From positions 1 through 52,898 of the forward strand of contig CALVHX010000004.1 in NCBI GenBank assembly GCA_944329195.1: 52,898 nt of DNA, given 5' to 3'. The position numbers and the translations under genes are program-made. The DNA comes from an uncultured Bacilli bacterium (GTDB taxonomy: Bacteria; Bacillota_I; Bacilli_A; RF39; UBA660). A model generated the notes under the pieces. It was not told the DNA's origin and did no database searches. It worked only from the letters and a program-made list of their open reading frames with translations. The stretch's first letter is position 1; each line of letters opens with the position of its first letter. Shown in pieces: positions 1-52,898 of the stretch.

Positions 1-483
1 TCTGATTTATGTGAAGTAGATGAAGAAGGTCATGAGTTTTGTTCAACTTATCGTATTAATATAAGGGGAACTACTTTAGAAGAATCAAATGTAATGTCTG
101 CCATTGTAACAGCAATTTGTGTTTATATGTCCTTTATCTTTTCAGCAATAGTTGGAACAATACTTGCAATACAAACATTAAGTGATTCTACAAAATATAA
201 TTATCGTTACACAGTATTAAAACGACTTGGAGTAAAAGGTGAAAAACTTTATAAAACTATTAGAAAACAGTTATATGTTTTATTTGGTGTACCAGCAATT
301 TATCCAATTATAATTAGTTTTGTTATAGTGTACTTATTAAATAGAGTATATAAAGCAATATTACCAAGTCCAACATTTTATTTAAGTTGTTTTGGTATAA
401 GTATCTTGATATTTATAATGATATATGTAATTTACTTTATTGCAACTTATTTTGGATTTAAAAGAAACATTGATAAGAGTTAG
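1..483 (+). CDS. FtsX/BceB-type ABC transporter permease, C-terminal part (5' truncated by window edge)
   Basis: The reading frame is open from base 1 to a TAG stop, so this is the last 160 residues of a larger protein; an internal ATG at 94 is not the real start. After about 40 extracytoplasmic residues come three hydrophobic segments (window residues about 35-60, 95-115 and 120-150) with a basic cytoplasmic loop containing KRLGVKGEKLYKTIRKQ, the arrangement of the final membrane unit of FtsX-like MacB/BceB permeases. The two-component genes that follow are typical partners of bacitracin/antimicrobial-peptide permeases, so a role in envelope-stress efflux or sensing is likely. That function is inferred from context; the ATPase partner would lie upstream of the window. 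Confidence 0.7.
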   Translation, partial: SDLCEVDEEGHEFCSTYRINIRGTTLEESNVMSAIVTAICVYMSFIFSAIVGTILAIQTLSDSTKYNYRYTVLKRLGVKGEKLYKTIRKQLYVLFGVPAIYPIIISFVIVYLLNRVYKAILPSPTFYLSCFGISILIFIMIYVIYFIATYFGFKRNIDKS

Positions 484-509
484 AGGGGAATGTAATCTAA
501 CTCTTTTTA
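475..509 (+). terminator. Rho-independent terminator after the permease gene
   Basis: Nine-bp inverted repeat, 475-483 with 497-505 (AAGAGTTAG / CTAACTCTT), with a 13-nt loop and a short T tract. The left arm contains the permease stop codon. Confidence 0.6.
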
Positions 510-541
510 TAGTATAATATTAATAGAAATGTGGTGATGTT

Positions 542-1201
542 ATGAATATTGTAATTGTTGAAGATGATCCAATTATCAGAGAAAAACTATCTATACTTTT
601 GCAAGATGCTGGTTATAAAACTACATTGATAGAAAATTTTGAAAATGTCGTAGATAATTTGTTAGAAATAGATGCTAATTTGATTTTACTAGATATTAAT
701 TTACCTTATATGGATGGTTATGATATATGTAAAAAGATTAAAGAAAAATCAAACATACCAATTATCTTTGTTACAAGTCGTGATACAACAGAAGATGAAA
801 TTAAAAGCATTAGGGTAGGTGGCGTTGATTTTATAACAAAGCCATATAATAAAATTGTTTTACTTGAAAAAATCAAAAGAGCATTAAAATTAAATAATCC
901 TATTAATTTTAGAGAACTAACTAAAAACGGTTATGCTTTGGACTTGCATTTATCCATCTTGAAATATCAAGATAAGGAAATAGAATTAACACGTAACGAG
1001 TTTCGTATTCTTTATTATTTCTTCACTAATTCAGGAAGACTTATTACTAAAGATGAATTATTAGAAAAACTTTGGAATGATAAGTATTATTTAGATGATA
1101 ATATTTTATCAGTAAATATTAATCGTTTAAGAAATAAAGCAAAAGAGATAGGAATTACTGACTTTTTAACAAATATAAGAGGAAAGGGATATAAACTATG
1201 A
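542..1201 (+). CDS. OmpR-family response regulator (BceR-like)
   Basis: Cytoplasmic transcription regulator of 219 residues, the usual length of the OmpR/PhoB family. The receiver domain (about 1-115) shows acidic residues D8/D9, phospho-acceptor D51 in LLDINLP, the VTSR switch region and the conserved lysine in ITKPY. The C-terminal winged helix (about 125-219) carries ELTRNEFRILYYF and the final NIRGKGYKL wing. GGTGAT stands 3 bases before the ATG. The TGA stop overlaps the ATG of the kinase gene (ATGA), so the two are translationally coupled. With the upstream FtsX-type permease this looks like a Bce-type antimicrobial peptide sensing module; the actual stimulus cannot be read from the sequence. 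Confidence 0.9.
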   Translation: MNIVIVEDDPIIREKLSILLQDAGYKTTLIENFENVVDNLLEIDANLILLDINLPYMDGYDICKKIKEKSNIPIIFVTSRDTTEDEIKSIRVGGVDFITKPYNKIVLLEKIKRALKLNNPINFRELTKNGYALDLHLSILKYQDKEIELTRNEFRILYYFFTNSGRLITKDELLEKLWNDKYYLDDNILSVNINRLRNKAKEIGITDFLTNIRGKGYKL

Positions 1202-2199
1202 AATTGTCGAGTTATTTAGAGGATAAAATATTTTATATTCTATTTCAAATATCAACCATCATTGTATTATCAGTTTTATTAGGTTTTGCTGAAATACCAT
1301 TATTTTATATTGCTTTAATTGATATTATTTTATTAGTTCTACTAATTAGTTATTTATTTTGTGATTATCATTTTCAAAAGAAAAAATATTTGCAAATTAC
1401 TGATTTAGTTGATGCTTTAGATGAAAAGTATTTTATATCAGAGATAATTCCTAAAAGTAGTAATGTAGAAAATAAGGCATATATCTATGCTTTAAAACAA
1501 GCAACAAAATCAATGAATGATAAGATAAGTAAATTGGAACAAGAAAATTTAGATTATCGAGAATATATAGAAAGTTTTGCTCATGAAATTAAAACACCAA
1601 TTTCGGCATTATCATTATCATTTGATAATAGTAAAGATAAAATATCAAAAAAAGAATTAAATAAAATTGATATGTATGTAGATCAGATTTTATATTATGC
1701 ACGAAGTGAGAATCCAGAAAAAGATTATTTTATAAAAGAACTAAACTTATCTGATGTTATTCATAAAGTTTTATTAAAATATAGGGTATATATACTGGAT
1801 GAAAAAATATCAGTACAAGTGAATCATTTAGAAAAGAAAATATATAGTGATGAGAAATGGTTAATATTTATTGTTTCACAAGTCATTCAAAATTCAATTA
1901 AATATATGAATAAAAAAGAAAAGAAGATTGAGATAGAAGCAATTGAAAATAAAGATAATGTAATACTATCTATAAAAGATAATGGTTGCGGAATTAAAGA
2001 CAGTGATTTAGTTAGAGTATTTGAAAAGGGATTTACTGGTAGTGATAGAACTAAATCAAAATCTACTGGTATTGGCTTATATCTTTCTAAAAAGATTTGT
2101 AATAAGTTAGGTCTTGAAATCAATATATATTCAAAGTATAAAGAATGGACTAAGCTTGAGATTATTTATCCTAAAAGTAATTTTAATAAAATGGATTAA
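1198..2199 (+). CDS. Intramembrane-sensing histidine kinase (BceS-like)
   Basis: Membrane sensor kinase of 333 residues. Two closely spaced transmembrane helices (about 12-32 and 36-56) leave almost no external loop, the hallmark of BceS-type kinases that read the state of a partner permease. The H box is SFAHEIKTPIS with phospho-acceptor H129. The ATPase domain has an N box (QNSIKYM), a G1 box (DNGCGI) and a G2 box (STGIGLYL), plus the FEKGFTG segment typical of this subgroup. The gene starts inside the stop of the response regulator and ends at a hairpin terminator. Partners are inferred to be the preceding regulator and permease. Confidence 0.9.
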   Translation: MKLSSYLEDKIFYILFQISTIIVLSVLLGFAEIPLFYIALIDIILLVLLISYLFCDYHFQKKKYLQITDLVDALDEKYFISEIIPKSSNVENKAYIYALKQATKSMNDKISKLEQENLDYREYIESFAHEIKTPISALSLSFDNSKDKISKKELNKIDMYVDQILYYARSENPEKDYFIKELNLSDVIHKVLLKYRVYILDEKISVQVNHLEKKIYSDEKWLIFIVSQVIQNSIKYMNKKEKKIEIEAIENKDNVILSIKDNGCGIKDSDLVRVFEKGFTGSDRTKSKSTGIGLYLSKKICNKLGLEINIYSKYKEWTKLEIIYPKSNFNKMD

Positions 2200-2200
2200 G

Positions 2201-2227
2201 GCTACTTATTTAGTAGTTTTTTTCTTT
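2201..2227 (+). terminator. Terminator after the two-component operon
   Basis: Short hairpin CTACT (2202-2206) / AGTAG (2212-2216), extended by a G-T pair, followed by a run of T. Confidence 0.55.
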
Positions 2228-2243
2228 TCTAAATTATATAGCA

Positions 2244-2271
2244 TTGACAAACTGTTATATAGTGTTATAAT
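2244..2271 (+). promoter_or_regulatory. Sigma-A promoter of the GntR-ABC operon
   Basis: TTGACA at 2244-2249, 16-bp spacer, TATAAT at 2266-2271 preceded by TG (extended -10). Consensus in both hexamers. Confidence 0.8.
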
Positions 2272-2284
2272 GTAAATATAACAG
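2252..2284 (+). promoter_or_regulatory. Palindromic operator straddling the -10 box (probable GntR/YtrA site)
   Basis: Perfect 9-bp inverted repeat CTGTTATAT (2252-2260) and ATATAACAG (2276-2284), 15-bp gap, covering the spacer, the -10 box and the start region of the promoter. YtrA-type repressors bind such palindromes ahead of their own operon, so autoregulation by the next gene is the natural reading (inference). Confidence 0.55.
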
Positions 2285-2304
2285 ATGAAACAGTGAGGTG
2301 AAAA

Positions 2305-2682
2305 ATGAATATTATTATAACTAATAGTAGTGAACTTCCTATCTTTGAACAGATAGAAAATGCTATAAAAGAAGCAATTTTTTCTAACGAACTTAAAGAA
2401 GGAGAAATGCTTCCATCAGTTAGAAGTTTAGCCAATGATTTGAAAATAAGTTTTTTGACTGTTAAGCGTGCCTACGATGAATTAGAAGCATCAGGTTTTA
2501 TTAAAACAGTACAGGGAAAAGGTAGTTATGTATCACCTAAAAACTTAGATTTAATAAAAGAAGAAAAATTAAAAGAAATTCAGAATTACATAGAAAAGAT
2601 TTATGAAGTATCTAAACTTTCTAATATTTCTAAAGATGAAGTAAAAGAATTATTTAAAATGATTTTTGAGGAGGAATTATAG
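2305..2682 (+). CDS. GntR-family repressor, YtrA subfamily
   Basis: DNA-binding repressor of 125 residues. The N-terminal winged helix-turn-helix (about 8-78) contains PIFEQIENAIKEAI, LPSVRSLANDLKIS and VQGKGSYV, diagnostic of GntR. The short C-terminal helical tail of about 45 residues, instead of a large effector domain, defines the YtrA subfamily, which controls ABC exporters responding to cell-wall antibiotics. The start has GAGGTG 5 bases upstream. It sits behind a strong promoter overlapped by a perfect palindrome and immediately before an ABC ATPase and a permease gene, as in ytrGABCDEF-like operons. The inducer is unknown. Confidence 0.9.
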   Translation: MNIIITNSSELPIFEQIENAIKEAIFSNELKEGEMLPSVRSLANDLKISFLTVKRAYDELEASGFIKTVQGKGSYVSPKNLDLIKEEKLKEIQNYIEKIYEVSKLSNISKDEVKELFKMIFEEEL

Positions 2683-3537
2683 ATGAATAATATTGAAATT
2701 AAAAATGTTTCAAAAAAGTATGATGGATTTTTATTAGATAAAATAAGTTTTGATGTTCCATCAGGGGCTATTGTTGGATTAATTGGTGAGAATGGTGCTG
2801 GCAAAACGACAACGATTAAATCAATATTAAATATCATAAAGTCAGATGGTACTGTAAAAATATTTAATAAAGATGTTAAACAAAACGAAAAAGAGATAAA
2901 ACAAGATCTTGGTGTAGTATTAGATGATAGTTTTTTATCAACTTATCTAACTCCCAAATATATAAATTCAGTTATGAAAGATTTTTATAAGAACTGGGAT
3001 GAGGAAAAATATAATGATTTGTTAAAACAATTTGGCTTACCAGATAACAAATTAATTAAAGACTTTTCAAGTGGTATGAAGATGAAATTAAAAATTGCGA
3101 CCGCTATTTCTCATAATCCAAAATTATTAATACTAGATGAGCCTACAAGTGGACTAGATCCTGTTGTTAGAAATGAAATACTTGATATATTTAGAAAGTA
3201 TATCGAAGAAGACGAAACAAGATCAATTTTATTATCTTCGCATATTACTACTGATTTAGAGCATATTTCTGATTATATAATTTTTATTGATAAAGGTAAA
3301 ATTGTTTTAAATGTACCAACTGATGAATTATTAGAAAACTATGGAATTATTAAATGTAGTAAAGAAGAGTTTTCAAAGATTTCTGAAGATGATTATATTA
3401 GTTATAAAAGAAGTAAATATCAATATGAGGTACTTACATCTGATAAAAGTAAAATAAAAAAGAAATATAATATTAGAGCAATAGATAAACCAACTATAGA
3501 AGAAATAATGTTATTTTATATAAAAGGAGAAAGATAG
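2683..3537 (+). CDS. ABC transporter ATP-binding protein (YtrB/BcrA-like)
   Basis: Cytoplasmic ATPase of 284 residues energising the permease encoded next. Walker A GENGAGKT at 35-42, Q-loop region around 79-83, signature FSSGMK at 128-133, Walker B LLILDEP with D152 and catalytic E153, then SSHITTDL with the switch histidine. All catalytic motifs are intact. About 80 extra C-terminal residues follow the nucleotide-binding domain, as in BcrA-type antibiotic exporters. The ATG is directly after the TAG of the regulator, with GAGGAG 9 bases upstream, so it is in the same operon. The substrate is not evident; antimicrobial peptide export or envelope stress relief is the usual role of the family. 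Confidence 0.9.
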   Translation: MNNIEIKNVSKKYDGFLLDKISFDVPSGAIVGLIGENGAGKTTTIKSILNIIKSDGTVKIFNKDVKQNEKEIKQDLGVVLDDSFLSTYLTPKYINSVMKDFYKNWDEEKYNDLLKQFGLPDNKLIKDFSSGMKMKLKIATAISHNPKLLILDEPTSGLDPVVRNEILDIFRKYIEEDETRSILLSSHITTDLEHISDYIIFIDKGKIVLNVPTDELLENYGIIKCSKEEFSKISEDDYISYKRSKYQYEVLTSDKSKIKKKYNIRAIDKPTIEEIMLFYIKGER

Positions 3538-3539
3538 TT

Positions 3540-4214
3540 ATGATAAAAGGATTATTAAAAAAAGATTTATACAATTTAGCAAGTTATAAAACTACATTAA
3601 TTGTTATTGTATTATTTTGTGGTATTGCAATTATTGGTACTGATGCTCTGTACTGGGGTTCAACTGTAATTGGAATTATTGTAGGTATGATTTCTTTATC
3701 GACATTTAGTTATGATGAAATATCAAAATCTAATAAATATATTCTCACTTTACCAGTTACTAGAAAAGAAATTGTTTTAGAAAAATATATTTTGGCTATT
3801 GGAGCAACTATCTTGGGTGGACTACTTGGTTTTATAGTAACTTTATTAGTTGGTAATGTTATGAATTATTTAAGGCCAGATGATTTTATCGATGTAAATA
3901 TTGAAACTTTACTCTCAACTTCTATTGGTGGAATGTTTGGTATCTCATTAATTCAGTCTATTCAAATTCCTAGTATATTTAAATGGGGTGCTGAAAAAGG
4001 TAGAATACAAATGTTTATAGTATTATTTGTTTTAGTTATAATTGGAGCAATTGCAGGATTTCTTTTAAAGCAAGCAGGACTAAGTGTAGATATAGAAAAA
4101 TTAGAAAGTATATTAAATAATTTTGGTTTGGTTGCACTTATTTTGTTATCATGTTTAATGTATTTTATAAGTTATAAAATTTCTTATAAAATATATAAAA
4201 ACAAAGAAGAATAA
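3540..4214 (+). CDS. ABC-2 type transporter permease
   Basis: Integral membrane protein of 224 residues with about six hydrophobic segments (around 20-33, 35-52, 80-106, 125-140, 160-178 and 195-212). It begins MIKGLLKKDLYNL, a common start of ABC-2 family permeases in YtrA-controlled operons, and has the charged SKSNKYILTLPVTRKEIVLEKY stretch, here split by the end of helix two, typical of the DUF/ABC-2 coupling region. Two bases separate it from the ATPase gene, so the pair form one exporter. A strong terminator follows, closing a three-gene operon. The transported compound cannot be told from sequence. Confidence 0.8.
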   Translation: MIKGLLKKDLYNLASYKTTLIVIVLFCGIAIIGTDALYWGSTVIGIIVGMISLSTFSYDEISKSNKYILTLPVTRKEIVLEKYILAIGATILGGLLGFIVTLLVGNVMNYLRPDDFIDVNIETLLSTSIGGMFGISLIQSIQIPSIFKWGAEKGRIQMFIVLFVLVIIGAIAGFLLKQAGLSVDIEKLESILNNFGLVALILLSCLMYFISYKISYKIYKNKEE

Positions 4215-4219
4215 TAAAG

Positions 4220-4247
4220 ACTCGGTTATTTAATTTCCGAGTTTTTT
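4220..4247 (+). terminator. Rho-independent terminator of the GntR-ABC operon
   Basis: Stem ACTCGG (4220-4225) / CCGAGT (4237-4242), 11-nt loop, followed by TTTTTT. Confidence 0.8.
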
Positions 4248-4280
4248 ACTACAGAGCTAATCACTGATACTTTATAATGT

Positions 4281-4457
4281 TTAACAAACTTGGGTTAAAG
4301 CATAAGTGAGAATGAATATTTTACTAGGTTCATATTTTGAACAATTAGACTTATCTACATTAATAATATTAGCGGCTTTTTCTTGAATACTATTATTTTT
4401 AATTCTTATTTCTTTTAGAGGACTACCGAAAACAACTTTATCAATTTTATTTTTAGA
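4281..4457 (-). pseudogene. Decayed XRE-type helix-turn-helix fragment
   Basis: The 306 bases between the ABC operon and radC hold no intact gene. On the minus strand an open stretch from 4457 to a TAA at 4281-4283 translates to about 58 residues containing SPLKEIRIKNNSIQEKAANI and NVDKSNCSKYEP. This follows the XRE/Cro helix-turn-helix pattern (LKELR...LTQEELA...VS...ISKYE) residue by residue but with a degraded turn, no start codon and no ribosome site. A TAG stop lies just upstream. I read it as the remnant of a small regulator; it is too short to assign further and chance similarity is possible. Confidence 0.45.
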
Positions 4458-4496
4458 CTACAATTTGTGTGTTTTTCTTCATGTGTATTTTTTGTG

Positions 4497-4525
4497 TTGA
4501 CATAACATTAGTTATAAAATATAAT
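4497..4525 (+). promoter_or_regulatory. Sigma-A promoter of radC
   Basis: TTGACA at 4497-4502, 17-bp spacer, TATAAT at 4520-4525; fully consensus. A strong AAGGAGG site precedes the ATG at 4554. Confidence 0.85.
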
Positions 4526-4553
4526 AGTCATTAAAAAAATACAAGGAGGTTAT

Positions 4554-5234
4554 ATGAAATTAAAGCAACTACCAAATAATGAAAAGCCGAGGGAAAGGTT
4601 TGTTAATTATGGGAGAGAAAATATTTCTAATTCTGAGCTTATTGAAATTGTATTAAAAACTGGAACAAAGAAAAATTCGATAAAAGAAATATCTCATAAT
4701 ATACTTTCTTCCGTCAATAATATTAATGAATTAGCATTTAAAGAAATTAATACACTTATGAACATTGAAGGTATGACAAAAATAAAAGCGATTGAGATTT
4801 GTGCTGCGATTGAATTGGGAAGAAGAGTGTATCAGGTGATTAGTGAAGAGGATTTATTTACTTGTAAAGATCCGTTAACAATTATTAATTATTTTAACTA
4901 TTTATTTAAAAATAAAAAACAAGAGCTTTTTTATGTGATTTATTTGGATAATCAAAAAAAATTTATTGATAAAAAGCTGTTATTTATGGGTACAGTTAAT
5001 TTTTCACTAGTTCATCCTCGCGAAATATTTAAAGAGGCCTATTTGTTGTCGGCCAGTTATTTTATCTGTATTCATAACCATCCTTCTGGTAATGCTAGTC
5101 CTAGTAAAAATGATTTTGATATCACCAGAAAATTAAAACAGATAGGTGAAATACACTTGATACCACTACTTGATCATATTATTGTTGGGAAAGATAATTA
5201 TTATAGTTTTTATGAAGATGATAATTTAAATTAA
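4554..5234 (+). CDS. radC: RadC family JAB/MPN-domain protein
   Basis: Protein of 226 residues, standard for RadC. The N-terminal UPF0758 helix-hairpin-helix region (PRERFVNYGRENISNSELIE, about 12-31) is followed by a JAB1/MPN metalloprotease-like domain. Its metal motif is complete: E157, then H174-x-H176-x10-D187 in HNHPSG...D. RadC has long been linked to DNA repair, but a biochemical role is not established in the family. Start chosen at the ATG 4 bases after AAGGAGGT. It stands before mreC-mreD, as in many Firmicutes where radC precedes mreBCD; here mreB is missing from that slot. Confidence 0.93.
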   Translation: MKLKQLPNNEKPRERFVNYGRENISNSELIEIVLKTGTKKNSIKEISHNILSSVNNINELAFKEINTLMNIEGMTKIKAIEICAAIELGRRVYQVISEEDLFTCKDPLTIINYFNYLFKNKKQELFYVIYLDNQKKFIDKKLLFMGTVNFSLVHPREIFKEAYLLSASYFICIHNHPSGNASPSKNDFDITRKLKQIGEIHLIPLLDHIIVGKDNYYSFYEDDNLN

Positions 5235-5296
5235 ATAATAAAATAATCTTTTATTTTTAGGGGAAATATTATATAATAAAGAAGATAGGATGTGAT

Positions 5297-6160
5297 ATGA
5301 TGCTCGGTAAGAAAAAAAAGAATATTCCTAAAAAATATGTAGCTATAATTATAATTATTTTGGTAATAGTTATATTGGTTATTTTTTCTTTTACATTGAG
5401 AGATGATAAAAAACTTAATCCTGTCGAATCTTTTATTAGGGATATAACAATATATGCAGAGAAAATAATAACTTATCCTTTTAATTATTTATCTAATAAG
5501 ATAGATGACTATAATGATCTTAAATCTGTTTCTAAGGATAATGATATTTTGGAGACCTCTATAGATAGAATTGATTCGATAGAGGCTGAAAATATTGAGC
5601 TTAGAAGGCAATTGGAAAAGATGAAAGAAGAATTAAATATTGATTATACTTTATCTGATTATGAGTATTTAAATGCAACTGTTGTTAGTAGGAATGTGGG
5701 TTATTGGTATAATACAATAACTATCGACAAGGGTAGTTATAATGGAGTTGAAAAGGATATGGTAGTTATCAATGCAAAAGGGCTTATAGGTAGAGTTATA
5801 AGGGTGACAACTTTTTCCTCTGATGTGAGGCTTATTACTACTAGTGATACTAATAATAAGATTTCTGTTCATTTGACAAATGGTGATTATGATTTGTATG
5901 GTCTTATCAATAATTATGACTATGATGATAATTATTTAGAGGTAGAAGGTATTAGTAATACGAAAGATGTTAATGTTGGAGACTTTGTCTATACTTCTGG
6001 ATTAGGTGGGGTTTTTCCTTCGGGAATACTTATTGGTAGTGTGACTGAAATTTCGACTGATTCATATGATTTGGCTAAAATTATTAAGGTTACTCCTTCG
6101 GCAGATTTTACAGATATTAATTATGTTAGTATTTTGAAGAGAAAGAGTAGTGAAGAATAA
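5297..6160 (+). CDS. mreC: Rod shape-determining protein MreC
   Basis: Membrane-anchored organiser of the elongation peptidoglycan machinery, 287 residues. A basic N-terminus precedes one transmembrane helix (about 16-36). A coiled coil (about 75-115, with RIDSIEAENIELRRQLEKMK) comes next, then the beta-rich extracellular core: LNATVVSRN, WYNTITIDKGSYNGV, GLIGRV, and DVNVGDFVYTSGLGGVFPSG, all family hallmarks. The first of two adjacent ATGs is used; either could be the start. A possible -10 box (TATAAT, 5272-5277) lies just upstream, with no good -35. The stop overlaps the ATG of mreD by one base. Confidence 0.93.
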   Translation: MMLGKKKKNIPKKYVAIIIIILVIVILVIFSFTLRDDKKLNPVESFIRDITIYAEKIITYPFNYLSNKIDDYNDLKSVSKDNDILETSIDRIDSIEAENIELRRQLEKMKEELNIDYTLSDYEYLNATVVSRNVGYWYNTITIDKGSYNGVEKDMVVINAKGLIGRVIRVTTFSSDVRLITTSDTNNKISVHLTNGDYDLYGLINNYDYDDNYLEVEGISNTKDVNVGDFVYTSGLGGVFPSGILIGSVTEISTDSYDLAKIIKVTPSADFTDINYVSILKRKSSEE

Positions 6161-6666
6161 TGATTGTTTCTATTATTTATTTACTTTTTTCTTTTATACT
6201 AGAAGGATTTATGTCTAATATTTTTTCTAGTACTCTATCAAATATTAGTATTTTTTCGACTATTTATACAGTAGTGGCAATAGTAGTTATCTATCCGTAT
6301 TTTGTTAATGAAAAAAAGTTTTTTCTCTTGATAGGAATTTTTGGATTTTTATTTGATGTAGTTTATACTTCGACTTTTCCTCTCAATCTTATAATCTTTC
6401 TTTTGATAGGGTTAGTAGTTAAATTACTGAATAGCTTATTTCAAGATAATATTCTCATGTGCAGTTTGATTAGTTTACTTTGTATAATTACTTATCATGT
6501 AGTTACTTTTATTGTTTTAATAATTGTAAAATATGCAGATTATAATGTGATGCTTCTTTTTAACATTATTATTCATAGCTTACTTACGACTTTAATATAT
6601 ACGATAATTAGCTATTTTATTTTTAAATTTATATTTAGTAAGTTTAATCTTAAACAAGTTAAATAA
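6160..6666 (+). CDS. mreD: Rod shape-determining protein MreD
   Basis: Integral membrane protein of 168 residues with five to six hydrophobic segments and almost no hydrophilic domains, as usual for MreD, which joins MreC in the lateral wall synthesis complex. The LFDVVYTSTFPLNLIIFLLI stretch corresponds to the conserved MreD loop with a central D. Its ATG overlaps the mreC stop (TAATG), implying translational coupling. Sequence similarity within MreD is low, so the call rests on size, hydropathy, this motif and position directly after mreC. Confidence 0.85.
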   Translation: MIVSIIYLLFSFILEGFMSNIFSSTLSNISIFSTIYTVVAIVVIYPYFVNEKKFFLLIGIFGFLFDVVYTSTFPLNLIIFLLIGLVVKLLNSLFQDNILMCSLISLLCIITYHVVTFIVLIIVKYADYNVMLLFNIIIHSLLTTLIYTIISYFIFKFIFSKFNLKQVK

Positions 6667-6692
6667 AAAAATTTCTTTATAAAAAGAAATTT
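6664..6692 (-). terminator. Terminator of the YqfQ-like gene (minus strand)
   Basis: Ten-bp stem 6669-6678 / 6683-6692 with a 4-base loop; read on the minus strand it is followed by a T run. The TAA stop of the gene lies inside the hairpin. Confidence 0.65.
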
Positions 6693-7117
6693 GGTCTATT
6701 TTCAGTGTTTTTTGTTGTTATACTACTATTAGATATTTCTTCTTTTTTGATGTCTTGATTGTTTTCAGAAGCTATTATAGTTTCTTTTTTTGTTGTCTGC
6801 TTGTTATCGGTTTCATCTTTGAATACCGACGCTATTTTTAGCATTGATCGCATATTATTCATCATTGGTCCGACTTCTTTTACAATGGGTATAGCTTGAT
6901 TAACTACTCCTAATGCTTTTGAAGCATTTCCTAACATTCCTCCCCAGTTGATACTTTTAATACCAGATAATATTCCTCCTCTGGAAATTCCTCTTGTCGC
7001 TGCTGATAATCCGCCTCTTCCTACCGTTTGACCATATGGTATTGTGCCCATCATAACTGGGCCTCTTATCATGTTTGGCGGCATGATAAATGGACCTCCT
7101 ACATTGTTTCCATACAT
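6677..7117 (-). CDS. YqfQ/VrrA-like protein
   Basis: Small protein of 146 residues of the YqfQ family type, role unknown. It opens with a Gly/Pro/Met-rich segment (MYGNNVGGPFIMPPNMIRGP), then a Gly-rich part with repeated RGGL/RGIS/RGGI motifs, followed by KALGVVNQAIPIVKEVGPMM, the region resembling the 'LxxxQKxLxxAExVGPMVxQYGP' core of YqfQ. A charged tail rich in K, E, T and N follows. The frame extends farther upstream to 7366, but that part runs antisense to the pilus platform gene. The ATG at 7117 has AAGGGG about 7 bases upstream and is preferred. YqfQ is found mainly in endospore formers; that link is established for Bacillus only. Confidence 0.65.
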   Translation of the reverse strand: MYGNNVGGPFIMPPNMIRGPVMMGTIPYGQTVGRGGLSAATRGISRGGILSGIKSINWGGMLGNASKALGVVNQAIPIVKEVGPMMNNMRSMLKIASVFKDETDNKQTTKKETIIASENNQDIKKEEISNSSITTKNTENRPNFFL

Positions 7118-7183
7118 TATTATACCCCTTCCTAAAATAATATATGAAAAAGATAAAAAAATGTTAAAAATCTTGGTAATGTA

Positions 7184-7192
7184 TGTTATAAT
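7184..7192 (+). promoter_or_regulatory. Extended -10 promoter of the pilus-like operon
   Basis: TG at 7184-7185 one base before TATAAT at 7187-7192; only a weak -35 (TTAAAA, 7164-7169) at 17-bp distance. It lies in the 100-bp gap between two divergent genes. Confidence 0.65.
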
Positions 7193-7217
7193 AATTATGT
7201 GTAGAATAGGTGATAAA

Positions 7218-8528
7218 ATGGGGAATGTACAAAATAATAATGTAGCTAATAGTAATGTCAATAATTCTTTTAAATCGGCGAAAATGGCTTCCGCTGATAG
7301 TATAATTGCAAAGAAAAAACTTAGGTATAAATATACGGTTTTTGACAAAAATGGGAAGCAAGTCAAGGGGTATTTTGATGCTTTTAGAAGAATGGATGTA
7401 GAATCTTTTTTAACTACGCAAGGTTATAAAATAGCGGAAATTAAAGAAGTTAAAATAAGTAAGTTATCGACATTTTTAACTTTTCAGAATGAGATGCGAT
7501 ATAAAGATTTAACATTTTTTTTAACACAGCTTTCTACTTATATTAAATCGGGTATTCCTCTTACCGATTCGATAATTATATTGGGAAATCAAACTAAAAA
7601 TAAGAAAAATAAGGAATTATTTAAAAGAGTTGTATATGAATTAAATACTGGTGTTCCTTTTAGTGAAGCCTTTGCTAGGCAAGGAAATGTTTTTCCGAGA
7701 CTATTAATTAATATGTTAAAAGCGTCAGAGCTTACTGGCAATTTAACTGAATCGTTAGATGATATGGCTAGTTACTATAAAACTGCCGATTCTAATAGAA
7801 AACAAATAATATCTGCGCTTACTTATCCTAGTGTTGTACTTGTTATTTCGGTTGTAGTACTTGCTTTTTTACTTATGTTTGTCGTCCCACAATTCGAAGG
7901 TATTTATTCACAACTTGGTTCTGATTTGCCTAGTATAACAAAAGCTTTGATTTCTGCTAGTAACTTTTTACAGAATAATATTATTAAAGTTATCTTAGCT
8001 CTTGTTGCTATTATAATTATTTTAATTGCCATGTATAAAAATATTAAAAAATTTAGATATGCAGTGCAATTTCTTATTATGCATATACCGGTAGTTAAGG
8101 ATATTATTATTTACAAAGAGGTTATTATGTTTACTAAAACTTTTTCTTCTTTGGTTAAACATGATGTTTTTATAACTGATAGTATTGAAATGCTTGGTAA
8201 AATTACTGGAAATGAAATATACAAAAATATAATTAAAGAAGCTGTGACTAATTTGAGTATGGGAGAAGGATTATCTAAAGCTTTTGAAAATAAATGGGCC
8301 TTTCCTAGAATTGCTTACGAAATGTTAGTAACTGGTGAAAAGACTGGTAGATTAGGGCCAATGATGGAAAATGTGGCTAATTATTACGAAGAGGAACAAA
8401 AAAATTTAGTGCAAAGATTAAAAAGTTTAGTAGAACCTGTTATGATTGTGATGCTAGCTTTGATAGTTGGTATAATTCTTTTATCTATTTTGATTCCTAT
8501 GTTCAGTATGTATGGTGAAGTATTATAG
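7218..8528 (+). CDS. Type II secretion/type IV pilus inner-membrane platform protein (GspF/PilC/ComGB family)
   Basis: Polytopic platform protein of 436 residues that supports pilin assembly. Two T2SSF repeats are visible: RYKDLTFFLTQLSTYIKSGI (about 93-112) and MFTKTFSSLVKHDVFITDSI (about 305-325). Each is followed by the helical EAF.....FP motif (FSEAFARQGNVFP; LSKAFENKWAFP) and LKASELTGNL or LVTGEKTGRL. Membrane segments lie near 205-230, 260-275 and 405-430. An N-terminal KYTVFDKNGKQVKGYFDA matches the usual GspF N-terminal domain. Start at ATG 7218, after AGGTGAT; an in-frame extension to 7044 overlaps the divergent gene and promoter and is rejected. No assembly ATPase is encoded nearby, which is unusual. 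Confidence 0.9.
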   Translation: MGNVQNNNVANSNVNNSFKSAKMASADSIIAKKKLRYKYTVFDKNGKQVKGYFDAFRRMDVESFLTTQGYKIAEIKEVKISKLSTFLTFQNEMRYKDLTFFLTQLSTYIKSGIPLTDSIIILGNQTKNKKNKELFKRVVYELNTGVPFSEAFARQGNVFPRLLINMLKASELTGNLTESLDDMASYYKTADSNRKQIISALTYPSVVLVISVVVLAFLLMFVVPQFEGIYSQLGSDLPSITKALISASNFLQNNIIKVILALVAIIIILIAMYKNIKKFRYAVQFLIMHIPVVKDIIIYKEVIMFTKTFSSLVKHDVFITDSIEMLGKITGNEIYKNIIKEAVTNLSMGEGLSKAFENKWAFPRIAYEMLVTGEKTGRLGPMMENVANYYEEEQKNLVQRLKSLVEPVMIVMLALIVGIILLSILIPMFSMYGEVL

Positions 8529-8536
8529 GTGATGAG

Positions 8537-9301
8537 ATGGAAATATACATATATATATTGTTGTTTGTCTTTGGTACTGTGATGGGAAGTTTTCTTAATG
8601 TTGTTGCCGTTAGACTATCTAATAATGAATCTATTTTATGGCCTAGTAGTCATTGTCATAATTGTGAGCATAAACTTAAGTGGTATGAACTTATACCTGT
8701 CGTGTCCTACTTGCTACAGAAGGGGAGGAGTAGGTGTTGTAAGACAATTATTCCTATAAGTTATTTAATAATTGAATTAGTTACGGGAATACTATATATG
8801 GTGTCATATCATTCTTTTGGATTTAGTTATGAATTTATCATTAGTTTGATATTTATATCTAGTTTGATAGTTATTATAGTAAGTGACATTGAATACATGA
8901 TAATTTTAGATGAAGTGATTGCTGTTTCTAGTATAATAATAATTATATTGGATTGGATATTTTTTGGGCTTGATTATACTGCTGGTAAGATTATTGGTGG
9001 AATACTTGCATTTGTTTCTATGTATGTGATAAAATTAATAGGGGATAGACTATTTAAAAAAGAATCAATGGGGGGAGGAGACATTAAATTAATGTTCTTG
9101 TTTGGCTTAGTGATAGGTTTTCCACTATCTTTATGTAATATATTTTTGGCTACATTTATTGCTTTCCCCGTCGCGGTATATGTCCTTTTAAAAAGAAAAG
9201 ATAGTCTTATTCCGTTTGGACCTTTTTTGGCAATGTCCGCTATTTTGATTCATATATCTAAAGTAAATATAATGGATATTATTGATAGATTAATAAAATG
9301 A
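8537..9301 (+). CDS. Prepilin peptidase (A24 family, PilD/ComC-like)
   Basis: Polytopic aspartic protease of 254 residues that cleaves and often N-methylates type IV prepilins. It begins with MGSFLNVVAVRL, the typical N-terminal motif, followed by a zinc-binding loop with C40-x2-C43 and C67/C68. The second cysteine pair is altered: the usual CxxC reads S65-R-C-C68. Catalytic aspartates are D117 (VSDIEYM) and D182 in GGGDIKLM. Eight bases separate it from the platform gene, with GGTGATGAG as ribosome site. Together the two genes imply that the cell assembles pilin-like fibres; its pilin substrates are not recognisable in this window. Confidence 0.9.
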   Translation: MEIYIYILLFVFGTVMGSFLNVVAVRLSNNESILWPSSHCHNCEHKLKWYELIPVVSYLLQKGRSRCCKTIIPISYLIIELVTGILYMVSYHSFGFSYEFIISLIFISSLIVIIVSDIEYMIILDEVIAVSSIIIIILDWIFFGLDYTAGKIIGGILAFVSMYVIKLIGDRLFKKESMGGGDIKLMFLFGLVIGFPLSLCNIFLATFIAFPVAVYVLLKRKDSLIPFGPFLAMSAILIHISKVNIMDIIDRLIK

Positions 9302-9317
9302 ATATAGGAGGTTTTCT

Positions 9318-10358
9318 ATGAAACAAAAAGTATCGATTAAAACGCTTTATTTGATTGGAATAATTGGTGCTGGTTTAATCTTATTGGCAATTGGTTCGAC
9401 TTATGCAATGTTTACAGCTAGCATTGTCATAGATAATCCAATTTCTTTATCTTCTTCTCTTTCTTCTACTAGTGAAGTAATTGAAACAGTTGATGTTCTT
9501 GTGGAAAGTGGCGAAGTTAAGACAGTAAGACTGTATGTTTCTAATACTACTAATACTGATTTAAAATATGGAAGTTGGTATGTTTCTGATAATGATGATA
9601 TAATTGTCGGGGTATCTTCCGATTCAAATGATCCGCCTGTTGGTACTATTTTAAGAGAGGGAAGTGTTTCTACTAGTGGTAGTGATACAAAAATTGTAAC
9701 TGTTGTTGTTAAAAATACTAGTTCTTTTTCTGCCAATGTAAGTTTGGGTGTGTCTGCAAGTGAGGATTCTATTGTTATTTCTGATGAATGGACTCCTATT
9801 ATAGATGTCATTAATAGTAGTGATGGCAGTTATACAGTTTCTATTAAGGTAAAATTTGGTGATTTGGTTTCAGATGTCTATACGCAGACGGTTTTGTCTG
9901 GTGCTTCTGTGTCACCTGTTGCTATTTCGGGAAATTCTAGTTATCCATTATATTTGGGAACTACTTGTACAAATTCACAAAATGCTAATGTCAATGTTTC
10001 CTCTTCTGGATCTGTTGAACAGGTGAGTATTGGTTTGAATTCTGTAAGCTCTGATACTGTTTGTATAGTTAGCTTTTATACTGGCTCTTATGTGGTTAGA
10101 CTTGATGTTAATTATAGTGGTGGGGAATTTATTGAAAATTATTTAACTCAAGCAGTGGCAAATGGGAATAATTTTAATGCTTCTGTTACTAATAAATATC
10201 CCGGAACATATCATTATTGTAATACTAAATGTACTAATGGTCAGAATGCAGTTGTGACTAATCTTGATCCTGATGCTAATCCTATTAATTACAGTTTTCC
10301 TGTTACTGATCATACTGTTTGTACTGTTAATTTTAGTACTGATTATTGCTTCCAATAA
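9318..10358 (+). CDS. Surface protein with N-terminal anchor and two tandem cysteine-containing repeats, function unknown
   Basis: Secreted or membrane-anchored protein of 346 residues. The N-terminus is a hydrophobic helix (about 9-28) ending GSTYAMFTA, similar in form to the G-A-T-Y/F-A-x-F signal peptides of TasA/camelysin proteins and of the two proteins at 38815-40099. The body is Ser/Thr/Val/Asn-rich and beta-like. Two related units can be aligned (about 170-255 and 256-346), each with a Y/VxxxV...YLTQ/YTQT stretch, then a TxCTNxQNA motif and a closing TVCxVxF, giving paired cysteines likely to form disulfides. AGGAGG precedes the ATG; the gene follows the prepilin peptidase by 16 bases and ends at a terminator. 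It lacks a prepilin cleavage motif, so it may not be a substrate of that peptidase. Confidence 0.6.
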   Translation: MKQKVSIKTLYLIGIIGAGLILLAIGSTYAMFTASIVIDNPISLSSSLSSTSEVIETVDVLVESGEVKTVRLYVSNTTNTDLKYGSWYVSDNDDIIVGVSSDSNDPPVGTILREGSVSTSGSDTKIVTVVVKNTSSFSANVSLGVSASEDSIVISDEWTPIIDVINSSDGSYTVSIKVKFGDLVSDVYTQTVLSGASVSPVAISGNSSYPLYLGTTCTNSQNANVNVSSSGSVEQVSIGLNSVSSDTVCIVSFYTGSYVVRLDVNYSGGEFIENYLTQAVANGNNFNASVTNKYPGTYHYCNTKCTNGQNAVVTNLDPDANPINYSFPVTDHTVCTVNFSTDYCFQ

Positions 10359-10368
10359 TTTTGAATTT

Positions 10369-10395
10369 AAACTACTAGTTACTAGTGGTTTTTTT
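10369..10395 (+). terminator. Terminator of the pilus-like operon
   Basis: Ten-pair stem 10369-10378 / 10382-10391 (one G-T pair) with a 3-base loop and a T run. Confidence 0.75.
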
Positions 10396-10415
10396 GTAAA
10401 CAAAAAGTCAATTCC

Positions 10416-10444
10416 TTGAAAACAAAGGATAAATATTATATAAT
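10416..10444 (+). promoter_or_regulatory. Sigma-A promoter of parC
   Basis: TTGAAA at 10416-10421, 17-bp spacer, TATAAT at 10439-10444. Transcription would begin near 10451, leaving a leader of only about 10 bases before the GTG start. Confidence 0.75.
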
Positions 10445-10460
10445 TATATTGGTGATTAGT

Positions 10461-12980
10461 GTGAAAGAGATTGTAAAAAAGATATTTGATTACTCTTTAG
10501 AAGATATAATGGGAAGAAGTTTTGGAAGATATTCTAAATATATTATTCAAGATAGAGCTATTCCTGATGTTAGGGATGGTTTAAAACCGGTTCAAAGAAG
10601 AATATTATATTCAATGTATAAAGAAAAAAATACGTATGATAAACCTACCAAAAAGAGCGCGAATGCAGTTGGAATGGTAATGGGTAATTATCATCCTCAT
10701 GGAGATAGTTCTATTTATGAGGCCATTGTAAGAATGAGTCAGCCTTGGAAAAATGCCGCTCCTTTAATTGACATGCAGGGTAATAATGGTTCGATCGATG
10801 GTGATCCTCCTGCTGCTAGTCGTTATACTGAGGCTAGATTATCTAAAATAGCAGGAGAACTTCTTAGAGATATTGATAAAAGTGGTATTGTTCCAATGAC
10901 TCCTAATTATGATGATAGACTTTTAGAACCTACTGTTCTTCCTAGTAGATTTCCCAATTTATTAGTTAACGGTGCAACTGGAATATCAGCGGGATATGCA
11001 ACGAATATACCTCCTCATAATTTGGGTGAAGTTATTGATGCTACGGTTTTTAGAATTGATAATCCTAATTGTAGATTCGAAACTATTATGAACTATGTTA
11101 AAGGACCTGATTTTCCTACTGGTGGTATTGCTCTTGGCCTAGACGGAATAAAGAATGCTTATGAAACTGGAAGGGGTAAAATATATGTAAGAGCTAAAGT
11201 ATTAATCGAGAAAAGTAAAATTATAATAAAAGAAATTCCCTATGAGGTTAATAAAGCTACTTTAGTAAAAAAAATAGATGAAATAAGGATTGATAAAAAA
11301 ATAGATGGGATAACTGATGTTAGAGATGAGTCTGATAAGGAAGGGCTTCAGATTGCTATTGATTTGAAGAAAGATGCTAATCCCAATAATATTTTAAATT
11401 ATTTATATAAGAATACTGATTTACAAATATCATATAATTTTAATATGATAGCTATCGTCAACAGAAGACCGATGCAACTTGGTATTCTTGGTATTTTGGA
11501 TGCTTATATTGCTCATCAAAGAGAAATTGTCTATAAGGGTACTGAATTTGATTTAAAGGCTGCTAAAACAAGCTATCATATAATAGAGGGTCTTATTAAG
11601 GCTATATCTATTTTAGATGAGGTTATTGCTACGATTAGAAGTTCTAAAAACAAAGCTGATTCTATTTTGAATTTAGTAGAGGCATTTGGTTTTACCGACA
11701 AGCAAGCAGAAGCTATAGTTAATTTGCAGCTGTATAGACTTACAAATACAGATGTTGTTGCTTTACAAGAAGAGCAGACTAAATTAAAAGAAAGAATTGG
11801 ATTATATGAAGAAATTTTAATTAATCCAGAAAAACTTAACTCTGTGATAAAAGATGATCTTAGAAAGATAAAAAAAGAATATGCTGTACCTCGTAAAACA
11901 GAAATAAGAGAAGAAATAGAGGAAGTTAAAATTGATACGACGACAGTAATACCTAAAGAAGAAGTGGTTGTAGTAATTACTAGTGAAGGCTATATTAAAA
12001 GAGTCACTTCAAGAAGTTATTTATCTTCTAATGGAGAAGACACATTACTCAAAGAGAACGATTATGTACTTGGACTTTATAGTATTACAACTGTCGATGT
12101 ATTGCTATTATTTACTAATCTTGGTAATTATTTATATCTTCCTGTCTATGATATTCCTGAGGCTAAATGGAAGGATTTAGGTAAACATATTAGTAATATA
12201 ATTAGTCTTAGTCCTGAGGAGAAACTTGTTTGTGCTATTCCAGTATATGATTTTAGTGTAGATAGATATGTTACTAGTTTTTCAAAAAATGGTATGATTA
12301 AAAGAACAAAACTTGAAGAATTTAAAGTGCAAAGATACAGCAAGGCAATAAAAATGATGAATTTAAAAGAAGATGATGAGGTTATTTCTGTTACTGATAG
12401 TGGATATTCTAATGTATTTATTGCTACTGGTAACGGTTATGGACTGTGGTATGATATCGATGAAGTACCTGTTGTTGGAGTTAAGGCTTCTGGGGTTAAA
12501 GCAATTAACTTAAAGGACGATAAGGTAGTCTCTGGCTTTTTATTTGATGAAAAAGAAGAGTTTGTTACTATTTTAACTGATAAAGGGACCGCTAAAAGGC
12601 TTAGACTTACTGAGTTAGAAAAGACAACTAGAGCTAAAAGGGGAATTCTTTTGATGAAAGTTATTAAGAGCAATCCTAGTAAAGTTATCAAAGTTTATAT
12701 TGTCAGTCCGAAGAAATTAATTGGTATATTGTCAGAAAATTATAGTAAAATTGTAAGAGTAAGTGAAGTATCAATTATGGATAGATATAGTAATGGGTCA
12801 TATATTATTAAAGATAAAATTGTTAATTCTTATTTAGTTGCTAGTCTGATAGGTAAAGAGAGTGTCGATTATGAGAAAAAGGAGACAATAAAATTTGTAA
12901 AAAGAGATGTTTCTTTGAAAGAAATTGATGATAGGTTACAAAATATTGATGACATGATAGATGAAATGGACAAGAAATAG
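10461..12980 (+). CDS. parC: DNA topoisomerase IV subunit A
   Basis: Breakage-reunion subunit, 839 residues. The sequence [20 protein letters not shown] is ParC-like (GyrA has SYAMSVIVARALP here). [14 protein letters not shown] carries wild-type quinolone-determining positions S83 and E87, and catalytic Y122 lies in AASRYTEAR. The C-terminal beta-pinwheel (about 490-800) follows. The GTG start at 10461 has GGTGAT 4 bases upstream; a longer frame from 10416 would run through the promoter. parE is not beside it, though the two are usually neighbours, so it must lie elsewhere. murF follows in the same direction. Confidence 0.92.
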
Positions 12981-13008
12981 TATTTTTGTAGAAAAGAGGA
13001 TGTAATTT

Positions 13009-14361
13009 ATGATATATGTCAATGATATTATTGATAAGTGTGGTGGAAAGCTTATTTGTGGAGATGCTAATATTATTTGTGAGAGTTTTTCTAAAGATAC
13101 GCGAACTATTAATAGTGGAGATGTCTATATTGGAATAAAAGGTAAAAATTTTGATGGTAATGTGTTTTATGATAAGGCTTTCGATAATGGAGCTAAAGTT
13201 TGTATATTAGACAATATAGATGAGAATGAAATTGATAGCAAATATAAAGATAAAACAATTATTAAAGTTGATAATACAATTTCTTGTCTACAAAAGTTAG
13301 CTATGTATAAAAGAAGTTTATATAACATCCCAGTAATAGCGGTAACTGGCAGTGTTGGTAAAACCTCTACTAAGGATATGATTGCTTCTGTCTTAGAAAA
13401 AAAATATAAGGTGCTTAAAACAGAAGGTAATAATAATAATCATATAGGACTTCCTCTTACTATTTTGAGATTAAAAGATGAAGAGGTAATGGTATTGGAA
13501 ATGGGCATGAATAATAAAGGCGAGATAGCACTTCTTTCTAGTATCGCAAGACCAACGATAGGAGTTATTACTAATATTGGTACTTCTCATATTGGCAATT
13601 TGGGTTCGAGAGAAAATATTTTGGCTGCTAAATTGGAACTTGTTGAATATTTAAAGGGACCTTTGGTTATTAATAATGATAACGATATGCTTCATGACCA
13701 TATTTTGGATATTAAATCTTCTTGTGATGTCGTAACATTTGGTATTGATAATGAAAGTGATTATATGGCTAGCAATATCGATAGTAGTTCAGAGCATTTT
13801 TTGATAAATGGGAATGCGATTACTTGTTCAATCGGAAATAGAGCTTTTATTTATAATTCACTTGCTTGTTATGCTGTTGGGGCGCTATTAAATGAGAGTT
13901 ATTCTGATATTAAAAAAGGGATAAAAGATTTTAAATTAACTGAAAATAGATTAGAGTATAAAAAAACGAATGAAGGGGTACTACTGATTGATGATACTTA
14001 TAATGCTTCATTGGATTCAATAAAGTCATCGTTGGAGATATTGAGAAAAGAAAATGGAAAGCGAAAAATTGCGGTTATTGGTGATATTTTGGAGCTAGGT
14101 AAATACAGCAGAGATATTCATATTGAAGTCGGTAAGGTACTATATAATAGCAACCTTGATATAATTATAACGATCGGTGAAGAAACAAGGTATGTAGATG
14201 AGTATTTAAAGAGTAAAGGTTTTGAAAAAATATATCACTTTTCTAAAGAAAATGATTGTCATATTTTTATAAAAATGCTAATAAAAGAAGGGGATGTTGT
14301 CTTACTTAAGGGGTCTCATGGTATTAATTTAAAAAATATAGTAACAGATTTATTAAATTAG
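13009..14361 (+). CDS. murF: UDP-N-acetylmuramoyl-tripeptide--D-alanyl-D-alanine ligase
   Basis: Cytoplasmic Mur ligase of 450 residues, standard length, completing the UDP-MurNAc-pentapeptide precursor. Domain 1 (about 1-105) includes FSKDTRTINSGDVYIGIKG, the uridine-binding motif of MurF/MurE. The central ATP domain has VTGSVGKTSTKDM (P-loop 114-119), EGNNNNHIGLPLTIL and LEMGMNNKGEI. The C-terminal domain has DDTYNASLDSIKSSLEIL and VIGDILELG. All are MurF-specific. AGAGGATG precedes the ATG, and the gene lies 28 bases behind parC without an obvious terminator between, so co-transcription is likely. Confidence 0.94.
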   Translation: MIYVNDIIDKCGGKLICGDANIICESFSKDTRTINSGDVYIGIKGKNFDGNVFYDKAFDNGAKVCILDNIDENEIDSKYKDKTIIKVDNTISCLQKLAMYKRSLYNIPVIAVTGSVGKTSTKDMIASVLEKKYKVLKTEGNNNNHIGLPLTILRLKDEEVMVLEMGMNNKGEIALLSSIARPTIGVITNIGTSHIGNLGSRENILAAKLELVEYLKGPLVINNDNDMLHDHILDIKSSCDVVTFGIDNESDYMASNIDSSSEHFLINGNAITCSIGNRAFIYNSLACYAVGALLNESYSDIKKGIKDFKLTENRLEYKKTNEGVLLIDDTYNASLDSIKSSLEILRKENGKRKIAVIGDILELGKYSRDIHIEVGKVLYNSNLDIIITIGEETRYVDEYLKSKGFEKIYHFSKENDCHIFIKMLIKEGDVVLLKGSHGINLKNIVTDLLN

Positions 14362-14374
14362 TATTAACTATTTA

Positions 14375-14403
14375 TTGACAAATGCTTTATTCTGATGTAT
14401 AGT
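14375..14403 (+). promoter_or_regulatory. Promoter of the phosphoglycerol-transferase operon
   Basis: TTGACA at 14375-14380, 17-bp spacer, TATAGT at 14398-14403. Confidence 0.75.
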
Positions 14404-14407
14404 AACT

Positions 14408-14432
14408 ATTGTACTATTTTGAGTAGTACAAT
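14408..14432 (+). promoter_or_regulatory. Palindrome at the transcription start, operator or leader hairpin
   Basis: Perfect 9-bp inverted repeat ATTGTACTA (14408-14416) / TAGTACAAT (14424-14432) with a 7-base centre, placed at the expected transcription start and ending 2 bases before the AAGGA ribosome site. Could be a repressor site or an RNA hairpin that hides the ribosome site. Confidence 0.5.
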
Positions 14433-14451
14433 TTAAGGAAAAGTGATACTG

Positions 14452-14778
14452 ATGAATTTATTAATTTGTTTATTTGGACCTAGCATATTAGCGGTTAAAT
14501 TATTTGATTCATTAAAGAGTGGCCTTTCTAATAGGAATATGTTACTTTATTATGGTATTTTTGTTTTTGTTTTAAATATTATTGCATCATTATTGTCATA
14601 TTTGTTATTTGGTATAGATGGTAATATTAATGATGAGATATTAAATAGTAATGTATTTGCTTTAAAATATTGTTTTTTGTCTAGTATTCTAATTTTGATA
14701 ATAGTTCCTTTATTTGATATTATTGGTAAGAATGTTAGTATTTGTTTTGAGGTAGTGACAAATGAAAAAGGTAAGTAG
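14452..14778 (+). CDS. Small membrane protein upstream of the phosphoglycerol transferase, unknown function
   Basis: Protein of 108 residues with three hydrophobic stretches (about 1-20, 27-52 and 75-95), so largely membrane-embedded; no family recognised. AAGGA lies 12 bases before the ATG at 14452; an alternative GTG at 14443 is only 3 bases from it. The 3' end overlaps the next gene by 17 bases, so the two are expressed together. This suggests an accessory role in the lipoteichoic-acid-type or phosphoglycerol transfer step carried out by the neighbour, but nothing in the protein itself proves that. Confidence 0.6.
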   Translation: MNLLICLFGPSILAVKLFDSLKSGLSNRNMLLYYGIFVFVLNIIASLLSYLLFGIDGNINDEILNSNVFALKYCFLSSILILIIVPLFDIIGKNVSICFEVVTNEKGK

Positions 14779-16234
14779 TGTACTAAAATATATTCCTATT
14801 TTATTGGCATCTGTTTTATTTATGCTTTCTTTATATATTACTGAAAAAGTATATAACGCTTCTTTCGATCAGTTATTGTTTAGTCTATTAAAGACAGAGG
14901 GAACTAGCTTTAATGCTCTTTCTGATGGCTTTTTTTATGTTTTAGTGGGTACTTTATTAATTTTTCCTTTTCTGGTTTTACCTATTATTCGGTTTAAGAA
15001 GAAAGTGATAGTCGATATTAAGATTGGTAAGAAAAGGTGTAGAAAGCAGTTGTTTCCAATAAGAAATGTTAAGGTCTATAATACTAGCATGATTATACTT
15101 TCATTATTTGTTTTGTTTTATAGTTCGGGGTTCTTTGATTATATTTACTACAATTTTAATAAGTCTTCGTTGTTTGAAGATTATTATGTCGATACTAAGG
15201 ATGTCGATGTTGTCTTTCCGGAAAAAAAACAAAATTTAATTTACATATTTTTAGAGTCTATGGAATCTTCTAATTTTAGTAAAGAAAATGGCGGAGTATT
15301 TAAATCTTCTATTATTCCTAATCTTGAAAAATTGGCTATAGAGAATATCAATTTTTCTAATACGAGTCTATTGGGGGGAGCTTTGGAATCGTATGGTAAT
15401 AGTTGGACAATGGCCGCAATGGTGGCACAGACAGCGGGAATACCTTTAAAAGTTGTGCCAAAAGATGTACTTAAAAATAGTACGAATCTTGAAAAAGTTA
15501 CTAATATTGGCGATGTTCTTAAAGAAAATGGTTATGATAATTATTTGATGCTTGGTTCTGATGTGAATTTTGGTGGAAGAAAGCAGTATTTTGAATTTCA
15601 TAATTATGAAATAAGTGATTATTATACCGCTATTGAAGAGGGAATAATAGATAATGATTATTTTGAATGGTGGGGATTTGAGGATGCTAAATTGTTTTCT
15701 TATGCTAAAGAGAAATTAGAAGAAATATCCAAAAGTGATAGACCTTTTAATTTAACTTTACTTACTGCCGATACACATTTTACAGATGGTTATTTAGATA
15801 AATCTTGTGAAAAAAGATTTGATATTTCATATGCTAACGCATTCTATTGTTCTGATAGTATGATTTATGAATTTATTGAGTGGGTTAAAAATCAAGATTT
15901 TTATGAGAATACTACTATTATATTAAGTGGTGACCATTTAACTATGCAGGATAATATTTACGATGGCGCTGATACTAATTTTGTTAGAACAGTTTATAAT
16001 GTATTTATTAATCCGAAAGCTGATTTTGTTGAAAATAAAAATAGGATTTTTACAACATTTGATATGTATCCTTCAACACTAGCGGCACTTGGAGTCAAAA
16101 TCGAAGGAGATAGGTTAGGACTTGGAACAAATCTTTTTTCCTCGAAAAAAACAATTCCGGAAGAAATTGGGCTTAATATTTTTAATGATGAACTGAAGAA
16201 AAGATCGACTTATTATAGTGAGAAAGTTCGATAA
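14762..16234 (+). CDS. LTA synthase/MdoB-like phosphoglycerol transferase (sulfatase fold)
   Basis: Membrane-bound enzyme of 490 residues with an extracellular alkaline-phosphatase/sulfatase domain. Hydrophobic segments near 8-27, 58-78 and 108-125 precede the catalytic domain. The catalytic part starts at NLIYIFLESMESSNF (metal ligand E165), then GNSWTMAAMVAQTAGIPL with likely nucleophile T216, ADTHFTDGY, and LSGDHLTM (D391, H392). These follow the phosphoglycerol transferase family that moves glycerol-phosphate from phosphatidylglycerol onto polymer or glycan acceptors. The W-T-x-A-x-M-V-A-Q context is nearer MdoB-type enzymes than classical LtaS. It has fewer membrane helices than the five of LtaS; the small upstream protein might supply others (inference). 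Confidence 0.82.
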   Translation: MKKVSSVLKYIPILLASVLFMLSLYITEKVYNASFDQLLFSLLKTEGTSFNALSDGFFYVLVGTLLIFPFLVLPIIRFKKKVIVDIKIGKKRCRKQLFPIRNVKVYNTSMIILSLFVLFYSSGFFDYIYYNFNKSSLFEDYYVDTKDVDVVFPEKKQNLIYIFLESMESSNFSKENGGVFKSSIIPNLEKLAIENINFSNTSLLGGALESYGNSWTMAAMVAQTAGIPLKVVPKDVLKNSTNLEKVTNIGDVLKENGYDNYLMLGSDVNFGGRKQYFEFHNYEISDYYTAIEEGIIDNDYFEWWGFEDAKLFSYAKEKLEEISKSDRPFNLTLLTADTHFTDGYLDKSCEKRFDISYANAFYCSDSMIYEFIEWVKNQDFYENTTIILSGDHLTMQDNIYDGADTNFVRTVYNVFINPKADFVENKNRIFTTFDMYPSTLAALGVKIEGDRLGLGTNLFSSKKTIPEEIGLNIFNDELKKRSTYYSEKVR

Positions 16235-16247
16235 ACTTATTTTGATT

Positions 16248-16280
16248 AAAACAGTATGCAAATGATGATTACTGTTTTTA
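16248..16280 (+). terminator. Terminator of the phosphoglycerol-transferase operon
   Basis: Stem AAAACAGTA (16248-16256) / TACTGTTTT (16270-16278), 13-nt loop, T-rich tail. Confidence 0.7.
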
Positions 16281-16286
16281 ATTTGT

Positions 16287-16320
16287 CTAAAAAAAGATAG
16301 ACCTTATTTTGTCTATCTTT
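16287..16320 (-). terminator. Terminator of the PBP gene (minus strand)
   Basis: Perfect 10-bp stem 16293-16302 / 16311-16320 (AAAGATAGAC / GTCTATCTTT), 8-nt loop; on the minus strand it is followed by a T run. Confidence 0.8.
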
Positions 16321-16327
16321 ATTAATC

Positions 16328-19300
16328 TTATATTATAGTAATTGTTCTTTTAACTGTCTTTTTTTCTCTGTTATAAGTAACGGTGTATGTTATTTCATAC
16401 TTGCCTTCATTTAAAGAATTTACTTTATTTACTAGTTCATCACTTGAAGTGAAAGTTGAATTATCTATTTGATATGTTATTGTTGCTCTACTGGTTACAT
16501 CTCTTCCATTATACGTAACAGTTATTCCTGATTCGTCATATGATCCTTTAGTGACAGAAAAGGTCTCTTCACCATTTAATTCGACATTTAATTCATCTTC
16601 GGTAGAAGTATTATTTCCGCTACTACTAATAGTTATTGAAGTTTCATCACTGGCGTTATTTTTGAAATTTTTATATTCTGCTTTTACTACTATTTCGATA
16701 TCACCATTAGTGGTCGGATTATATGTGTATTCGGTATCTTCAGTAAAGGCAATCCTTTCTAGCACACCAGAGTCATTCTTAATATATATTCCAAAACCGA
16801 TTCCTCCTAGGGTATTGTTATTGTAATCGATTCTATTTTTTAAATATTTTGCTGATTCATTTCCGTATACAGAATTGCTGAAGTATTTGCTTAAATAAGA
16901 TTCATCTAGGATATCTGGTACTTTCCAAGTCCATGTTAATTTATATCCGTCGGAAGTTTTATTGCTCTGTAAATTTGTTACGGAATCTAATTTTGCGTAT
17001 CTTTGAGATACTTCTGTTGGTTGTGTACCCTTTTTGAAGTATTCTGTTATTTTCATGTTGTCAGGGGTATATTCGCTAGGTAATTCTGCAGGCCATGTTT
17101 CTTTTTCTACTGTAACCGCTACTACAGATGATGGCATTTCCCATTTTGTTGTTGATTTTGGTATATATTTCATGACTGATTGCATTACTGCATCTTTAGG
17201 AGCACTGGCGCCACTTAAATAGTGTTCACTTGTTACTTCTTCATATCCGTACCAAAGGGCTATCGAGTATTCAGGAGTATATGCGACAGTCCACAAATCA
17301 TTGACTGCTCCACCCGGAAGTCCATACTTTTGAATTATTGAGTCTGGCAAATTGGATGTTCCTGTTTTAGCAGCGACAGTTGAACCATAAACTCTAGCAC
17401 CACCATTGAATCCTGCTTCTACTGCATACTGTAAAACGTTGTTCATGAGATATGCTGTCGAGTCAGACATTACTTTTTCTTTTGTTTCAGTGAATTCTTC
17501 GACTTCTCCAGTGTTTCGATATTCTATTTTTACTACGGCGTGCGATTCAATATGATATCCACCATTGGCAAAGCAAGCATAGGCTTCGGCCATTTCTAGT
17601 GGGGTTACACCGTAGGACATTCCTCCAATGGAATAGGCTTCATTTATTAAGTTGTCGGCTCCATTGTCGTATTTTTTATAGTTTTCGTCTTTAGTACTAT
17701 ATGCTATATCTAATCCTAATCCATTAACATAATTAACAATATTTTTTTTGTCTACTTGTTGGAAAGCTTTTAGGGCAGGAACATTTCTAGAATAGCTAAG
17801 TGCTCTTCTGAGTGTAATTAATCCTTCATAGGCTCCATCCCAGTTTCCAACCTCAGGACCATTTGTATATGTCCATTTTTCGTCATTAAATAATGTGTAA
17901 GTAGAAAAGTTGTTATATTCAAAACCAGGCCCATAATCAAATAATGGTTTAGCGGTACTTCCAGGCTGCCTATATGCTTGTGTTGCGTAATTAAATGTTC
18001 TTTCTCCTTCACGATTTCTTCCAGCGCCTATTGCTACAATTGTGCCATCGTTTACGTTAGTGACTGCTATTCCAGCTTGGACGTAATCATCGGCCCAAGT
18101 GTGTGCTTCTCCAGAAAGTACTTTATTTATTCCATCTTGGATGTCTCTATCGAGAGCAGTATATATTTTCATAGGAACTTGTGCTGGATTTAATCCTGTT
18201 TTATCTTCTACTTCTTCTATAACTGTGTCGATGTATCCTTGATAATCACTTTCTTCGCCAACACCTACTAACATACTTGTTATGTCTACGGAATTAGCCA
18301 TTTCTTCTTCTTCTTCTGTTATATACCCGTGTCTTACCATTAACGATAGGACGGTGCTTCTTCTTTCTGCGGCAGCTTCTGGATCTTTATATGGGTTATA
18401 TCTGTTAGGGGCTTGATACATACCTGCAATTAATGCTGCTTCTGGAAGGGAAAGCTCGGAAACTGTTTTTCCAAAGTAGTACTTACTAGCTTCTTCGACA
18501 CCATATATATTACCGCCTAGACAACTATCGTTGACATAAAATTCTAATATTTCTTCTTTAGTATATTTTTTTTCCATAAAGAAGACAGATAGATAGACAT
18601 CTTTGAATTTTCTTATAATGCTTCTACTGGTATCGGTTAAGTTATTTTTTACTACTTGCATAGTTAAGGTAGAAGCTCCACCTCCATCTTGTCCTAGTAG
18701 TTGTTGAACGGAAGCTTTTAAAAATCTAGCCATGTCGACACCATTGTGCTGATAGTATCTTGAATCTTCCGTGGCAATGATAGCATCTATTAGTACTTGC
18801 GGTAGTTCATCATAGGTAACTGATTCTCTTTTTTGTGCTCCAAGAGTTGCAAATACTTCGCCATCTTTATCATACATGACGGTTTGATCTTGATTTACTA
18901 GAGCATTTGGGTCAAAGTCTCCAGTACTAACTACGATATAGATCATAAATCCTGCAACCAAAAGGACACATAAAATGGCAAATCCTAAAAAGATAGTCAG
19001 TATTTTTTTTCCAATTCCTTTCTTTTTATTATTTTCCTTTTTATTATTTCTATTTCTATTCTTTTTACTTGTAACTTTTTTATTATTCGTCTTTTCTTTT
19101 TTTAAGTTTATTCTTTTTTTTCGATCTCGAGAACTCACAAATTCAACTTCCTTTCTATTAAATAAAATCTTATTATTTATTTTTTCTTTTTTATTTGTCA
19201 GTTTAATTATATTGTTTAATTTATAGTATATAATAATTAAAGGTACTGTGATTAATAAAGTTAACAATCCTCTTATACCAAATGTTACCAATCCTAAGAT

Positions 19301-19345
19301 GGTTATTGCAAGAAATAAGATAGAAATTAATATATGTTCAAGCAT
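16328..19345 (-). CDS. ponA: Class A penicillin-binding protein (PBP1A-like)
   Basis: Bifunctional peptidoglycan synthase of 1005 residues. After a Lys/Asn-rich cytoplasmic stretch and a membrane anchor (about 115-138) comes the GT51 glycosyltransferase with catalytic E193 (ATEDSRYYQHNGVD) and GGGASTLTMQ (221-230). The transpeptidase follows with S463-T-A-K466, S519-R-N521 and K660-T-G-T663. The last 200 residues hold an FN3-like segment and an Ig-like domain (about 920-1005). Two starts are possible: ATG 19345, one base after the recU stop with no ribosome site, adds two further membrane helices (residues 1-40). GTG 19138 (SSRDRKKRIN) has AAAGGAAG 8 bases upstream and gives the usual PBP1A layout. 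The longest form is annotated. recU upstream matches the Bacillus recU-ponA pair. Confidence 0.92.
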   Translation of the reverse strand: MLEHILISILFLAITILGLVTFGIRGLLTLLITVPLIIIYYKLNNIIKLTNKKEKINNKILFNRKEVEFVSSRDRKKRINLKKEKTNNKKVTSKKNRNRNNKKENNKKKGIGKKILTIFLGFAILCVLLVAGFMIYIVVSTGDFDPNALVNQDQTVMYDKDGEVFATLGAQKRESVTYDELPQVLIDAIIATEDSRYYQHNGVDMARFLKASVQQLLGQDGGGASTLTMQVVKNNLTDTSRSIIRKFKDVYLSVFFMEKKYTKEEILEFYVNDSCLGGNIYGVEEASKYYFGKTVSELSLPEAALIAGMYQAPNRYNPYKDPEAAAERRSTVLSLMVRHGYITEEEEEMANSVDITSMLVGVGEESDYQGYIDTVIEEVEDKTGLNPAQVPMKIYTALDRDIQDGINKVLSGEAHTWADDYVQAGIAVTNVNDGTIVAIGAGRNREGERTFNYATQAYRQPGSTAKPLFDYGPGFEYNNFSTYTLFNDEKWTYTNGPEVGNWDGAYEGLITLRRALSYSRNVPALKAFQQVDKKNIVNYVNGLGLDIAYSTKDENYKKYDNGADNLINEAYSIGGMSYGVTPLEMAEAYACFANGGYHIESHAVVKIEYRNTGEVEEFTETKEKVMSDSTAYLMNNVLQYAVEAGFNGGARVYGSTVAAKTGTSNLPDSIIQKYGLPGGAVNDLWTVAYTPEYSIALWYGYEEVTSEHYLSGASAPKDAVMQSVMKYIPKSTTKWEMPSSVVAVTVEKETWPAELPSEYTPDNMKITEYFKKGTQPTEVSQRYAKLDSVTNLQSNKTSDGYKLTWTWKVPDILDESYLSKYFSNSVYGNESAKYLKNRIDYNNNTLGGIGFGIYIKNDSGVLERIAFTEDTEYTYNPTTNGDIEIVVKAEYKNFKNNASDETSITISSSGNNTSTEDELNVELNGEETFSVTKGSYDESGITVTYNGRDVTSRATITYQIDNSTFTSSDELVNKVNSLNEGKYEITYTVTYNREKKTVKRTITII

Positions 19346-19346
19346 C

Positions 19347-19880
19347 TTATAATAAATATTTATCTACAATTTTTAGATAATCTAATCTTGGTGCATATCT
19401 TATTTCTAATTTGTAACATTTTTTTTTGAAGTAATCAAGGGGAATTGACTTTCTGCCATTTGTACTTAAAAAATTAATTAAATCTTTGCCATTTAATAAA
19501 TAATCTTCATCCAAAGAAGAAAATCTTACAATTAGGAAGACGATGCCACTTTGTTTCAGTACTTTTTTTATATACTCAATTTGGTGTTTATGAATGTTGT
19601 TAATCGGGAAACTAGTTTTACTTTTTGTTTCTTTAGCATCAAATTCAATATATTTTCCTTTGTACACTCCATTATAGTCGAGAGTGGATGGCGATTCAAA
19701 AAAACCATCGGTAATTCGCATATGTTTATAATCTGTTTGATTTATTCTGATTGGAGTTGGTTTCTTGTATATTAATGCTATATCATATTGATTGTAATAT
19801 TTGTTTGTTTCATTAATATCATTTTCTAATCCCATTCCGCGATTAGCAAATGTACTGTTGAAATTAATTTTGTAATTCAA
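19347..19880 (-). CDS. recU: Holliday junction resolvase RecU
   Basis: Homodimeric resolvase of 177 residues that cuts four-way junctions in recombination and chromosome segregation. The N-terminus has FANRGMGLENDINETNKYY, the typical RecU opening (usually NRGxxxE). The nuclease core has STLDYNGVYKGKYIEFDAKE (catalytic D and E-x-K, about 67-86), then ETKSKTSFPINNIHKHQIEY, all family signatures. It starts with TTG at 19880; AGGTGATG lies 6 bases upstream, and no in-frame ATG is near. It reads into the PBP gene, which starts 1 base after its stop, the conserved Firmicute arrangement. Confidence 0.93.
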   Translation of the reverse strand: MNYKINFNSTFANRGMGLENDINETNKYYNQYDIALIYKKPTPIRINQTDYKHMRITDGFFESPSTLDYNGVYKGKYIEFDAKETKSKTSFPINNIHKHQIEYIKKVLKQSGIVFLIVRFSSLDEDYLLNGKDLINFLSTNGRKSIPLDYFKKKCYKLEIRYAPRLDYLKIVDKYLL

Positions 19881-19898
19881 CTGTTCATCACCTACTTA

Positions 19899-19904
19899 AT
19901 TATA
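19899..19904 (-). promoter_or_regulatory. Likely -10 box of recU
   Basis: On the minus strand TATAAT at 19904-19899, 18 bases before the TTG start; the -35 position (TAGAAT, 19927-19922) is weak. Confidence 0.45.
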
Positions 19905-19959
19905 CTATAAAATATAAAAAAATTCTATATAAATATAGAAAAATGTAAAATTGGACATT

Positions 19960-19984
19960 AAAAAAACTACAGTTAAATGTAGTT
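19960..19984 (-). terminator. Terminator of the DUF378 gene (minus strand)
   Basis: Seven-bp stem 19965-19971 / 19978-19984 (AACTACA / TGTAGTT) with a 6-base loop, followed on the minus strand by a T run. Confidence 0.7.
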
Positions 19985-20179
19985 CTAATCAAGGTCTTTA
20001 GTAAAAATACCTATATTGATAAGTCCTGATAATAGGACTAAAACATAGACAATTCTAGTGATTACTGTACCATCGCCAAATAAGTATTCAACTAGGTTAA
20101 AATTAAATAGTCCAACTAATCCCCAATTAATGCAACCAATAATACTAATTGCCAATGCTATTTTATATAATGTGTTCAT
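19985..20179 (-). CDS. DUF378 family small membrane protein
   Basis: Protein of 64 residues with two membrane helices (about 5-25 and 40-60). The sequence SIIGCINWGLVGLFNFNLVE and RIVYVLVLLSGL match the DUF378 (YuzA) family, which has the invariant GxxNWGLVGLF motif. Function unknown. The start at ATG 20179 has AAGGAGG 6 bases upstream; an in-frame ATG at 20233 would add 18 poorly conserved residues and is rejected. Monocistronic, with its own terminator, divergent from the lipoprotein gene at 20285. Confidence 0.85.
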   Translation of the reverse strand: MNTLYKIALAISIIGCINWGLVGLFNFNLVEYLFGDGTVITRIVYVLVLLSGLINIGIFTKDLD

Positions 20180-20284
20180 AATATCCTCCTTTTTAGTTTT
20201 ATTTTGTACAAAAAAATATAAATTATTCATCATAATAGAAATATTATTTAATATAATTTATCAGAAAGAAGAGTGAGGTGAAAA

Positions 20285-21412
20285 ATGAAAAAGAAACTTT
20301 TGTTTCTGTTGATTTTAGGATTATTTATTTTGGGAGGATGTGGTAAGGTCGGCGAAAAAGATATTATTAAAGATTTTTCTAAAAAGGTAAATGATTCTAA
20401 TGCGTACTATATTGAAGGAACTTTGGAAATTGTCAACAATGAGGATATTTATACTTATTCGGTAAAGGTAAGTTATGCAGAAAAAGATAATTATAAAGTA
20501 GAACTTAATAACACTGTAAACAATCATGAACAAATTATTCTTAGAAACAGTGATGGTGTCTATGTTGTAACTCCTAGACTTAATAAGAGTTTTAAATTCC
20601 AAAGTGATTGGCCTTATAATAATTCACAAGTTTATTTACTTGGTCCGTTGGTCGATGATATCAATGGTGACGAGAATCGTACTTTTTCTAAAGTTGATGA
20701 TGGCTATACGATTGTTACCAGTGTCAATTATCCAAATAATTCAAAATTAGTTAAGCAAGAGATTTTATTTGATAAAGATGTTAATTTAAAAAAGGTAACA
20801 GTACTTGATAGTGATGGTAATGCGCAAATTACAATGAAATTTACAAAAATTGATTTAAGTAGTAAGTTCAATGATGATTATTTTGATTTGAAAAATATTA
20901 TAGAAGTAAAGGAAAAAGAAAGTACTAATACAGATGATAATTCTGATGCTAATACAAATAATAGTGATACTAATACTAATACTAATACCAATACTAATAC
21001 CAATACCAATAGCGGTGATGGGAACACAGATGATAATGCTGGTAATGAAACTAAAACGGAAGAAACTAGTTCGATAGAAGATGTCGTATATCCAATGTAT
21101 ATACCGGAAAATACTTATCTGACTAACAAGGAAAAAGTAGATAAAGATAATGGTGAAAGACTTATACTTACTTTTGATGGCGATAATCCTTTCATGTTAA
21201 TCGAAGAGACTGTTTCTTATGAGGAAGAGCATTTGATTGTTCCTACTTATGGAGAACTTGAACTTATGGCTTCGACAGTAGCTATTGTAAATGATAATTC
21301 TGTTAGCTGGATCGATAATAACATCGAATATTATGTTGTTAGTGATAAGCTATCTAAGCAGGAATTACTTGAAATTGCAAGAAGTGTATCTGTTCTTCCG
21401 GTGAGCAAGTAA
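20285..21412 (+). CDS. LolA/YdcC-like lipoprotein
   Basis: Exported lipoprotein of 375 residues. Signal peptide with lipobox ILGGCGK (lipidated C19), then a LolA-like fold: YIEGTLEIVNNEDIYTYSVK, YVVTPRLNKSFKFQSDWPYN and QVYLLGPLVDDI, strongly like the YdcC/GerS group of outer-membrane-lipoprotein-carrier-fold proteins. A low-complexity linker (about 215-257) made of Asn/Thr/Asp repeats follows. The C-terminal domain (about 270-375) is also beta-like, with VYPMYIPENTYLTNKEKV and FMLIEETVSYEE. GAGGTG precedes the ATG. In endospore formers relatives are sporulation or germination linked; here the role is unknown. A terminator overlaps the stop codon. Confidence 0.8.
   Translation: MKKKLLFLLILGLFILGGCGKVGEKDIIKDFSKKVNDSNAYYIEGTLEIVNNEDIYTYSVKVSYAEKDNYKVELNNTVNNHEQIILRNSDGVYVVTPRLNKSFKFQSDWPYNNSQVYLLGPLVDDINGDENRTFSKVDDGYTIVTSVNYPNNSKLVKQEILFDKDVNLKKVTVLDSDGNAQITMKFTKIDLSSKFNDDYFDLKNIIEVKEKESTNTDDNSDANTNNSDTNTNTNTNTNTNTNSGDGNTDDNAGNETKTEETSSIEDVVYPMYIPENTYLTNKEKVDKDNGERLILTFDGDNPFMLIEETVSYEEEHLIVPTYGELELMASTVAIVNDNSVSWIDNNIEYYVVSDKLSKQELLEIARSVSVLPVSK
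20969..21010 (+). repeat. Hexanucleotide repeat inside the lipoprotein linker
   Basis: Seven tandem copies of ACTAAT/ACCAAT coding for alternating Thr-Asn. Copy number could vary by slippage in steps of two residues without shifting the frame. Confidence 0.85.
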
Positions 21413-21433
21413 ATTCTTGCTTTTTTCTTTTTT
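21404..21433 (+). terminator. Terminator after the YdcC-like lipoprotein
   Basis: Stem AGCAAG (21404-21409) / CTTGCT (21416-21421), TAAATT loop containing the stop codon, followed by a T-rich tract. Confidence 0.75.
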
Positions 21434-21478
21434 TATACAATAGGAACTCAACAAAATAATTTTTTTAACTGAAGTATA

Positions 21479-21508
21479 TTGACAAACATATGTCTTATTT
21501 GTTATGCT
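21479..21508 (+). promoter_or_regulatory. Promoter-like sequence ahead of the TnpB remnant
   Basis: TTGACA at 21479-21484, 18-bp spacer, TATGCT at 21503-21508. GAGGTGAT precedes the ATG at 21534, so the start region of the dead gene looks preserved. Confidence 0.5.
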
Positions 21509-21533
21509 TTGATTACAAGCGAGGTGATATCTT

Positions 21534-21857
21534 ATGAGGAGTTATAAAGCTTATAAATTTAGATTATATTCTAGTGAAAAACAAACAATCTTAATTCATA
21601 AGACTTTTGGATGTGTAAGATTTGTCTAAAATCATTACCTTGCTAAACAAGAAAAAGAAGAAATAAAAAAAGCATTTACTAGTTGTAAAGATTTAAAATA
21701 CTTGCAAGAAGAGAAAACTTTCTTAAAAGAAGTAGATAGTTGTGCTTTAAGATGCGCTATCTTTAATTTAGAAGATGCGGATTAGAGCTTGATTCGCAAC
21801 ATAAATGCTAGCATTAATATTATGTTTGAAGGATTAAAACTACATTATCAAAGTTAA
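21534..21857 (+). pseudogene. TnpB (IS200/IS605 OrfB) remnant with internal deletion and two stops
   Basis: In one frame the sequence reads like the N-terminus of TnpB: AYKFRLYSSEKQTIL, KTFGCVRFV-stop-NHYLAKQEKE, then FLKEVDSCALRCAIFNLEDAD-stop, each part shown here shorter than the whole. It then jumps to NINASINIMFEGLKLHYQS, the usual C-terminal end (D/N-x-NA-x-NI). The two stops are TAA at 21627 and TAG at 21783. At 108 codons it lacks about 260-300 residues, including the RuvC nuclease core, so no active protein can result. An RNA-guided nuclease that normally aids retention of its transposon is thus dead here. It lies between the lipoprotein terminator and a cysteine desulfurase. Confidence 0.85.
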
Positions 21858-21996
21858 TAAAAAAAGTAAAAATAATCAAAGTACGGTGGCGATCATCGGA
21901 GTTTATGCCTATGAATAACAGAAAGTATATCTGTTTGCAGTAGGAAACCTTGGAGGTAACGACAAGGAGAAGTAAAACTTGTTTTACCTTTTGTCC
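21858..21996 (+). ncRNA. Element 3' end, possible omega-RNA-like scaffold
   Basis: After the TnpB stop the sequence turns GC-richer than its surroundings, with GTACGGTGGCGATCATCGG and several small hairpins (AACAG/CTGTT around 21916-21935; GTAAAA 21972-21977 / TTTTAC 21982-21987). TnpB guide RNAs arise from just this position, overlapping the 3' end and right end of the element. The identity as omega RNA is inference from position and fold potential; with TnpB destroyed, any RNA would lack its partner here. Confidence 0.4.
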
Positions 21997-22027
21997 TGGT
22001 AAAATATATGTGAAAGAGGGAATAATT

Positions 22028-23152
22028 ATGGTGTATTTGGATAATAGTGCTACTACTTTTGTAGATGAGAGGGTTTTAGAGACATTTTGTAAAGTTTGTA
22101 GAGATTTTCCCGGTAATGTTAATTCTATTCATGGACTAGGTATGAAAGCTAAGGAATTAGAAGAATATGCAACTAGTAGGATAGCTAGTTTATTAAAAGT
22201 AAAAGAGAGCGAGATAATATATACTTCGGGAGCTACTGAATCTAATAATACTGTTTTAAAAGGGGTTGCTTCTAAATATAAGAATAGAGGTAATCATATC
22301 ATTATTAGTTATCTTGAACATTCTTCAGTGATAGAAACTTGTAAATATTTGGAAAAAAAAGGTTTTATAATAGATTATGTCAAAATAGATAGTAATGGTC
22401 TTATCGATTTAAATAGTTTACAAAGCTTAATCAATGACAAAACCATATTGGTATCTTTCTCTTATGTAGATAGTGAACTTGGAGTAATACAAAATATTAG
22501 GGATATAAAGAAGATAATAGATAAGTATCCTAAGTGTTATTTTCATGTTGACTGTACACAGGCAGTAGGTAAGATAAAAATAGATTTTAATGACATGGAT
22601 TTTTTTAGTATGTCTGGTCATAAGATTTTTGGATTAAAAGGCATAGGACTTTTGGTAAAAAAAGAAAAAATTATTATTGATAATTTAATACATGGTGGAA
22701 AATCTACGACAATCTATAGAGCAGGTACTCCTGCACTTGCTTTAATATGTAGCCTTATGAAATCATTAGAATTAGTAATTCCTAATATTGATGATAATTA
22801 TAAGTATGTTAATAATCTTAATAAAATGATTGTCGACTTTCTCAAAAAATACGATGGAGTACATATTAATAGTACAATGTGTAGTATTCCATATATAATT
22901 AATTTTAGTATAAGGGATATTAAACCAGAAACTTTTATTCATGCTATGGATGAAAGAGGTATTTATTTGTCGACTAAAAGCGCTTGTTCGAGTAGTGATC
23001 TTTCTTCTTCTGTCGAAGCAGTCTTTCATGATAAAATGATTGCTACTCATAGTATACGAATTAGTTTATCATATAAAAATACTACTTCTGAAATAGAAGA
23101 GTTTTTAGAGGCGTTCGATAAGGTTTATAATAAATTGTTATTAAAAAATTAG
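22028..23152 (+). CDS. Cysteine desulfurase (NifS/IscS family)
   Basis: PLP-dependent enzyme of 374 residues that removes sulfur from cysteine for Fe-S clusters or tRNA thiolation. N-terminal MVYLDNSATT, then TSGATESNN, LEHSS with H98, HVDCTQAVGK with D175, and the PLP lysine K199 in MSGHKIFGLKG. The active cysteine C320 lies in STKSACSSSD. The start ATG 22028 has AGAGGGA upstream; a longer frame from 21950 would enter the dead insertion element. No iscU, sufU or thiI gene adjoins it, so the acceptor pathway cannot be told from context. The insertion element lies just upstream and may have replaced the original promoter region. Confidence 0.92.
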   Translation: MVYLDNSATTFVDERVLETFCKVCRDFPGNVNSIHGLGMKAKELEEYATSRIASLLKVKESEIIYTSGATESNNTVLKGVASKYKNRGNHIIISYLEHSSVIETCKYLEKKGFIIDYVKIDSNGLIDLNSLQSLINDKTILVSFSYVDSELGVIQNIRDIKKIIDKYPKCYFHVDCTQAVGKIKIDFNDMDFFSMSGHKIFGLKGIGLLVKKEKIIIDNLIHGGKSTTIYRAGTPALALICSLMKSLELVIPNIDDNYKYVNNLNKMIVDFLKKYDGVHINSTMCSIPYIINFSIRDIKPETFIHAMDERGIYLSTKSACSSSDLSSSVEAVFHDKMIATHSIRISLSYKNTTSEIEEFLEAFDKVYNKLLLKN

Positions 23153-23205
23153 TAATAATGTTAAGAATGAAACTAGAAAATGGTATAGAATTAGTTTGCG
23201 AAGAT

Positions 23206-23228
23206 CTAGAAAGAATCTAGTTTTTTTA
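23206..23228 (+). terminator. Weak terminator after the cysteine desulfurase
   Basis: Five-bp stem CTAGA (23206-23210) / TCTAG (23216-23220) followed by seven T. Confidence 0.45.
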
Positions 23229-23257
23229 AGTTCAAATGAAAAAAAGATGCTGACTTT

Positions 23258-23995
23258 TTATATATTTAATTTTTGTTTTTTCCTTTCTGCTTTCTTTTTT
23301 AGGAAGTAAACAATTAGCTTTTTTACATCATCATATCTATCGCTTACGAATATGTCGTGAGTTAGAGAGTCTATTTCCACTGAAGTAACTGATGTTGATT
23401 TTATGTTTTTAAAGACAAAATCTACAGAGCTTAAAGGGACTATTTCATCATTGCTACCGCGGATAATTAAAGTTGGGCATGTTATATTTTTTACATCGTT
23501 TTTATGCTCTTCAACTAGAGATATGAATTCTTTGATCGTCTTGATTGGTACTTTGAATATTCTCGACAGTATTTCTTCACTATCATAATTTTTAAACAGT
23601 TTGGGGATTACCTTTAAGCTTTCGATAACGTCTAGTTTATCGTCTTTAAAAGCTAGATATTCGAATGCGGGGGCTGCTAGTACAAGCTTTTTTATGTTTT
23701 TATATTTACTTGCTAAGTAGGATGCTATTACTCCGCCCATGCTATGTCCAATTAAGTAAATTTCTTTGTAGCCTTTGTTTATTATTTTAATTAATTGTGC
23801 TTCGGCTGATTTTATCCACTCATTTTTGCTTACGTTATTTATAATTGTCTTATCATGACCGGGAAGTGTAAATGTGAAAACATCAAAATTTTTAATGAAC
23901 TGCAGATCATTTCCTAATTGTCCGTAGTCGTAGTTTCCTCCTGCAAAACCGTGTATTAAAAGAATTGCTTTTCTAAAATTTAGTATTTTTATCAT
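23258..23995 (-). CDS. Alpha/beta hydrolase (esterase/monoacylglycerol lipase-like)
   Basis: Cytoplasmic serine hydrolase of 245 residues with no signal peptide. ILLIHGFAGGNYDYGQL carries the oxyanion HGFAG motif. The nucleophile elbow is GHSMGG (Ser about 84), followed by IIRGSNDEIVP (acid Asp about 190) and SLTHDIF (His about 219), a complete triad. The small cap region between the nucleophile and acid segments (about 115-170) is like the carboxylesterase/monoglyceride lipase group. AAGGTGAT lies 5 bases before the ATG. It stands alone, convergent with the cysteine desulfurase. Substrate unknown. Confidence 0.85.
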   Translation of the reverse strand: MIKILNFRKAILLIHGFAGGNYDYGQLGNDLQFIKNFDVFTFTLPGHDKTIINNVSKNEWIKSAEAQLIKIINKGYKEIYLIGHSMGGVIASYLASKYKNIKKLVLAAPAFEYLAFKDDKLDVIESLKVIPKLFKNYDSEEILSRIFKVPIKTIKEFISLVEEHKNDVKNITCPTLIIRGSNDEIVPLSSVDFVFKNIKSTSVTSVEIDSLTHDIFVSDRYDDVKKLIVYFLKKKAERKKQKLNI

Positions 23996-24086
23996 TTGTT
24001 ATCACCTTTATTTTATTTTATCATAATCTTTTATATTTTAAAAATTTTTATGTCTTTTTGAGGTAAAAAAGTAAAAAAAATAAAAA

Positions 24087-24113
24087 TTAGCATTTTTTTG
24101 TTGACATTGCTAA
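24087..24113 (+). promoter_or_regulatory. Upstream CIRCE-like HrcA site overlapping the -35 box
   Basis: TTAGCATTT (24087-24095), 9-bp gap, CATTGCTAA (24105-24113). Outer six bases of each arm match CIRCE (TTAGCA...TGCTAA) at the canonical 9-9-9 geometry. The right half covers the -35 box. Confidence 0.55.
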
Positions 24114-24129
24114 ATAATAGTAATATAAT
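24101..24129 (+). promoter_or_regulatory. Sigma-A promoter of the heat-shock operon
   Basis: TTGACA at 24101-24106, 17-bp spacer, TATAAT at 24124-24129. Confidence 0.9.
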
Positions 24130-24133
24130 GTTA

Positions 24134-24160
24134 TTAGCAATGGAAAGTAAAGATTGCTAA
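24134..24160 (+). promoter_or_regulatory. CIRCE element (variant), HrcA operator
   Basis: TTAGCAATG (24134-24142), 9-bp spacer, GATTGCTAA (24152-24160); 8 of 9 arm positions are complementary. The classical CIRCE is TTAGCACTC-N9-GAGTGCTAA, so the outer six bases and the spacing are kept while the inner three have changed. It lies just downstream of the -10 box and ahead of hrcA. Confidence 0.8.
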
Positions 24161-24173
24161 AGGAAGTGATGTA

Positions 24174-25169
24174 GTGATTACAAATAGGCAAAAAGAGATG
24201 TTAAAAGTAATTGTTGAAGAATATATTAAGACTGCTAAGCCAGTTAGTTCAAATCATATTTGTAAGAAGCTTAAATGTTCTTCCGCTACGATAAGAAATG
24301 AAATGGCAAGACTTGAGGATTTACACCTTTTAGAAAAAAATCATTTTGCTTCTGGTAGGATCCCTAGTGAGGAAGGTTATAAATACTATGTTGATAATTT
24401 GATGAGGCCTAAAACTATGACAGGAGAAGACATGCTTAAGCTTCAGACAATATTTAGAAACAACTCGCTAGATTTGAACGATACAATAAAGAAAAGTATC
24501 GAAATTGTCAGTGAAATTACTAATTATACTGCAATTGTTTTGGGGACTTCTTCAAAGGATAATAGACTTAAAAAAGTTGAAATTGTGCCACTTGAAGATA
24601 ATAAGATTTTATCGATTGTCATAACTGATAAAGGGGTGGTTCAGCACAAGATTTTGTATTTGCCAGAAAGTGTTGCCACTGATGAGGTTAAAAAAACTGT
24701 CGAACTTATCAATAAGCTTGTAGTAGGTACTCCTATTAATGAGGTTAGTGAAAAACTCGAATATGAAGTTAAACCTATTATTAAGGATTATGTTAATCAA
24801 TATGAGGTTTTGTATAATACTTTTTACGATGCTTTTCATGAGTTTACAGAGAATCAAACTAACGTTCATTTTGGAGGAAGAAATAATATTTTGAAACAGC
24901 CAGAATTTAGTAGTATTGATAAAGTTAAAGAAATACTTGGTAAATTTGATGATATTGATAGTATTTCCAAGATGCAAGAAGATAGTAATGGTATAAATAT
25001 CTATATTGGAAGTGAAACTGACTTATCAAATGATGTTTCAGTTATTAAGACGAAGTATAGTATCGATGGGGAAGATGGAACGATTGCTATTATAGGTCCA
25101 AAGAGAATGGAATATGGTAGAGTTGTTGCTCTCCTTGACTATATTAAGGATAATTTAGGAGGTAAATAG
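24174..25169 (+). CDS. hrcA: Heat-inducible transcription repressor HrcA
   Basis: Repressor of 331 residues controlling class I heat-shock genes by binding CIRCE, with GroEL modulating its activity in known systems. The N-terminal winged helix includes RQKEMLKVIVEEYIKTAKPV and SSATIRNEMARLEDLHLLEK, then ASGRIPSEEGYKYYVD, invariant in HrcA. A GAF-like domain follows, ending with IAIIGPKRMEYGRVVALLDY. The start is GTG 24174 with AGGAAGTGAT upstream. First gene of an operon with two CIRCE-like sites in its promoter, so it is autoregulated. Its TAG stop shares one base with the grpE GTG. Confidence 0.95.
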   Translation: MITNRQKEMLKVIVEEYIKTAKPVSSNHICKKLKCSSATIRNEMARLEDLHLLEKNHFASGRIPSEEGYKYYVDNLMRPKTMTGEDMLKLQTIFRNNSLDLNDTIKKSIEIVSEITNYTAIVLGTSSKDNRLKKVEIVPLEDNKILSIVITDKGVVQHKILYLPESVATDEVKKTVELINKLVVGTPINEVSEKLEYEVKPIIKDYVNQYEVLYNTFYDAFHEFTENQTNVHFGGRNNILKQPEFSSIDKVKEILGKFDDIDSISKMQEDSNGINIYIGSETDLSNDVSVIKTKYSIDGEDGTIAIIGPKRMEYGRVVALLDYIKDNLGGK

Positions 25170-25759
25170 TGGAAAATAATGTAAAAGGTAAAAATAAATG
25201 TCATCGTAATAGTAAAGAACATCACGATGAACATAAAAAAGAAAATATTAAAGAAGAAAAATGTGAATGTGAAAACAGCGAATGTCCTAATAGCGAAGAA
25301 GTTAATGATGAAAGAGAATTATTAGGAAAGAGAATTAAGCAGCTAGAAGAATCTTTACTTCGTAGTCAAGCAGAACTTTTAAATTATAGAAAGAGGAAAG
25401 ATGAGGAGACTTCGAGGATAATAAAGTATGCTGAAGAAGACGTTTTGAAGGGCTTTCTTCCTATTCTCGACAATTTTGAAAGAGCTATAAGTATGGATGA
25501 TGATAATTTGGACGATGAGGTTTCGAAATTTCTTGAAGGTTTTAAACTAATGTATAAGCAAATTAAGGAGCTTCTTACTAAATTTGAGGTTAGGGAAATT
25601 GAGGCCTTGGGTAAGGAATTTGATCCAGCTTATCATCAGGCTGTCGTCATGGATAAGGATGATACTAAAGAACATGGTATTGTTACAGAAGTGTTACAAA
25701 AGGGCTATATGTACAAGGATCGTGTTCTTAGGGTGGCAATGGTAAAGGTTAATGAGTAG
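25169..25759 (+). CDS. grpE: Nucleotide exchange factor GrpE
   Basis: Cochaperone of 196 residues that releases ADP from DnaK. A long charged N-terminus rich in Lys, Glu, His and Cys (about 1-45, including KCECENSECPNSEE) is unusual; the several cysteines and histidines are not part of the normal family. A coiled coil then has ESLLRSQAELLNYRKRKDEE, and the core has LPILDNFERAI and the C-terminal beta domain with FDPAYHQAVV and GYMYKDRVLRVAMVKV. GTG start overlapping the hrcA stop, with AGGAGG 6 bases upstream. Confidence 0.95.
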   Translation: MENNVKGKNKCHRNSKEHHDEHKKENIKEEKCECENSECPNSEEVNDERELLGKRIKQLEESLLRSQAELLNYRKRKDEETSRIIKYAEEDVLKGFLPILDNFERAISMDDDNLDDEVSKFLEGFKLMYKQIKELLTKFEVREIEALGKEFDPAYHQAVVMDKDDTKEHGIVTEVLQKGYMYKDRVLRVAMVKVNE

Positions 25760-25766
25760 GTGACCA

Positions 25767-25982
25767 ATGAATAAAAGGCAGATAAAAGAAGTTTGCTATA
25801 TTGTAATCTCGGTATTGCTTGCAATATTAGCAGTTAAATTCTTTATATGGTTACTTCCTATTATTATGATAATAATAGTAGCGCTTATTATTTATAATTC
25901 TGTAAAGAGTTTTAAATATAAAAAGAAAAAAAGTGATAGACCGATCAAGGTTATTCACGATGATGAAAAAGATAATAAATAA
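25767..25982 (+). CDS. Small membrane protein in the heat-shock operon, unknown function
   Basis: Protein of 71 residues lying between grpE and dnaK. A short charged N-terminus (MNKRQIKEVC) precedes a hydrophobic stretch of about 35 residues (10-44), enough for one long or two tight membrane helices. A strongly basic then acidic tail ends KKKKSDRPIKVIHDDEKDNK. AGGTGA lies 4 bases before the ATG; 7 bases separate it from grpE and 18 from dnaK, so it must be co-transcribed and CIRCE controlled. No family is recognised. A membrane-linked chaperone cofactor is conceivable but is speculation. Confidence 0.75.
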   Translation: MNKRQIKEVCYIVISVLLAILAVKFFIWLLPIIMIIIVALIIYNSVKSFKYKKKKSDRPIKVIHDDEKDNK

Positions 25983-27836
<1,854 letters not shown>

Positions 27837-27841
27837 TAAGC

Positions 27842-27865
27842 AAAGTTCTAGGTAACTAGAACTTT
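27842..27865 (+). promoter_or_regulatory. Stable hairpin with GTAA loop between dnaK and dnaJ
   Basis: Perfect 10-bp stem AAAGTTCTAG (27842-27851) / CTAGAACTTT (27856-27865) closed by a GTAA tetraloop, a GNRA type in RNA. No T run follows, so it is not a normal terminator. It probably stabilises or processes the operon mRNA, giving more dnaK than dnaJ (inference). Confidence 0.6.
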
Positions 27866-27888
27866 ATGCTTATGTTTGGAGGGATTTT

Positions 27889-29001
27889 ATGAATAAAAAA
27901 GATTATTATGAGGTTCTTGGTGTTTCTAAAACAGCAAGCCAAGATGAAATAAAATCGGCTTTTAGGAAACTGGCTAAGAAGTATCATCCAGATGTATCGA
28001 AAGAAGAAAATGCAGCAGAAAAATTTAAAGAATGTCAAGAGGCATATGCTGTTTTATCTGATGAAAATAAAAGAAAACAATATGATCAATATGGTCATTC
28101 GGCCTTTACTAATAGTCAAGGTGGTTTTTCTGGATTTGATGGATTTGATTTTGGCAGTATGGATGATATTTTTGGTGATATCTTTAGAAATTTTGGCTTT
28201 GGAAGCAGTTCTAGTTCTCGAAGTAGGAGTAGAAGACAAGATGGAAGCGATCTACTATATAGAATGACTATTTCTTTTGAGGAGGCTGTAAACGGTTCTA
28301 AAAGAGATATTAAAATAGAGGTGGAAGATGAATGCCCCGATTGTCATGGGCAAGGGGGATTTAATAGTCATACTTGTTCAGAATGTAAGGGTTCTGGTAC
28401 GGTGACAAGACAGCAAAGTACAATATTTGGATCATTTCTTTCTAAAACTACTTGTCCACATTGTAATGGTACTGGTACTTCTTTCGAAAGAGTTTGTACT
28501 AGTTGTCGTGGAAAAGGAACTGTTAAACAAAATAAGACTTTGACAGTTACTATTCCAAAGGGCGTAGATACTGGTAATAGACTTAGACTTGCTGGAAAGG
28601 GTGAGGCTGGTACTAATGGTGGCCTTCCCGGAGATTTATATATTGAGTTTACTGTTAAAGAAGATGATTTTTACCAGAGGGATGGGAATGATATTTATAT
28701 AGTTGTTCCACTAACTATTACTGAAGCAGTGCTCGGCTGTAAGAAGATGATTCCAACGGTCTATGGTAATGTAGAATTATCTATTCCGGAGGGTACAAAA
28801 AATAGTAGCAAGTTGAGACTTAAAGGAAAAGGTATAGATAGTGAAGTCAACAATAAAAAAGGTGACATGTATGTTATCATCGATGTTGTCATACCTAGTA
28901 AATTATCAAGAAAACAAAAGGAATTATTTAAAGAGCTTTCTGAAACAGATTTAGATGATGACAGTAAGTTTACTAAATATAATAAAAGACTAAAAAGATA
29001 G
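27889..29001 (+). CDS. dnaJ: Chaperone protein DnaJ (Hsp40, type I)
   Basis: Cochaperone of 370 residues that delivers substrates to DnaK and triggers ATP hydrolysis. J domain (1-70) with the HPD motif in [11 protein letters not shown]; a Gly/Phe and Ser-rich linker with a [10 protein letters not shown] patch (about 75-120); four zinc-finger repeats [24 protein letters not shown] and CTSCRGKG; then the C-terminal beta domains. A GGAGGG site lies 7 bases before the ATG. Last gene of the hrcA operon, closed by a strong terminator. Confidence 0.97.
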
Positions 29002-29034
29002 TGTCAATGCTTTATATTGATACTATCTTTTTAT
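28993..29034 (+). terminator. Terminator of the hrcA-dnaJ operon
   Basis: Long imperfect stem, GATAGTGTCAA with TTGATACTATC and flanking A/T pairs, 9-nt loop, ending in TTTTT. Confidence 0.8.
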
Positions 29035-29062
29035 TAGTGTTTTAATTATTGTTGATTATCTA

Positions 29063-29091
29063 TTTACTTAAGTACTTTATGATGTTATAAT
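29063..29091 (+). promoter_or_regulatory. Promoter of rsmE
   Basis: TTTACT at 29063-29068, 17-bp spacer, TATAAT at 29086-29091 with TG one base before (extended -10). Confidence 0.7.
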
Positions 29092-29112
29092 GAGTTAGAA
29101 ATGAGGTTTGCT

Positions 29113-29829
29113 ATGCAAAGATATTTTGCTAAAGGGTGTAATAATGGAGAAATAATTCTATTAGATAGTGATATTCATCATATTAAAAATGTTATGAGAA
29201 TGAATAAGGGAGAAAAGATAGAAGTTATTTGTGATAATAAGCTCTATATATGTAATATTGAAAATTTAAATCCGTTATCTTTAAGCGTAGACAGCATTAG
29301 TTTGGAAGAAAGAGGTATTCTTTATGATGTTACTATCGCTTTGGGACTAGTTAAAGAGCAAAAAATGGATTTAATATTGCAAAAACTAACTGAACTTGGT
29401 GTTTCTAGGATTATTCCAGTAGAAATGGAACGTAGTATAGTTAAAATTGATAAAGAAAGATTAAAGAAGAAGATGGTTAGATGGCAGACTATTTGTAAAG
29501 AGGCTAGTGAGCAATCTAAGAGAATGGATATTCCAATTGTAACTGATATAATGACAATAGAAGATTTGATACGGATAGAATCAGATATAAAACTTGTCGC
29601 TTCGACAAAAGAAAAAAATAAAATGTTAGATTACTATTTACAAAGAGCGAATGAGTGTGTTAAAATTATAATGGTGATAGGTCCCGAAGGAGGAATTAGT
29701 GAGAGAGAAGAATCATTTCTTTTAGCTAATGGTTTTGATTCTGTTTCCTTTGGCCCTTTGATTTTTAGGGTTGAAACAGCGGCAATTTATGCAGGGGCAG
29801 TGTTTAATTTTTATAGCAGTAAGAGGTGA
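29113..29829 (+). CDS. rsmE: 16S rRNA (uracil-1498-N3)-methyltransferase
   Basis: SPOUT-class methyltransferase of 238 residues modifying U1498 of 16S rRNA. It begins MQRYFAKG, the usual RsmE opening, with a PUA-like N-terminal domain. It then has KEQKMDLILQKLTELGV and the knotted SAM site IGPEGGISEREESF...FGPLIFRVETAA, the family hallmark. The ATG at 29113 has GAGGT 6 bases upstream; an ATG at 29101 is out of range of that site. prmA, which usually lies between dnaJ and rsmE, is absent here. Confidence 0.93.
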   Translation: MQRYFAKGCNNGEIILLDSDIHHIKNVMRMNKGEKIEVICDNKLYICNIENLNPLSLSVDSISLEERGILYDVTIALGLVKEQKMDLILQKLTELGVSRIIPVEMERSIVKIDKERLKKKMVRWQTICKEASEQSKRMDIPIVTDIMTIEDLIRIESDIKLVASTKEKNKMLDYYLQRANECVKIIMVIGPEGGISEREESFLLANGFDSVSFGPLIFRVETAAIYAGAVFNFYSSKR

Positions 29830-29834
29830 ATGAA

Positions 29835-30545
29835 ATGTTAAATTCATTTGTTAATTTTTATGATAATTTGTCTTCTGATGGTGTTTTTTTCTTTTGGATA
29901 ATTGTTTTTCTTTTTTCTTTTCTTATCTTTTTGTCTGTTATGCTGTTTATCAAAAATAATAAATTATCAAAACTACTTAAAGAAAAAATGATATTAGATA
30001 ACGTACAGAAAAATGATAATGCAGAGCAAGAGAAAAAAGAAGAAGATAAACTGGAAATTTTATCAGTTAATAAAGAAAAAGAAGAAGAAAATGCTGAGAA
30101 AAAAGAGTCAGCAAATATAGTAAAAGAAAACCTTCCATATCAGAAGAATATACTAAGACAGATGAATGCGAGAATGCAGACCTCTCCTATTCATATTGAA
30201 AAGAATGATATTAGTGATTTAACTAATTTAGATTTTGATTCTAAAAAAGATACATTGGGTATAGACTTGGGTGAGGATATGTCTTGTCCTCTTGAAGAGA
30301 TGGAGGATGTCTATGAAGTTAATGACAACATGATGTTTGCTAGTGAGATTGTCAGCAAGATGGAAAAAGAAATTAAGCCTTCTAATATAGAATTAACTGA
30401 ATACGAAAAAAAACAAGAAGAAGAAGCTATTATCAGTTACGATGAACTACTCAAAGTCAAAGATAAGATTTACAATATTACTGAAGATGAAGAGACGGAT
30501 GAATTTATCGATGAACTTAAATCATTTAGACTAAATTTGCAGTAA
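29835..30545 (+). CDS. Membrane-anchored acidic coiled protein, unknown function
   Basis: Protein of 236 residues downstream of rsmE. An N-terminal segment with one membrane helix (about 17-42, rich in Phe) is followed by a basic stop-transfer (KNNKLSKLLKEK) and then a highly charged region rich in Glu and Lys (about 60-110) likely to be coiled or disordered. Acidic stretches continue to the C-terminus. The topology suggests a single anchor with a long cytoplasmic domain, as in some cell-division or scaffold proteins. GAGGTG overlaps the rsmE stop and precedes the ATG at 29835. A terminator follows. No family recognised. Confidence 0.7.
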   Translation: MLNSFVNFYDNLSSDGVFFFWIIVFLFSFLIFLSVMLFIKNNKLSKLLKEKMILDNVQKNDNAEQEKKEEDKLEILSVNKEKEEENAEKKESANIVKENLPYQKNILRQMNARMQTSPIHIEKNDISDLTNLDFDSKKDTLGIDLGEDMSCPLEEMEDVYEVNDNMMFASEIVSKMEKEIKPSNIELTEYEKKQEEEAIISYDELLKVKDKIYNITEDEETDEFIDELKSFRLNLQ

Positions 30546-30576
30546 TATTAGAACTAATATAATTAATAGAGAATAG

Positions 30577-30604
30577 AAGATGACAGTTTTTGTCATCTTT
30601 TATT
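30577..30604 (+). terminator. Terminator after the rsmE operon
   Basis: Nine-bp stem AAGATGACA (30577-30585) / TGTCATCTT (30591-30599), 5-base loop, T-rich tail. Confidence 0.8.
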
Positions 30605-30678
30605 AATAAACTATGTATTATCTTTATTTCGACATATATTTAGCGATGATGGATATATATTAGTAGTAGGGTGATAAC

Positions 30679-31698
30679 ATGATTAAGAAAATGAAATTAA
30701 AAAGTGTTAGCAAAAAGAAAATTAGAAAATCTTTTTTTTATATAGTTATAGTATATGTAGTATTTGCTCTTACTTTTTATTATTCATTAAGAAATAATGG
30801 TGATGATAATAATACAAAGTTTATTAATTTTTTACTTAATGGTGGTAATAGTCATATGATAGGTGATTATAAAATTACTAATATTGTGAATTCGACAGTT
30901 AATTTTTTGCTTAACATCGATATTACTAATCCATCTAGTATTTTAGATACGGGTATTTTAATGTATGGTAATAATGATAAGATATTGGAGCTTGAACATA
31001 ATGACGATTATAGTAATTTAGAAGAACTTAAGAAAGTTAGTTCCTATATGGCTGATCCGAATCCTGTCGATCCAGAAAATCCGATTATTTATATTTATAA
31101 TTCACATCAGCTTGAAAATTATAGTAATACTAATTTAGATATATATGGAATCACTCCTAATGTTCTCATGGCTTCATATTTACTTAAGGAAAAACTGAAT
31201 AATAGGGGATTATCGACAATAGTGGAAGATTCTAATTTGACAGAGTTTTTAAATTTGAATGGTTGGAATCATGCACAATCTTATAATGCTTCTAGGATAT
31301 TTATTTTGGATAAAAAAAATAGATATCCTTCCTTAAAATATTTTATCGATATTCATAGGGATTCTGTCAGTAAGGATATTACTACTGTTAATATTGATGG
31401 TAAAGATTATGCTAGAATATTATTTGTAATTGGCTTAGAACATAATAATTATGAAGAAAATATTAGGACTGCTGAAGCTATAGAGGGTATTGCAAACAAA
31501 TATTATAAAGGTTTGTCTCGTGGTATTTATAAAAAGGAAGGGGAAGGTGTAAATGGGATCTATAATCAAGATATAAGTCCCAATTCTGTACTTATAGAAG
31601 TTGGAGGGGTCGATAACAATATTGATGAGGTTTTAAATACGACAGAGGCTATATCAAATATATTATATTATTATATAAATGGTGACAATAATGAATAA
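30679..31698 (+). CDS. spoIIP: Stage II sporulation protein P-like peptidoglycan hydrolase
   Basis: Membrane-anchored amidase/endopeptidase of 339 residues, SpoIIP family. One N-terminal membrane helix (about 18-37), a variable stem, then the catalytic domain. IIYIYNSHQLENY carries H143 and E146. YFIDIHRDSV carries H226, GKDYARILFVIG is conserved, and SPNSVLIEVGG has E307. All residues of the H-E-H-E metal set seen in the family are present. In Bacillus SpoIIP thins septal wall during engulfment with SpoIID and SpoIIM; neither is encoded here. AGGGTGAT precedes the ATG. It overlaps the following small gene. Confidence 0.88.
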   Translation: MIKKMKLKSVSKKKIRKSFFYIVIVYVVFALTFYYSLRNNGDDNNTKFINFLLNGGNSHMIGDYKITNIVNSTVNFLLNIDITNPSSILDTGILMYGNNDKILELEHNDDYSNLEELKKVSSYMADPNPVDPENPIIYIYNSHQLENYSNTNLDIYGITPNVLMASYLLKEKLNNRGLSTIVEDSNLTEFLNLNGWNHAQSYNASRIFILDKKNRYPSLKYFIDIHRDSVSKDITTVNIDGKDYARILFVIGLEHNNYEENIRTAEAIEGIANKYYKGLSRGIYKKEGEGVNGIYNQDISPNSVLIEVGGVDNNIDEVLNTTEAISNILYYYINGDNNE

Positions 31699-32014
31699 GA
31701 AGAAAATATGTAAATATATTTTTATGTTACTTTTTTTAGTATTTGTTATAGGATATGTTATCGAAAGGACTGGTTATTATGAATATAATCTACAAAATAA
31801 AACTACTATGACTAATGAGGCTATGAAGAAATTTGAAGAAGATTTGAAACAGGGGAAGGATGTTACTATAGAAGATTATACTACAAATACAGAAAAAGAT
31901 TATACTAGTTCTTTAACTAAAGGTACTAATAAGATTGCTACGAAGATTAATGTGTACTTAAAAAAAGGTATAGAAGGTATTTTTAAGGTACTTGGTAATT
32001 TTGTTGAAGAATAA
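31691..32014 (+). CDS. Small membrane-anchored protein downstream of spoIIP (YqxA-like position)
   Basis: Protein of 107 residues with one N-terminal membrane helix (about 9-27) and a hydrophilic external part containing KKFEEDLKQGKDVTIEDY and a C-terminal amphipathic stretch LKKGIEGIFKVLGNF. The ATG at 31691 overlaps the last codons of spoIIP, and GGTGA lies 5 bases before it. In Bacillus spoIIP is also followed by a small membrane protein gene, yqxA. The layout is alike but sequence identity cannot be shown here, so the relation is inference. Confidence 0.65.
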   Translation: MNKKKICKYIFMLLFLVFVIGYVIERTGYYEYNLQNKTTMTNEAMKKFEEDLKQGKDVTIEDYTTNTEKDYTSSLTKGTNKIATKINVYLKKGIEGIFKVLGNFVEE

Positions 32015-32046
32015 AAGAAGTAAGCTATTTGTTTCTTACTTCTTTT
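32013..32046. terminator. Bidirectional terminator between convergent genes
   Basis: Perfect 12-bp stem 32013-32024 / 32035-32046 with a 10-nt loop, flanked by T on one strand and A on the other. It includes the stop codon of the small gene and runs into the end of rnhC. Confidence 0.85.
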
Positions 32047-32975
32047 AATATTCTTTCAGTGTTGCTAAAATTTAATTTTGCAATGTTTTTTAAAACATCT
32101 TTTCCATATTTTTGTACTAATTTAATACCAATGTCTTCAACGTAATAATTAGCTCCTTTTGGAAGAAATACTCCATATTTTTCTCCTAGTTTATCCATTT
32201 CTTTGACAAAAATGTATCTACTAATTAAAGATGATACTGCGACTGAAAAGCATTTATCTTCTGCCTTGGTAATAAATGTTATTCCTTTTAGTGGATTTTG
32301 ATATTCTTCTAAATGTTTGTAGTAACTTTTCTCTGGTTCAAATTGATCTACAATAATATAATCACTCGTATGTTCCTTAGCTATTTCTGTTAACACTTTG
32401 TTGTGAAGTATGGCTTTTATTTTATTCATATTCATATTTTTATCGTATTTTTCATTATATTCTCTATTACTTAAGATTATGGATTTGTAAGGAATTTGTT
32501 TTATAATTTTTGGAACTATTTTTAGAATTTGTTCGTCAGATAGTTTCTTAGAATCTTTTACTCCTAACTCAGCTAGAAAAGGGATGTTTTCTTTGGAAAC
32601 GTAGGAGGCAGTTACAACGATTGGTCCATAGTAATCTCCTGTTCCTACTTCGTCTGAACCAATTGATGAGATGTCAATTGGAATAGTAGTTTCGTTATCT
32701 TCTTTTTCTTCCTTTTTGCTTTCATCGTCAATAAAGTATTCAATGTCGCTTTTGTTTTTTGATATATTTGCCCACATATCTGCTTCGATATCTGCCGATA
32801 TTCCTTGAAACATAGCTTTTCCTGATTCATATAGTGTCACTATTGTATCTCCTGTATCTGCTTGAAAAATAGCATATGGAGGAGTTTTGGCTCTTTTCAT
32901 ATCCTTATAAAATTCATTCATTAGTTTTTGTGTTTCTTTATCTGTTTTTATTACTTTAGTAATTGATTTTTTCAT
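32025..32975 (-). CDS. rnhC: Ribonuclease HIII
   Basis: Enzyme of 316 residues cutting RNA in RNA-DNA hybrids. An N-terminal TBP-like substrate-binding domain (about 1-85) is typical of HIII and absent from HII. The catalytic domain has GSDEVGTGDYYGP with D108, E109 and D114, LGVKDSKKLSD, VDQFEPEKSY and KAEDKCFSVAVSSLISRYIF. ATG 32975 lies shortly after AGAGAGGTG on the minus strand; a GTG six bases upstream is too close to that site. It converges with the spoIIP cluster and shares a terminator with it. Confidence 0.94.
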   Translation of the reverse strand: MKKSITKVIKTDKETQKLMNEFYKDMKRAKTPPYAIFQADTGDTIVTLYESGKAMFQGISADIEADMWANISKNKSDIEYFIDDESKKEEKEDNETTIPIDISSIGSDEVGTGDYYGPIVVTASYVSKENIPFLAELGVKDSKKLSDEQILKIVPKIIKQIPYKSIILSNREYNEKYDKNMNMNKIKAILHNKVLTEIAKEHTSDYIIVDQFEPEKSYYKHLEEYQNPLKGITFITKAEDKCFSVAVSSLISRYIFVKEMDKLGEKYGVFLPKGANYYVEDIGIKLVQKYGKDVLKNIAKLNFSNTERILKEVRNK

Positions 32976-33095
32976 AGACACCTCTCTGAAATAATTTTAA
33001 CATAATTTTGTTATTTATTAAATAGTTGTTACTAAAAATGTATATTTTATTATTTGATTTGAACGATATAAGTGTTATTTTTGGTTTATATTTAC

Positions 33096-33124
33096 TTGTT
33101 TTTTATGGTCAATTAATTTATAAT
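33096..33124 (+). promoter_or_regulatory. Promoter of the ECF transporter operon
   Basis: TTGTTT at 33096-33101, 17-bp spacer, TATAAT at 33119-33124. The rest of the 168-bp gap before ecfA1 is plain AT-rich DNA. Confidence 0.6.
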
Positions 33125-33143
33125 ATATATGGGGCGAAGTGTT

Positions 33144-33953
33144 ATGGAAAAATGCATTATTAGAATAAAAGATATGTCATTTAAATATGATAAAGAGTAT
33201 TTGTTTAAAAACTTTAACATGGAAATAGAAGAGAATACTTTTGTGTCAATTATTGGAAAAAATGGTTCTGGAAAAAGTAGTCTTGCAAGAATACTAGTTG
33301 GTTTAAATAAATATGATGGTTATATAAATATTGATGGATACTTGCTTAGTGATTCCTATTTAAATAAGATTAGAAGGACTCTTTCTGTTTGTTTTGATAA
33401 TGCAGATGAACATTTTATTGGAGAGACAGTTATGAGTGACTTGGCTTTTTCACTGGAAAACTTAGAATATGATAGGAAGGATATTGATAATTTAATTAGA
33501 GAAATTTCCAAAAAATTTAAAATAGATAATATATTAGAAAAATCTTCTCTAGAGCTTAATGATTCAGAAAAAGAAAAAGTTTCGATAGCTTCTTCACTTA
33601 TACATAACCCTAAAATTTTACTTTTGGATGAATCTATACATAAGTTAAATGCTAATGATAAAAAATTAGTGTTTAAAATACTTAAGGAGAAGGTTAGAAA
33701 TAAAAGCTTGACGGTTATCTTGATCACGCACAATTTAGAAGATACTTTATATAGTGATAGAATAATTGTTTTAGACAGTGGTAAGATTGTTTATGATGAT
33801 ACGAAGGAAAAAATATACGAAGATGATAAACTCGAAAAGCTCGGTTTTAATCTTCCATTTATAGTAAAATTATCACATAATTTAAAGCTTTACGATCTAA
33901 TTGATAAGGTATATTTTGATGAGAAAGGTATTATTGATGAATTATGGGGATAA
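33144..33953 (+). CDS. ecfA1: Energy-coupling factor ATPase EcfA1
   Basis: One of two ATPases of the ECF module that powers vitamin and metal uptake through interchangeable S components, 269 residues. Walker A GKNGSGKS (38-45), Walker B LLLLDES with D162 and catalytic E163, switch histidine H196 in THNLED. Two motifs are abnormal: the signature LSGGQ reads LNDSE (138-142), and the Q-loop glutamine is replaced by Asp in CFDNAD. ATG 33144 follows GAAGTG; an ATG at 33129 has no ribosome site. It overlaps ecfA2 by 10 bases. The gene order ecfA1-ecfA2-ecfT-truA is as in Bacillus. Confidence 0.9.
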   Translation: MEKCIIRIKDMSFKYDKEYLFKNFNMEIEENTFVSIIGKNGSGKSSLARILVGLNKYDGYINIDGYLLSDSYLNKIRRTLSVCFDNADEHFIGETVMSDLAFSLENLEYDRKDIDNLIREISKKFKIDNILEKSSLELNDSEKEKVSIASSLIHNPKILLLDESIHKLNANDKKLVFKILKEKVRNKSLTVILITHNLEDTLYSDRIIVLDSGKIVYDDTKEKIYEDDKLEKLGFNLPFIVKLSHNLKLYDLIDKVYFDEKGIIDELWG

Positions 33954-34723
33954 AATTAAGTAAAGTTTCGTATCAGGATAAAATAAAAGATATTAGTTAT
34001 GAATTTGAAGATGGTAAAATAACTAGTGTTATTTCATCTTCTGGAGGAGGAAAAACACTTTTTAGTTATTTATTAATTGGCCTTTTAAAAGCGGAAGGTG
34101 AGATTGATAATCCGTATGTAGGAAGGGAGCTCAGTTATGTTTTTCAAAGACCAGATGAAGCGTTTATCTTTAGTAGTGTAAGGGAAGAGATTGCTTTTGG
34201 TCTTAAAAAATATAATTATAAATTGGATGTTTTAGATAAAAGAATTGAAGATGCTCTTTCTATGGTTGGACTTCCTAAAAAAGTTTTGGATAAAAGTCCT
34301 TTTAGTCTATCAAGTGGTGAGAAAGAATTACTAGCTTTGGGTGTGACTTTGTCTTTAAATCCTAAAGTCATCATTTTAGATGATCCTACTGTCTATCTAG
34401 ATAATAAGAATAAGATGAGGTTATCAAAACTATTAAAGAAACTTAAAAATAATTATCATAAGACAATAATTCTCTTTACTGATGATTTGGATTTTGTCTT
34501 TGATGTCTCAGATAATTTTTTGCTTCTAAAGAAAGGAAAAGTAGTTAGCAGTGGGAATAAGAAGGATCTCCTAAATAGCGGTAGTAAAATAAAAAATGCA
34601 GGAATTGAAGTGCCTAAAATAATAGATTTTATAAATAATGTAAAAAAGAAAAAAAATGTTGATTTAGAACTTACTTTTGATATTAAAGAGCTTATGAAGG
34701 ATATTTATAGAAATGTTAAATAA
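33944..34723 (+). CDS. ecfA2: Energy-coupling factor ATPase EcfA2
   Basis: Second ECF ATPase, 259 residues. Walker A SSSGGGKT (31-38), Q-loop intact (VFQRPDEAFIF, Q68), signature LSSGE (122-126). The catalytic glutamate after Walker B is Asp (VIILDDPT, D147), and the switch histidine is Asp (LFTDDLD, D180). So this subunit supplies the good signature while its own ATP site lacks hydrolysing residues; EcfA1 shows the reverse. Start inside the 3' end of ecfA1, and the 3' end overlaps ecfT by 11 bases. Confidence 0.9.
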   Translation: MGIKLSKVSYQDKIKDISYEFEDGKITSVISSSGGGKTLFSYLLIGLLKAEGEIDNPYVGRELSYVFQRPDEAFIFSSVREEIAFGLKKYNYKLDVLDKRIEDALSMVGLPKKVLDKSPFSLSSGEKELLALGVTLSLNPKVIILDDPTVYLDNKNKMRLSKLLKKLKNNYHKTIILFTDDLDFVFDVSDNFLLLKKGKVVSSGNKKDLLNSGSKIKNAGIEVPKIIDFINNVKKKKNVDLELTFDIKELMKDIYRNVK

Positions 34724-35453
34724 TATTAGTTTGGGTAAATATATTTTAGGTGGCTCTATAGTTCATAAGCTTAGTCCTATATATAAGATATTGTCGTTAA
34801 TAATAATGATCGTAAGTTTATTTTTTATTGATAGTTACGAAGATATAATAATGCTTACTATGTATTTATTTCTTGCAATTTCTTATACTGATATTAGTAT
34901 TAAAGTTTATATAAAGAATATTTTGGGTATTAGAATATTTATATTATTTGTTTTGATTATTGACTTAATTTTTTTTAATAGTATAGATAGGATTATATTT
35001 GATTTGTTTAAACTATTGTTTATTGTTCTATATTCTAGTATCCTTACTATGACAACATCTATTATGGAAATGACTTATGGTATTGAAAAGATTCTTAGTC
35101 CTTTTGGCAGGGTTATACCAGTAAGAGATGTAGCTACAATCATAACTTTGACTTTAAGATATATTCCTTTAATTCACGATGAGGCATGTAGAGTAATTAG
35201 GGCGCAGAAATTTAGAGGAGTAAATTTTGATAGTAAGAATATAAAAGAAAAGATAGAGGCAATTAGTACAGTATTTATTCCGATATTTATTTTATCGTTA
35301 GAAAAGTTAGAAAAATTTGCCGATGTCATGGATATAAGGCTTTATAATTATAGTAAGTCGAGAACTAGTTACTTGTATAAAAAATTTGGACTTCTTGATT
35401 TGTTTTTACTTATTTTAAATATTTTAATATTGATAATAGTTATTATTTATTAA
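34713..35453 (+). CDS. ecfT: Energy-coupling factor transmembrane protein EcfT
   Basis: Membrane scaffold of the ECF transporter, 246 residues, with about five to six hydrophobic segments. It opens LGKYILGGSIVHKLSPIYKI, matching the usual 'G.Y..G.S.lH.LdPr.K' start. The coupling-helix region has RYIPLIHDEACRVIRAQKFRGV, corresponding to the conserved A-R-G-type motif that contacts the ATPases. ATG 34713 overlaps ecfA2. No substrate-binding S component lies in the window, so this is probably a shared (group II) ECF module. Confidence 0.92.
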   Translation: MLNNISLGKYILGGSIVHKLSPIYKILSLIIMIVSLFFIDSYEDIIMLTMYLFLAISYTDISIKVYIKNILGIRIFILFVLIIDLIFFNSIDRIIFDLFKLLFIVLYSSILTMTTSIMEMTYGIEKILSPFGRVIPVRDVATIITLTLRYIPLIHDEACRVIRAQKFRGVNFDSKNIKEKIEAISTVFIPIFILSLEKLEKFADVMDIRLYNYSKSRTSYLYKKFGLLDLFLLILNILILIIVIIY

Positions 35454-35468
35454 GAAAAGAGGAGTATT

Positions 35469-36209
35469 ATGAGATATTTGATGACAGTAAGTTACGATGG
35501 AACTGATTTCTATGGGTATCAGAAACAGCCTAAAATGAGAACTGTACAAGGCGAGATTGAAAAGGCCTTGAAAGAGATTAATGGTGGGAAAAAAGTTGAT
35601 ATTTGTGCTTCTGGTAGGACTGATGCTAAAGTTCATGCTCTAGCGCAAAAGATTCATTTTGATATGGAAAAAGATATTACTTCCGACAAATTACAAAAAG
35701 CTTTAAATAGCTTACTTCCCAATGATATTTTTGTAAAAAAATTAGAAGTTGTATCTGATTCTTTTCATGCTAGATTTTCGGCGATAGGGAAAGAGTATAT
35801 TTATTTACTTAATATGGGAGAATATAATCCCTTAGAAAGAAATTATGTATATCAGCATAATGAAAAGCTAGATGTCGTCGAAATGGAAAGGGCTATGAAG
35901 TATCTAGAAGGGATGCATAACTTTAAATCTTTTACTAAAGCGGATGATGAAAAAGATGATTATGTAAGAACTATTTCACAGACTAATTTGATTAGAGATG
36001 TCAAGGATGTCAATAAAATTACTCTTGTTTTTGTTGGTACTGGTTTTTTAAGATATCAGGTTAGAAATATGGTTGGTACTTTAATTTTAGTTGGTCAAGG
36101 CAAACTTAAGAGTGAAGAAATAATTGATATTTTACAAAAAGAGGATAGAAGATGTGCTGGAAAGACTGCTCCTGCTGAAGGACTATATTTAAAGAATGTC
36201 TTTTATTGA
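35469..36209 (+). CDS. truA: tRNA pseudouridine synthase A
   Basis: Enzyme of 246 residues that makes pseudouridine at positions 38-40 of tRNA anticodon stems. VSYDGTDFYGYQKQPKMRTV is the conserved start, and catalytic D52 lies in ASGRTDAKVHA. RFSAIGKEYIYLLN and GTGFLRYQVRNMVGTLI are also family motifs. AAGAGGAG lies 7 bases before the ATG. It follows ecfT by 15 bases, as in Bacillus. Confidence 0.95.
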   Translation: MRYLMTVSYDGTDFYGYQKQPKMRTVQGEIEKALKEINGGKKVDICASGRTDAKVHALAQKIHFDMEKDITSDKLQKALNSLLPNDIFVKKLEVVSDSFHARFSAIGKEYIYLLNMGEYNPLERNYVYQHNEKLDVVEMERAMKYLEGMHNFKSFTKADDEKDDYVRTISQTNLIRDVKDVNKITLVFVGTGFLRYQVRNMVGTLILVGQGKLKSEEIIDILQKEDRRCAGKTAPAEGLYLKNVFY

Positions 36210-36213
36210 TTCT

Positions 36214-36242
36214 TTACAAAGTGTGGCTTATATATTATAATT
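36214..36242 (+). promoter_or_regulatory. Promoter upstream of the thioredoxin-like gene
   Basis: TTTACA at 36214-36219, 17-bp spacer, TATAAT at 36237-36242, directly after truA. Confidence 0.75.
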
Positions 36243-36265
36243 AACTAGAAGAGGAAGTGATATGA

Positions 36266-36790
36266 ATGGGAAGAGAGCTTAAAAGAAAACAAGCAAAAAG
36301 AGAAGGTAAAAATGTTAGAGAAGTTCAAAAGATAAATAGAGATAAACCTATGAAACCTAGCACTTTTATTGCTATAATAGTAGGATTAATATTGTGTTTT
36401 GTCATTTTGTACATTCTTACTGGTGTATTTGTTACAAAGGAAATTAAATGGTTTGAGAAAGATGAAGATACTACTGATGATATTAGCACAATTACTAATA
36501 AAATTTTAGCGGTGGAATCTTTAAGACAAGTGGAAGAAGAGTACTATGTATATTTTTATAATCCAGAAGAAGAAGACGTGGTGGTAAGCTCAAAGGTTTC
36601 TGATTTGAGTAAGGTCTATCGTGTCGATCTATCTGATGATTTTAATAGTAACTATATTGGAGAGGTATCTTCGGGAATTGTTGATGATATAAGTGATTTA
36701 AGAGTTATTGATCCTACTGTCATTAAGGTTGTGTCTGGTGCAATTACAGAAATTTATAGTGGTAGAGAAGAAATTAGCTCTATTGAGTAG
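36266..36790 (+). CDS. Membrane-anchored protein with possible thioredoxin-like fold
   Basis: Protein of 174 residues. A basic N-terminus (GRELKRKQAKREGKNVREVQ) and one membrane helix (about 33-57) put the C-terminal part outside. That part reads EEEYYVYFYNPEEEDVV, VYRVDLSDDFNS, VIDPTVIKVVSGAITEIYSG, which follows the strand pattern of thioredoxin-like domains (YYVYFY for the first strand, a D-P-T cis-proline-like site, then a G-x-x-x-E-x-Y-x-G hairpin). No CxxC is present, so it is not a redox enzyme. The fold is my inference; no family name is certain. AGGAAGTGAT precedes the ATG. Confidence 0.6.
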   Translation: MGRELKRKQAKREGKNVREVQKINRDKPMKPSTFIAIIVGLILCFVILYILTGVFVTKEIKWFEKDEDTTDDISTITNKILAVESLRQVEEEYYVYFYNPEEEDVVVSSKVSDLSKVYRVDLSDDFNSNYIGEVSSGIVDDISDLRVIDPTVIKVVSGAITEIYSGREEISSIE

Positions 36791-36807
36791 TTATGAGAGG
36801 TGTAGTT

Positions 36808-37317
36808 ATGCAGAAATTATATTTAGATTGTGATGGTGTTATATTGGATACTATTGTCGGACCTTATAAGATTTTGGCTGAAATGGGTATTTCTGAAGAA
36901 GAAGACGTTAGAGCTTTTTATAGACAAATCGATTGGAAAAGCTTGATTATTCAGTCGGGAGAAATAGATAATGCGTGTCAAAAAATCGAGGCTCTTCGTG
37001 AGTGTGGTCTATTTGACATAAGTATTTTGAGTCATGTTAATTCTGATAATGAAGCTTCTGCGAAAAAAGAATATTTTGCATATAAGCTTCCCGGTATAGA
37101 AGTAATAACTGTTCCTAAAGGTATCGAAAAAGCTGACTTTGTTAAGGCAAATGGTGCAATACTAGTCGATGATTATTTGCCTAATTTGGAATATTGGTCC
37201 GAAAAAGGTGGCATTTCTATTAAGTTTTCTGATTCTGGAAAAGTGTGTAAATTTGAAACTATTACTTCTTTGCTTGAGTTAATTAATGGATGTAAAGTTA
37301 AGGAGAGAGTAAGATGA
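36808..37317 (+). CDS. HAD-superfamily 5'-nucleotidase-like protein
   Basis: Probable phosphatase of 169 residues. Motif I is LDCDGVILDT (nucleophile D7, acid D9), and the C-terminal metal motif IV is LVDDYLPNLEYW. ILSHVNS supplies a Ser in the motif II position and KADFVKANGAI a Lys for motif III. The order and the short cap are like the NT5C deoxyribonucleotidase group (PF06941). AGAGGTG precedes the ATG at 36808; a further ATG at 36793 overlaps that site. Its stop overlaps hisS by 4 bases. The natural substrate is unknown. Confidence 0.75.
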   Translation: MQKLYLDCDGVILDTIVGPYKILAEMGISEEEDVRAFYRQIDWKSLIIQSGEIDNACQKIEALRECGLFDISILSHVNSDNEASAKKEYFAYKLPGIEVITVPKGIEKADFVKANGAILVDDYLPNLEYWSEKGGISIKFSDSGKVCKFETITSLLELINGCKVKERVR

Positions 37318-38597
37318 AACTTATTAATGTAAAAGGTACTGAAGATAGTCTTCCTAATAAAGAAGTTACCAAAAGAAAAGTTATTAATACTTTGACTGAT
37401 ACTTTTGAAAAATATGGATATTTACCTCTCGATACCTCTATTTTGTGTTACTATGATTTACTTTCTTCTAAATATGCAGGAGGCAGTGAAATTTTAAAAG
37501 AGGTATATACACTAAAAGATCAGGGAAATAGGAATTTAGGACTTAGATACGATCTTACAGTTCCTTTTTCTAAAGTTATTGGTATGAATGTAGGAAAAGA
37601 GATTACTTTACCTTTTAAGAGGTACGAAGTAGGCAAGGTATTTAGAGATGGTCCTGTCAAATTGGGTCGCGCAAGAGAGTTTTATCAATGTGATGTCGAT
37701 GTTTGCGGAATAGAAGGTAGCTATATAGAAGCTGAAATGTTATCTATGACGGTTGCTTGTTATAAAAAACTTGGTATTAATGTCGACATTGAAGTCAACA
37801 ATAGAAAGCTTTTAGAGGGATTTATTATTGCCAGTGGTATTGACGATGAATTATCTAGTAAAGTAATATTAGCGGTTGATAAGCTTGCTAAAATTGGTGA
37901 AGAGGGAGTTAAAAAAGAGCTTTTTGATTATGCTATTCCTACAGAGCAATTAGATAAACTTTTTGGCTTTTTTAAGCTATCTATTAGTGATTTAGATAGT
38001 CTTAATATAAATAATGATATTTTCCTCGAAGGTAGAGAAGAAATTAAGGAACTATTTTCTTATATTGATGGACTTGGTCTTGAAGAATGTAAGTTTACTC
38101 CGTATTTAGCAAGAGGACTTGAAATATATACTGGTACTGTTTGGGAAGTATTTGATAGAGAAAAAAGATTGACTTCCGCAATTGGTGGCGGAGGAAGATA
38201 TGATAAGATTATTACTAATTTTATTAATGATGGTAATACTTATCCAGCTGTTGGGATTTCTTTTGGTATTGTTCCAATATGTGAAATACTTGGAAAGAAA
38301 GATACTAAAGCGCCATATGATATGCTTATTATTCCGATGGGTACAGAGCTTGCAAGTTTGAAACTGGCTAATAGTCTTCGTGATAAAGGAATTAAAGTAA
38401 TGATTGAAATGAGTGGTAGAAAATTAAAAAAGGTTCTAGAGTCCGCTGATAAGAATGGTGTTGCTTATGTTGCTATAATAGGTGATAATGAAATTAATAG
38501 TGGTACGTTAGAAATTAAAGATATGATATATAATAAAAAAATAAAAGTAGGAATAAAAGATATTGATGGAATATGTGAAATAATAACAAAAAGATGA
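37314..38597 (+). CDS. hisS: Histidine--tRNA ligase
   Basis: Class II synthetase of 427 residues. Motif 2 region RYEVGKVFRDGPVKLGRAREFYQCDVDVCG, quoted here in parts RYEVGKVFRDGPVKLG and FYQCDVDVCG, is of the archaeal/eukaryotic-like type rather than the common bacterial 'FRhERPQaGRyRQFhQ'. The histidine motifs are YLARGLEIYTGTVWEVF and AIGGGGRYDKII. An anticodon-binding domain (about 335-427) confirms it is a full HisRS and not the HisZ regulator. ATG overlaps the preceding stop. It ends with TGA. aspS, a common neighbour, is absent. Confidence 0.92.
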   Translation: MKLINVKGTEDSLPNKEVTKRKVINTLTDTFEKYGYLPLDTSILCYYDLLSSKYAGGSEILKEVYTLKDQGNRNLGLRYDLTVPFSKVIGMNVGKEITLPFKRYEVGKVFRDGPVKLGRAREFYQCDVDVCGIEGSYIEAEMLSMTVACYKKLGINVDIEVNNRKLLEGFIIASGIDDELSSKVILAVDKLAKIGEEGVKKELFDYAIPTEQLDKLFGFFKLSISDLDSLNINNDIFLEGREEIKELFSYIDGLGLEECKFTPYLARGLEIYTGTVWEVFDREKRLTSAIGGGGRYDKIITNFINDGNTYPAVGISFGIVPICEILGKKDTKAPYDMLIIPMGTELASLKLANSLRDKGIKVMIEMSGRKLKKVLESADKNGVAYVAIIGDNEINSGTLEIKDMIYNKKIKVGIKDIDGICEIITKR

Positions 38598-38620
38598 AAG
38601 TATAATGGAAGCTTTTTTGG

Positions 38621-38662
38621 CAGATAATTAGTGTTATTATAAATTAATTTATCTGTTTTTTT
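38621..38662 (+). terminator. Terminator after hisS
   Basis: Stem CAGATAA (38621-38627) / TTATCTG (38649-38655), 21-nt loop, seven T. The remaining bases to 38760 show nothing distinct. Confidence 0.65.
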
Positions 38663-38760
38663 GTGTATGCTTGATATTCATATTTTAAGTAATTATATTT
38701 AATGTAGCTACTTTTTATTTTTTTGTTACTAATATTTTGTAGTTTTACGGTGATATTATA

Positions 38761-38789
38761 TTGCAAAATTACTAATAATTTGTTATTAT
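38761..38789 (+). promoter_or_regulatory. Promoter of the TasA-like operon
   Basis: TTGCAA at 38761-38766, 17-bp spacer, TATTAT at 38784-38789 with TG one base before. AAGGAGTG precedes the ATG at 38815. Confidence 0.7.
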
Positions 38790-38814
38790 ATTTATAGTAA
38801 GGAGTGTCCTAAAT

Positions 38815-39477
38815 ATGAAAGAAAATAAACTGAATGTATTTTTATTAATAACTTCTGTTCTTAGTATTTCTGTATTAGTAGTAGGGGCTACTTATTCTTT
38901 TTTTACAATGTCTGCGATGAGTAGGGTTAATGCTGTTTCTGTAGAAGCTGGAAAAGTTCAACTTGGACTTGGTGTTTCTCCTATATATACTGGTTATAAA
39001 TTAATTCCAATGAATGATGATGATGTAATGAAGGCATATAATCAAAAATGTTTGGATGATGTTGGAAGTGGTGCTTGCTTGGCTTATGGAGTTGAGGTTT
39101 TTAATTATTCCGATAGTCAAGATATTATAGGGAGAATTGACTTTAATATGAATGGAATATCTAATTTGAGTTATCTTGTTTTAGATGAAAATGGGAATCC
39201 CTATTTAAATACTACTAAGGTAGCTGGAGATGGAACTAACATGTCTCTTGGTAGTAGTTTTACTTTAAGTGAAGGTAGTAGTACTATGCCTTTTTCGAGA
39301 AAGTTTGTTCTTATTATTTGGATTAGTAACTTAGATAGAGATCAAAATGCTGATGATATGGGTGGTAATTTTTCTGCCACTGTGACTTATTCATCAGTTT
39401 TGGGAGGCAGAATTACCGCTACTGTAGATGGCGAAAAGGAAACTAATAGACAGACTGCTCTTATGGGGGATGATTAA
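38815..39477 (+). CDS. TasA/camelysin-like secreted protein (first copy)
   Basis: Exported protein of 220 residues. The N-terminus has a hydrophobic signal helix (about 9-30) ending VVGATYSFFT, the form of SipW-processed TasA/camelysin signals (GATxAxF). The mature part is beta-rich: GKVQLGLGVS, then YKLIPMNDDDVMKAYNQKCL, CLAYGVEVFNYSDSQDI, FVLIIWISNLDRDQNADDMG, GNFSATVTYSS. Two cysteines (about 83 and 92) are shared with the next protein. TasA forms biofilm amyloid fibres and camelysin is a surface protease-like protein in Bacillus; which, if either, fits here is unknown. No sipW is in the window. Confidence 0.65.
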   Translation: MKENKLNVFLLITSVLSISVLVVGATYSFFTMSAMSRVNAVSVEAGKVQLGLGVSPIYTGYKLIPMNDDDVMKAYNQKCLDDVGSGACLAYGVEVFNYSDSQDIIGRIDFNMNGISNLSYLVLDENGNPYLNTTKVAGDGTNMSLGSSFTLSEGSSTMPFSRKFVLIIWISNLDRDQNADDMGGNFSATVTYSSVLGGRITATVDGEKETNRQTALMGDD

Positions 39478-39478
39478 T

Positions 39479-40099
39479 ATGGACAGAAAACTTTTTGGCA
39501 TGGTCTGTTTTGTTTTGGCGATAGTTATTATTGTTACTAGTGGTGCTTCTTTTGCTTATTATACATCATCTGATACTGATGATAATATTAGCGGTACTGT
39601 TAATGATTTTGATGTCGATATGGTAATTAATACTGTTTATCAAGCAGACCAATTGATTCCTTTGAATAATAGTTTAGTTAAATCGGCAATTTCTAAATCT
39701 AGTAATAAATGTATTGATAATAATGGTTATGAATCTTGTTCTTTATTTACGTTAACACTTAAAAATAGTGGCGATCCACAAGTACTTAATGGTTATATTA
39801 TCACAAATAGTTCTACTTATGTTACAGATAACTTGAAGTTTCAAATATATGACTCTAATTTTAATGCTGTTACGGATGTTATTAGTATATCTAGAACTAT
39901 TGATGAAAAAGTTTATTTTACTAAGAATTCGAGTATTGTTGGAACGGCTGTCAATAATGCTGATGTTGTATATTATTTAGTTATATGGCTTACAGAGACA
40001 GGTAGTGTTCAAAATGATGATTATGGTAGGAGTTTTACTGGAAAAGTTGGTTTTGAGTCAATACATGGTGAAAATTTAACGGCATCTTTTTCTACTTAA
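39479..40099 (+). CDS. TasA/camelysin-like secreted protein (second copy)
   Basis: Exported protein of 206 residues, a divergent relative of the preceding gene. Signal helix (about 6-24) ends VTSGASFAYYTSS, again the GAxFAxY/F form. Shared elements are ADQLIPLNN, SNKCIDNNGYESCSLFTLTL with two cysteines, YYLVIWLTETGSVQNDDYG and SFTGKVGFES. ATG 39479 is one base after the preceding stop with GGGGGATGAT as ribosome site; an ATG at 39428 would overlap the first gene. The two proteins probably act together as a surface fibre or scaffold (inference). A terminator follows. Confidence 0.65.
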   Translation: MDRKLFGMVCFVLAIVIIVTSGASFAYYTSSDTDDNISGTVNDFDVDMVINTVYQADQLIPLNNSLVKSAISKSSNKCIDNNGYESCSLFTLTLKNSGDPQVLNGYIITNSSTYVTDNLKFQIYDSNFNAVTDVISISRTIDEKVYFTKNSSIVGTAVNNADVVYYLVIWLTETGSVQNDDYGRSFTGKVGFESIHGENLTASFST

Positions 40100-40101
40100 T
40101 T

Positions 40102-40144
40102 AATATACTGTAACATAAAATGGTTGACAGTATATTTTTTTTAT
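40102..40144 (+). terminator. Terminator of the TasA-like operon, overlapping the rpsP promoter
   Basis: Nine- to ten-bp stem 40103-40111 / 40127-40136 (ATATACTGT core), 15-nt loop, long T run. Confidence 0.75.
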
Positions 40145-40152
40145 GATAGAAT
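40124..40152 (+). promoter_or_regulatory. Promoter of rpsP-khpA
   Basis: TTGACA at 40124-40129, 17-bp spacer, TAGAAT at 40147-40152. The -35 box lies in the right arm of the preceding terminator, and its T run is the spacer. Confidence 0.8.
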
Positions 40153-40175
40153 TTTTATAGAAAGAGAGGGATATT

Positions 40176-40448
40176 ATGGCAGTTAAAATAAGACTTAAGA
40201 GAATGGGAGCAAAGAAAGCACCTTTTTATCGTGTAGTAGTAGCGGATTCAAGAAGTCCAAGAGATGGTAAATTTATTGAAAATATTGGTACTTATAATCC
40301 TCTTGCTACACCAGCGGAAGTTAAAATTGATGAAGAGGCCGCTATTAAATGGCTTAATAATGGTGCAATACCTACTGATACGGTTAAAAGTTTATTTAGT
40401 AAAATGGGAATTATGGAAAAATTTCATAATTTAAAACAAGGTAAATAA
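40176..40448 (+). CDS. rpsP: 30S ribosomal protein S16
   Basis: Ribosomal protein of 90 residues. [40 protein letters not shown] and [20 protein letters not shown] are diagnostic. AGAGAGGG precedes the ATG. It overlaps khpA by one base, the conserved Firmicute rpsP-khpA pair; rimM and trmD, which normally follow, are missing here. Confidence 0.97.
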
Positions 40449-40696
40449 TGAATTTAGTAGAACTTACAGAATTAATTATTAAAAAATTAGTGATTGATTC
40501 AGATTCGGTATCAGTAAAGGAATTTGAGTCTGATGATGAAAATACAGTATTGATAGAAGTTATGGTTAGTAGTGATGAGATGGCTAAAGTTATAGGTCAT
40601 GCTGGTAAGACTATTAATGCAATTAGAACTATTGTTCAGGCTGCTTCTTTTAATCATGATAATAAATTAGTTAAAATCAACGTTGACTCATATTAA
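40448..40696 (+). CDS. khpA: RNA-binding protein KhpA
   Basis: KH-domain protein of 82 residues. The RNA-binding GxxG loop is VIGHAGKTINAIRTIVQAAS. KhpA pairs with KhpB/Jag and binds many transcripts, influencing cell elongation in streptococci. It is co-translated with rpsP (TAATG overlap). A terminator follows immediately after its stop. Confidence 0.93.
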   Translation: MNLVELTELIIKKLVIDSDSVSVKEFESDDENTVLIEVMVSSDEMAKVIGHAGKTINAIRTIVQAASFNHDNKLVKINVDSY

Positions 40697-40721
40697 TAGA
40701 ACTATCAAGTTCTATTTTTTG
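40696..40721 (+). terminator. Terminator of rpsP-khpA
   Basis: Perfect 8-bp stem ATAGAACT (40696-40703) / AGTTCTAT (40708-40715), 4-base loop, T run. Confidence 0.85.
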
Positions 40722-40726
40722 ATGTA

Positions 40727-40765
40727 ATAAAAAAAGATGACAGAAGTTTTTAGAAGTGTCATCTT
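40727..40765 (-). terminator. Terminator of the unknown helical protein gene (minus strand)
   Basis: Nine-bp stem 40734-40742 / 40757-40765 (AAGATGACA / TGTCATCTT), extended inside by GAAG/CTTC-like pairing; T run on the minus strand. Confidence 0.75.
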
Positions 40766-40770
40766 AAATT

Positions 40771-41583
40771 CTATTTTTTTCTTATTCTTCCTTTACCAGT
40801 AGGAATTGTAATTGGCATATTTATGCCATTTGTCTTATTTTCGAGTGTTTTTTTGGTTAATCTTGTTAGTTTGTGATGTTGGAAATAGTTATATAGTTCA
40901 TTTGCTTCTTGTGAAGTAGATGCTTGGGCTATTGTAGTTGCACATAATATTGAGCTTTGTGTAATTACTTGATTTGTATTTAAAAATTCATGTACTAGGT
41001 TTGCTATTTCACTATCTGAAATTTCTAATATTGTGAGTATATAATTATTTATATCTGGTGTTGGTATATCTTTTTTTCTTGGATTTAACTTTTCACATAA
41101 AATAAACATTAGTTTTGCTTGATATTCTTCGCGAGTAAATTCGATTTTTTGTGCAATGGAATAGGCAATATCATATTTTAGTGCATTATCATTTGTTAGT
41201 ATTTTGTAAATATAGCGGGCTTTAAATTCTTTGTTTGCTTCTAGAATCATCGATATTCCAAAAAATGTAAGACCATTTTTTTTAATTTTTGGGTTTACTA
41301 AAAGTCCACTGATATAATAATATTTTGTTAATTCTTTGTTTTTCCCGAGGTGACCTAGTATCTCCATATAGTCATATAGTGATATTTTTTCATATGGCTT
41401 TTTGCCTTTTGCAACTATTTTGTCTGGATGTTTTTGAAAATCATAAGATAGTTTTGCATTTAAAGTTAATATTTTATTCATTATATCAAGTGTAAAACCA
41501 TCTGTATGTAATTGATGTGCTAGTTCCATTTCCCTTATAACATCTAAAGTATCTTTATCTTCTGTAGTAGGTATATCTATCAT
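40771..41583 (-). CDS. Hypothetical all-helical protein
   Basis: Protein of 270 residues with no recognised family. It looks soluble and mostly helical, with several amphipathic stretches such as MNKILTLNAKLSYDFQKH, YEKISLYDYMEILGHLGKNK, FKARYIYKILTNDNALKYDI and EIANLVHEFLNTNQ, about 30-40 residues apart, suggesting a repeat-type helical scaffold. The tail is basic (TGKGRIRKK) and could touch nucleic acid. AGAGGGA precedes the ATG. It is a single-gene unit with its own terminator, divergent from eno. Confidence 0.7.
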   Translation of the reverse strand: MIDIPTTEDKDTLDVIREMELAHQLHTDGFTLDIMNKILTLNAKLSYDFQKHPDKIVAKGKKPYEKISLYDYMEILGHLGKNKELTKYYYISGLLVNPKIKKNGLTFFGISMILEANKEFKARYIYKILTNDNALKYDIAYSIAQKIEFTREEYQAKLMFILCEKLNPRKKDIPTPDINNYILTILEISDSEIANLVHEFLNTNQVITQSSILCATTIAQASTSQEANELYNYFQHHKLTRLTKKTLENKTNGINMPITIPTGKGRIRKK

Positions 41584-41640
41584 CTTTTATCCCTCTTTCT
41601 ATCGCGCTATATTATATAGTAAATATGCTTATTTGTCAAA

Positions 41641-41692
41641 TCAAAATCTACTACTTGCTTTTTTTATCAAAATCTACTACTTGCTTTTTTTA
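41641..41692. repeat. Perfect 26-bp tandem direct repeat in the eno promoter region
   Basis: Two identical 26-base units, 41641-41666 and 41667-41692, each containing CTACTACTTGC and a run of seven T. The second copy supplies the -35 box of eno. Confidence 0.9.
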
Positions 41693-41709
41693 TTCATTTA
41701 TCTTATAAT
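41681..41709 (+). promoter_or_regulatory. Promoter of eno
   Basis: TTGCTT at 41681-41686, 17-bp spacer, TATAAT at 41704-41709. The -35 lies in the second tandem-repeat copy. Confidence 0.7.
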
Positions 41710-41727
41710 AGTAGTCAGAGGATAGTT

Positions 41728-42954
41728 ATGAGTAAGATAAAAGATGTTTATGCGAGAGAAATATTAGATTCTAGAGGTAATCCAACTATAGAAGTTGAAA
41801 TTACTTTGGAGTCTGGAATAAAGGCTGTGGCTTCAGTTCCTAGTGGTGCTTCTGTTGGTAAGAATGAGGCACTTGAACTTAGAGATAATGATATTAATAG
41901 ATATCATGGTAAAGGTGTTCTTAGAGCTGTCAATAATGTTAATAATATTATTAGACCCCTACTTATTGGAAGAGATTCTTTGGATCAAAGAGGAATAGAT
42001 GAGATGATGATAGTAGAAGATGGCACTTCTAATAAGAGCAAGTTAGGAGCAAATGCTATACTTGGAGTATCACTTGCTAATTTAAAGGCTGCTGCTAAAT
42101 ATAGTGGTAAAGAGTTATATGAATATTTGGGTAGTGACTATAGTATGCCTAGATGTATGATGAATATTTTAAATGGTGGAGCGCATGCTAGTAATAAATT
42201 GGATTTTCAAGAGTTTATTATTATACCTAGTTTATCAGAATATCATGAAAATTTACGAATGGGGTCGGAAATATTTAATACTTTGAAAAAGATATTGGAG
42301 AAAAGAGGACTACTTTGTGGTGTAGGTGATGAGGGAGGTTTCGCGCCACTTATCGATGATGCTGTCTCGGCTTTAGAACTTATTAGTGATGCAATAACTA
42401 AGAGTGGTTATGTTCTTGGTAAAGATGTTTTTATTGGACTTGATGTAGCGGCTTCCGAGTTCTATAACGAAGAAGAAGATTATTATTTATTGGAAGGTAG
42501 GAGATATTCCAAAGAAGAGCTTGTATCCTATTACAAGAGGCTGGTAGATAAATATCATATTGTATCCATTGAGGATGGTATGGCTGAAGAAGATTATGAG
42601 GGATGGAAAATCCTTACTGACGAATTAGGAAGTATTCAACTAGTTGGTGATGATTTATTTGTTACTAATAAAGAATTACTTAAAAAGGGTATAGATATGA
42701 AAATAGCTAATAGTGTTTTGGTGAAGTTAAATCAAATTGGTACTGTCAGTGAAACTATTGATACTATAAAGCTTGCTAAAGATAATGATTATAAGACAAT
42801 TATATCTCATCGTAGCGGTGAGACAGAAGATGACTATATAGCAGATTTTGCGGTTGGTCTTAATTTAGGACAAATTAAAACAGGATCTTTATCTAGAGGT
42901 GAGAGAACTGCTAAATATAATAGATTACTTAGAATCGAGGAAAAAATAAGATGA
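41728..42954 (+). CDS. eno: Enolase
   Basis: Glycolytic enzyme of 408 residues, converting 2-phosphoglycerate to phosphoenolpyruvate. Motifs: AREILDSRGNPTIEVE, SVPSGASVGKNEALELRD, LGANAILGVSLA, GVGDEGGFAPLIDDA, GLDVAASEFY, IVSIEDGMAEEDYEGW, LVGDDLFVTN, VLVKLNQIGT and IISHRSGETEDDYIAD. At 408 it is some 20 residues shorter than usual. The INGGxHADN loop reads LNGGAHASNKLDFQEFIIIP, slightly divergent. AGAGGATAG precedes the ATG. It stands apart from other glycolysis genes and overlaps the following lipoprotein gene by 4 bases. Confidence 0.96.
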   Translation: MSKIKDVYAREILDSRGNPTIEVEITLESGIKAVASVPSGASVGKNEALELRDNDINRYHGKGVLRAVNNVNNIIRPLLIGRDSLDQRGIDEMMIVEDGTSNKSKLGANAILGVSLANLKAAAKYSGKELYEYLGSDYSMPRCMMNILNGGAHASNKLDFQEFIIIPSLSEYHENLRMGSEIFNTLKKILEKRGLLCGVGDEGGFAPLIDDAVSALELISDAITKSGYVLGKDVFIGLDVAASEFYNEEEDYYLLEGRRYSKEELVSYYKRLVDKYHIVSIEDGMAEEDYEGWKILTDELGSIQLVGDDLFVTNKELLKKGIDMKIANSVLVKLNQIGTVSETIDTIKLAKDNDYKTIISHRSGETEDDYIADFAVGLNLGQIKTGSLSRGERTAKYNRLLRIEEKIR

Positions 42955-43412
42955 GAAGAATGCTTTTATATATTTTTTCTTTGATGGTTTTGGTGGGATG
43001 TACAAACGAGGTAGAGGAAGAGAAAAATGTTTATTTAACCTATAAAAGTAATTTACAAGAAACTGAGGACCTAAAAAGTGAGAGTGAGTTAGGATTTAAT
43101 ACTTATTTTGATGTGCAAAAAGAGGGCGAGGAAAAAATTAATTATAGTCTTGTGATAAGTGATGCTAAAGTTGATATGTACGATGTTAAAGCTCTTTTGA
43201 TACATGATTTCATGGTAGATGATGTTTTTCCAAGTGTTGGTATATTTGATGAGCCTGTTCAGCTGCTTAGAAATTCTGACGATGAAATTGTTTTAAGTGG
43301 TAGTATTAATTCTGACAGTGATATTAGTGATATTAAATTTAGGTTGTATCTTGAATATGAAGATAGCAATAATCTTACTAATGCTATTTATTACGAAGTT
43401 AATAGGGGATAG
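42951..43412 (+). CDS. Small lipoprotein, unknown function
   Basis: Exported lipoprotein of 153 residues. The signal peptide ends in the lipobox LVGCTN (lipidated C17). The mature part is acidic and beta-like, with LTYKSNLQETEDLKSESELG and a C-terminal half ending YLEYEDSNNLTNAIYYEVNR. No family recognised. Its ATG overlaps the eno stop (ATGA), so it is translated from the eno transcript, an odd pairing of a glycolytic and a surface protein. A hairpin terminator follows. Confidence 0.75.
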   Translation: MRRMLLYIFSLMVLVGCTNEVEEEKNVYLTYKSNLQETEDLKSESELGFNTYFDVQKEGEEKINYSLVISDAKVDMYDVKALLIHDFMVDDVFPSVGIFDEPVQLLRNSDDEIVLSGSINSDSDISDIKFRLYLEYEDSNNLTNAIYYEVNRG

Positions 43413-43431
43413 TATATTTATATAGTTCGAC

Positions 43432-43466
43432 AAAAAATTATATGATTACAGTCGTATAATTTTTTT
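43432..43466 (+). terminator. Terminator abutting the cse60-like ribosome site
   Basis: Fourteen-pair A/T-rich stem 43432-43445 / 43452-43465 (one G-T pair) with a TTACAG loop. The T run is followed at once by GGTGAT, the ribosome site of the next gene, so it may act as a control point and not only as an end. Confidence 0.6.
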
Positions 43467-43472
43467 GGTGAT

Positions 43473-43661
43473 ATGATGAAAGTAAAAGTTTTTGATGAAG
43501 AGCATGAAAAAGACTTAGAAAATAGTATTAACAATTTTATAAATGAAAATGCTATTGAAATTATCGATATCAAGCTGTCTTCATCGTGTAGTGTATATGC
43601 AGAAGAACAAATTTATTGTTTTACTGCGCTTATTATGTATGAAAACAAAAAAGAGGAATAG
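43473..43661 (+). CDS. Cse60-like small protein (sporulation protein family)
   Basis: Protein of 62 residues. MKVKVFDEEHEKDLENSINN and IEIIDIKLSSSCSVYAEEQ followed by CFTALIMYE match the Cse60 family (usually a 60-residue protein starting MxKVKxFDExHExDLE). Cse60 is sigma-E-dependent in Bacillus, but its biochemical role is unknown and relatives also occur in non-sporulating lineages. Either of two adjacent ATGs (43473 or 43476) can be the start. GGTGAT precedes it directly behind a hairpin. Confidence 0.75.
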   Translation: MMKVKVFDEEHEKDLENSINNFINENAIEIIDIKLSSSCSVYAEEQIYCFTALIMYENKKEE

Positions 43662-43716
43662 TGTTTTTCTTTATATAAAATTGTAAATATGGTATTATAT
43701 ATACGGGAAGTGAAAA

Positions 43717-45264
43717 ATGAGAACAAAAAAAATATTTTTAAATATGTTATGTGATATATTACCTTACTTATTGATTGGGGTAATAGGTATCATAAAGATG
43801 GATGCTCTAATTACTAATATTGGTGATGTTGGCAACGGGTATTATCAGACTATCAATCAGATTATTTCATATGTTTTTTTGGCTCAGGCTGGTTTTTCTG
43901 ATGCGGTAATATATAGTTTGTATAAGCCTTTTGCAGAAAAAAATAAGGATGATATTAATGCTATTTATGGAGGGGCAAGAAGAGTATTTAGAGTAATAGG
44001 CTTTATTATTTTGGGCATTATTTGTTTGGTCAGTTTAGGCTTATATTTATTTTATCATTTTGAGGATGGTTATAAGGCGTCCGCTACGATATGTTTCTTT
44101 ATTATTTCTACATCATATTTGATATCATATTTTGGTAAGGGGCAAACATATTCGGCGGTTTTATCAGCGGCTCAAGAAAAGTATGCTTATTCACTTGTCT
44201 TTAATTCTGTTAAGATTTTGTGCGATATTTTAATTATTGTTGTCACTATTAAATTTAAATCTTTAGAATCTATTGCTATTGTTATTTTGTTTATGAAGAT
44301 ACTTGAGGAAATTATAAATAGAATTGTTGTTAAAAAGAAATATCCTTATCTTCATGAGATTGCAAGAAAAGATACTAGTATGGTGAAGATGACAAAAGAT
44401 CTTGCTTGGACACAAGTTGGGTATTTGGTTCTTAACAATGTAGATGCTCTTCTTCTTATGGGATTTAATGGTCCTGTTATGGTTAGTATTTATACTACTT
44501 ACAATTATATTCTTAGATTTTTAAATGAGATTGCTTCTAGGATGGAGCTTGCTAGTGTATATTCCTTTGGTAATGTCTTTGCAAAGAAAGAAAATGATAG
44601 AATATATTCTCTTTTTAAGGAATATTTGATGATGTTTATTTTAATTGCTTTTTGTATGTCACTTACGTTTATGATAGGTATTAGAGGTTTTATAAATGTT
44701 TGGGTTGGTAAAGAAAATTATATATTGAGTTATCTTACAGTTGTTCTTTTTACGTCTACTTTATTTTTTAACATATTATACTATCCTCTAGTAGCGGTTA
44801 TTAATGCCGATGGTCTATTTAAGGAAAATAAAAAGCATATTTTTATCTGTGCTTTTATAAACTTGGCGCTATCACTTGTGCTTATTAATTTCTTTGGAAT
44901 AAATGGTATTTTATTTGGCACATCTGTTGCTTTTCTAACTAATATTTTACTTAAATCTAATTTGGTGGTAAAAAGAGTTCTTAAGAATATAAGTTTGGTT
45001 TCTATTCTTAAATATTATATTATATCAGCTATCCTATTTGTGATATTATCCCTTGTTTTACTACCGGTAGAAAGCTATTTCTTGAATACTTCTGAAGGCT
45101 TTATTATTACTATATTGAAACTTGGACTTATCTTTGCCATTATTACTTTGTTAGTTTCTGCTATTATGTATTTAATTAGTAAAGATACTAGGAATTTATT
45201 TAAAAGGGTTACTGGTATGATAAGAAGAAAATTAAAAAAAAATAGAAAAGAAGAATCTATTTAA
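43717..45264 (+). CDS. Oligosaccharide flippase family protein (MOP superfamily)
   Basis: Polytopic membrane protein of 515 residues with about 12-14 hydrophobic segments spread evenly, as in Wzx/MVF flippases that move lipid-linked sugars outward. The start DILPYLLIGVIGIIKMDALI, QIISYVFLAQAGFSDAVIYS and the middle DLAWTQVGYLVLNNVDALLL follow the polysaccharide transport protein pattern. The C-terminal tail is basic (RRKLKKNRKEES). GGGAAGTG precedes the ATG. No glycosyltransferase lies nearby, so the sugar is not evident. Confidence 0.78.
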   Translation: MRTKKIFLNMLCDILPYLLIGVIGIIKMDALITNIGDVGNGYYQTINQIISYVFLAQAGFSDAVIYSLYKPFAEKNKDDINAIYGGARRVFRVIGFIILGIICLVSLGLYLFYHFEDGYKASATICFFIISTSYLISYFGKGQTYSAVLSAAQEKYAYSLVFNSVKILCDILIIVVTIKFKSLESIAIVILFMKILEEIINRIVVKKKYPYLHEIARKDTSMVKMTKDLAWTQVGYLVLNNVDALLLMGFNGPVMVSIYTTYNYILRFLNEIASRMELASVYSFGNVFAKKENDRIYSLFKEYLMMFILIAFCMSLTFMIGIRGFINVWVGKENYILSYLTVVLFTSTLFFNILYYPLVAVINADGLFKENKKHIFICAFINLALSLVLINFFGINGILFGTSVAFLTNILLKSNLVVKRVLKNISLVSILKYYIISAILFVILSLVLLPVESYFLNTSEGFIITILKLGLIFAIITLLVSAIMYLISKDTRNLFKRVTGMIRRKLKKNRKEESI

Positions 45265-45279
45265 AATTCTTCTTTTTCT
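45247..45279. terminator. Bidirectional terminator between flippase and radical SAM genes
   Basis: Eight- to ten-bp stem 45247-45256 / 45266-45275 (AGAAGAAT / ATTCTTCT core), 9-base loop, T-rich on both strands when read outward. Confidence 0.7.
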
Positions 45280-46228
45280 AATGTTTTGTGATGATTAGTT
45301 TTTTGTAGAGTTTTCCTTGATATGTGTTTCTTTTGACCATTTCCTTGTCAATGTCATTGAGAACGCAAAATTTTTTTAGTAACCAATCTGGTGCTACTAA
45401 TGTGTTTTTATCTGGATCTGATGTTATACGATTGATGACAATTTTTGGATTTAATAGTTCTAATTGCTTGATTGTAATATCTATATATTCTTCTTTAGTC
45501 AAAAGATGAAATTTTTCTTTATTATACATTGTTTCTAAAGGGGTATCTTTAACGATATTTAACATATGAATTTTTATTCCTTGTATATCTAGTGTATTTA
45601 AGTGTCTTACTGTATCTAACATCATTTCTTCTGTTTCATATGGTAATCCATTAATGATGTGGACTACTACATTTATTTTTTTCTTTCTAAGTTTTTTTAC
45701 CATTTCATCAAACTCTTTTAGAGTATGACCTCTATTGATTAGTTTAGATGTTTTTTCATGAATTGTCTGAAGACCTAACTCGATAGTGAGAAATGTGATT
45801 TTATTTAAATATGCTAAATAATTTAAAGTGTCATCGGTGATAGCATCGCATCTTGTGGCGATTGATAATCCTATTACATTATCTATATTTAGGACCGTTT
45901 CATATTTTTCTTTTAATATGGAAAGGGGAGCATATGTATTGGTTCTTGCTTGAAAATAGGCGATGTATTTGCTGTTTGGCCATTTTTGGTCAATTATTTT
46001 TCTTACATCATTAAATTGTATTATTAAATCTTTATTGGGATTTCCTCCATGTTCTCCAGATCCTGTTTTCGAGCAATATATGCATCCACCATATCCTTTA
46101 GTACCATCTATATTTGGACAAGTGAATCCGGCATTTAAACTTACTTTAAAAACTTTTGAATTAAATTTGTTTTTAAAATAGTAGTTTAGTGTATGGTATC
46201 TTTTATTATCTAGTGAATATTTAAACAT
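45278..46228 (-). CDS. Radical SAM protein (TIGR01212/YtqA family)
   Basis: Iron-sulfur enzyme of 316 residues. The cluster motif is FTCPNIDGTKGYGGCIYCS with C37, C49 and C52, the longer-than-usual first spacing typical of the YhcC/YtqA group (COG1242), which also shows YFQARTNTYAP, GLSIATRCDAI, ELGLQTIHE, GLPYETEEMM and IKIHMLNIVKDTPLE. Its reaction is not established here. The ATG at 46228 has GAGGTG 6 bases upstream; a GTG three codons farther out is on that site. It converges with the flippase gene. Confidence 0.9.
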   Translation of the reverse strand: MFKYSLDNKRYHTLNYYFKNKFNSKVFKVSLNAGFTCPNIDGTKGYGGCIYCSKTGSGEHGGNPNKDLIIQFNDVRKIIDQKWPNSKYIAYFQARTNTYAPLSILKEKYETVLNIDNVIGLSIATRCDAITDDTLNYLAYLNKITFLTIELGLQTIHEKTSKLINRGHTLKEFDEMVKKLRKKKINVVVHIINGLPYETEEMMLDTVRHLNTLDIQGIKIHMLNIVKDTPLETMYNKEKFHLLTKEEYIDITIKQLELLNPKIVINRITSDPDKNTLVAPDWLLKKFCVLNDIDKEMVKRNTYQGKLYKKLIITKH

Positions 46229-46295
46229 CGATTTCACCTCGTGTAATATTGTATCATAAATGGGAAAAAATACATACTAATAATGGTGATTTTAT

Positions 46296-47375
46296 ATGAG
46301 TAATGTGAAGAAATATAATTTATTTATTTTATTTTCGACTTTAGCAAGAAATATAGTTGAGGTTTTTTCTTCTGTTATTTTATATAAGATGGGATATTCT
46401 TTTAAAGAGATACTTTTATTTTATGCTATTTTATATTTTACGGGATCTATTATTAGTACTATCGTAATATATTTGACTAAGTTTATAAAACCTAAATATA
46501 TTTTAATTATATCTAGCTTAATTTTTAGTGGGAGTTTTTATTATATGTCAGTAATGGAAAGAAGATTCTTTAATTTGGTTATTTTTGGGATTATAAATGG
46601 AATTGGTGCTTATTCATATCATGCGTTTAGGCATTATTATGCTATTAAATCTATTAATGGTCACGAAAAGAAAGAAATTGGTAGTATATTGATATTTACA
46701 AATATTGCTATGATTATTTCTTCTTTTATTGGAGCATATGTTCAGGATAAATTTTCGGTTCTCGTATTAGCTATTATGATTGTTTTAATTTCTTTAGTTG
46801 CGGTTATACCTATCTTTGGGTTTAAGAATAATATGGATAAAGATCTTATTGTGTATAAAAAAATTGAAAGAAATAAGCTCTTATTTTTTATGCTAGAACA
46901 AGCTAAAGTTATAAATTTAAGTTTGCAACCGCTATTTTTATATTTATTTATTGATGATAAAGTCACTTATGTTGGAATATTTAATGTTATCATGGGGTTA
47001 AGTGCTTGTATATTTATTTATTTTTTTGTGAGGAAAATTGATGATAAGAAGTATTTTAAGTATTTAAATATTTTATTTTGTTTATTTCTTGTTTTGAAGC
47101 TAAATATTAGTAACAAATATCTTCTTCTTTTTGTTGCTTTATTTGAAGGTTTTGGCATTAAAATGTTTGAAATTGTGTCTACGGAAAATATTTATAATAT
47201 AGATAATAATGTTAATATTAAAGGTTATCTAATAATTACTGAAATTATTTTTTGTGTTACGAGATGTATTATGTGTTTAATCTTTTATTTTATTAATGAT
47301 ATAAGAATTATTCTTTATGTGACAATTGGCTTGATATTTGCGGTCGGGTTTATTGAAAGAGAGGATGTTAAATAA
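46296..47375 (+). CDS. MFS-like membrane transporter
   Basis: Membrane protein of 359 residues with about 10-11 hydrophobic segments and short loops. An N-terminal half of five to six helices, a charged central loop (GFKNNMDKDLIVYKKIERNK, about 178-197) and a second half match the major facilitator layout. The helix-2/3 loop KFIKPKYILIISSLIFSGSF resembles but does not exactly match the MFS G-x-x-x-D-R/K motif. The size is on the short side. GGTGAT lies upstream of the ATG. Substrate and direction are unknown; it may belong to a lesser-known family. Confidence 0.6.
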   Translation: MSNVKKYNLFILFSTLARNIVEVFSSVILYKMGYSFKEILLFYAILYFTGSIISTIVIYLTKFIKPKYILIISSLIFSGSFYYMSVMERRFFNLVIFGIINGIGAYSYHAFRHYYAIKSINGHEKKEIGSILIFTNIAMIISSFIGAYVQDKFSVLVLAIMIVLISLVAVIPIFGFKNNMDKDLIVYKKIERNKLLFFMLEQAKVINLSLQPLFLYLFIDDKVTYVGIFNVIMGLSACIFIYFFVRKIDDKKYFKYLNILFCLFLVLKLNISNKYLLLFVALFEGFGIKMFEIVSTENIYNIDNNVNIKGYLIITEIIFCVTRCIMCLIFYFINDIRIILYVTIGLIFAVGFIEREDVK

Positions 47376-47396
47376 TAAAAAAGTTTAGTAAATTAA

Positions 47397-47425
47397 TTGA
47401 CTAAAGGATTTATTTAATATATAAT
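47397..47425 (+). promoter_or_regulatory. Promoter of the M23 hydrolase gene
   Basis: TTGACT at 47397-47402, 17-bp spacer, TATAAT at 47420-47425. Confidence 0.8.
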
Positions 47426-47447
47426 TGTCTTTGAAAGATGTGATAGA

Positions 47448-48638
47448 ATGAAAAAGATGATAATGTTGTTATTTTTGTTTTTAATTATTAGTATCCCTTA
47501 TGGTTTTGTAGAGGCTAAAAGTTTGAATGATTATTATAATGAACTTTCGAAACTACAAAAGCAAAAGGAGGAAGCTGATAGAAATAAAGATTTAACTGAT
47601 GCTGAAATTACTACATTAACTGATGAAGTTAATACTATTGTTTCTAATGTCAATCAGATTAAAAATGATATTAAGCAAGCTGAGGATGATATTGCTGATA
47701 GTCAGAAGAAAATAGAAGAAAAAAAGGATGAGACGAACGAATTACTCAAATTTCTTCAGATTTCTTCTGGTGAAAATGTTTATTTAGAATATATTTTTGA
47801 AGCAGACTCATACACTGATTTTATTTATAGGTATTCTGTGGTGTCACAGCTTGCGGAGTATAATAATAATTTAATGGAAGAATTAAGAAACCTTATTGTG
47901 ACTTTAGAAAGTAAAAAAGAGGAGCTTGCTACAAAGAGAAGCAGTTTGGAAGCAAAAAGTAATGAGCTAAATACGAAGATTGCGACGCTTAGAGTTAATC
48001 TTGCCAATTACAAAGAAGAAGGTACGACAATCGAAGAAGATATAAGAGACTTGAAAGATCAAATTGAGAAGTATGAAGACATGGGATGTTCTAAGAATGA
48101 AGATGTTACTGCTTGTGTTGAAAGACTTAGTAATTCAGATATTCCGATTAATGCTACTGGGTGGAATTATCCTCTGACATGGGGATGTGTGACTAGTGAA
48201 TATACTGGGTATGAAATTAGACCTGATTGGATAGGTGGTGGACACCATGGTATTGATTTGGATTGTGTAAATGAAGGCACTAACGTTTATGCTGCCGCTA
48301 ATGGAATTGTTGCTAGGGTTGTTTATTACTCTAGTTGTGGTGGAAATATGGTTTGGGTGTATCATAATGTCAATGGTGTACCTTATACAACTGTTTATAT
48401 GCATCTACTTAACATATCAGTAAGTCCTAATCAAATTGTCAGTCCTCAGACAAAAATTGGTGAGGTTGGCGGTGGGTCAACAGCTTCTTACGATGATTGT
48501 ACTGGTGGTACGCACCTTCACTTTGGAATGGCTTATGGCCACAATGCTTTTAATTTTAATAGTAATTCTTTTAATCCTAGAAACATATATAATTTTCCAG
48601 CTTTAGTTTATAGTGGTGGTGGATATTTCTCTAGGTAG
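47448..48638 (+). CDS. EnvC/NlpD-like M23 peptidase with coiled coil
   Basis: Exported peptidoglycan hydrolase or hydrolase activator, 396 residues. A signal peptide (about 1-23) precedes long coiled coils (about 25-100 and 138-212). The LytM/M23 domain follows: H266-x3-D270 in GGHHGIDLD, H319 in YMHL, and the HLHF motif with H356 and H358, so all zinc ligands are present and it may be active itself. Cysteine pairs (C214/C223, C247, C273, C297, C351) are unusual in number and may form disulfides. The layout matches the FtsEX-controlled PcsB/EnvC group that splits daughter cells. Confidence 0.88.
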   Translation: MKKMIMLLFLFLIISIPYGFVEAKSLNDYYNELSKLQKQKEEADRNKDLTDAEITTLTDEVNTIVSNVNQIKNDIKQAEDDIADSQKKIEEKKDETNELLKFLQISSGENVYLEYIFEADSYTDFIYRYSVVSQLAEYNNNLMEELRNLIVTLESKKEELATKRSSLEAKSNELNTKIATLRVNLANYKEEGTTIEEDIRDLKDQIEKYEDMGCSKNEDVTACVERLSNSDIPINATGWNYPLTWGCVTSEYTGYEIRPDWIGGGHHGIDLDCVNEGTNVYAAANGIVARVVYYSSCGGNMVWVYHNVNGVPYTTVYMHLLNISVSPNQIVSPQTKIGEVGGGSTASYDDCTGGTHLHFGMAYGHNAFNFNSNSFNPRNIYNFPALVYSGGGYFSR

Positions 48639-48720
48639 AATGTGTTTCTGTTTTGGATAGTAATTTATATTTAGAATTAATTATTATTTAATTCTTTTTT
48701 ACTTCAACGGGGAGGTATTT

Positions 48721-51033
48721 ATGGAAGGTCTTACTAAGCAAGAAGTAGAATATAGAAAAAATAATGGTTTGGTTAATAATGAAAATATTAAGTATACTAG
48801 AACGATTAAAGATATTGTTTTATCTAATAGTATAACTTTGTTTAATATTTTGAATGTCTCCCTTGCTATTCTTGTCTTAACAACGGGATCAATTCAAAAT
48901 GTTACTTTTGTTGGCACAATTATATTTAATACACTTATTGCTATTTTTCAAGAAGTGAAGGCAAAGAGAATTCTCGATAATATAAAGGTTACTAATCAAG
49001 ATAAAGTTGTAGTAATTAGAGAAGGTAAAAAAGAGGAAATTCCTAAAGAAGAAATTGTAATTGATGATTTAATGTATTTATCGTCTGGAGATAATGTGGT
49101 TGTCGATTTGGTCATTGTTAAATCTAGTAGTTTAGAGGTTGATGAATCTATTATTACTGGAGAAGCAGATGCAATTATTAAGAGAAAGAATGATAAGGTT
49201 ATATCTGGTTCGATTGTTACTAGTGGTAGTGCTTATGCTAAAGTAATAAGTATAGGTAAAAATAATTATGCTAATAATTTGATAAAAGAAGCTACGTCTA
49301 TTAAAGATAATTCTTCTTATTTACAAGGAATTATTAATAAAATATTAAAGATTGTTACGATAGTTATTGTTCCTGTGGGAATACTTCTTTTTATTAGCCA
49401 ATATTTTTATAGTAGACAGTCTTATAATGAGGCGATACTTTCGACAGTAGCGGGCATTATTGGTATGATACCGGAGGGACTTGTTCTTCTTACTTCGATT
49501 GCTTTGACTGCTGGAGTTATTAAAATGGCCAAGAAAAAGGTAATTATTCAGAAATTACATGGTATTGAAATTTTATCTTGTACTGATATATTGTGTCTAG
49601 ATAAAACAGGAACGATTACCGATGGCACTATGGAAGTTATTGATTTGATTTCTCTTGATCGACGTGTTAATATAGAAGATATTATTTCTAACATATGTAC
49701 AGAAGAAGCTAATAATGCTACTGACATAGCTCTAAAGAAAAAATTTGGAGTAAAAAATAATCTCAATGTTACCGATCGTATTCCTTTTTCTTCTTCTAAG
49801 AAGTGTAGTATTACGGAAATAGATGGTATTAAGTATTATCTTGGTGCTTTAGAATACATTGTAAATAAAAGAATTACTGATTACAAAGAACTTACTGAAT
49901 ATATAGATAATGGTAATAGAATTATTTCTGTGGTAAGGGAGAAAGATGACTTGGAAGTTCTTGCTTTTATTATCTTAAAAGACAATATAAGAAAATCTGC
50001 TAAAGAAACTTTAGAGTATTTTAAAAAACAAGATGTCGATGTTAAGATTATATCTGGTGATAATCCTATTACTGTGTCTAATATTTTGAGGCAATTAGAA
50101 ATAGATGATTATGATAAATTTGTAAGTGGACCAGATCTTCCAAACGATTATGAAAAACTAAAAGAGACGGTTAAAGATAAGAAGATATTTGGACGTGTAA
50201 CTCCTAATCAAAAGCAAATGATAATCAAAGCTTTAAAGGAAGAGCATACAGTTACGATGATAGGAGATGGAGTCAATGATATTCTTGCTCTTAAGGAAGC
50301 AGACTGTGGAATTGCTCTAGCAACTGGAATCAATGCTGCTAGAAGTGTTAGCGAAGTTGTTCTTACCGATGCTGACTTTGCCGTTTTACCTGATATTGTT
50401 AATGAAGGTAGAAGAGTTGTCAATAATATAGAGAGAGTTGCATCAATGTATCTTATAAAGACAACATATTCATTTTTGCTTTCGCTTTTGTCGATTGGTC
50501 TATCTCATGAGTATCCTTTTTATCCGATTCAGCTATCTCTTATTAGTACTTTCTGTGTTGGGCTTCCTTCGTTTTTCTTGGCACTGGAACCTAATTATAA
50601 CAAGGTTGGGAAAGATTTTATTGCTAAGGTGTTTAGAAATGCTCTTCCTAATGGGATAACTGTAGTTCTTAATGTTTTTATTGTTATTATGTTTTGTACA
50701 ATTTTCCATAAAGATTTTGAGTCATATCGATTAGTTGTAGTATCACTTACTGGTTTTGTTACTTTGAGACTTTTATATACTATTTGTAAACCTCTTAATT
50801 TGGCTAGAAATATCTTGCTGGTATTTTGTACAATATCCTTCTTTGAAGTTTTGATTTTACTTCCAAATTTATTTTTAGTATCAAGATTTAATATAGTTAG
50901 TATTATTTTTATAGCTATTTTAGGGTTTATTGATACGTATATAATAGATTTCTTGGAAGAAATGTATGATAGAATATTGTTTAAGTATAGGGATTGGAAA
51001 AATGAAAGAGAAAAAAAGAAAAAATTGGCTTAG
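48721..51033 (+). CDS. P-type cation-transporting ATPase (CtpE-like HAD-IC family)
   Basis: Ion pump of 770 residues. Actuator TGEAD at 146-150, phosphorylated D294 in CLDKTGTITDG, KIISGDNPITV, and the hinge MIGDGVNDILALKEADCGIA. The fourth-helix motif is M-I-P-E-G-L (249-254), as in calcium-type and CtpE-like pumps, not the CPC of heavy-metal pumps. About ten membrane helices: four around the actuator and six at the C-terminus. There is no N-terminal metal-binding domain. Calcium or another divalent cation is the likely cargo, by family inference. GGGGAGG precedes the ATG. Its 3' end overlaps a 38-codon membrane microprotein by 32 bases. Confidence 0.88.
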   Translation: MEGLTKQEVEYRKNNGLVNNENIKYTRTIKDIVLSNSITLFNILNVSLAILVLTTGSIQNVTFVGTIIFNTLIAIFQEVKAKRILDNIKVTNQDKVVVIREGKKEEIPKEEIVIDDLMYLSSGDNVVVDLVIVKSSSLEVDESIITGEADAIIKRKNDKVISGSIVTSGSAYAKVISIGKNNYANNLIKEATSIKDNSSYLQGIINKILKIVTIVIVPVGILLFISQYFYSRQSYNEAILSTVAGIIGMIPEGLVLLTSIALTAGVIKMAKKKVIIQKLHGIEILSCTDILCLDKTGTITDGTMEVIDLISLDRRVNIEDIISNICTEEANNATDIALKKKFGVKNNLNVTDRIPFSSSKKCSITEIDGIKYYLGALEYIVNKRITDYKELTEYIDNGNRIISVVREKDDLEVLAFIILKDNIRKSAKETLEYFKKQDVDVKIISGDNPITVSNILRQLEIDDYDKFVSGPDLPNDYEKLKETVKDKKIFGRVTPNQKQMIIKALKEEHTVTMIGDGVNDILALKEADCGIALATGINAARSVSEVVLTDADFAVLPDIVNEGRRVVNNIERVASMYLIKTTYSFLLSLLSIGLSHEYPFYPIQLSLISTFCVGLPSFFLALEPNYNKVGKDFIAKVFRNALPNGITVVLNVFIVIMFCTIFHKDFESYRLVVVSLTGFVTLRLLYTICKPLNLARNILLVFCTISFFEVLILLPNLFLVSRFNIVSIIFIAILGFIDTYIIDFLEEMYDRILFKYRDWKNEREKKKKLA

Positions 51034-51118
51034 AATAATTTGGGTGACAGGTCTTTATTTGACTTTGATAGGTATTTTGATATTGGTCGTTATTTATAAA
51101 GTAAAATACGAAGGGTAG
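51002..51118 (+). CDS. 38-residue membrane microprotein overlapping the P-type ATPase gene
   Basis: Small frame of 38 codons in the +1 phase relative to the pump gene. The protein starts with the basic MKEKKRKNWLRIIW and has one hydrophobic helix (about 11-32), ending KVKYEG. It starts inside the last 32 bases of the ATPase gene and stops 7 bases before obgE. No strong ribosome site stands before it; translation could be coupled to the pump gene end (AGGGATTGG lies nearby). Single-helix peptides regulate several P-type pumps (KdpF, phospholamban, sarcolipin), so a role as a pump partner is possible but unproven. Confidence 0.55.
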   Translation: MKEKKRKNWLRIIWVTGLYLTLIGILILVVIYKVKYEG

Positions 51119-51125
51119 TGATATT

Positions 51126-52397
51126 ATGTTTGTCGACGAAGTTGTGATGACAATTGAAGCTGGTAGCGGTGGCGATGGATGTATGGCTTACCGAAGAGAA
51201 AAATATATTCCAATGGGAGGCCCTTATGGTGGAAATGGGGGTAAAGGCTCTGATATTATATTTAAAGCTGATGGGGGACTTAAAACGTTAATTGATTTAA
51301 GATATCAAAAAAAAATAAGAGGAAATAATGGAAGCAACGGAGAAGGTAAAAATAAGAATGGTAGTAATAGTGATGATATTGTAATAAAAGTTCCTGTAGG
51401 AACTACTATTCGTGATAATGATACTGGCAGTGTTATTGCTGATCTTGTAAAAAATAATGAAGAAGCTGTTATTGCCTATGGTGGAAGAGGTGGAAGAGGA
51501 AATGTTAGCCTTGCTACTCGTAGTAATCCTTGTCCATCGTATGCTGAAAAAGGCGAACCAGGCGAAGTTAGAAACATTAAAGTAGAACTTAGAATGATTG
51601 CTGATGTTGGATTGGTTGGTATGCCATCTGTCGGTAAGAGTACTATTCTTTCGATGATATCAAATGCTAATCCAAAAATTGCCAGCTACCATTTTACTAC
51701 TTTATCTCCTAATCTAGGTGTTGTAAAAACAGAGGGTAATACTTTTGTGGTTGCCGATTTGCCAGGCCTTATCGAAGGGGCTAGTTTAGGTGTAGGACTT
51801 GGTCATAAATTTTTAAAACATATTGAGAGAACAAAAATTATCGCTCATGTCATCGATATGTCTGGTGCAGAAGGAAGAGATCCTTATGAAGATTATGTCA
51901 CTATTAGAGAGGAATTAGGAAAGTTTAGTTCAAAGTTATTATCAAAACCAGAAATAATTATTGCTAATAAGATGGATGGAGTTAATGCCAAAAATAATTT
52001 AGCTATTTTTACTGAAAAGGTCGATAATAAGAAAATCTTTGAAGTTACTGCTTTAATTAATGCTGGCTTAGATAAGGTTATCTATGAATTAGCTAAGATG
52101 ACTAAAAGTATTCAGAGGGAAGAGTTATATTCTTCTGATGTACAGGAAAGTCATGTTTTATATAAATTTAAAGCGGAGAAGCCTTTTAGCATTGTCAAAG
52201 ATAAAGATGTGTTCGTTATTAAAGGCGATGCTGTAGAAAAGTTATTTAGGATGACTAATTTTAATACAGAAGAAGCCTATGAGAGATTTTCAAATAAAAT
52301 TAGAAGAATGGGAATAGATGACGAATTAGAAAAAATGGGAATAGTAGAAGGTGATACTGTAAGAATATTTGATTTTGAGTTTGAATGGCGAAAGTAG
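51126..52397 (+). CDS. obgE: Obg family GTPase
   Basis: Ribosome-associated GTPase of 423 residues linked to 50S assembly and stress response. The Gly-rich Obg fold (1-155) starts MFVDEVVMTIEAGSGGDGCM and has the GGNGGKGSDI and GGRGGRGN stretches. The G domain has the P-loop GMPSVGKST, switch DLPGLIEGAS and NKMD. A C-terminal OCT domain (about 345-423) with VEKLFRMTNFNTEEAYERFS is present, as in most Firmicutes. GAAGGGTAGTGAT precedes the ATG. The microprotein stop lies 7 bases upstream. Confidence 0.96.
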   Translation: MFVDEVVMTIEAGSGGDGCMAYRREKYIPMGGPYGGNGGKGSDIIFKADGGLKTLIDLRYQKKIRGNNGSNGEGKNKNGSNSDDIVIKVPVGTTIRDNDTGSVIADLVKNNEEAVIAYGGRGGRGNVSLATRSNPCPSYAEKGEPGEVRNIKVELRMIADVGLVGMPSVGKSTILSMISNANPKIASYHFTTLSPNLGVVKTEGNTFVVADLPGLIEGASLGVGLGHKFLKHIERTKIIAHVIDMSGAEGRDPYEDYVTIREELGKFSSKLLSKPEIIIANKMDGVNAKNNLAIFTEKVDNKKIFEVTALINAGLDKVIYELAKMTKSIQREELYSSDVQESHVLYKFKAEKPFSIVKDKDVFVIKGDAVEKLFRMTNFNTEEAYERFSNKIRRMGIDDELEKMGIVEGDTVRIFDFEFEWRK

Positions 52398-52405
52398 TGA
52401 TTTAT

Positions 52406-52849
52406 ATGGAAATTGTTGTAGCAAAGTTAGAAGATTTAAATAGAATAAAAGAAATTTATAAAAAAATAATAAAAAATATGTATGATAATGATATTAAAAT
52501 TTGGAATGAGTATTATCCAAATGAAGTCTTTGAGTCTGATATAGAACAAGGACATCTTTATTTATTAAAAGAAAACAACAATATATTAGGAGCTTTTGTA
52601 TTATATGAACATAAAGATCTTGAAGAAGGACTAGAATGGTCAGATTGTAAAGCAAAATCTTATTTGCTAAATAGAGTTGGTGTTAATGTAGCGTATTTAC
52701 ATCAAGGAATAGGGAAAAAACTTATTGCCGAGGCGTCTAAGTTGGGACAGAAAAAAGGTGCAAACTATTTACGTTTATTAGTTAGTGATATAAATATACC
52801 CGCTATAAATTTATATTTAAAACGCTGTGTACTAGTTTGTAAGGGGTGA
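52406..52849 (+). CDS. GNAT-family N-acetyltransferase, C-terminus probably frameshifted
   Basis: Acetyl-CoA-dependent transferase of 147 residues. MEIVVAKLEDLNRIKEIYKK is a typical GNAT start, and the acetyl-CoA loop is HQGIGKKLIAEASKLGQKKG with VNVAYLHQ before it. LRLLVSDINIPAINLYLK is the usual strand-helix after it. The expected G-F of the last strand is missing and the frame stops at TGA after KRCVLVCKG. With one base inserted before the stop, reading would continue as VNSYSQHTLHKNLYQKN to the window end, which looks coding. ATG 52406 is preferred; an in-frame ATG at 52385 lies inside obgE. Substrate unknown. Confidence 0.7.
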   Translation: MEIVVAKLEDLNRIKEIYKKIIKNMYDNDIKIWNEYYPNEVFESDIEQGHLYLLKENNNILGAFVLYEHKDLEEGLEWSDCKAKSYLLNRVGVNVAYLHQGIGKKLIAEASKLGQKKGANYLRLLVSDINIPAINLYLKRCVLVCKG

Positions 52850-52898
52850 ATAGTTATAGTCAGCATACACTTCATAAAAATCTATACCAGAAGAATTT

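Follow-up and report, generated by a model that had tools for sequence, protein, structure and literature searches.

The 38-codon open reading frame (ORF) that spans the end of a P-type ATPase gene and stops just before obgE in the DNA analysed here (below called the window, a stretch of 52,898 nucleotides) is, judging by its comparison with related genomes, a real gene under strong purifying selection, and we hold with high confidence that the microprotein it encodes is a selected, helix-only descendant of a larger protein. By its similarities and genomic place the predicted microprotein is the surviving N-terminal anchor (a basic tail, one helix and an outer-face YKVKYE motif) of a single-pass membrane protein, whose long form in related genera has a further 170-280 residues that are predicted to be extracellular and is encoded directly after the same P6-type ATPase. 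Table 1 lists the features of this part of the window.

Table 1. Features of the window at and around the microprotein gene (positions are numbered from the first nucleotide of the window)
Feature	Position	Strand	Remark
M23 peptidase with PcsB-type coiled coil	47448..48638	+	Two genes upstream of the microprotein
P-type ATPase, P6/CtpE-like, 770 codons	48721..51033	+	M4 carries PEGL; the M6 Asp is absent
AGGG, putative ribosome-binding site of the microprotein gene	50989..50992	+	Within the ATPase gene
Overlap of microprotein and ATPase genes, 32 bp	51002..51033	+	3' end of the ATPase gene, different frame
Helix-only microprotein gene, 38 codons	51002..51118	+	Stop TAG at 51116-51118
Membrane helix codons, residues 12-30	51035..51091	+	From hydropathy scan and alignment with long forms
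Outer-face motif YKVKYE codons	51095..51112	+	Conserved, common to long forms
GAAGGG, putative ribosome-binding site of obgE	51110..51115	+	Coincides with the final two sense codons of the microprotein
obgE	51126..52397	+	Downstream of the microprotein gene in the window's genus

The ORF is translated as MKEKKRKNWLRIIWVTGLYLTLIGILILVVIYKVKYEG* (38 codons and then the stop). Its N-terminus is basic, a hydropathy scan finds a single helix (mean hydropathy 2.6), and the flanks of this helix carry charges of +5 on the N-side and +1 on the C-side. The stop is separated from the obgE ATG by 7 nt in the window, and the sequence at the position of the putative AGGG ribosome-binding site of the microprotein gene is GAGG or AGGAG in 10 other species. 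A longer version that starts at 50966 (50 aa) finds no support: that frame is closed there in other species of the genus, in which the conserved part of the ORF begins at the 51002 ATG. Among the other features of this region, a GNAT acetyltransferase ORF at 52385-52849 shares 13 bp with the end of obgE, no RNA families were found at 46000-52898, and a promoter and terminator scan was uninformative, with 57 promoter-like sites where 40.4 were expected.

The genus sample consisted of 11 genomes, the window's own included (one, G009, has its ATPase gene divided between two contigs). The ORF is intact in all 11, always in the order ATPase - ORF - obgE; it encodes 38-42 aa, its overlap with the ATPase gene is 20-41 bp long, and its end lies 4-9 nt before obgE. 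The start, the helix and an end of the form YKV[KE]YEG or FKV[KR]Y[EQ]G are kept throughout, the other two frames at the locus are interrupted by stops, and an alignment of 10 of the 11 sequences (two are identical) has twelve invariant columns. The original prediction of a basic, single-helix, 38-codon microprotein read in another frame across the 3' end of a CtpE-type pump gene is therefore borne out by its conservation in 11/11 genomes: both the overlap and the helix are kept in every one, and stops in close relatives, which would have spoken against it, occur in none.

Selection on the encoded amino acids was measured in the 27 codons that do not overlap the ATPase gene. There the ratio of mean pN to mean pS is 0.32, with pN less than pS in 55/55 species pairs; these values are 0.37 and 54/55 when the last 4 codons (the likely obgE ribosome-binding site) are left out. 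The same ratio is 0.85 and 2.8 in shifted-frame controls and 0.20 in the first 27 codons of obgE; a further control, on 27 ATPase codons ahead of the overlap, was left out because its codons were misaligned. Codon models gave log-likelihoods of -538.9 with omega free versus -589.7 for the best of six runs with omega = 1, and of -472.4 versus -518.9 when the last four codons are dropped (the highest of four runs with omega = 1); the free omega of 0.023 is not trustworthy as a rate since synonymous sites are near saturation.

The relatives of the microprotein reveal its ancestry as follows: when its profile was run over 291 family genomes it matched ORFs of >200 codons in other genera. These long relatives are single-pass proteins of 206-319 aa whose N-terminus is the same anchor (e.g., ..RIIWVSGIFLILIVILIAVIEYKVKFE..), and whose outer domain has a YxYxCN...C stretch in most cases, plus KYGII-type repeats. 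WG_beta_rep (PF14903) scores above its curated threshold in the outer domain of 2 of the 8 long forms tested (two G276 proteins entered this test without their first codon), a likeness to WG_beta_rep proteins; the outer domain is entirely lost in the window's gene. A single-sequence AlphaFold2 model of a long form (mean pLDDT 41.5) has only the helix predicted with confidence, at residues 1-30 (83-96 in blocks of ten). In the reverse search, a profile of ten long forms that included no microproteins had a sole match at E<=1 in the six-frame translation of the window's genome, and this was the microprotein ORF (E 5.4e-10). The outer domain, with its Cys motif and WG repeats, is missing from the microprotein gene, and relocation of that domain within the genome was rejected because the long-form profile finds it nowhere else in this 93.7%-complete assembly. 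Weak matches to the microprotein profile (E above 1e-6) that we read (L075-L079) look unrelated, and a weak second match at E 7e-6 (L101, G006:C47:5931-6008) has a frame that contains a stop.

The position of the long genes corresponds to that of the microprotein gene. They lie downstream of the orthologous ATPase in genera g85 (4 genomes), g94 (3) and g128 (2) and overlap it in 7/9 of these genomes by their ORF coordinates; in G276 the long gene begins at the base right after the ATPase, and in G101 one gene lies between. A relative of the M23 gene precedes the ATPase in all 10 loci of the window's genus that reach that far and is also upstream in g23, g85, g94, g128 and g181 loci, and the gene order M23 - ATPase - anchor gene is found with the long form in g85, g94 and g128 and with the short form in g23 and g1 (the window's genus). 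An M23/PcsB-type wall hydrolase at this place would fit an envelope theme. The microprotein matches the anchor profile and its gene has the syntenic place after the orthologous ATPase, and on these two counts it belongs to the pump-linked anchor/WG family.

Everything past the helix has been lost in the window's genus, and also in G032, a single genome from genus g23, which has a 48-residue short form at the equivalent place. There the pump and short form are together on contig C4, the next gene is not obgE, and obgE is on C23. By eye, the G032 protein retains a vestige of the segment that comes next (KYEDMMITFFKFLAYN, where G346 has KYEDGIFFNYLYFYN). Short forms thus stay with the pump despite a differing downstream gene (obgE in g1 and another in g23). 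Linkage to obgE was considered as the cause and rejected, because no such ORF is present before obgE in 19 loci of other genera, including G028, G032 and G110 from anchor-bearing genera. Were the two short forms produced by a single truncation or by two? The best ATPase trees do not unite them, but a topology that does so is also compatible with the data (p-AU 0.30), and either history would fit; the M23 tree is mostly unresolved.

The ATPase itself falls among P-type ATPases in Pfam and NCBIfam, with no passing equivalog among the matches listed, and it scores 91 bits with the kdpB model TIGR01497, whose cut-off is 527.9. Its alignment with Ca2+ pumps from the PDB places IPEGL in M4, and V at the M6 position where 8iww and 9euq have D. 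Pumps of the CtpE type, a proposed P6 group, are described in the review PMC10654040 as having PEGL and missing the M6 Asp, with Ile there in CtpE. The window ATPase has both of these features and so looks like a P6 (CtpE-type) pump; it differs from CtpE of Mycobacterium in having Val as its M6 residue, and the likeness is one of motifs only. Passages in PMC5615198 present CtpE as a Ca2+ uptake pump whose loss affects cell envelope integrity, and passages in PMC11371651 present the membrane protein CozEa as a proposed CtpE regulator in pneumococcus.

How closely does the anchor gene follow this pump? Among 386 family genomes, sampled evenly in a single draw, 15 have the close orthologous pump (at least 61% identity), and the anchor gene is present in all 15 and directly adjacent to the pump gene in 14 (the exception is G101). 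The same anchor is found in 5 of the 371 genomes without such a pump, always in long proteins; these counts are not independent because the family genomes are related. One of the five, G028, has the M23 gene and directly after it a long anchor gene (L084); the pump gene, which separates these two at other loci, was not found in its 90%-complete genome. The other four are g170 genomes, which encode a long anchor protein and have only a 40-43% pump elsewhere in the genome. Their long anchor genes (L087, L091, L136 and L137) lie away from pumps, downstream of genes for short, presumably prepilin-like proteins (NKGFAITGILYT.FIL in three and NRGFAISAILYALLIL in one). In G276 a second, diverged long anchor copy (L140, G276:C7:2698-3636) adjoins sepF, identified by a Pfam match, hinting that the wider family may serve cell-division or wall loci. 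G203, finally, whose pump is 54% identical, has both the M23 and the pump gene and no anchor gene after the pump, and in four genomes with 42-46% pumps (L013, L015, L020 and L027) the next gene after the ATPase presumably encodes a ZIP-type metal transporter.

A profile search of the family gave matches at E<=1e-5 in 96/386 genomes, most of the matches lying within the WG columns. Three with matches that start at columns 10-20 (L119, L121 and L169 in G317, G215 and G047) are membrane proteins that have a similar Cys stretch and repeat domain and a different anchor, and they represent a wider outer-domain family in other genera. An anchor-only profile matched 0/20 distant or control loci at E<0.1 (20 loci besides L140, which was in its training set; they cover part of the weak matches). 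In a class-wide search of 296 genomes, matches from other families start at column 32 or later, in the outer domain, among the matches listed.

In between-genus pairs of pump-linked long forms identity is 0.53 in the anchor versus 0.27 in the outer domain, and the anchor is the higher in 26/26 pairs. MreC, which also consists of an N-terminal anchor and an outer domain, shows the opposite in the same genera (0.44 versus 0.68, anchor higher in 0/26) and has the higher anchor in 2/149 pairs over all seven genera, although as a single control protein it is a thin yardstick. Members that are not linked to a pump, a small sample, gave 0.40 for anchor versus 0.32 for outer domain (n=4), or 0.31 versus 0.31 (n=9) when the second G276 copy is included; pairs of a linked and a non-linked member gave 0.44 versus 0.28, with the anchor higher in 41/45. 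(In this comparison two g170 rows lack a few residues at the N-terminus because of the rule used to trim starts.) The helices of the microproteins resemble pump-linked anchors (0.58) more than non-linked ones (0.41). An anchor that merely holds a domain is not expected to outlast that domain, and we therefore think the helix is the working part; its survival alone would then make sense. Because non-linked helices are also somewhat conserved, the constraint that these alignments indicate is not purely pump-specific.

The original prediction had compared the microprotein with KdpF, sarcolipin and phospholamban. It shares with KdpF the small size, the single helix and a gene beside that of a P-type ATPase, and with sarcolipin and phospholamban the nature of a single-helix small membrane peptide. 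Pfam includes models for such peptides, and one for KdpF is among those scanned; hmmscan of the microprotein against Pfam-A and NCBIfam, with E values of up to 10 admitted, gave no KdpF match, its one result being Sigma_reg_N at 0.058, which falls short of the cut-off. Neither sarcolipin nor phospholamban was matched in Pfam or PDB sequences, HMMER being weak on so short a query. Nor is the microprotein encoded with KdpB and KdpA: the pump is below the kdpB cut-off and no KdpA is among the neighbours tested. Membership in any of the three families was rejected on the lack of matches in Pfam, NCBIfam or PDB sequences, and it does not look like a stand-alone peptide of their type, the relatives of the microprotein being anchors of much larger membrane proteins; it differs from KdpF in its descent from an anchor with an outer domain, and from sarcolipin and phospholamban in being bacterial and having arisen by domain loss. 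KdpF stabilises its complex, the K+ pump KdpFABC (a P1A ATPase), according to a passage in PMC8385062. The long relatives are similar in plan to KdpC and beta subunits, which PMC10654040 describes as having a domain outside the cell: they are pump-linked, have such a domain, and could likewise be subunits. They differ in that their partner pump would be P6-like, and they gave no KdpC or beta-subunit match when searched against Pfam (E<=1) and PDB sequences (E<=10).

The linkage data bear in two directions on the originally predicted partnership with the pump. In G032 the short form accompanies the pump rather than obgE, which favours it, and five family genomes carry a larger relative without a close orthologous pump while G203 has its 54% pump without an anchor gene, which does not. 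The members without a pump speak against an exclusive pump subunit, and the linkage to the pump gene could merely reflect operon position. The main rival to a pump partner, which we consider unlikely, builds on this: the helix would serve some other envelope machine (e.g., the M23/PcsB-type hydrolase or the division apparatus), with pump adjacency being an old operon. It gains from the M23 gene that precedes the anchor gene also in pump-less G028, from the sepF neighbour of the second G276 copy and from the g170 members that are not near a pump, but it must contend with the 15/15 genomes in which the anchor gene accompanies a pump of at least 61% identity, with a start that overlaps the pump gene and with linked helices that are more alike than non-linked ones; the G203 locus, with M23 and pump and without the anchor, favours M23 no more than it does the pump.

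Two other explanations need no partner for the helix. The ORF might be mainly a device for translational coupling, by which ribosomes leaving the pump gene are handed on to obgE and whose product is of minor importance. We think this improbable: although its stop lies 4-9 nt before the obgE ATG in 11/11 genomes and its last codons contain a likely ribosome-binding site, amino-acid selection remains in both the pN/pS values and the codon model without the last four codons, and the same helix recurs in the short form of G032 and in long forms, none of which precedes obgE. It is very improbable indeed that the frame is a decaying remnant or was opened by chance, for 11 species with near-saturated synonymous sites have no stop in it and pN<pS holds in 55/55 pairs, even if the gene is indeed truncated and short frames are common locally (36 ORFs of at least 30 aa are listed in 5.9 kb).

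Taken as a whole, our preferred statement, that the microprotein is a helix-only descendant serving as a partner of the pump, is a tentative one in which we place somewhat less than even confidence, its partnership part being what we infer. The helix would be the working part and would pack against the membrane domain of the ATPase, the outer domain would have become dispensable in the window's genus and in G032, and the microprotein would be a small subunit that stabilises or tunes a pump of the Ca2+ type. The overlapping start would give coupled translation, and the peptide would thereby be made in step with the pump. Such an action within the complex would be KdpF-like and arrived at via domain loss, the microprotein being unrelated to KdpF. 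On present sequence evidence the original interpretation is partly supported, with translation of the ORF and partnership with the pump both presumed.

A broader proposal, possible but doubtful, is that in this clade the P6 ATPases are served by an accessory subunit of their own (helix plus outer Cys/WG domain, in a KdpC/beta-like layout) that has been stripped to the bare helix in this genus and perhaps independently in G032, going from beta-like to KdpF-like. No accessory subunit for P6 ATPases is named in the P6 section of the review PMC10654040 or among the literature matches listed, and the WG-repeat literature held nothing relevant among the matches listed.

What does this gene tell us? 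Here one can read the larger parent protein, the place in the genome and the helix that was kept, so that the origin of a microprotein by domain loss can be traced across genera; to our knowledge many membrane microproteins have no visible ancestry. Should the helix indeed bind the pump, P6 Ca2+-type ATPases would have in it an accessory subunit. The short and long forms together are a natural dissection of the roles of the helix and of the outer domain.
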